Positions 1 through 34,165 of a stretch of 34,165 nucleotides of DNA are shown one piece after another (positions within the stretch are counted from its first letter, which is position 1; each line of letters begins with the position of its first letter). The stretch is from contig JACUUT010000004.1 in NCBI GenBank assembly GCA_014859165.1, positions 1-34,165 on the forward strand, written 5' to 3'. Source of the DNA: Dehalococcoidia bacterium. Its GTDB lineage: Bacteria; Chloroflexota; Dehalococcoidia; E44-bin15. The position numbers were made by a program, and so were the translations under genes. The notes beneath the pieces are model-generated. The model had not been told where the DNA came from. It did no database searches and saw nothing but the letters and a program-made list of their open reading frames with translations.

Positions 1-63
1 ATAGCGAAGGGTCTCTAGATTCTTCGCTTCGCTCAGAATGACAATTAGTATTGGTAAACACTC
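1..63. repeat. Intergenic dispersed-repeat-like sequence (TCTAGATTCTTCGCTTCGCTCAGAATGACA type)
   Basis: Non-coding edge sequence containing GATTCTTCGCTTCGCTCAGAATGACA, a type of intergenic repeat I recall from many bacterial genomes; no second copy seen in this window. Confidence 0.35.
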
Positions 64-1248
64 TCAGTCCCTGAAGGTGGAAAAGGTGGTGCGCATCATC
101 GCCCATAGCCCTCTCCTCCTCTCCCCATCCGCTAAAAGTAGGACCAGCGCCAAAAATAGATAGGCTCCGGCGTAGCCCCAGCGCACCATGGGCATGGTCA
201 AAACAAGCTGGGTAATGAAGAGGAGGAAGAGGATTGCAGCGGAGGGGAGGGAGAAGCGGAGGCGGGCGAGGATGGCGATAGCAAACGCCGACTGGGCGCC
301 GGTGAGCAGCACCTCCTCCACCTGGCGGGCATCGAGGGGCAGGGCTCCGATCCCTCCCAAGGATATGCAGTAGGCAACGGGTAGCGTGCCGATGAGCAAC
401 GTCCACTGGTTCACCTTGGAGGAGATGAGCACCACCATGGCGGCGGTAGGATTCCCTCTCAGGGTCAATATGCTGGCAATAAGTATCTCCGGTGCCTCGG
501 AGGCGAGCGGCGCTACCCACTGCACCAGGATGAACTCATCGATGCCGGCAGTTTTGCCCGTCTGGATCAGCCCTTCAGCGAAGGGCTCGGCGGAGGCGAG
601 GATGATCCCTGCCGGGAGGATGAAGAGAAAGGCGGTGAGCAGCCGGCTCCATCGCCGGGGCAGGGCGGCGATGGTTGCCGATGGACCGACAAGCTCGGGC
701 TCCACCGCCTTCACCCTCGAGCTCGCCCAGATGTATAGGGCAAAGAGGGAGACCAGGACAACGCTGTCTAAAAGTGAGAGTGTACCCTTGATGGGGATGA
801 TGAAGGAATAGATTGTAGCCAGGACCAGGAATGTGAGCTCCACCCTCTGCCCTTTTTCCAGCACCACTGCCCTTTGCCCCCTTTTCATCCAGAAGAGGAA
901 AGCTACTAGCGGCCAGCCGATGCCGATAAGCAGGCGGTTGGCGCCGGTCATATTGGCTGCGGCGTAGCCGGCATACTGGGGGTCGATGCCTGCCATCCAG
1001 GCGAAATAAATGTCGACGGCATATTCGGGGAGGACAGCAATGAGCGCCAGGAGGGCGAGGGCCAGCGCCTGTGAGATCTCCTTCTGCGCCGCCCCCGCCG
1101 CCCAGGTAAGCAGGAAGGCGCCACCCACAATGGCAATGCCGAATACGATGGCGCCAAGGTGGGGGGCAAGCTCGATGCCCCAAAGCCTGAGGACGATGGC
1201 GGGGATGCCAACCAAGGCTGCGGCAGCGATCCAGAGCCAGTTCTTCAA
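64..1248 (-). CDS. Sodium/calcium exchanger (CaCA) family integral membrane protein
   Basis: 394 aa, many hydrophobic segments; paired repeat-like motifs ALALLALIAVLPEYAVD and VQWVAPLASEAPEILIASILTLRGN typical of CaCA alpha repeats. Confidence 0.75.
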   Translation of the reverse strand: MKNWLWIAAAALVGIPAIVLRLWGIELAPHLGAIVFGIAIVGGAFLLTWAAGAAQKEISQALALALLALIAVLPEYAVDIYFAWMAGIDPQYAGYAAANMTGANRLLIGIGWPLVAFLFWMKRGQRAVVLEKGQRVELTFLVLATIYSFIIPIKGTLSLLDSVVLVSLFALYIWASSRVKAVEPELVGPSATIAALPRRWSRLLTAFLFILPAGIILASAEPFAEGLIQTGKTAGIDEFILVQWVAPLASEAPEILIASILTLRGNPTAAMVVLISSKVNQWTLLIGTLPVAYCISLGGIGALPLDARQVEEVLLTGAQSAFAIAILARLRFSLPSAAILFLLFITQLVLTMPMVRWGYAGAYLFLALVLLLADGERRRGLWAMMRTTFSTFRD

Positions 1249-1262
1249 ATTTAATCCCGGGG

Positions 1263-1466
1263 CTAGGCTCTTTCTACAGTTATCGGTAAGAGAGTGCTGA
1301 GGTCGAAGTATTTGGAGGCGGAAAGGAACTCGATCCCCACAATCTTTCCCTTTTCATCGAGGTCAAGGGCTATGTCTTCGGTGAGATTCTGGTTAGCCAC
1401 ATGATGCGTGCCCTCGATGAATTTCAGGTAAAGGACATCGAATTTGGCGTCATAAGAGATTCTCAT
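1263..1466 (-). CDS. DUF2283-like small protein (possible antitoxin)
   Basis: MRISYDAKFDVLYLKFIEGTHH...DIALDLDEKGKIVGIEFLSASKYF matches the DUF2283 pattern. Start re-chosen at 1466, overlapping the upstream stop (ATGA). Confidence 0.7.
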   Translation of the reverse strand: MRISYDAKFDVLYLKFIEGTHHVANQNLTEDIALDLDEKGKIVGIEFLSASKYFDLSTLLPITVERA

Positions 1467-1732
1467 TCGCTCTCCTCCCATTTGCCGAAGTAAGTATACA
1501 CCGTAATCACAACAAGGTCATCACCCTGCTCAGCATAGATTACCCTAAGCTTTTTCCGGGGGTAAAACCTCCCCTGCCACCGAGCATTGAAGGGGAATAC
1601 CATCTCTTTAACCGTTCTCTTCCCTGCTGCCTTCAACTCCTTCCCCTTGCTTAATGTCTCCCTAACCTCCTCTTCTGTTGCTCCCCGCTCCTGTATTCGC
1701 TCTCTGGCGTGGTCAATGATTATTACCTTCAC
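1463..1732 (-). CDS. DUF4258-like small protein (possible toxin)
   Basis: HARERIQERGATEEEVRETLSKGKE...RKKLRVIYAEQGDDLVVITVYTYF is DUF4258-like; ATGA overlap with the DUF2283 gene. Confidence 0.65.
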   Translation of the reverse strand: MKVIIIDHARERIQERGATEEEVRETLSKGKELKAAGKRTVKEMVFPFNARWQGRFYPRKKLRVIYAEQGDDLVVITVYTYFGKWEESE

Positions 1733-1831
1733 CTCTAAAAGGCCTCCTTGGCCTAGGGCTTCCCCCTAATAAAATCTGAGACGAGCTTAAACGGTGGCAT
1801 GGCAGACTACTTGAAGCATCTTGGGCTGTCT

Positions 1832-2269
1832 TCAAATCTTGTCAAATAGCGAGCGGAAAGGGTTCAAGTCTAGCTCCTTTGTCTGCAAAAACCGCTGGCA
1901 AAGGTCGCGGAGCAGCATCTCATCGTCTGCCAATAGCTCATACTGCCCAAAGGTTTGCCCTCTTAGGTGCATTCCTATATGGTCAAGGAGACGGAATGCT
2001 GTGCCAAATATACCGAATACCAACGCTACCGAATCCTCTATGCCTTCTAGGTCTGCCAGCCGATCTGGGTCATCATGCACCTCGCTTATGACAAGATTGT
2101 CCAATTGTTCTCGGAGTAATTCTTCATACCAGTTCCCTCTCCCGCTAGCCCAAGACTCCTGCAAATAGGGAGGCAAATGGGCCCTATAAATGCGCTCGGC
2201 AACTGCCTCAATCTCAGCAGCAATAAGTTCCTCTTCTGAATTATTATAGTGATTGTTGCCATCACTCAT
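1832..2269 (-). CDS. Hypothetical protein, translationally coupled to PLD-family nuclease
   Basis: ATG at 2269 overlaps the stop of the upstream PLD gene (ATGA); acidic, no recognised domain. Confidence 0.55.
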   Translation of the reverse strand: MSDGNNHYNNSEEELIAAEIEAVAERIYRAHLPPYLQESWASGRGNWYEELLREQLDNLVISEVHDDPDRLADLEGIEDSVALVFGIFGTAFRLLDHIGMHLRGQTFGQYELLADDEMLLRDLCQRFLQTKELDLNPFRSLFDKI

Positions 2270-3129
2270 TGCTTTCCCTCCCATTGATTTGTAGCGGGGT
2301 GTTCGATTAGCCCCAAGTCCCTTAATTGCTGTAGGATTTGCCTGATTTTTGCCTTGATATTCTGATTTTGTGGATAATACCGCTGAAACTCGCGCTCGAA
2401 GTCGTATAAGTCGCTAGTTTTGAAGGTGCCGGTCGGAAGCCTTTCAAAAACAATCTTCTGCCAGCCAAAGAGGTCACCTGCTGTTGGTTTTGGTCTGCGT
2501 AGTGTTCCTATCTTGTCATTAAATCGTTGCATAAGCTCTTTGGTCTCGCTGTCTCTAAGGGCTTCGCTGCTTCTCCTTTTAGCCCTGTGGTGGAGCGCCT
2601 CATATAAGTTGATAAACTCGGCGTCAGGTTCCACACGAGGCTGCTGAAATTTCAGGCTGTTGTAAACTGCATAGATGTCAGATACGATTTCATCGCCTCG
2701 GTTGGCTTGGACAACCGCATTGATTTCCACGTTGTCTTTCAATCCACCTTTTGTCAGGTTTGAGGAGCCTATTACGATTGTTGCTTCATCTTCGGTAGCA
2801 GTTAAATAAAGCTTTGGGTGATAGATTGAAGCGCTCGGCCGCGAGGGGTCGCTATAGCAGAAACATGTAATAGGAAGCCCTGCTTGAGACATCTCGTGTA
2901 ATATCTTTAGCGCTTTAGGCTCTGTGGTGAGCAAATCAAGCCCAACCAGAAACTCTGCCTGCCCGCTTCTCTCCAAGCACTGGCGAAGGTATGGCTCTAT
3001 GAGTGCCAGGCCGGAAGAGCTAACAAATGCGACTGCAAATTTCAACTCCTGAGCATATGGCAGTTTGCTCGCCAAGGTCGCTAGAAGCTTTTGAGTTACA
3101 TTATCCGCAAACGAAACCTGAATACTCAT
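2266..3129 (-). CDS. Phospholipase D-like nuclease-domain protein
   Basis: IYHPKLYLTATEDEATIVIGSSNLTKGGLKDNVEIN is a PLD HxK...GSxNxT...E motif. Start re-chosen at 3129 (MSIQVSFADN). Confidence 0.75.
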   Translation of the reverse strand: MSIQVSFADNVTQKLLATLASKLPYAQELKFAVAFVSSSGLALIEPYLRQCLERSGQAEFLVGLDLLTTEPKALKILHEMSQAGLPITCFCYSDPSRPSASIYHPKLYLTATEDEATIVIGSSNLTKGGLKDNVEINAVVQANRGDEIVSDIYAVYNSLKFQQPRVEPDAEFINLYEALHHRAKRRSSEALRDSETKELMQRFNDKIGTLRRPKPTAGDLFGWQKIVFERLPTGTFKTSDLYDFEREFQRYYPQNQNIKAKIRQILQQLRDLGLIEHPATNQWEGKQ

Positions 3130-3139
3130 TTCCCCCCCC

Positions 3140-3622
3140 TTACTCCCCCGTGTCCACCTCCTCGGCGATGCCGATGCGCTCAACGGTGAGCGGGACATAG
3201 TTCACCCGCCCCGTCTCGATGAGCTCCCGCAGCTTCTTCTCATCCTCGGTGAGGCGGAACTTGCCGGTCTTCACCTCGATGAAGTCCACCCCCTCATCAT
3301 ACTTGATCCCCACAAAGTCGATGGGCTCCCCCAGGTAGAACAGCCGGTCGTACTGCGTCAGCTCGAAGGTGGCCATCAGCTCGTTGAGCTTCCCCGTCCG
3401 CTTGCTCAGGCTCCCCGTTATCGACTGCACCAGGTCGTGGGGCAGTCCCTTTAGCATATCCTGTATCTCTTTTATCGAGGTTTGCGATGCCAGGGCGAAG
3501 AGGAGCTTCTGCTCCATGCTGGCGATTTCTGGAATCCGCCGCGGCCTGAGCGCCAGCACCACAATCACCGTTAGCAGCGCCAGGACAACTATAGCGAAAA
3601 TTACATATATCACGGTCTCCAT
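3140..3622 (-). CDS. Membrane-anchored Holliday-junction-resolvase-related endonuclease-like protein
   Basis: N-terminal TM segment; C-terminal IDFVGIKYDEGVDFIEVKTGKFRLTEDEKKLRELIETGRVNY has a PD-(D/E)XK-like D...ExK core. Confidence 0.65.
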   Translation of the reverse strand: METVIYVIFAIVVLALLTVIVVLALRPRRIPEIASMEQKLLFALASQTSIKEIQDMLKGLPHDLVQSITGSLSKRTGKLNELMATFELTQYDRLFYLGEPIDFVGIKYDEGVDFIEVKTGKFRLTEDEKKLRELIETGRVNYVPLTVERIGIAEEVDTGE

Positions 3623-3632
3623 AATACCCTCC

Positions 3633-5102
3633 TTACTCCTCGCCCCAGACCCTGACCTCCCCGTCCCCTAAAGTATAGCACGTGCCGGCGCCCGCTTTTT
3701 TCACCCTTTGTCGAGGTATCCTGTCCAATGCTCGCAGTATGTGCTGGTTAGTGGCCGCTAAGATCCCGAGGTCAACGATTTTTTCGAACAATTTGCCCGT
3801 AAATCCCGGCATCTTATAACACCGGGAATAGAGCCGCACCAAGCAGTCAAAGTGCCTCCTAAAGGCATTCAGTTGCTCCGGGGAGGCGTCCTTTTGCACC
3901 AGGACGGTATCCTCGTAAAAGCTGTCGAAGTATTTATCGGTCAGAAACCCCTCCCTCTTGCATATCTCGTAGGCCTTTGTCCCGGGATAGGGATAGAAGA
4001 TGGAGACATGGAATACCTTCGGTTTCACCCTGGCATTGAGCTTGATGGTGTCCATGATTTGGGGCCTCGTTTCATAAGGGAGGCCGATCATATTGTAGCT
4101 CAGCGTCTTGACCCCTGCCTTATCGCAAAAGGCGAAGGCATCGATGATGCGCTGGGTGCCAACATGGCGGTCGAGGACCTTGCGCCGAATGAGCTCATTG
4201 CCGCTTTCCAGCCCAAAGCGAATCAAGGAACATCCCGCCGACTTCGCCATCTGGGCAACCTCCCGTTCCATCAGGTTGGGATGGCAGTTCATCTCGAAGG
4301 GCAGCTTTATCCTTCTCTGATACTCCCGAGTGAAATCCTCGAACCATTGCTTCGAGAGCGGCAAAAGGTCGTCGTGGAAGACGTTATATTCGACCTGCGG
4401 GAAGTTTCGGACCACCGTCTCCACCTCCTCAAGGAGGTGGTCGACGCTCCTGAACCTGATATACCTGTTGCCGCCATATAACTGCTTCACGGCGTGATTG
4501 CAGCAGTAATTACAATTGTAGGGGCAGCCGCGAGAAGCCATAAAGACGCCCCGCTTCATAAAGCCCAGATCGAAGCTTTCTTCATAAGGGAAAATCTCTC
4601 GGTCTAAAAAGGGGAGCGAGTCCAGGTCCTCAATGAGCGGTCTCAGGGGGTTTCGGTGCACTTTTCCGCCCTTTTTAACCCACAGATTAGGTATATTTGA
4701 GACATCTTTTCCCTCTTCCAGGCCCTGGCAAAGGTCGAAAAGCGCCTCCTCCCCCTCGCCGATGCAGAGGGCATCGATGCCCTCTAGAGCGATCACCTCC
4801 TCGGGGCTCAGGGTGGCATGTATCCCGCCACATATGGTGAGCGCTTCCGAGTAGCTCTTGGTCAGCTTGGCTAGCGGGGCAACATGGGGGAACGCATTTG
4901 TCATTATGGAGAAGGCCACCGCATCAGGGCGATTCTTTTTAAGGAAATCGACATATTCCCCCTTGCCCACCTCGCCCCTTAGGTGGAAGAATTGGCATTC
5001 ATGTCCCCCTCGTCTCAAATAGGCGATGAGCGAGGCGATCCCAACATGGAATGGTCCCATAACCCGATAGCTGGGATCGATGTAAGTAAAAGCGATTCTC
5101 AT
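3633..5102 (-). CDS. B12-binding-domain radical SAM protein
   Basis: N-terminal Rossmann-like B12-binding segment (ICGGIHATLSPEE); radical SAM motif ASRGCPYNCNYCCN (CxxxCxxC). Confidence 0.85.
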   Translation of the reverse strand: MRIAFTYIDPSYRVMGPFHVGIASLIAYLRRGGHECQFFHLRGEVGKGEYVDFLKKNRPDAVAFSIMTNAFPHVAPLAKLTKSYSEALTICGGIHATLSPEEVIALEGIDALCIGEGEEALFDLCQGLEEGKDVSNIPNLWVKKGGKVHRNPLRPLIEDLDSLPFLDREIFPYEESFDLGFMKRGVFMASRGCPYNCNYCCNHAVKQLYGGNRYIRFRSVDHLLEEVETVVRNFPQVEYNVFHDDLLPLSKQWFEDFTREYQRRIKLPFEMNCHPNLMEREVAQMAKSAGCSLIRFGLESGNELIRRKVLDRHVGTQRIIDAFAFCDKAGVKTLSYNMIGLPYETRPQIMDTIKLNARVKPKVFHVSIFYPYPGTKAYEICKREGFLTDKYFDSFYEDTVLVQKDASPEQLNAFRRHFDCLVRLYSRCYKMPGFTGKLFEKIVDLGILAATNQHILRALDRIPRQRVKKAGAGTCYTLGDGEVRVWGEE

Positions 5103-5113
5103 TCAAGTCCTCC

Positions 5114-6082
5114 TTAAGTCTTTTGCCCATATACCATAAACTCAAAGGCAAAGCGGTTAAATAGCCAGGGCATCGCCTTCCCCAGGCGTTCCCATAAGCG
5201 TGCGATCGGTGCCGGGGTCCCGGGGGGGGCGTGGGTGAGGGTTGCGATTTGAAACCGGGAAATACCCTCCTTGCCAAGGATGCCAATCACCTCTTGGGCT
5301 GAGATGGCATCTTCATAGGGTGTAGGGTATCCCAATCCAGCGGGTAGAAGCAATCTGTGCAGGTGAGAGAGCATGTATTTACTGGGCTCGGCAATGATGA
5401 TGTGCCCCCTGCGCTTTACTACCCTCGCCATTGCCCCAAGGGGCTCGGCTATGGGGTGAGAATGATGAACAGAGCCCTTGGAGAATACCACATCGAAGGC
5501 TTCAGCTTGGAAGGGAAGACGGCGAGCATCGCCACAGACGCAATTTTGCACCCCTGCCTGTCTCAGGTCCTCCAGTGGCTCGCTCACAATATCAAGACTA
5601 ACAATGAAGGCCCCCTCTTGCTCGAGAGGCAGAGACACCAGGCGATCGTTTCCACACCCCACATAAAGCAGGCGCTTGCCATCGACTCCGCCAACCCTTT
5701 GCTTAAGAAACTGGCACAGCGCTCTCGCCCCCTTTTCCGTATAGGAAAAAAAGATGTCTGCTGCCTTGGAATCCCTATAGATCACCTCTTTGCCCCAATT
5801 GTAGAGCTGGTGCTCCCACATAAAGCGGTCGATCTCTATGTTTTCCGTCTCCGTTTCCTTCCCCTCAACCCTCGAAGCCCGCAGCCTCCCCAAGTAGGTA
5901 TTTTTCTCCCGGAGGGTGGCACCGAGGGGGGCAGGCAACATCTGCGGTATGCCGTTGCGGATGGGATAGCGGGCGGCACAGGAGGAGCAGGCCACCCCGA
6001 TAAAATCGGGGTCGGAAAGGAGCGTCAGATTCCCCGACCCACACTCCGGGCAGGCCAAAAGCTCAAGCAAATCCTTATTCAC
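5114..6082 (-). CDS. Class I SAM-dependent methyltransferase with N-terminal Trm112-like zinc ribbon
   Basis: LLELLACPECGSGNLTL...CSSCAARYPIRNGIPQML (Trm112-like); RLLYVGCGNDR motif I; FDVVFSKGSVHH. Confidence 0.8.
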   Translation of the reverse strand: MNKDLLELLACPECGSGNLTLLSDPDFIGVACSSCAARYPIRNGIPQMLPAPLGATLREKNTYLGRLRASRVEGKETETENIEIDRFMWEHQLYNWGKEVIYRDSKAADIFFSYTEKGARALCQFLKQRVGGVDGKRLLYVGCGNDRLVSLPLEQEGAFIVSLDIVSEPLEDLRQAGVQNCVCGDARRLPFQAEAFDVVFSKGSVHHSHPIAEPLGAMARVVKRRGHIIIAEPSKYMLSHLHRLLLPAGLGYPTPYEDAISAQEVIGILGKEGISRFQIATLTHAPPGTPAPIARLWERLGKAMPWLFNRFAFEFMVYGQKT

Positions 6083-6104
6083 TATTACCCCCTCATCACC
6101 TTTT

Positions 6105-6683
6105 CTATTGACCAGAACCGAAGTATTGCAAGGCCAGCCTGACCCTCTCCTCGATGGTGAGCTCTGGGGAGTCGGGAAGCGTGGCCACGGCGGAGGTGGC
6201 CTCCGATGTGGTGTAGCCCAGGCTGGTCAGCGCTGCAATCACCTCGGTGTCCCCCTCAGCCGTCGGAGCAGCGAACCATGCGCTCTCCAGCTTCTCCTTG
6301 AGCTCCAGCGTGAGGCGACTTGCCCTCTTTTTGCCCACGCCGGGCACCTGGGAGAGGAGATCGATGTTTCCTGTGGCAATGGCCAGGGCAAGCTGGCTGG
6401 GGTTCATTGCCGAGAGCATCGCCAGGGCAACCTTAGGTCCCACGCCGCTAACGCCGATGAGCATCCGGAAGAGCTCTAGCTCATCGGTGGAGGCAAAGCC
6501 GTAGAGGCTCACGTTGTCCTCCTTGAGGTGGAGGTGGGTATAGAGATGAACCTCCTCACCGATAGCCCCCAGCGAAGCCAGGGTTGAGGATGGCATGTGA
6601 ACCTGAATGCTCACCCCGCCAACCTTGATGATCGCCCCATTGGCGCTTCGGGACTGGAGGGTTCCTTCAATACCAGCGATCAT
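6105..6683 (-). CDS. ruvA: Holliday junction branch migration protein RuvA
   Basis: MIAGIEGTLQ...LYTHLHLKEDNVSLYGFASTDELELFRMLIGVSGVGPKVALAMLS...VPGVGKKRASRLTLELKEKL. Start re-chosen at 6683. Confidence 0.93.
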   Translation of the reverse strand: MIAGIEGTLQSRSANGAIIKVGGVSIQVHMPSSTLASLGAIGEEVHLYTHLHLKEDNVSLYGFASTDELELFRMLIGVSGVGPKVALAMLSAMNPSQLALAIATGNIDLLSQVPGVGKKRASRLTLELKEKLESAWFAAPTAEGDTEVIAALTSLGYTTSEATSAVATLPDSPELTIEERVRLALQYFGSGQ

Positions 6684-7180
6684 TTTCCTTCCCCTACAGC
6701 CACTATCCTGGCGAGGCGTCTCTCCTGGATGTGGCATATCGCCACCGCCAGGGCATCGGCAGCGTCTGAGGGCTCGGGGGGGGAGGAAAGCCCCAACTGG
6801 ATCCTCACCATCTCCTGAATCTGCCTCTTCCCGCTGTGCCCATAGTTGGTCACTGCTAACTTCACCTGATTTGGGGTGTATTGATAAACTGGGATGCCCT
6901 TTTCCGCCATAGCCACCGTAGCTACCCCTATCGCCTGCCCCATCGTTAAGGCGGAGCGAACATTCTTAGCGACAAAGGGCTCTTCGATGGCCGCCTCCGA
7001 GGGCTGATAGCGGACGATGATGTCGATGAGCCCCAGGTATAAGGTGTGAAGGCGCTCCGCCAGTGGTGCGCTGGGGGGGGTGGTCAAGGCCCCACAATCC
7101 ACCAAGCTAATTTCGCCCTCCTCATCGACCACACCGTAGCCCATGCTTATTGTGCCCGGATCGATGCCTAAGATTCGCAT
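6680..7180 (-). CDS. ruvC: Crossover junction endodeoxyribonuclease RuvC
   Basis: MRILGIDPGTISMGYGVV...AAIEEPFVAKNVRSALTMGQAIG...SDAADALAVAICH. Confidence 0.95.
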   Translation of the reverse strand: MRILGIDPGTISMGYGVVDEEGEISLVDCGALTTPPSAPLAERLHTLYLGLIDIIVRYQPSEAAIEEPFVAKNVRSALTMGQAIGVATVAMAEKGIPVYQYTPNQVKLAVTNYGHSGKRQIQEMVRIQLGLSSPPEPSDAADALAVAICHIQERRLARIVAVGEGK

Positions 7181-7183
7181 TTT

Positions 7184-7951
7184 TCATCCTTTCCCTTCCG
7201 CGGAAGGGTGACTGCGATACTTTACCAGGGCCTCATCGGGGAAGTCGGCATTGGTGAACACACGTTGCACCTCATCGAGTTCCTCCAGCTTATCCAGAAG
7301 CCTCAGGGTCTGAAGCGCCGCCTTTTCCTCCAGCATCACTATATTCTTGGGCACCATCAATACCTCGGCGGAGACGATAGTGAGGTTTCTTTCCTCTAAG
7401 GACTTTCTCAGCCTTTCCAGGTCCTCAGGCTTAGTATGGATCTCCAAAGAGCTGTCGAGAATCTTGATGTCTTCAGCGCCCGCGTCGATAACATAGAAGG
7501 CCAACTCCTCAGCGTCCACCGTCTCAACAGTAATTACCCCTTTGGGCTCGAAAATCCAGGTGACACTGCCATTTTCCCCTAAGCTGCCACCGCCTCGTGA
7601 GAACAGGCTACGGACCTCCGCTGCGGTGCGATTGCGATTGTCCGTGAGCGCCTCCAAAAGGATCGCCGCACCCCCGGGGCCGTAGCCTTCATAGGTGACC
7701 TCGGCGAGATTTACCCCTTCAGTTCCCCCAGCGCCTCGCTTGATCGCCCGCTCAATATTTTCCAGGGGCATATTGTTATCACGCGCCTTTTGCACCGCCA
7801 GGCGAAGGCGGAAGTTCGTCTCGAGGCTACTGCCCCCCTTGCGCACCGAATGCATAATCTCTTGGCTTAACTTGGTGAAGAGCTGCCCTCTTCTGGTGTC
7901 CGCCACCCCCTTCTGGCGCTTAATCTGGGCCCATTTGGAATGACCCGACAT
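7184..7951 (-). CDS. yebC: YebC/PmpR family transcriptional regulator
   Basis: MSGHSKWAQIKRQKGVADTRRGQLFTKLSQEI...YEGYGPGGAAILLEALTDNRNRTAAEVRSLF. Confidence 0.95.
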   Translation of the reverse strand: MSGHSKWAQIKRQKGVADTRRGQLFTKLSQEIMHSVRKGGSSLETNFRLRLAVQKARDNNMPLENIERAIKRGAGGTEGVNLAEVTYEGYGPGGAAILLEALTDNRNRTAAEVRSLFSRGGGSLGENGSVTWIFEPKGVITVETVDAEELAFYVIDAGAEDIKILDSSLEIHTKPEDLERLRKSLEERNLTIVSAEVLMVPKNIVMLEEKAALQTLRLLDKLEELDEVQRVFTNADFPDEALVKYRSHPSAEGKG

Positions 7952-8010
7952 TTGTCCTCCTACGATGGGATATTGCCTCTAAATTCTATCACCTTACTTG
8001 CCCCAGGTCA

Positions 8011-8035
8011 AAAGGGCGACCCTTTGGTGCAAAGG
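8011..8035. promoter_or_regulatory. Nested inverted repeats (candidate operator)
   Basis: AAAGGGcgaCCCTTTGgtgCAAAGG: AAAGGG/CCCTTT and CCTTTG/CAAAGG share the central arm; lies just upstream of the -35 box at 8038. Confidence 0.45.
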
Positions 8036-8037
8036 TG

Positions 8038-8066
8038 TTGACCAGGCTTTGAAAGATGGCTATAAT
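8038..8066 (+). promoter_or_regulatory. Sigma-70-type promoter for the desulforedoxin-like pair
   Basis: TTGACC (8038-8043), 17-nt spacer, TATAAT (8061-8066). Confidence 0.65.
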
Positions 8067-8100
8067 TATAAATGAATTTGAATTTGGAGGTGGCGCTAAA

Positions 8101-8220
8101 TTGGCGAACCAATTGGGCAAAAGATATATCTGTGTGAAGTGTGGTTCTGAGATGATCGTTACTAAAGGAGGTGAGGGCAACCTCAAGTGCTGTGGTCAGC
8201 CGATGACCCTCAAGACATAA
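8101..8220 (+). CDS. Small desulforedoxin/desulfoferrodoxin N-domain-like protein (39 aa)
   Basis: TTG start after GGAGG; (M)ANQLGKRYICVKCGSEMIVTKGGEGNLKCCGQPMTLKT*, CxxC...CCGQPM rubredoxin-like site. Absent from the ORF track because of length. Confidence 0.75.
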   Translation: MANQLGKRYICVKCGSEMIVTKGGEGNLKCCGQPMTLKT

Positions 8221-8260
8221 GCCTATAAGCTGCCGATAGTTCAGGAAAGGGGGATGGCGA

Positions 8261-8404
8261 ATGCCAAATCAATTAGGCAAGAGGTTTAAATGCGAGGTAT
8301 GTGGAACCGAGGTATTGTGTGTTAAGGCGGGCGAGGGGTCGGTTGTTTGCTGCGATAAGGAGATGGTGCTTCAGAAGCCCAGGCCCCTCCCTTCTTCGGA
8401 TTAG
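8261..8404 (+). CDS. Second small desulforedoxin-like protein (47 aa)
   Basis: MPNQLGKRFKCEVCGTEVLCVKAGEGSVVCCDKEMVLQKPRPLPSSD*; paralogous to 8101-8220 (NQLGKR, CxxCG, CC). Confidence 0.75.
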   Translation: MPNQLGKRFKCEVCGTEVLCVKAGEGSVVCCDKEMVLQKPRPLPSSD

Positions 8405-8447
8405 GCGAGAGCGATAGGAAGATCTAGCTCTTCTTGTGAGGCTTTGA

Positions 8448-8490
8448 AAGATGGGCACTTCACTTTTTCATAGTGAGGTGCCCATTATCT
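8448..8490 (+). terminator. Hairpin terminator downstream of desulforedoxin-like pair
   Basis: AAGATGGGCACTTCACTttttcatAGTGAGGTGCCCATTATCTT long stem; no clean U-tract. Confidence 0.5.
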
Positions 8491-8500
8491 TCTTAACCTC

Positions 8501-8607
8501 CCTCCTTCTCAAGGAGAGGGGGAAGAGAGTTTAGAGAGGGGCAAAGCTCCTTTAAGAAATTCTTTCCCTCTCCCTTCATAAGGGGAGAGGGACAAAGGGT
8601 GAGGGGT
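8501..8607. repeat. Double-hairpin intergenic repeat (CCCTCTCCC/GGGAGAGGG type)
   Basis: Hairpin 1 CTCCTTctcAAGGAG (8501-8520) and hairpin 2 CCCTCTCCCttcataaGGGGAGAGGGACAAAGGGTGAGGGG (to 8607); resembles widespread REP-like repeats. Confidence 0.6.
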
Positions 8608-8632
8608 TGGTAAACAATCCTCTAAAAGCGAC

Positions 8633-8661
8633 TTGACTAACCTGAAGCCCGCCACTAAACT
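8633..8661 (+). promoter_or_regulatory. Candidate sigma-70 promoter upstream of LsrF-like aldolase
   Basis: TTGACT (8633-8638), 17-nt spacer, TAAACT (8656-8661); RBS AAAGGAGG precedes ATG 8696. Confidence 0.4.
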
Positions 8662-8695
8662 GAAGACATGAGGCTGGAGAAAGGAGGTTACTCGC

Positions 8696-9490
8696 ATGGA
8701 CTGGGGAATGAAAAACCGTATGGCACAACTAATCCAATCAGATGGGCGCTGTTGCTTTTTGCCGATAGACCATGGGTATTTTCAAGGGCCTACTAGAAAA
8801 TTGGAAAAACCAGGTGAAACTATTAAGCCGCTTCTCCCTTATTGTGATGCCCTCTTTGTTACCAGAGGTGTATTGCGCTCATCGATAGACCCCAACAATG
8901 CTAAACCGATCATTCTCAGGGTGTCTGGGGGCACCAGCATGGTTGGCAAAGACCTGGCCAATGAAGGGCTCACCACCTCTATGGAGGAGGCCATCCGCCT
9001 TAATGTGGCCGCAGTAGGCATCTCTATCTTTGTGGGCACCGATTATGAGCACGAGTCGCTACTCAACCTGTCGAAGCTCGTTGATGAAGGCGAAAAGTAT
9101 GGCATTCCGGTGATGGCCGTTACCGCTGTGGGTAAAGAGCTTGAAAAACGAGATGCCCGCTACCTTGCATTAGCTTCTCGCATCGCTGCCGAGTTGGGGG
9201 CACGTGTGGTAAAAACCTACTGGTGCGAAAATTTTGAAAAGGTTACCAATGGCTGTCCCGTTCCGGTAGTCATGGCCGGCGGCCCCCGGGTAGACACCGA
9301 GCTTGAGGTATTCGAGTTTGTTCACGATGGCATTCAAAAAGGCGCTATAGGGGTGAATCTAGGGAGGAACATCTGGCAGAACGACTATCCGGTGGCAATG
9401 GCAAAGGCCTTACGCGCCATCGTTCATGAAAACGCAACCCCAAAACAGGCCCAGGAGATATACGATGGTGTGAAGAGCAGGAAGCAATAG
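8696..9490 (+). CDS. Class I aldolase, DeoC/LsrF family (3-hydroxy-5-phosphonooxypentane-2,4-dione thiolase-like)
   Basis: CCFLPIDHGYFQGP..., VVKTYWCENFEKV (Schiff-base Lys region), PVVMAGGPRVDTELEVFEFVHDGIQKGAIGVNLGRNIWQ. Confidence 0.8.
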   Translation: MDWGMKNRMAQLIQSDGRCCFLPIDHGYFQGPTRKLEKPGETIKPLLPYCDALFVTRGVLRSSIDPNNAKPIILRVSGGTSMVGKDLANEGLTTSMEEAIRLNVAAVGISIFVGTDYEHESLLNLSKLVDEGEKYGIPVMAVTAVGKELEKRDARYLALASRIAAELGARVVKTYWCENFEKVTNGCPVPVVMAGGPRVDTELEVFEFVHDGIQKGAIGVNLGRNIWQNDYPVAMAKALRAIVHENATPKQAQEIYDGVKSRKQ

Positions 9491-9580
9491 TAACAGCCTG
9501 ATTAGACGAACCCAGAGTTCGAGTATATGGTTGTTATCTGCAATATTTGCCAAAGAGTTTATTTGGGAGAATGATGAGTC

Positions 9581-10192
9581 ATGCGTCTATACTTTGATAC
9601 ATGTATTGTGAACGATATGTTTGTTCTCCTTCAGACTCACGGTGGAGATAAGTTGCGTCTACGAGATGTAAAACGGCCTCCTGAGAAATGGATACTTGAG
9701 TATATCGCTCTATACTATCTATTGGACTTGGACGATCAATGGGAACTCGAATTTGGCTCTTCACCTATCATGCAAGAAGAACTAAAAAGTATGCCTATTC
9801 GCTCTGTCCTTGCAAGAGAGAAGAAAAGCACTATGCTACAGGTATATGATCTTCTCGCAGCGAAGACTCTATTCCCTGAGTTACTCCCTGTCCCTGAGCA
9901 CTTACTCAAAAAAGTAAGCGAACTTCTTCCCGATAGAAAAGACGTTGAGCACGTGTGTCAAGCAGCCCTCGGAGGGTGGGATTATTTTATAGCGACAGAT
10001 TTTGATAGCATTCTCAAGCGTGCTAAGCATTTGAAGCCCATTGGAATAATTGCAATTAGCCCACGAGCATTCGTAGAAGACAACTTCATGACACTCGAAG
10101 AGCTCGTGAGAACACTCCACGGTTCTTGGACAAGCCTTAGAGATATTGAGAAATCTTGGATAAATGAGATCAAAGCCTCTATGGAGATATGA
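9581..10192 (+). CDS. PIN-domain-like protein
   Basis: MRLYFDTCIVNDM opening Asp motif; DVEHVCQAALGGWDYFIATDFDSILKRA resembles the C-terminal acidic PIN motif. Confidence 0.5.
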   Translation: MRLYFDTCIVNDMFVLLQTHGGDKLRLRDVKRPPEKWILEYIALYYLLDLDDQWELEFGSSPIMQEELKSMPIRSVLAREKKSTMLQVYDLLAAKTLFPELLPVPEHLLKKVSELLPDRKDVEHVCQAALGGWDYFIATDFDSILKRAKHLKPIGIIAISPRAFVEDNFMTLEELVRTLHGSWTSLRDIEKSWINEIKASMEI

Positions 10193-10297
10193 TAATAGGT
10201 AGGCAAATACAGTAGATAACCAGGGCTTTGCGGCTCTTTTCGTTCACCCAAAATGCTTCGCACTTCGCAAAGCCCGAAAACTTTAGGAGGTGTTACT

Positions 10298-10756
10298 ATG
10301 CCCAAACCACGCAAAACATGGCGAGAAAAGCTGGAGATAGAGCGAGAGCCCGAGGTGGTTGATGATCCGCGAGGACGAGGGAAAATGCTTATCCCCAGGC
10401 CCCTCGATGTTGATAGCCTGATGCGCCGGATCCAAAAAGGAAAGCTTGCCACTGTGAACCAAATCAGGGAGCGACTGGCGGAGGATTTCCATGCTGATTT
10501 CACCTGCCCGTTGACAACGGGCATCTTTATTCGGATTGCGGCTGAAGCGGCAGAGGAAGATTTGAGCAGAGGGGAAAAAGAGATAACACCCTATTGGCGG
10601 GTGATCAAGGCAGACGGCAGCTTAAACGAAAAGTTACCCGGCGGCACAGAAGCGCAAGCAACCCGCTTGAGAGAAGAAGGGCATAGTATCGAGCCGGGCA
10701 AGGGGGAAAAAGCGCCCAAGGTAAAAGATTTTGGAAAATCCTTGCAGAAGCTGTGA
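10298..10756 (+). CDS. MGMT (methylated-DNA cysteine methyltransferase)-like family protein
   Basis: PRPLDVDSLMRRIQKGKLATVNQIRERLAEDFHADFTCPLTTGIFIRIAAEAAEED...PYWRVIKADGSLNEKLPGGTEAQATRLREEGH; start after AGGAGG. Confidence 0.65.
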   Translation: MPKPRKTWREKLEIEREPEVVDDPRGRGKMLIPRPLDVDSLMRRIQKGKLATVNQIRERLAEDFHADFTCPLTTGIFIRIAAEAAEEDLSRGEKEITPYWRVIKADGSLNEKLPGGTEAQATRLREEGHSIEPGKGEKAPKVKDFGKSLQKL

Positions 10757-10789
10757 TTATGAACAAGTCTTAGGCGAAGGAGAATCATT

Positions 10790-11818
10790 GTGCGCGTTGC
10801 AATGTGGTATAACAACAACGATGTGCGGCTGGAGGAGATGCTCATCCCACAAATCGGCCCCGGCGAGCTGCTGGTGCGGGTTATGGCCAGTGGTATCTGC
10901 GGCAGCGATGCGATGGAATGGTATCGCATCCACAGGGCACCCCTGGTGCTGGGCCATGAGATTGCGGGCGAGATTGTAGAGGTGGGGGATGGTGTAGATC
11001 ACTATAAAGAGGGCGAGCGGGTCACCGTGGCTCATCATGTCCCTTGCAATACCTGTCACTACTGCCTGAGCGGCCATCATAGCGTCTGCGAGACCCTCCG
11101 CCACACGAATTTCGACCCCGGTGGCTTCGCTGAGTATATTCGCGTGCCAGCGATCAACGTGGACCGAGGGGTGTTTCTGCTCCCCGATGAGGTATCTTTC
11201 GAAGAGGGGGCTTTTACCGAGCCGCTGGCCTGCGTGGTGCGCGGGCAAAGGCTAGCACGCCTCGCGCCGGGCCAAAGCGTATTCGTTGTCGGTAGCGGCA
11301 TGACAGGGCTGCTCCATGTGGCATTGGCCCGCACGCTGGGGGCAGGTCGGGTGGTGGCGATGGACACCATCCCTTACCGGCTGGAGGCGGCACGACAGTT
11401 TGGGGCCGATGCTGTGATCCCCACCGAAGAGGACGTGCCCGCTCGCCTGCGGGAGCTCAACGACGGACGGCTAGCTGACCTGATTATATTATGCCGTGGG
11501 GCATGGCTTACCCAGGCGCTCGAGTCGGTGGAGCGTGGAGGCACGGTTCTCATCTTCGCGTCGACAAAGCAGGACGTCACTATTCCGATTCCGGTGAATG
11601 AGCTTTTCTTCCGCACTGAGATAACGCTCATCAGCGCCTACGCCGGCCCCCCGGTGGACTCGGCGGCGGCACTGGAGCTGATCCGAAGCCGCAGTGTGCG
11701 GGTGCGTGAGATGATCACCCATCGGTTGAGCCTGGCGGAGACGGGGCTGGGCTTCCAGCTTGTCACCCACCCCAAGGACCACAATTCTATCAAGGTGATC
11801 ATCGAGCCCCAGCGGTAG
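10790..11818 (+). CDS. Zinc-dependent medium-chain alcohol/sorbitol dehydrogenase family protein
   Basis: SGICGSDAMEWYRIHRAPLVLGHEIAGEIVEVGDGV, HHVPCNTCHYCLSGHHSVC structural Zn cysteines, VFVVGSGMTGLLHVALARTLGAG. Confidence 0.88.
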   Translation: MRVAMWYNNNDVRLEEMLIPQIGPGELLVRVMASGICGSDAMEWYRIHRAPLVLGHEIAGEIVEVGDGVDHYKEGERVTVAHHVPCNTCHYCLSGHHSVCETLRHTNFDPGGFAEYIRVPAINVDRGVFLLPDEVSFEEGAFTEPLACVVRGQRLARLAPGQSVFVVGSGMTGLLHVALARTLGAGRVVAMDTIPYRLEAARQFGADAVIPTEEDVPARLRELNDGRLADLIILCRGAWLTQALESVERGGTVLIFASTKQDVTIPIPVNELFFRTEITLISAYAGPPVDSAAALELIRSRSVRVREMITHRLSLAETGLGFQLVTHPKDHNSIKVIIEPQR

Positions 11819-11858
11819 CGGGATATGGCCAGCCCCGCTGTTTTTCCCCCCGCAAAGG

Positions 11859-12929
11859 CTACAGCACGCAATTGCATTTAATATTTCGATAGTCCATGCC
11901 AAGTCTGTCCCAAATTTCCAGAGTTTCCTTACAAAGCGCGATATCGGTGTAGGCATGCTTTTCTTCCAAGTATTTTATGAGCTTGTAATACATCCAGTAT
12001 CTCGTATTAAATGCGATTCTTCTGCCCCAGCCTGATCTCTCAGTGAGATAATCTACCCATGATTTATCAGTGGCTTGATTTATTGTGCTTTGAAGGCCCC
12101 TGAGAGAACCAAGGGTGATTCGCGATGGGACGAATTTGGAGAAAACAAGGTCAATTACCTCCTTGTAGCCCTCCTCCCAATTGAGCACCGGCACCATCGG
12201 GTCTATGCGAATCCTGACCTCGTAACCTGCGCTTGCGAGCTTGCTTGCGGCCTCTATACGGTCTGCCACTGTTGGAGCGCCCTTTTCAAATCTCCTCGCT
12301 ACACTGTCAGCGTTCAAGCTAAAGCTAATTATGGCATTATTTCGGTGGTCGCCTTCAAGCAGGTGTTCGATGTTTTTGGATTTTGTTACGAAAAGCACAC
12401 TATGCCTTTTCTGTTCACCAAAGAGCGAAAGTATGAATTTAGAGAAGGGGTAACCGTTTCTCTCCCACATCAGAGAGTCAGCAAGCTCGCCCGTATTTAG
12501 CACCTCCTCGCGCCCGCCGACATTCCCGAGGAAGGCTCGCACATGCTGCTCAATTTTGCCATAATCCTTGACATAGGGATTAGCCTTTCTGGGTGTAAAC
12601 CTCAGTGTGCCATTGAGGTAACACCAGGCGCAATCGAAGGGGCAGCCTGTTGCCCACTTTAGCTCCAGAAAATGGGGACAGACAACATCTGTTGGTCTGG
12701 TGGGGGGTGGGGTCTTTTCAAACCTTGTTATGATTGAGCCATCCCCGACTCGCTGAACGAGGGTTCTTCTTGAGCCATCGAGCAACGGATATTCCCAAGT
12801 GGTAACCTTTGTGCCTTGCTTTTTGTTATTAGGAGTACTAGCGCGATTTATGAAATCTTCCGCTCTTTCTGCCTTTAGGACTCCATCCATCACCAAGCAA
12901 CGACTTGTTGGAGCGAAGATCCCAAGCAC
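11859..12929 (-). CDS. Spore photoproduct lyase (SplB)-like radical SAM protein
   Basis: LKWATGCPFDCAWCYLNGTLR (CxxxCxxC), VLNTGELADSLMWE, ISFSLNADSVARRFEKGAPTVADRIEAASKLASAGYEVRIRIDPMVP. True start is probably downstream of 12929. Confidence 0.75.
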   Translation of the reverse strand: MLGIFAPTSRCLVMDGVLKAERAEDFINRASTPNNKKQGTKVTTWEYPLLDGSRRTLVQRVGDGSIITRFEKTPPPTRPTDVVCPHFLELKWATGCPFDCAWCYLNGTLRFTPRKANPYVKDYGKIEQHVRAFLGNVGGREEVLNTGELADSLMWERNGYPFSKFILSLFGEQKRHSVLFVTKSKNIEHLLEGDHRNNAIISFSLNADSVARRFEKGAPTVADRIEAASKLASAGYEVRIRIDPMVPVLNWEEGYKEVIDLVFSKFVPSRITLGSLRGLQSTINQATDKSWVDYLTERSGWGRRIAFNTRYWMYYKLIKYLEEKHAYTDIALCKETLEIWDRLGMDYRNIKCNCVL

Positions 12930-13170
12930 TTTTTAGTATCTGCTCCCTTGACAATTTGGCAGGTGTCTCAAGCGGTGGTAACCTTTTCTCCTTTATAAGC
13001 TTTTTATAGGTTCCCTCTGCTTTTTTTAAGCTCTTAAAAGTTCCAACAATCTCGCCGTCTTGTAAAACATAGTACTTCCCATCGTCAGGGACTTTCCCAG
13101 TACCTTGCTCAATGGAAATTCCTGCTCTTTCGTTGAACTGCCTATACATGCTCAACTCACTTTCGTGCAA
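12838..13170 (-). CDS. Hypothetical protein overlapping the SplB-like ORF
   Basis: 110-aa ORF, codes through the hypothetical N-terminus of the SplB-like ORF in another frame. Confidence 0.5.
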   Translation of the reverse strand: MHESELSMYRQFNERAGISIEQGTGKVPDDGKYYVLQDGEIVGTFKSLKKAEGTYKKLIKEKRLPPLETPAKLSREQILKSAWDLRSNKSLLGDGWSPKGRKSGRFHKSR

Positions 13171-13213
13171 TGTCAGGGAGTAATCCCCGCAACTATTATA
13201 GTAGGGCTGTGCA

Positions 13214-13245
13214 AAAGCTTATGTAAACAATAAGCTTTGAAATCG
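13214..13245 (-). terminator. Hairpin terminator candidate downstream of decayed R-M locus
   Basis: Perfect 9-bp stem AAAGCTTAT/ATAAGCTTT with 7-nt loop (13214-13238) following the stop at 13264. Confidence 0.45.
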
Positions 13246-13263
13246 GTGCTATTTTCAGCGTTG

Positions 13264-13812
13264 CTACAGGGTCTCTACCTTAGTGAACAACTGGTCTAAA
13301 GAAGCCTCACCGGCTCGAAAGCCTGTACCGTGATTTCTGGCGTGCGTGATTGCATCATGAAGTCTTAGGTCAATCAGTATGGTGCCCCGCCGTATCTGGT
13401 CAGCGACGAGAGTGGGTGAACTTCCAGTAAGCAATCTTGCTCGGTAATAGTTGAAATATTCAACATCGCCGCGCATTTCAGTTCTGGCAGTAACAAGTAT
13501 CAGAGCCGGCATCTTCGCCTGAAACTGCACGCTCAAGTCCTTAGTGAACCAACGCGCTAGGGTTTTACCAGATGTGTGCTGTACTGATACTACTTCATCC
13601 GTGACCGTCAGGAACAATCCTGAACTATTGGGCTGCTGGCTCATGGTAAAGTACAGCCCAAGACGCCCATTTTGGTCTGGCGTACCGTAGGCTCGGATCG
13701 CTGCGAGAGGTTGCATTACCCAAGCTTTCCTGTTGAACGTGAAGAGAGTTATCAGACTGGTAACATTGTCTCGATGTGCCTTCACAATTGATACGTAAGT
13801 CACATTCCTCAC
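13264..13812 (-). pseudogene. MvaI/BcnI-like restriction endonuclease, C-terminal part
   Basis: SLITLFTFNRKAW...GRLGLYFTMSQQPNSSGLFLTV...YFNYYRARLLTGSSP...GTILIDLRLHDAITHARNHGTGFR resembles the MvaI/BcnI C-terminal region; no upstream acidic catalytic residues and no ExK in frame. Confidence 0.5.
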
Positions 13813-13969
13813 AAATAAAGTCTCCTTCTGGATATGGCTTCCCCATGCTTTTCCTATATGCCCGCGTGTTAAAATCTGATATTCGGTTCACAAATCTGCC
13901 TGAACCAAACTTGACTGACTTGCCGCATTCATTACATATTTCTTTCATAACTTTTTTCATGTAAATCAC
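13625..13969 (-). CDS. Small zinc-ribbon protein, frame runs into the nuclease region
   Basis: MKEICNECGKSVKFGSGRFVNRISDFNTRAYRKSMGKPYPEGDFICEECDL: two CxxC knuckles in about the first 55 codons; remaining frame looks non-coding. Confidence 0.45.
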   Translation of the reverse strand: MIYMKKVMKEICNECGKSVKFGSGRFVNRISDFNTRAYRKSMGKPYPEGDFICEECDLRINCEGTSRQCYQSDNSLHVQQESLGNATSRSDPSLRYARPKWASWAVLYHEPAAQ

Positions 13970-15003
13970 CTCGAAATGCCTAATGCATCTATGATTTTAA
14001 TTGTTTTATGTAGTTGAAGCAGAAGAATGAATCTGACGCCGTCTGGCGTTATATAGAATTTATCACCAATCCGACCAATAAGACCTAATTCTGCAGCGTA
14101 GTTAGAATACATCTTGTTCACATCTAACATAGTCTTCCTTGCAGACCACTCAAAATATTTCCCGGAGCTTTCTCTAAAATAGCTCATTACCATATCAAGT
14201 GGAACCGGGTAAGTATTCTTTGATAGAGTGAAAACCGTCTCCACCATTGTATAAATTCCAAATACAGTGCGACTTATGAAGGGGTCTTTTATGATAAAAT
14301 CCTGAAGGATTCGAGATTGCTCATCAGATATAAAGTCGATAGGCGCTTTGATGTCTCTTGCCCAAACATACTTTTTGCCTAAAGTGGTAAGTTGATATTT
14401 TTTGTCATCAGTTGTTTCCATAAGGTAGAGATCCTTGGCTAAGCGGAAATAACTACTTACAGTACTTAGGGAAAGTCCTGTATCTTGGGCTAGTTCTTTC
14501 CTCATCTTCTTCTCGGATAAGGCATACAGTAACCTGTTAAGAAGATGAATTTGCCATAATCCATGATCAGCAGGTTTTAGGGTGATGAAATTTGCAAAGC
14601 TTCGCAGCCTTGAAAAGAACGCGTCCAATACATCTTGAGGCAGATATTCACGGGGTATGATTCCGGCATCCTCACATAAATCCCTTTGTTCTTGGTCGAT
14701 CTCTGGTGATAAGAGAAATGCATCGATATCTCCAGCTACGAGTTTATTACCATTCTGTAGTTCTATCAGTTCTGTCCTATAATCTCTAACTTGATATACA
14801 AAATCTGATATACATTTTTCCACTTTCAGTTCTACAAGCTTGAGGCGAGAATCTGCTACGAATAGCAGATCTATTCTCTGACCACTAGGCATAACTTTTT
14901 GGCGTGCAAGGAGTGTCAGGTCCTCCTTTATTCCTAAGATTTCCTTCGCTATGTCGGGGTATGTGGCTAAAACATCTTCAACCTGAGACTCTCTCACAAT
15001 CAT
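13966..15003 (-). CDS. NucS/DUF91-like PD-(D/E)XK nuclease with C-terminal winged-helix-like region
   Basis: VMPSGQRIDLLFVADSRLKLVELKVEK (D...ELK core); later KELAQDTGLSLSTVSSYFRLAKDLYL is HTH-like. Confidence 0.6.
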   Translation of the reverse strand: MIVRESQVEDVLATYPDIAKEILGIKEDLTLLARQKVMPSGQRIDLLFVADSRLKLVELKVEKCISDFVYQVRDYRTELIELQNGNKLVAGDIDAFLLSPEIDQEQRDLCEDAGIIPREYLPQDVLDAFFSRLRSFANFITLKPADHGLWQIHLLNRLLYALSEKKMRKELAQDTGLSLSTVSSYFRLAKDLYLMETTDDKKYQLTTLGKKYVWARDIKAPIDFISDEQSRILQDFIIKDPFISRTVFGIYTMVETVFTLSKNTYPVPLDMVMSYFRESSGKYFEWSARKTMLDVNKMYSNYAAELGLIGRIGDKFYITPDGVRFILLLQLHKTIKIIDALGISR

Positions 15004-15038
15004 GGACTTTCACCTTCGACTAATTGGACAATTCAGGT

Positions 15039-15521
15039 CTAGCCTTTTAAAGGCTCTGAGGATACGCATGCAGACAAGGAAACTGTACCCTCCTTCAAAT
15101 ATTGCGGTATATTGTGAGCATCATCCGCGATAGCGATTTGTTTAGTATCGTTAAGTAGGCTACCTTGTGCTAATCTAGACTTTGCAATCTCTGTGTATTT
15201 TTCGCTTAAGTCAAAGCTAACAGCATTCCTGTTCAAGTCTTGTGCAGCTACAAGAGTAGTGCCTATTCCTACAAATGGGTCAATGACTAACTCTCCTTCA
15301 TGCGTGAATAACTTTATACACTTCGCTGGCAGAGCAATCGGAAATACAGCAGGGTGAATGTTCTTATCCCGTATATCCCTCTTCTCATAGAAGAAATCCC
15401 AGATGGCTACTTGGTTTCGAATCCATTCCTTAGCAGTCAGACAGTTAATGTGATTTGGAGGGCACTCACATATCCTCTTATAACCGATGTCAAGCAGTTT
15501 AGTATCTTCAGCTTGAATCAT
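15039..15521 (-). pseudogene. Truncated site-specific DNA methyltransferase (N4/N6 family)
   Basis: HEGELVIDPFVGIGTTLVAAQDLNRNAVSFDLSEKYTEIA (motif I); ends ...DDAHNIPQYLKEGTVSLSACVSSEPLKG* where a TSPPY catalytic motif would be expected. Confidence 0.65.
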
Positions 15522-15591
15522 TTCTTCCCCCCTGTCTTGCTATTTTATTAACTTTTGTTCCAAATGTAAACTATACTGTATCCACAAGTTT

Positions 15592-16215
15592 TTATCCTAC
15601 TCTCCGTATCACCCCGATGACCTTGCCCTGAATCGCCACATTCTCCGGGTCGGCGTAGATGGGCGGCATCTCCTCATTGGCGGGCTGAAGGCGGACCCGC
15701 CCCGGCTCCAAGTAGAACCGCTTCAGGGTAGCCTCCTTCTCCCTCTTCAGCCACACCGCCACCATCTCCCCATTCTCCGCGGTCGCCACCTGCTGCATCA
15801 GCACCAGGTCGCCGTCACCGATCAGGGCATCGATCATCGATGTGCCTTTCACCTCTAGGGCATAGACCCCCTCTTTACCTCTGGTTAGCTCCTCGGTGAG
15901 CTCAAGGGACTCCGTTTCCTCTGAGCTCCATGTGTCAGGGGTGGGCACCGGTATTGGTTCACCTGCGGCGATGGAGCCAATGACGGGCACGCGCACGATG
16001 CGCCGCGCGCCCAGCTCAATGCCTCGGGAAACCTCCCGATCCCTTCGGATATAGCCCTCCCTCTCCAGAATCCTCAGGTTGTAATCTACAACGGAGGTGG
16101 AGCTGATCTTGCATCCCTTAGCGATGTCCCTGATGGTGGGCGGGTAGCCGTTATCATCGAGGAAGTGATGGAGGAAGTTGAGAATGCGAGACTGCTTGGC
16201 GGAAAGTTCTTTCAC
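15592..16215 (-). CDS. lexA: LexA repressor (SOS regulator)
   Basis: ELSAKQSRILNFLHHFLDDNGYPPTIRDIAKGCKISSTSVVDYNL wHTH; IGSIAAGEPI cleavage site; GTSMIDALIGDGD Ser; KEATLKRF Lys. GTG start at 16215 preferred over ATG 16257. Confidence 0.92.
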   Translation of the reverse strand: MKELSAKQSRILNFLHHFLDDNGYPPTIRDIAKGCKISSTSVVDYNLRILEREGYIRRDREVSRGIELGARRIVRVPVIGSIAAGEPIPVPTPDTWSSEETESLELTEELTRGKEGVYALEVKGTSMIDALIGDGDLVLMQQVATAENGEMVAVWLKREKEATLKRFYLEPGRVRLQPANEEMPPIYADPENVAIQGKVIGVIRRVG

Positions 16216-16229
16216 CTTTACCCCTTTCT

Positions 16230-16243
16230 CGAACGCTTGTTCT
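16230..16243 (-). promoter_or_regulatory. LexA-binding SOS box
   Basis: cGAACgcttGTTCt, a GAAC-N4-GTTC palindrome immediately upstream of the preferred lexA start. Confidence 0.75.
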
Positions 16244-16346
16244 AACAAGAATAGCATGAGAAAGGCGACTTGTCAACCCCCGACAAAATTCATCTGCTAA
16301 ACACGATATAATTGATGCTCGGAAGCCAACTACTAGAAGAGCAATT

Positions 16347-16362
16347 CCCCGACCTGTCGGGG
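16347..16362 (-). terminator. Hairpin directly after leuB stop (dispersed CCCCGA..TCGGGG element)
   Basis: CCCCGACctGTCGGGG perfect 7-bp stem; not followed by a U-tract. Confidence 0.4.
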
Positions 16363-16364
16363 CT

Positions 16365-17456
16365 TCAAGCCACCCTCTCCGCCACCATATCCCCCATCTC
16401 CTTGGTGCCCACCTGGGTCTTGCCTTCCTCCATTATGTCATAGGTGCGGTAGCCCTGTTCTAAGACATCGTTCACCGCATTTTCAATCGTCTCGGCCTCC
16501 CTTATTAGACCGAAGGAATGGCGGAGCATCATGGCTACGCTTGTGATCATAGCGATGGGGTTAGCGATGTTCTGCCCCGCCCTTCTCGGGGCGCTGCCAT
16601 GAATGGGCTCATACATGCCAAAGGTTTTTTCGCCCGCTTTCGGGATTCCCGCTAGACTTGCCGAGGGCAACATACCCATCGAGCCAGCGAGCATCGATGC
16701 CTCATCGGTGAGGATGTCACCAAACATGTTCTCGGTGACGATGACATCGAAATCGGCAGGGCGCTGGATGAGTCTCATCGCGCAGGCATCGACCAGCATA
16801 TGCTGAAGCCCGATATCGGGATAATCTTGGGAGAGCTCGATAGCGATCTGCCTCCATAATCTGGATGATTCGAGCACATTGGCCTTATCCACCGAGGTTA
16901 GCTTCTTGCGCCGGCTGCGGGCAAGCTCAAAACCAACCCTGAGGATGCGCTCGATCTCTTTTTCGGAGTATGAAAGGGTATCTACCGCTTTCCTCCCTCT
17001 TGTTGTTTGCCACTGTTTTTTGGGCTTACCGAAGTAAAGCCCCCCGGTGAGCTCTCGAACTATTATGAGGTCAATGCCTTTAATGGTAGCTGGCTTTATG
17101 GTGGTCGAGTCAATGAGCACGGGGAGAACCTTTACCGGGCGTAAGTTGGCGAAGAGCCTGAGCCCCTTTCTGAGGCCGAGAAGCCCATCCTCCGGGCGAA
17201 CCTTCGCCCTGGGGTCATCCCACTTGGGGCCGCCGACCGCCCCAAGGAGCACGGCGTCACATCTTTTGCACATCGCCAGCGTCTCTTTCGTCAAGGCGAC
17301 CCCGAATTGATCTATAGCTACTCCCCCAATAAGCCCATAGTCCAGTTTGAAAAAATGCCCGTATCTTTTGCCTACTGCCTCAAGGACCTTGACCCCCTCA
17401 GCGGCGACCTCAGGGCCAATGCCGTCGCCGGGGAGCACGGTGATATCAAATTTCAC
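16365..17456 (-). CDS. leuB: 3-isopropylmalate dehydrogenase
   Basis: [28 protein letters not shown]...[14 protein letters not shown]...[10 protein letters not shown]...[26 protein letters not shown]...[19 protein letters not shown]. Confidence 0.96.
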
Positions 17457-17956
17457 AGAGACCTCCTCGCCTCTATCTTTTTCTTCGTATGCTCGATGAG
17501 CCCCCCTGCCGAGATAAGCTCGAGCATGAAATCAGGGTATGGCTCGGCCTTAAAAAGCTTATCCCTGGTGATATCCCTGATCTCGCCGCTGGAAAGCTCC
17601 ACCTCAAGCTCGTCGCCTTGCTCGATCTCCCCGGCTGGGGCGCATTCGAGGAGAGGGAGGCCGATGTTGATGGCGTTCCTGAAGAAGATGCGGGCGAAGC
17701 TCCGGGCGATGACGCAGGATATGCCCGCCGCCTTGATGGCGATGGGGGCGTGCTCCCGTGAGGAGCCGCAGCCGAAGTTGGTAGCGGCCACGATGATGTC
17801 GCCGGGCTGCACCCGATTCAGGAAATCGCTATCGATGCCCTCCATGCAGTGACCCGCCAGTTGATCGGGGTCAGACAGATTTAGGTAGCGAGCGGGGATG
17901 ATGGCATCGGTATCGATATTAGCGCCGTATTTATGGGCTTTGCCTTTGAGTTTCAA
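17453..17956 (-). CDS. leuD: 3-isopropylmalate dehydratase small subunit
   Basis: [25 protein letters not shown]...[52 protein letters not shown]. Confidence 0.96.
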
Positions 17957-18093
17957 GCTGTATCCGCCTTCTCGAAATCTCCCGCTATTTCAGATAGCGT
18001 TTTGCAGCTACAAGAAGTTGCCCAAGGGCAATTTGGGCAAAGTGAAAAGAAGCCTTTTATCCGCTGTTAGGCGAAGGCCCGCAGATATAATAA

Positions 18094-18807
18094 CTATGTT
18101 TTAGTTTGCATCCAATTTATAAGAATATCTTTTATCATCGATTTCGCCTCAGAAAGAGACATTAGCTGAGCAGGTGGTTTGTACTTCTTGCTAGCATGGC
18201 GAGCATAGTCGCCAAGAGCAGCTCTGCTTTGAGCAGTTTGCTTAAACCGCTTTAGTTTCCCTTTTGAAACCCGATGTTGCGCTATGATGGCATTCTCGCC
18301 ACCTACATCATCTCTTATTATCTCGTACACTTTGTAAAGGTTGACCCAACTATGTTGTCGGAAAAAGTGAAGAGCATCTGCCACAGGTTTATATTTGTTC
18401 GCTATGCCTATCCAAGTTTCTAGGTTGGTAGGTTGGTCAACTTTCTTTTCGGTGCCATCGGGGCTAATGACAGTTGCATTTGCGCGTAGTTTTCCTCGCC
18501 CTGTAACAGTACCCTCAAGGTAAACATAACGATGGCATCTTCCATCGTCTTCAACATGGGTGATGCCGTCTTCTGACACATCCTGGAAGTTACCTCTATA
18601 TAGTTTTGCGGCTCCATTCAACTTATCGATTAAATCGATCCCCCGTTTGCGAACTTCGTCTGATGAAGTCAGTGATTCGAATTCGGAAGACTGTAAATAG
18701 TAGAAGCCGTTTTCCTCGCTGACAGCGAGTTCAGGGGAATGGAGTAATCGAGGAAGATCCTCCAAGTCAAACTTCTCGCCTTTGAGTCTAACTAACCACT
18801 TTGCCAT
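18094..18807 (-). CDS. Hypothetical protein inserted between leuC remnant and leuD
   Basis: 237 aa ORF, no recognised domain. Confidence 0.55.
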   Translation of the reverse strand: MAKWLVRLKGEKFDLEDLPRLLHSPELAVSEENGFYYLQSSEFESLTSSDEVRKRGIDLIDKLNGAAKLYRGNFQDVSEDGITHVEDDGRCHRYVYLEGTVTGRGKLRANATVISPDGTEKKVDQPTNLETWIGIANKYKPVADALHFFRQHSWVNLYKVYEIIRDDVGGENAIIAQHRVSKGKLKRFKQTAQSRAALGDYARHASKKYKPPAQLMSLSEAKSMIKDILINWMQTKT

Positions 18808-18819
18808 CTATATGTCCTT
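18805..18819. repeat. Direct repeat copy A flanking leuC remnant
   Basis: CATCTATATGTCCTT; matches CATCTCCATATGTCCTT at 18983-18999 except for a 2-nt gap. Confidence 0.5.
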
Positions 18820-18833
18820 GTACCGACTTTCGC

Positions 18834-18997
18834 CTAAGCCTCCTTCCGCCCCCCGATCTGCCCCAGTATCGCGCTGGCGGCGGCGATTGCCGGGCTTGCC
18901 AAGTAGACCTCCGCCTGAGGGGCTACCCATCCGGCCGGCGAAGTTGTGGCGTGGTGGCGATGCGGCGCTCCCCATGAGCCAGCATCTCCATATGTCC
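18834..18997 (-). pseudogene. Degenerate 3'-end fragment of leuC
   Basis: Across frames the minus strand reads [52 protein letters not shown], parallel to leu[57 protein letters not shown]. 27-nt identical block 18868-18894 = 20657-20683; at least two frame disruptions. Confidence 0.9.
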
Positions 18998-18999
18998 TT
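18983..18999. repeat. Direct repeat copy B flanking leuC remnant
   Basis: CATCTCCATATGTCCTT; see 18805-18819. Confidence 0.5.
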
Positions 19000-20596
19000 A
19001 AAGCTTGAAAACATTTCTTATGTTGGGATGCAGGACACCGCCGATTTTTTCTACAGCTTCACATCTTATGCGGCTGAGTTGTCTCTGCTTTTCCTCAAAT
19101 TCGGCTCTCGAATAGAGCTTTTCCGGGGACAGGTAAATCTCGTCCACTGTCCTTATCGCTTTTGGCACCTGAAAGCCAGCAGGTGAATCTACCCAATCTT
19201 CGAGACCTCCTCTCAATAAAGAATCTAAAATACCCATCGTATATTCCAACCTAATATCCTTGTAAAGCACTCCTTCACCCACCCCGCCTGTATTTAACAG
19301 GAAGTAATTCATATGAGGGAGACCTCGCAGTATTTCATAGAACCTATTTGCATGCTCCGCTCTATCACCGGCTACAAAGGGATCATAGAAAAACTCAGTT
19401 CTAATCTTTCCTATTTGGGTGGGGTCACCTGCTGAGGATTCCATCGCTTGTCCTAAAACCATTAAAGCTGCCGCTTGCTCCCGGCTCAATCTTGATATCG
19501 CAGGGATCCGCGGTCCTCTGGTGATAAGAATTAGGTTATCAACCCTATCAACATCAATATAAGAAGCGGCGTGCATAAAGTCTCTTCTGCGTATAACCGC
19601 CCTTCCGTTTGATGTTCTTTCGAAATTGTAAAAATCAAAGTCTCCCTCTTCGGTAACATGAACATTTTCCCACACCGTTTCCCGTTTTAATAAGCCGTAG
19701 AATATTTCCGCTTGCTCCCCTACATTCACACTCTCTGTTTTTACGAACAGCCCTCCAGCTTCAAAACCGTGAAAAGAACCGTCAGGCATCAGGGTTCCGC
19801 CATCGTCCTGGATAAGCCAGGATATCTCTCTGCCTTTTCTTGCCAGGAGCTTGCTACACGTGGTTGTTTTCCCATTGGCACTTAATGCGATAAGCAAGGT
19901 TTTAACATTTCGGTAATCCCCATGCACTGACCGAAGGTAATCCTCTCTACAACCGGCGTGCAAGAAGATTCCCGCGCCTCTAGTTTTAGCATTCCAATCC
20001 TCTGCGGCAAAAACCCCCTTTTTATATTCACCTATATAGTTACCGTTCCTAACTATTTTAATAACCCTTCCATCGTCTAGCATAGCCAATCTTATAGTGA
20101 TATCTTTTTGGGGAAGCGGCTTTGACTTATTAGCTTCAAAGGCTTCATCACCGAAAAATAAGATTTGATATTTTGGCTCTTTACCCTCGCCTTTTACCGG
20201 TAGAAAAAGATTCTTTCCTCCATAGGCAATATGAGCAAATCTTTCAGGAATAATTAACCTGACTACTGTTCCACTATTTTCATTGCCCACAATCCTATCA
20301 ATAGAAATCAGTCTTTCCTTGGCCAGAGCCCTTTCACATTGGGCTAACAGTTGCAGTTCTTCTTCGCCGAAAGGATCGTCAACACTGTTCTTGGTGAACA
20401 TCGCCGCTCTGGAGGTAGGTTCACTTTCAGCAACAAGATTCCCGTATATTGTTTTCTTAATCCCTGGCTCGTTTTCCGTAATTGACCTTAATTCCTCATC
20501 AGAAGGATTATCTACCAATCTGTTTTCTGCTATTGCCTTTCTCCTGATTCCATCAGCGGTTTTGGCAAATTGTTCTAAATCAAATCTTTTTGACAT
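18998..20596 (-). CDS. Divergent ATP-type phosphoenolpyruvate carboxykinase-like protein
   Basis: LIALSANGKTTTCSKLL (P-loop-like), WLIQDDGGTLMPDGSFHGFEAGGLFVKTE (kinase-2-like plus GG..KTE), HANRFYEILRGLPHMNYFLLNTGGVGEG. Confidence 0.65.
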   Translation of the reverse strand: MSKRFDLEQFAKTADGIRRKAIAENRLVDNPSDEELRSITENEPGIKKTIYGNLVAESEPTSRAAMFTKNSVDDPFGEEELQLLAQCERALAKERLISIDRIVGNENSGTVVRLIIPERFAHIAYGGKNLFLPVKGEGKEPKYQILFFGDEAFEANKSKPLPQKDITIRLAMLDDGRVIKIVRNGNYIGEYKKGVFAAEDWNAKTRGAGIFLHAGCREDYLRSVHGDYRNVKTLLIALSANGKTTTCSKLLARKGREISWLIQDDGGTLMPDGSFHGFEAGGLFVKTESVNVGEQAEIFYGLLKRETVWENVHVTEEGDFDFYNFERTSNGRAVIRRRDFMHAASYIDVDRVDNLILITRGPRIPAISRLSREQAAALMVLGQAMESSAGDPTQIGKIRTEFFYDPFVAGDRAEHANRFYEILRGLPHMNYFLLNTGGVGEGVLYKDIRLEYTMGILDSLLRGGLEDWVDSPAGFQVPKAIRTVDEIYLSPEKLYSRAEFEEKQRQLSRIRCEAVEKIGGVLHPNIRNVFKL

Positions 20597-20616
20597 TGCA
20601 ACCTCCCCTTTTTAGC

Positions 20617-21882
20617 TTAGATGGCTACTTCTTCCGGGCTCGCAATCCTCCCCAGAATCGCGCTGGCGGCGGCGATTGCCGGGTTTGCCAGATAGACCTC
20701 CGACTGGGAGCTCCCCATCCGCCCCGCGAAATTGCGATTGGTGGTTGAGATGCACCTTTCCCCAGGAGCGAGCACCCCCATATGCCCACCGAGACAGGGA
20801 CCGCAGGTAGGGGTGCTTACCGCTGCCCCGGCGCGGACAAAGGCTTCGATTAGACCGCGGCGCATCGCCTCAAGATAGACCTCCTGAGAGCCGGGGATGA
20901 TGATCAGGCGCACCTCAGGGTGAACCCTCCTCCATTTAAGCACCTCTGCGGCGACCTCCATGTCCTCGATGCGCCCGTTGGTGCAACTGCCAATCACCAC
21001 CTGATCGATCCTCACCTCGCCCACCTCGCTTATTGGTCTGGTGTTCGAGGGCAGGTGGGGGAAGGCTACCTGGGGCTCGATCTTGGAGGCATTGTATTCG
21101 ATAACCCTTTCATACCGGGCATCGTTATCTGGCTCGTAGACCTTGTAGGGACGCAGGGCGCGGGCCTTGACATAAGCCGATGCCTTGTTATCGACCCTGA
21201 AGATTCCTGCCTTGGCGCCTGCCTCGATGGCCATGTTTGCCATGGTGAAGCGACCGTCCATTGATAGGGAATCGATCGCCTCGCCGCAAAACTCCATTGC
21301 GCAGTAGAGCGCCCCATCCACTCCGATGTCGCCGATAGTATAAAGGATGAGATCCTTGCCGCCGACCCACCTCCCTGGCCTCCCATGATAAAGGAGCTTG
21401 ATGGTTGGCGGGACCTTCATCCATATCTCGCCTGTTGCCATAGCAGCGGCGATGTCTGTGGAGCCCATCCCGGTGGCGAAGGCCCCCAGTGCGCCATAGG
21501 TGCAGGTATGAGAGTCGGCGCCGACGACCACATCGCCGGGCACCACCAAGCCCTGCTCCGGCAAAAGCACATGCTCGATGCCGCCTCTACCCACCTCAAA
21601 ATAGACCAATCCCTGCTTCATGGCGAACTCTCGCATCATTTTCGCCTGCTCCGCTGAGGGGATGTCCTTATTGGGCACGAAGTGGTCAGCCACCATCACC
21701 ACCCTCTTTGGGTCGAAGACGCTTTTTACGCCGATGCGCTCGAACTCCCTGATGGCGATGGGGGCAGTAACATCGTTTGCCATGACGAGGTCAACCCTGA
21801 CATCGATGAACTCGCCAGGGCTGACCTTATCCTTTCCGCTATGGGCGGCGAGGATTTTTTCCGCTATGGTCGATCCTGTCAT
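20617..21882 (-). CDS. leuC: 3-isopropylmalate dehydratase large subunit
   Basis: [25 protein letters not shown]...[25 protein letters not shown]...[17 protein letters not shown]...[31 protein letters not shown]. Start 21882 overlaps the mgtC-like stop (ATGA). Confidence 0.96.
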
Positions 21883-22286
21883 TCTCCGCCGATCCATTTC
21901 GGAAGCCTCAGCACAATAAGCATGAGCAGGGTGGCCACCGGAGTCAGGATATATAGGCCGGCCCCGGCGACAAGCCCTATGGCGGCAACCGCCCAGATGC
22001 TGGAGGCAGTGGTCAGGCCGACCAGGATTCCCTCAGGAGTGCGTATGATTGTGCCCGCGCCCAGGAAGCCGATGCCAGCGACCACACCAGCGGCCACCCG
22101 CGCCGGGTCGCTGCCCTCTCCAAAGCCGTATATGGAGGCGATGGTAAACAGGGCGGCACCGATGCAAACCAAGACGTGAGTGCGAAGCCCGGCCGGCTTT
22201 TTGGCATGCTGCCGCTCGAGGCCTATGAGTCCCCCCATTGCCACCGCCAGCAAAAGGCGCAGCACCATCTCCAGTTCTGGTGACAA
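21879..22286 (-). CDS. MgtC/SapB family membrane protein
   Basis: [43 protein letters not shown]...[19 protein letters not shown]...[23 protein letters not shown]. Confidence 0.88.
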
Positions 22287-22371
22287 GATTTACCTCCTAT
22301 ACATGATGAATTGCTCAGGTATTCGCTATACTCAGTTTTCTCAGGTTCCTCTCTACCATTTTCGCTCCCTT

Positions 22372-22512
22372 TTACCCGCTGGTAATTAGCACTGCCAGGG
22401 CCAGTATCAGGGCGGCGAGGCTACATGAGAGGCTTGTCAGGATCAAGGCCAGGAATATCTTATCGGTGCGCTCCAGGCCCGCCAGGCGGCTCTCAAGCTT
22501 TTCTTCAGCCAT
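22372..22512 (-). CDS. 46-aa single-TM peptide between leuA and mgtC-like gene
   Basis: ATG directly after the leuA stop (TGAATG), preceded by GGAGG: MAEEKLESRLAGLERTDKIFLALILTSLSCSLAALILALAVLITSG*. Absent from the ORF track. Confidence 0.55.
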   Translation of the reverse strand: MAEEKLESRLAGLERTDKIFLALILTSLSCSLAALILALAVLITSG

Positions 22513-24039
22513 TCACACCTCCTGCTTTTTGCCCTTCACTGCCAGAAGCCTATTTAAGGCGTTCATATATGCCTTGGCTGAGGCGACGATGATGTCTGTG
22601 GAGGCGCCCCGACCGGTGTAGACCCTGCCCTCACTCTCGATCCTTATCGTCACCTCGCCGATGGCGTCGATGCCCTCGGTGATCGCTTTGACGCTGAACT
22701 CGGTGAGGGTATTGGGCACGCCCACCAGGCGATTGATTGCTTTATAGACGGCGTCCACGGGTCCCGTGCCCAGGGCGGCATCGGCGATGACCTCGCCATC
22801 GGGGGTGATAAGCTTTACCGTGGCGGTGGGCACGCTGCGGTCGCCACACGAGACTTGCACTTGCTCCAGATGATAGGCTTCCGATGTAGTGCGCATCTCC
22901 TCGGCGACCAGGGATTCAAGGTCGCGGTCGGTTACCTCTATCTTCTTGTCGGCGATCTCCTTGAAGGCGGAGAAGGCGCGCTCGATATCCCCTTCGGTCA
23001 GGGTATAGCCCAGTTCCTCGAGGTGGGCCTTGAAGGCGTGGCGTCCGCTATGCTTGCCCAGCACCAGGGTGCTTGAGGGCAGCCCTATGGAGCGGGCATC
23101 CATGATCTCGTAGGTTGTTGGCTCCTTCAGGATGCCATCCTGATGGATCCCTGACTCATGGCGGAAGGCGTTGGCCCCAACAATAGCCTTGTTGGGTGGG
23201 ATAGAGAAGCCAGTAAGCTCGCTCACCAGACGACTGGTCTTATGAATCTGAGTGGTATCGATATTGGTGGTCAGCTCGAAGAAGTCCCTGCGGGTTCTGA
23301 GTGCCATGACGATCTCCTCAAGCGATGCATTCCCCGCTCGTTCTCCGATGCCATTGATGGTGCATTCCACCTGTCGGGCGCCACAAGTGAGCGCTGCCAG
23401 GCTGTTGGCCACCGCAAGCCCAAGGTCATCGTGGCAGTGAACGCTGACCACCACCTTGTGGATATTGGGCACATTCTCAAAGATGCCTCTTATCAGGCGG
23501 CTGAACTCCTCCGGGGTGGTGTAACCAACGGTATCGGGGATATTTACCGTTGTTGCCCCGGCCTCGATCACCGCCTCGAGGATTTGATAGATGAACTGGT
23601 GGCTGGTGCGAGTAGCGTCCATGGGGGAGAATTCCACATCCTCCAGATACCCTTTGGCGCGAGCGACCATATCGCGTGCCAATTCCAGGGTCTCAGCCTG
23701 CCCCATTCTCAGTTGATAGGCGAGGTGGATGTCCGAGCTTGATAGGAAGACATGAAGGCGGGCTCGCTTTGCCTCTTTTATCGCTTCCCAGGCACGGTCA
23801 ATGGCCTCGGCATTGGCATGGGCTAGAGCGCAGATTACGGGCTCTCTCACCTCCCTGGCGATGAGGCGCACTGCCTCGAAGTCGCCCGGGGAGGCGATGG
23901 GGAAGCCGGCCTCGATAACATCGACGCCCAGTCTCTCCAGTTGCCTGGCGACCTCCAGCTTCTCCTCGGTATTAAGGGTTGCCCCTGGCGCCTGCTCCCC
24001 ATCTCTTAATGTAGTATCGAAAATGATCACCCGTTCCAT
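22513..24039 (-). CDS. leuA: 2-isopropylmalate synthase
   Basis: [53 protein letters not shown]...[17 protein letters not shown]...[19 protein letters not shown]-terminal regulatory domain. Confidence 0.95.
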
Positions 24040-24070
24040 TTTCGCCCTCCTAGCGGTTGGTGGCTGCCTC

Positions 24071-24433
24071 CTAAATGAGGCTGAGGAGCTTACCCACCGC
24101 TTTCCTTATGTCCTCTGCGTAAATGCGAACCTCCTCCATTCTAAGTCCAGCTTCGTAAAAGTTGCTATGTAGATAGCTGGCGTGTCCATAGGCATCGTAG
24201 ATGCTCTTGTCCTCGCGTTTCTTTGCCAACTCTCTGGCATAATCTCCAATCTCCCAGTGCGCTATAAGCTCTCTCCCTTCGCTCGCCGCCACCGCTTTCA
24301 GGGCTTCGGCCATGCTCCCCCACAGAAACTCGCCCGCCTTCTCGGCGTCGCCGGCTACCATAGAGGCAAAGGCATTCTCCAAATAGTGAATGCTTTGGGC
24401 TTTATATTTTTCTGCCATTCCCCTTCGGTTCAT
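24071..24433 (-). CDS. PaREP1/HEPN-like small protein
   Basis: [56 protein letters not shown]..; all-helical PaREP1-like pattern; ATGA overlap with upstream gene. Confidence 0.55.
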
Positions 24434-24921
24434 TTTTCCGGTATCTCGTAGCTCAGAATATCACCAGTCCTGGCATCTACTCTAATCTTGGCTATTTTGA
24501 CAGCAAAAGCTCCCACATCTATATCCACATGCCAAACATCGCCTTCCTTGACCGACTTCAATGGCAATGCAAAACCACTATACTTCTTAATAAAGGAGTG
24601 AGCAATGTCCATAGCCTGTTCGGCAGTTGATACTTTCGCAGCTTTAACATAATCAAAGGATTCCCTATAAAAGTCAGAGGCTATTTGCAATGCCTTCGGA
24701 ACCGTTGTTGCTTCAAAAATTTCATCTACTGCGGACTCCTCTTTCTTTCTCCAGCGCTCCACATATGATTTGAATTCCTCGCCGCTAAAATGACGGAGGA
24801 ACATATTATAGTTTGTTTCACACATCACAGCGCTTATAGTTTTCGCAATGAGTAAAATGTCATCCTCTGCTTTTTCTAATCGCTTCTGGAGCCTATCTAT
24901 TTCCTCGCTGCTATAAGTCAT
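24430..24921 (-). CDS. Hypothetical protein with PepSY-like C-terminus
   Basis: VWHVDIDVGAFAVKIAKIRVDARTGDILSYEI resembles PepSY-type domains. Confidence 0.5.
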   Translation of the reverse strand: MTYSSEEIDRLQKRLEKAEDDILLIAKTISAVMCETNYNMFLRHFSGEEFKSYVERWRKKEESAVDEIFEATTVPKALQIASDFYRESFDYVKAAKVSTAEQAMDIAHSFIKKYSGFALPLKSVKEGDVWHVDIDVGAFAVKIAKIRVDARTGDILSYEIPEK

Positions 24922-24935
24922 AGCTGCCTCCTTGC

Positions 24936-25928
24936 CTATCCCCTGAGCCAGGGCATCATTGCCCTGAGCCGTTTGCCCACCTCCTCGATCTCGTGCTCGG
25001 CCTCATGGCGGCGGTAGGCGTTGAAGCTGGGGCATCCCGCCTGGTTCTCCAGTATCCACTCGCGGGCGAAGCTGCCATCCTGAATCTCGCTGAGGATCTG
25101 CCACATTTCCTCCCTTACATAGTCATCGATTATCCTTGGCCCGCGAGTATAGTCGCCATATTCTGCGGTATCGCTCACCGAATAGCGCATGTAGCTGAGA
25201 CCCCCCTGGTAGATGAGATCGATGATTAGCTTGAGCTCATGGCACACCTCGAAGTAAGCGATCTCTGGCTGATAGCCAGCGTCAACAAGGGTTTCGAAGG
25301 CTGCCTTAATCAGCGAGGTAATGCCACCGCAGAGCACCACCTGCTCCCCGAAGAGGTCAGTCTCCGTCTCCTCGGCGAAGGTGGTCTCTAGAACCCCAGC
25401 TCTGGTGCAGCCGATGCCCTTGGCATAGGCAAGGGCGATTTCCTTAGCCTTGCCTGTGGCGTCCTGATGGATGGCGACGAGCGCCGGGGCACAAGAGCCC
25501 TCGGTATAGAGGCGGCGTAGCATGTGCCCAGGGCACTTTGGGGCGATCATGCTCACATCCACATCTGGGGGTGGTAGGATTTGGTTATAGTGGATATTGA
25601 AGCCGTGGGCAAACATCAGCATATTGCCCTTAGCGAGCCCCTTTTCAATGGAGCCATAGTAGACTTCGCGCTGAAGCTGATCGGGGAGGAGCATCACGAT
25701 AATGCCCGAGGCCTCGGCTACCTCGTCAGCGGTTGCCACCTTGAAGCCAGCCTTCTTGGCGTTGCGCCACGGCTCGCTACCCTCAAGCTCGCCTACAATC
25801 ACCTGGCATCCGCTGTCCTTGAGGTTCAGGGAATGGGCATGCCCCTGGCTGCCATAACCGATAATGCCGATGACCTTGCCCTTGATGATGTCCAGGTTTG
25901 CGTCCTTGTCATAGTAGATTTTAGCCAT
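24936..25928 (-). CDS. ilvC: Ketol-acid reductoisomerase
   Basis: [40 protein letters not shown]...[27 protein letters not shown]...[14 protein letters not shown]. Confidence 0.97.
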
Positions 25929-25949
25929 GGCTCGCTCCTTGTTAGTATT

Positions 25950-26489
25950 TTACTCATAAAACTTGTTTAGCAGATGGCAATGGGTGCCATTAAATTCCGT
26001 TCGCAGTCGACATGGTGGTTTATCCCCTTTGGCATAATAAATCAAGTCCACATCTGATAATGGTCCTGCAACCTTTCCAGATACGAATTCAAGGGGATCC
26101 CGCTTCTGCTTTATATATTCAAATTTGGTGCAATAAAGATGTTCAAGAATACCTTCCTTCTGTAAATCCTTGACAACTGATGCACTGAAAAGCCACGTAG
26201 CATCGAGATTTTCATTATATTCCTGGGTTTTGATATTCACATAAATTGTTTCTTCAAGAAGGATTATAATAACATCGTAGCCACGCCAGTTTTTGAATTT
26301 AACCTTATCCTCGCCAAAATAATCTATCATATAGTCAATCGTGTGCTTCTCAATCACATCAGATAGAGTTCTGGATGAGAGCTCAAGTTTGTGTTTTCCA
26401 AATCTTACGGGAATTTGTGCAGAGTTGAGGTGACCTTCACATTTTTGGACAAATTCTTTCAGTATGATTTTAGATTTAGTCGGGGTCAA
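25950..26489 (-). CDS. Putative PD-(D/E)XK-like restriction endonuclease
   Basis: KFKNWRGYDVIIILLEETIYVNIKTQEYNE resembles a D...(N/E)xK nuclease core; TTG start overlaps the stop of the Zn-ribbon gene downstream of an MTase. Confidence 0.45.
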   Translation of the reverse strand: MTPTKSKIILKEFVQKCEGHLNSAQIPVRFGKHKLELSSRTLSDVIEKHTIDYMIDYFGEDKVKFKNWRGYDVIIILLEETIYVNIKTQEYNENLDATWLFSASVVKDLQKEGILEHLYCTKFEYIKQKRDPLEFVSGKVAGPLSDVDLIYYAKGDKPPCRLRTEFNGTHCHLLNKFYE

Positions 26490-26677
26490 TTTTTTTCACC
26501 TTTTATGTATGTAATTGCACAATCATCGCAAATAGGGGCAATGGCTTCTTCGGTATAAAAAGCATCATATTGGTCACCCCTTTCTTTTGCTTCTTCGCCA
26601 TCCACATAACCAAACTTCAATTCTATAGCCATTGTTTCTTCATCAAATTCTTTGTGGCATAATTCACATTTCCACAT
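26486..26677 (-). CDS. Small two-CxxC zinc-ribbon protein
   Basis: MWKCELCHKEFDEE...APICDDCAITYIKGEKN; overlaps both neighbours. Confidence 0.55.
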   Translation of the reverse strand: MWKCELCHKEFDEETMAIELKFGYVDGEEAKERGDQYDAFYTEEAIAPICDDCAITYIKGEKN

Positions 26678-28133
26678 AACAACTCATCCCTCTATAATTG
26701 CTTATTTCTTCTTCAAGATAGCGGAGCAAAGAGGACATTTTATTCTGAAGAGTATTATTCTCTCTGTATTTTCGATAATCACTAAGAATACTCTTATATT
26801 TTTCTTCAATTTCCATTTGAATACTTTGGGGAACAACTGGGATAGGTAAGGATAAAAGGTCAGTTTTGTTTATACTCACAGTTCCAACTCCATGCTTTAG
26901 TAGATTTATAGAATCCCTTCCAAACCTTGTTTTTAGATATATAACCAGAAAATATGGATCAATATCTCTCACCCTGAATATATGAATATAATCAGTTGCT
27001 ATTCCTTCATCTGCTTCAGTGCCAACAATGGCTACTCTTCCGGCGCACCCAACACCGACTCGCACGAAAAGAATGTCATTAATTTGCGTATGTCCGCTAG
27101 AAATATCCATCGGGCTATTAGGTTCAATAAACTTTTCGCCCTTTTTATAGTTAATCCCAAGTTCAGTAATATTGGTCGCATGCAGGAATCTCAAGCCACT
27201 TTTTGAGAATTTCCTCTCCTTGCCATAAAGAGTTCCACCAGTTTTAAAATAAGTGATAAACTCCCCTAAAGGCTTAAAACTAATCCCTTGCTCCTGCAAT
27301 AAGCCGATTTTGACATCTTGCGCCTGATAATGATACTCAAAGTCCATTCTTCTCGATAAATTGTCAATAGAGACTTGAAGCTGCCTCTCGATTTTGCCGT
27401 TAGTATTGATTTCTAGTAGTGTAACAGGTGTCGTTTGATCATAGCCTCCATTATCCTTCTTTTGCAAAACTAGGATTGCTGTTTTGGCTAGAGTGCCACT
27501 AAAAGCTTTCCTAGGCAGACTGATAATATATTTGACCGAAGTCTCCCTTAAAATAAAATTCCTTACATATTGATATTGTGGATTCGCTAATATCCCGCTA
27601 GGTAGGATAATAGCAATGAAACCGTTCGGCTTCACAACTTTTATGAACTTCTCTAAAAACAGAACTTCGATTGCTTGGCTTGATAAGGTTTGGCTTTCTG
27701 GGAGCAAAGCATACTGGACGTTATCTCTCTTTTTACCCAATTCATACAACTCGAGGATGTTTCTGTCTCTAACCCTATCATACCAACTGCTAAAAGGGGG
27801 ATTACCTATAGCTAAATCAAATTTGCTATTGGATGCTACTTGATGATACTCCTTCCAATCATATTGATTGTCTAAAAGGGTATTGCCACAATATAAATTT
27901 GCTTTATCAAGTTTCACGCGGCACCTGTTGATGACCTGTTGGTCAATATCTATTCCGAATGATTTCATTCCAGGTGTCTTCTGATCGAGAACTTCTAAGA
28001 AGACACCATCGCCAACAGAAAGATCGATAGCATTGGTAAACTCGCCAACTGGAAGCAAATTGATAAGTGCCTCAGCAACTTTCCGTGGAGTGAAGTATTG
28101 GTTGTATCTCTTGCGTTTATCGCGGTTTGGCAT
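26664..28133 (-). CDS. N6-adenine DNA methyltransferase with C-terminal target-recognition-like region
   Basis: YFTPRKVAEALINLLP, AIDLSVGDGVFLEVL (motif I), FDLAIGNPPFSSWYD (NPPF motif IV); C-terminal HsdS-like segment FLHATNITELGINYKKGEKF...DILFVRVGVGCAGRVAIV. Confidence 0.82.
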   Translation of the reverse strand: MPNRDKRKRYNQYFTPRKVAEALINLLPVGEFTNAIDLSVGDGVFLEVLDQKTPGMKSFGIDIDQQVINRCRVKLDKANLYCGNTLLDNQYDWKEYHQVASNSKFDLAIGNPPFSSWYDRVRDRNILELYELGKKRDNVQYALLPESQTLSSQAIEVLFLEKFIKVVKPNGFIAIILPSGILANPQYQYVRNFILRETSVKYIISLPRKAFSGTLAKTAILVLQKKDNGGYDQTTPVTLLEINTNGKIERQLQVSIDNLSRRMDFEYHYQAQDVKIGLLQEQGISFKPLGEFITYFKTGGTLYGKERKFSKSGLRFLHATNITELGINYKKGEKFIEPNSPMDISSGHTQINDILFVRVGVGCAGRVAIVGTEADEGIATDYIHIFRVRDIDPYFLVIYLKTRFGRDSINLLKHGVGTVSINKTDLLSLPIPVVPQSIQMEIEEKYKSILSDYRKYRENNTLQNKMSSLLRYLEEEISNYRGMSCYVEM

Positions 28134-28141
28134 AGCGTTCC

Positions 28142-28279
28142 TCAGAACCCAAATTCAAGTTGGGCTAGCGCCAGTTCATAAATGAATTGTACATTGTTCA
28201 GCAGAGCGAGTTGGGAGCTATCGCCAAGGACGCTTTTCTCATAAGCCCACAGGGTTCTTTGTTCCTTGATTTTCGCCAT
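28142..28279 (-). CDS. 45-aa hypothetical protein between ilvN and MTase
   Basis: MAKIKEQRTLWAYEKSVLGDSSQLALLNNVQFIYELALAQLEFGF*; only an open frame, no domain. Confidence 0.3.
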   Translation of the reverse strand: MAKIKEQRTLWAYEKSVLGDSSQLALLNNVQFIYELALAQLEFGF

Positions 28280-28292
28280 TAAGCCGGTCTCC

Positions 28293-28859
28293 TTACAGAT
28301 TCGATATTTCGTTAGCGCCTTTTGCCTTTTTGGGGCGAGCGCCTTTCCGGGGTTTTTCTTCCTCCACCAGGATGGGCCTGGCGGCCCCACGCGTCATAGC
28401 TATTCTCCCGGTGCGGGCGATCTCCTTTACTCCGAAGCCCTTGAGCAGGCGAAGCAGCGATTCAAGCTTATCCTCATCGCCGGTAACCTCCACTACCATG
28501 GAATCAGCAGCCACGTCCACAATATTGGCCCTGAAGATGTCCACAATCTGGATGATCTCGCTCCTTGTTGAGGGGGTGGTTTTTACCTTGATCAAGGCCA
28601 ACTCCCGAGCCACCAGACTATCTTCGGTGATGTCGGTAACCTTAACCACATCGATGAGCTTATCGAGCTGCTTTCTGACCTGCTCCACTGAGGCAGCGGT
28701 GCCATCGACCACAACGGTCATCCGCGATAGCCCCGCCATCTCGCTATGCCCCACAGCGATACTCTCGATATTGAAGCCGCGTCTTCGGAAGAGGCTGGCT
28801 ACGCGGTTCAAGACCCCGGGCTTGTCTTCTACTAAGGCTACTAATGTGTGCTTGGTCAT
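28293..28859 (-). CDS. ilvN: Acetolactate synthase small subunit
   Basis: MTKHTLVALVEDKPGVLNRVASLFRRRGFNIESIAVGHSEMAGLSRMTVVVDG...; ACT domain; ATG overlaps ilvB stop. Confidence 0.94.
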   Translation of the reverse strand: MTKHTLVALVEDKPGVLNRVASLFRRRGFNIESIAVGHSEMAGLSRMTVVVDGTAASVEQVRKQLDKLIDVVKVTDITEDSLVARELALIKVKTTPSTRSEIIQIVDIFRANIVDVAADSMVVEVTGDEDKLESLLRLLKGFGVKEIARTGRIAMTRGAARPILVEEEKPRKGARPKKAKGANEISNL

Positions 28860-30550
28860 TACCTTGCTTTAGCCTCCTCTCTAGGCTGCTCGAGGATCTC
28901 GGCGAGGGCGGCGCCTGGAGGCACCATAGGGTAAACATTTTCCTCTGGCTCGACCTGAAAGTCGATGAGGAAGGGGCCCTGGTGCTTCATTGCCCTCTCG
29001 ATGGCGGGGATCACCTGAAGCCTATCGGTTACCCTGAGGGCGGCGATACCATAAGCCTCGGCGACCTTGACGAAGTCGGGACCAGAGATGGGCGTCGCTA
29101 CATACCGACGCCCATAGAAAAGCTCTTGCCACTGCCTTACCATCCCCAAAAACCGATTATTGAGGATCGCTATCTTAACGGCGAGGTTCTCCTGGACGAT
29201 AGTGCCCAGCTCCTGGATGGTCATCTGAAATCCCCCATCGCCAGCGATGCACCAGACGGTCTCCTCAGCACAGGCCACCTTGGCCCCCATGGCTGCGGGG
29301 AGCTCAAACCCCATCGGTCCCAGGCCACCGGAGGAGATCAGAGTATTGGGCCTATCATACTGGAAGTAGTGGGCGGACCACATCTGGTTCTGCCCCACGC
29401 CAGTGACGATGATGGCATTTCCCCGGGTTATCTCATAGATCTGGCGCACCACATACTGAGGGAGAAGGCTCTCCGTCTCCCTGATCGCCGTTGAGGGGTG
29501 TTCCCTCTTCCACTCCTCGATCTGGGAGACCCAGTCCACATGGTTCTGTGGGGTGACCTCCTCGTTGAGCGCCTTTAGGACATGCTTCACGTCGCCGACG
29601 ATGGGCACATCTACCCGCACATTTTTCCCGATCTCCGCGGGGTCGATGTCGATATGGATGATCTGGGCGCTGGGGGCAAAGCCCGAGACCTTAGCCGTAG
29701 CCCGGTCATCAAACCTCATCCCAATGGCGATAACGAGATCGGAGGCATCTACCGCCATGTTGGCGTGGGCCATGCCATGCATCCCCAGCATGCCAAGGCT
29801 TAAAATGTGCGATTGGGGAAAGGAGCCGATTCCGAGAAGGGTGGTGACCACCGGAATTTGCCCCTTCTCCGCCAGCTCCCTGAGCTCATGGTATGCCCCG
29901 GAGATGAGCACCCCCCTTCCGGCGATGATCAGGGGGCGCTTTGCCTCGTTGATCAGCCTTGCCGCTTTCTTTATCTGCGTCGGGTGACCGCGAAGCGTGG
30001 GCTTGTAGCCCCTTAGGTTAACCCTATCGGGATAGCGGAACTCTGCCTCCTCAATGAAAACATCGCGTGGTATATCGATAAGAACGGGGCCAGGCCTCCC
30101 GGTGCTCGCGATATGGAAGGCCTCCCGAACCACAGTGGCCATATCCGCAGCCGCCATCACCAGATAGTTGTTTTTGGTGATGGGGAGGGTGATGCCGGTG
30201 ATATCGATCTCCTGAAAGGCATCTTTTCCGATGAAGGGCCTGGCCACCTGCCCTGTGATGGCTATTATGGGGGAGGAATCGAGATAGGCGGCGGCGATCC
30301 CGGTAACCAGATTGGTGGCTCCGGGTCCCGAGGTGGCAACACACACCCCAACCCTTCCTGATGCCCGGGCGTAGCCGTCGGCGGCGTGGGCCGCCCCCTG
30401 TTCATGGCGAACCAGGATATGACGAAGCTGGGGATAATCAGGCAGGGTGTCATAAAAGGGCAGCACCGCCCCGCCGGGGAAACCGAACATAACTTCCACC
30501 CCTTCCTTGATCAGGCTTTCACATAGTATCTGCGCTCCAGTTAGTTTCAT
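28859..30550 (-). CDS. ilvB: Acetolactate synthase large subunit
   Basis: MKLTGAQILCESLIKEGVEVMFGFPGGAVLPFYDTL...VCVATSGPGATNLVTGIAAAYLDSSPIIAITGQV...WCIAGDGGFQMTIQELGTIVQ. Confidence 0.97.
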   Translation of the reverse strand: MKLTGAQILCESLIKEGVEVMFGFPGGAVLPFYDTLPDYPQLRHILVRHEQGAAHAADGYARASGRVGVCVATSGPGATNLVTGIAAAYLDSSPIIAITGQVARPFIGKDAFQEIDITGITLPITKNNYLVMAAADMATVVREAFHIASTGRPGPVLIDIPRDVFIEEAEFRYPDRVNLRGYKPTLRGHPTQIKKAARLINEAKRPLIIAGRGVLISGAYHELRELAEKGQIPVVTTLLGIGSFPQSHILSLGMLGMHGMAHANMAVDASDLVIAIGMRFDDRATAKVSGFAPSAQIIHIDIDPAEIGKNVRVDVPIVGDVKHVLKALNEEVTPQNHVDWVSQIEEWKREHPSTAIRETESLLPQYVVRQIYEITRGNAIIVTGVGQNQMWSAHYFQYDRPNTLISSGGLGPMGFELPAAMGAKVACAEETVWCIAGDGGFQMTIQELGTIVQENLAVKIAILNNRFLGMVRQWQELFYGRRYVATPISGPDFVKVAEAYGIAALRVTDRLQVIPAIERAMKHQGPFLIDFQVEPEENVYPMVPPGAALAEILEQPREEAKAR

Positions 30551-30559
30551 ATTTGCCCC

Positions 30560-32221
30560 CTATGTTTCGAAGACTGCTCCTCTGCTTGCTGAGGTTACCC
30601 TCTCGGCGTAGCGTCTGAGGTAACCTGTCTTTACCCTGAGTTCAAATTTGGGGAGCTCGGAGAGCCTCTGTTTTATCTCTTCATCGGTTAATTCGACATC
30701 GATTTTATGGTTGGGGATGTCGATCACCACCATATCGCCATCCCTTAAGGCAGCGATCGGACCTCTGGAGGCTGCTTCGGGGGAGACATGTCCGATAGCA
30801 GCACCCCTCGTTGCCCCTGAAAACCGGCCATCGGTGATTAGAGCCACCTTGTCATCCAGCCCCATGCCGCTGAGAAGCGATGTTGGGCCGAGCATCTCCC
30901 TCATCCCCGGCCCTCCTTTAGGCCCCTCGTAGCGGATGACCACCACCTCGCCTGGCTTGATAGAGCGGTTGAGGATTGCTTCTGTTGCTTCCTCCTCGGA
31001 GTCGAACACCCTTGCCCGACCTTTATGGGAGAGCATCTGGGGGGCCACAGCGGCGCTCTTCACCACCGCCCCCTCAGGAGCCAGGTTGCCGAAGAGGATG
31101 GTGAGCCCTCCCGTTGGGGAGTGGGGTTGGGAGAGGGGGCGAATTATTCTTTCGTCCTTGACCACAGGCTCCATAGCTGCCAGGCTTTCTGCAAGAGATT
31201 TCCCTGAAACTGTCTTAACCTCTAGGTTCAGCCGAGACATAAGTCGCCCCATCACCGCTCTTATGCCACCGGCGAGGTCCAGGTCCTCGATGTGGCGTTC
31301 CCCCGCAGGGCTGATCTTGGCGAGATGTGGGGTCTTTTCGCTTATCTCGTTCACCGCAGAAAGGGGGAAATCGATCCCCGCCTCGTAGGCAAGGGCCACG
31401 AGGTGGAGCACCGAGTTTGTGCTTCCACCCAATGCCATATCCACGATAAAGGCATTCTGGATCGCTTCTCTGGTGATTATGTCACGAGGACAAATATCCT
31501 TTGCCAAAAGCTCCATGACCTGCCTTCCCGCCTCCCTGGCCAGACCGAGGCGGCGGGCATCGACGGCGGGGATGGTGCCATTTCCGGGAAGGGCCATCCC
31601 CAACGCCTCAGTGAGGCAGTTCATGGTGTTGGCAGTGAACATCCCGGCGCAGCTTCCGAAACCGGGGCAGGCAACCCTCTCAAGCTCATCAAGCTCCTTT
31701 TCACTCATCTCCCCCGTGGCTAATTTACCCACTGCCATAAAAACCGTGTTCAAATCGACCTTTCCACCTTGCCAGTGCCCGGCGAGCATGGGGCCGCCGC
31801 TGATGAAAATGGAGGGGATATTGAGCCTCACCGCTGCCATAAGCATTCCGGGCACGATCTTATCGCAGTTGGTGATGAAGACCAGAGCATCGAAGGCATG
31901 GGCCTGAGCCACGATCTCCACGGAGTCGGCGATAAGCTCGCGGCTGGGGAGGCTATACTTCATCCCCAGGTGTCCCATGGCGATGCCATCGCAAACGCCG
32001 ATGGTGTTCACCTCGAAGGGGGTGCCTCCAGCGCTTCTCACCCCACCCTTCACCGCCTCGGCGATCGTTCTGAGGTGGATATGCCCCGGGATCACCTCAT
32101 TGAAGCTGTTTATGATGCCGATAAAGGGCTGCTCCAGCTCTCTATCCGTGCACCCCAAGGAGCGGAGCAAAGCACGATGGGGGGCGCGCGCCACACCACG
32201 CTTCACGGTGTCGCTTCTCAA
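30560..32221 (-). CDS. ilvD: Dihydroxy-acid dehydratase
   Basis: [40 protein letters not shown]...[12 protein letters not shown]...[38 protein letters not shown] start after AAGGAGGGG. Confidence 0.96.
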
Positions 32222-32247
32222 TTTACCCCTCCTTGGTCATTCGAACA

Positions 32248-32276
32248 AGGTATCATAGCATTCATTATCTTGTCAA
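32248..32276 (-). promoter_or_regulatory. Weak candidate promoter upstream of ilvD
   Basis: Minus strand TTGACA (32276-32271) overlapping the end of pyrD, 17-nt spacer to ATACCT (32253-32248); the -10 is poor. Confidence 0.25.
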
Positions 32277-33199
32277 GGAACTTTCGCCACGCCAACTAGC
32301 TGGGCGATGTCCTCCACCACCTTCTTTTCCATGAAGCGCATTATACCATCGAGAACCTCAATAGGGGCATTGGGGTTAATGAGGATTGCGGTGCCGATTT
32401 GCACCGCGCTCGCTCCAGCCATGATGAACTCCAAGGCATCATTGGCGGAGGCGATGCCACCGCAGCCGATGATGGGGATCCCTACCGCATGGGAAACCTG
32501 ATACACCATATAAAGGGCGATAGGCTTTATGGCAGGCCCCGAGAGCCCTCCGGTGATGCCCCCGAGGAAGGGTTTTTCCTCGTTTATGTCAATAGCCATG
32601 CCGACCAAGGTGTTGATCAGGGATATGGCATCGGCCCCTGCTTTCTCAACCGCACGGGCGATTTGGGCGATGTCGGTTACATTAGGAGTCAACTTGGTGA
32701 TAACGGGGAGGGTGGTCTGTGATTTCACCGCTCGGGTCACCTCGGCGGCCATTTCGGGGCTTTTGCCGAACTCCAACCCTCCCAGGGCAACATTGGGGCA
32801 GCTTATATTTACCTCGATGCCGCTGACCCCGGCGACCCCCTCCAGCCTACGGGCGAGCTCAGCGTATTCGGTGATGCTTTCCCCGGCGATATTCACAATC
32901 ACCGGGACACGCCAGGTAGCCCAAATAGGCGCCTTCTCCCTGATCAGGGTATCGATACCGATATTTTGAAGCCCTACCGAGTTAAGAAGTCCTGAGGCAG
33001 TCTCGGCAAGGCGGGGCTGTGGGTTGCCGGGGTGGGGGCTCAGGGTTGTCCCCTTGGAGATGATAGCCCCCAGCCTCTCGATGTCAACTAATTTGGCATA
33101 CTCTGTGCCATAACTCACGGTCCCCGATGCCGTCATCAGCGGATTTTTGAGTTGCAACCCTCGCTTATTACGGGGGGCGAGCTCAACAGAAAGGTTCAA
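32273..33199 (-). CDS. pyrD: Dihydroorotate dehydrogenase catalytic subunit
   Basis: LNLSVELAPRNKRGLQLKNPLMTASGTVSYGTEYAKL...GIEVNISCPNVALGGLEFGKSPEMAAEVTRAVK...VYQVSHAVGIPIIGCGGIASANDALEFIMAGASAVQIGTAI; TTG start 33199 after GGAGG preferred over 33280. Confidence 0.93.
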   Translation of the reverse strand: MNLSVELAPRNKRGLQLKNPLMTASGTVSYGTEYAKLVDIERLGAIISKGTTLSPHPGNPQPRLAETASGLLNSVGLQNIGIDTLIREKAPIWATWRVPVIVNIAGESITEYAELARRLEGVAGVSGIEVNISCPNVALGGLEFGKSPEMAAEVTRAVKSQTTLPVITKLTPNVTDIAQIARAVEKAGADAISLINTLVGMAIDINEEKPFLGGITGGLSGPAIKPIALYMVYQVSHAVGIPIIGCGGIASANDALEFIMAGASAVQIGTAILINPNAPIEVLDGIMRFMEKKVVEDIAQLVGVAKVP

Positions 33200-33336
33200 T
33201 GGTAAGCCTCCGATATTATTTACCTCATGATACTCCTTCCTCTCCCTGACTTCAACACACTTTGCTCCACTGCTTGACATATTGTCAGCAGGATAGTAAA
33301 CTAGCCTGGGAACAAGAAATGATAGAGATATTGCTG

Positions 33337-33352
33337 CCCCGATTTATCGGGG
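33337..33352. repeat. Dispersed palindrome CCCCGATTTATCGGGG
   Basis: Perfect inverted repeat followed by GGGCTTCAAG; resembles 16347-16369. Confidence 0.5.
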
Positions 33353-33374
33353 GGCTTCAAGGAGGATAAATCAT

Positions 33375-33890
33375 ATGTCATGCTTAGCAAGGGTATTGAT
33401 CGCATTAATCGGGCTTATCCTCATTTTTGTCGCCGGTTTTGGGGGTTATGCCTTCGGTGACTATGAAGGCTACAACAGGGGGCATGAGATTGGCTACGAA
33501 GAGGGTTATGAGGATGGCTGCATAGAGGGGGCGGGAAGTGGATATACCCTGAGGGACCCCACATATAGTGAGTTGATGAGGTTTCTGCGCCAGGATAAGA
33601 CGGATGAAAATGAGTATGTGGATGGGGTATATACATGCACTAACTTCGCCGCCGATTTAGATAACAATGCTGAGGCGAAGGGCTTTCGTGCCGCATATGT
33701 CTATATTGAGTATCGTGATGGAGCTCATGCCATAGTTGCCTTTGAAACGGTGGACGAGGGCTTGAAATTCATCGAGCCACAGTTTGATGATGAGGTAATG
33801 GTTTCCGAGGGAATCAGCTTTTCCCAGGCAAACGGCTACTCAAAGCCGAATTATGATGACACCATCACCAGGGTGGTCATCGTATGGTAG
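33375..33890 (+). CDS. Membrane-anchored protein with transglutaminase-like C/H/E pattern
   Basis: N-terminal TM; GYEEGYEDG-type Gly/acidic/Tyr linker; YTCTNFAADLDNNAEAKGFRAAYVYI, GAHAIVAFET, FIEPQFDDE. SD AAGGAGG. Confidence 0.55.
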   Translation: MSCLARVLIALIGLILIFVAGFGGYAFGDYEGYNRGHEIGYEEGYEDGCIEGAGSGYTLRDPTYSELMRFLRQDKTDENEYVDGVYTCTNFAADLDNNAEAKGFRAAYVYIEYRDGAHAIVAFETVDEGLKFIEPQFDDEVMVSEGISFSQANGYSKPNYDDTITRVVIVW

Positions 33891-33892
33891 AG

Positions 33893-34165
33893 CTAGAACA
33901 AGGCTAAGCCTAACACGGCTGCGATGCCCCAGGTCAGTGCCATCATTACCAGCCATCCCACCACGCAGGTGCCAATAGCACGCCAGGTGGTGAAGTCCAG
34001 TGCCTGCCTGACGGCGATAACCATGGCGATGAACATCCACACTAGCGCTACCAGCGATATGAGCCCGCCGACAAAGGGGACAAAGGCGAATATCATTAGC
34101 ATCCCTGGTGTTGCTGAGAAACCGATGGTGCGCAGCAACTCGCCGTAGGTCGCTGATGTCTCCGG
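33893..34165 (-). CDS. Yip1-family membrane protein, partial (runs off window edge)
   Basis: Frame stays open past 34138: PETSATYGELLRTIGFSATPGMLMIFAFVPFVGGLISLVALVWMFIAMVIAVRQALDFTTWRAIGTCVVGW. Confidence 0.7.
   Translation of the reverse strand, partial: PETSATYGELLRTIGFSATPGMLMIFAFVPFVGGLISLVALVWMFIAMVIAVRQALDFTTWRAIGTCVVGWLVMMALTWGIAAVLGLALF

Follow-up and report, generated by a model that had tools for sequence, protein, structure and literature searches.

The analysed window, i.e., a stretch of 34,165 nucleotides from a Dehalococcoidia bacterium, carries several open reading frames between ilvN and ilvC. On the minus strand, ilvN is followed by a 45-codon ORF, a gene for a predicted N6-adenine DNA methyltransferase (MTase), a gene for a small CxxC...CxxC protein (Cys4 protein), a gene for a predicted nuclease (R179) and, finally, ilvC (Table 1). 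A previous sequence-only reading had placed three overlapping, same-strand genes between ilvN and ilvC, with which the coordinates and the ilv family matches agree: the MTase and Cys4 genes overlap by 14 nt, and the Cys4 and R179 genes by 4 nt.

Table 1. Features of the ilvN–ilvC region (positions in the window).
Feature	Position	Strand	Remark
ilvN	28293-28859	-	identity by family match
Left junction, AAGGAG at ilvN stop	28289-28294	-	by-eye alignment, 10 empty ilvN-ilvC junctions
45-codon ORF (45 aa), relic of the M1 N-terminus, between ilvN and MTase	28142-28279	-	
MTase, 489 aa, predicted N6-adenine DNA methyltransferase with one HsdS-like domain	26664-28133	-	
Cys4 protein, 63 aa, CxxC...CxxC	26486-26677	-	
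R179, 179 aa, TTG start, predicted restriction nuclease	25950-26489	-	
Right junction, second AAGGAG (ilvC ribosome-binding site)	25935-25940	-	
ilvC	24936-25928	-	identity by family match

Since the GC content of the insert is 33–41% amid a surrounding region of 53–60%, it is foreign to this operon. In 10 of the 11 same-family genomes from which ilvC was recovered, ilvN and ilvC are adjacent, with a spacing of roughly 9–13 nt. By-eye alignment with ten such empty junctions revealed that the window diverges from the ilvN-ilvC consensus past the AAGGAG at the ilvN stop and returns to it at the second AAGGAG, i.e., the ribosome-binding site of ilvC, so that about 2.35 kb has been added. The AAGGAG repeat could represent a 6-bp target duplication; alternatively, it may simply reflect that a ribosome-binding site is required at either side. 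The low GC content and the empty site in relatives support the earlier proposal that a restriction-modification (R-M) cassette has entered the ilv operon. Among 400 sampled genomes of the phylum, both R179 and the cassette MTase were found in the window's own genome only. Carriage by a plasmid or phage was considered and rejected, as R179 had no match in PLSDB or INPHARED, and neither R179 nor the MTase had relatives in IMG/VR. Horizontal acquisition of an R-M cassette and its insertion in the ilv operon form part of the Type II R-M reading developed below, which we consider highly probable as a whole. A promoter scan of the locus returned 11 sigma-70-like sites (vs. 6.0 expected from shuffling), none of them a convincing cassette promoter, and, on the coding strand, nothing that resembles a terminator was found.

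Two other parts of the window deserve mention. Between ilvC and a 508-aa ORF (22513-24039) lie a minus-strand gene for a PaREP1/PaREP8-family protein (an "archaeal" Pfam family, 1.2e-12; 24071-24433) and a 163-aa ORF (24430-24921) without Pfam match. Further away, a low-GC stretch (0.38–0.45) harbors a second, degraded R-M locus on the minus strand (13264-15521), consisting of an MvaI/BcnI-type restriction enzyme lacking its N-terminus (PF15515, profile positions 48-227, 8.6e-17), a 345-aa ORF without confident family, and a piece of an N6_N4 methyltransferase that ends early.

In Pfam, the MTase is matched by N6_Mtase (1.1e-22) and, at residues 287–448, by Methylase_S (6.3e-6), consistent with its earlier description as an N6-adenine MTase with an HsdS-like C-terminus; the HsdS-like recognition domain spans residues ~285–450 and is followed by a C-terminal helix. 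Over residues 6–466 it also matches the PADLOC MTase_II profile PDLC03311 (E 2.8e-77), which represents Type II methyltransferases with a fused HsdS-like domain. Its NPPF catalytic motif is unchanged in 10 homologues, and the cassette thus contains the separate MTase gene with catalytic motifs that a Type II R-M system requires. The HsdR motor or separate HsdS subunit of Type I systems is absent from the cassette and its homologues, and the 489-aa chain comprises MTase and recognition domains only, unlike the fused nuclease-MTase of Type IIG.

For R179, no sequence match was obtained in Pfam, NCBIfam, PADLOC, PHROG or the PDB, in keeping with the earlier inability to name its family. AlphaFold2 modeling from an alignment of ten homologues yielded one confident model (pLDDT 80, pTM 0.79) and four poor ones. 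In this single confident model, the elements follow the alpha-beta-beta-beta-alpha-beta core order of the PD-(D/E)XK superfamily, so that the nuclease-like character initially suspected for the 179-aa protein is now backed by a predicted restriction-endonuclease fold rather than a non-nuclease one. A Foldseek search of the PDB with this model placed R.SwaI on top (E 2.2e-4, probability 1.00), with chains of EcoRV and HincII making up most of the top fifty matches; human Rep15 chains at ranks 2–5 were the main noise, and the TM-scores were modest (0.4–0.56).

Residues E46 (located in a helix), D71 (within GYDV) and N84-I-K86-T of R179 are unchanged in all ten aligned sequences. The order of E46, D71 and K86 is that of the EcoRV catalytic residues (IDIKT), and an E...D...x-x-K order is shared with R.SwaI, R.EcoRV and R.HincII, i.e., the best structural matches of the model. 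We therefore infer that E46, D71 and N84-x-K86 constitute the putative active site. With respect to the (D/E)-x-K motif, D71 and K86 are invariant, whereas the second acidic position is occupied by Asn (N84) in all ten sequences, giving VNIKT where EcoRV has IDIKT with an Asp; R179 is also shorter than EcoRV (179 vs. 245 aa) and, unlike all three enzymes, is paired with a Cys4 gene. A sequence-profile link to EcoRV, the only one of the three included in that comparison, was discarded, as hhalign revealed no sequence similarity (probability 0.1%). The lack of a sequence family, the Asn at the second acidic position and the modest fold scores could also suit some other DNA-acting or regulatory protein of an MTase-centered defense or epigenetic module. 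Given that a restriction enzyme ranks first among the fold matches, that EcoRV and HincII chains dominate the top fifty, and that R179 is found intact only beside an MTase (see below), we consider such a non-restriction role improbable. Within the same overall reading, and at the same high level of confidence, the model points to R179 belonging to the PD-(D/E)XK-like nucleases, and among these to the structural group of SwaI and EcoRV.

The Cys4 protein, which is putatively zinc-binding, carries the motif C4-x2-C7 ... C50-x2-C53, of which all four Cys residues are unchanged in 9 homologues. Its AlphaFold2 model (pLDDT 87) had no significant structural match, and identification of the protein through its fold was abandoned for that reason. 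No helix-turn-helix family match was obtained, so that the small gene of this cassette encodes the Cys4 protein instead of the small helix-turn-helix controller that marks C-protein-controlled R-M systems. The Cys4 protein, predicted from the overlaps to be translationally coupled to the MTase and R179, would most likely support the nuclease structurally, either as one of its subunits or as a partner.

Related cassettes were retrieved from other genomes. A scan of species-level genomes returned 10 loci, in records labelled Nitrospinota, Neomarinimicrobiota, Nitrospira/Nitrospirae, deltaproteobacterium, Elusimicrobia, Stahlbacteria, Zixibacteria and uncultured bacterium. R179 is complete in nine of these loci, whereas L011 retains its C-terminal end only; a tenth complete copy outside the window was present in genome G1522. 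Cassettes with a complete R179 beyond the window thus amount to 10 loci from about eight phyla. MTase homologues do occur together with the small genes, with the Cys4 gene in 9 of these 10 loci (10 of 11 intact cassettes when the window is included); in the remaining one (L010), an unrelated zinc-ribbon gene follows R179 in its place. Identity to the window proteins is 76–83% for R179 (59% in L010), 57–71% for the Cys4 protein, and about 48–54% for the MTase. In one cassette (L007), R179 precedes the Cys4 gene. Because the three ORFs recur jointly in unrelated genomes, and because R179 is under strongly purifying selection (dN about 0.12 with saturated dS), their sequences indicate that the cassette is not a product of chance.

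Some neighboring genes were observed as well. Directly after the MTase, two loci contain an extra gene of no assigned family (L006:7342-7800 and L007:2852-3346; 152 and 164 aa, respectively), and these genes are 35% identical to one another. A distant MTase homologue (36% identity) has as neighbors a 261-aa ORF of no assigned function and a DPPY methyltransferase, at a locus with neither R179 nor Cys4 gene (L040; G1130:C6:38000-50000).

The highest conservation within the MTase was located in its HsdS-like region (residues 301–450, mean pairwise identity 0.65–0.80); between the window MTase and the others, the catalytic domain is 39–45% identical and the recognition domain 64–73%. Since the recognition domain is the best-conserved part of the MTase, all members of the family probably share one target sequence, and a modular specificity, in which a constant nuclease would be combined with variable MTase recognition domains, was ruled out. 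That R179 and this recognition domain are the best-conserved parts of the system would also be expected if MTase, Cys4 protein and R179 formed one complex, with the HsdS-like domain directing R179 in a Type I or Type IIB manner and the small R179 (179 aa) having no target recognition of its own. The same conservation is nevertheless expected if R179 reads the target independently, and EcoRV-type enzymes, which are near R179 in size, recognize DNA by themselves. As there is moreover no fused or adjacent HsdR motor and no second S-type gene, a single complex seems to us an unlikely arrangement compared with a separately acting MTase and nuclease.

In the trees, the window MTase has a long branch (1.16) and the window R179 a short one (0.08), while the situation is reversed in L010 (MTase branch 0.42, R179 branch 1.02). 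Unequal rates or reassortment of MTase and R179 could possibly underlie these contrasting branches, the trees being too poorly resolved to tell co-divergence from reassortment. A long MTase branch might alternatively indicate that the cassette is decaying in the window genome, leaving a solitary MTase and an inactive R179, and both the TTG start of R179 and the truncation of the other R-M locus in the window could be read in this way. However, all three ORFs are intact with their motifs retained, and the short branch and low dN of the window R179 (against saturated dS) speak against decay, to which we accordingly attach little credence; an intact cassette is preferred.

The occurrence and loss of the individual genes fit this preferred R-M reading. 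An intact R179 lies beside an intact MTase in 11 of 11 loci (window included), providing the adjacent, co-occurring nuclease gene without helicase or translocase that is typical of Type II systems, although R179 is assigned as a nuclease by its predicted fold only. In L041 (genome G586), where the MTase is missing behind a transposase-like end, an intact Cys4 gene is retained, and R179 has shrunk to a 57-aa ORF through in-frame loss of most of its middle. L011 has no MTase and retains about 17 C-terminal residues of R179 only, and L039 (G1133) carries an orphan MTase. Based on these three loci, the nuclease survives only beside the MTase while the MTase can stand alone, a pattern that fits an R-M system.

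L011 also clarified the origin of the 45-codon ORF. This locus (L011:5746-8340) contains an intact pair of a 418-aa N6_N4-type methyltransferase (M1) and a 222-aa nuclease (R2; PADLOC REase_II, 3.8e-36). Behind this pair lie an ORF of 65 aa resembling a zinc ribbon, the final ~17 residues of R179 and part of a second R2; the locus is the scar left by a lost cassette. The 45-codon ORF of the window matches M1 from L011 in tblastn (46.5% over 43 aa, E 6.7e-6), as well as in the reverse direction (60.6% over 33 aa, E 1e-7), which identifies it as a relic of the M1 N-terminus (~42 aa) and hence of a different R-M system. Accordingly, the sequence-only reading was right about the three genes of the insert and overlooked this fourth ORF, which makes the insert composite.

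Pieces of M1 are located directly upstream of the cassette in seven loci (the window, L002, L003, L004, L005, L009 and L043), and pieces of R2 directly downstream of R179 in all of these except the window; the short pieces (M1 in L005 and L043; R2 in L003 and L043) were read by eye from the translated junctions. M1 of L004 and L009 extends to residue 408, where the sequence passes into the start of the MTase, and R2 resumes at residues 77–81. The simplest account is that MTase-Cys4-R179 entered the M1/R2 boundary once, in an ancestor; spread followed, and M1 and R2 decayed separately, although the MTase and R179 trees are unresolved and provide no proof of one event. In this older insertion the cassette came to lie between M1 and R2, with loss of the first part of R2; in the window genome, the composite is located between the ilvN stop and the ilvC ribosome-binding site, with about 42 M1 residues left.

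Taken together, we are largely confident that the locus is a mobile Type II R-M cassette, lodged within an older R-M system and inserted in a biosynthetic operon. The MTase would be an adenine (N6) methylating enzyme whose one HsdS-like domain recognizes the target, and R179 would cut the same target when unmethylated. The same-strand placement should allow the cassette to be transcribed together with ilv, and the addiction that R-M systems cause would work against its loss. Such a placement might also tie R-M expression to amino-acid control, as the sequence-only reading proposed. More speculatively, and with considerable doubt on our side, the cassette might represent a three-component Type II variant, with a PD-(D/E)XK-like nuclease that has Asn in place of a catalytic acid and depends on a separate Cys4 subunit, as an undescribed restriction-enzyme family spread by lodging in another R-M system.

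Comparable insertions have been described for the PabI family, whose R-M pairs were inserted on the same strand in glutamate and histidine operons, where an older Type II R gene was replaced and its M gene disrupted, and where post-segregational killing was suggested to help maintain the operon (PMC4615327, PMC10273834); further routes of R-M movement are known (PMC3031569). Common to the PabI insertions and the window are the same-strand site in an amino-acid operon, the displacement of an older R-M system and the low-GC mobile unit. PabI is, however, a half-pipe DNA glycosylase, whereas R179 is predicted to be PD-(D/E)XK-like; PabI systems lack a Cys4 partner, and the window differs from them in having ilv as the invaded operon and M1/R2 as the displaced pair. 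Cys4 zinc motifs occur in a few Type II enzymes, e.g., BslI (an alpha2-beta2 heterotetramer) and PacI (PMC4081073); there they form structural zinc sites within the enzymes, whereas the window has Cys4 as a separate 63-aa gene.

Because of these PabI precedents, the insertion and displacement are of a known kind, and the unfamiliar part is the nuclease family with its Cys4 partner. This family is absent from Pfam, NCBIfam, PADLOC and PHROGs, with a described relative in REBASE being possible. While the general picture of R-M biology is unchanged, the cassette offers a nuclease family new to these libraries, with a ready homologue set and a testable active site. It also adds an example of R-M genes inserted in an amino-acid operon, where the empty site can be read, and clearly illustrates the displacement of one R-M system by another.
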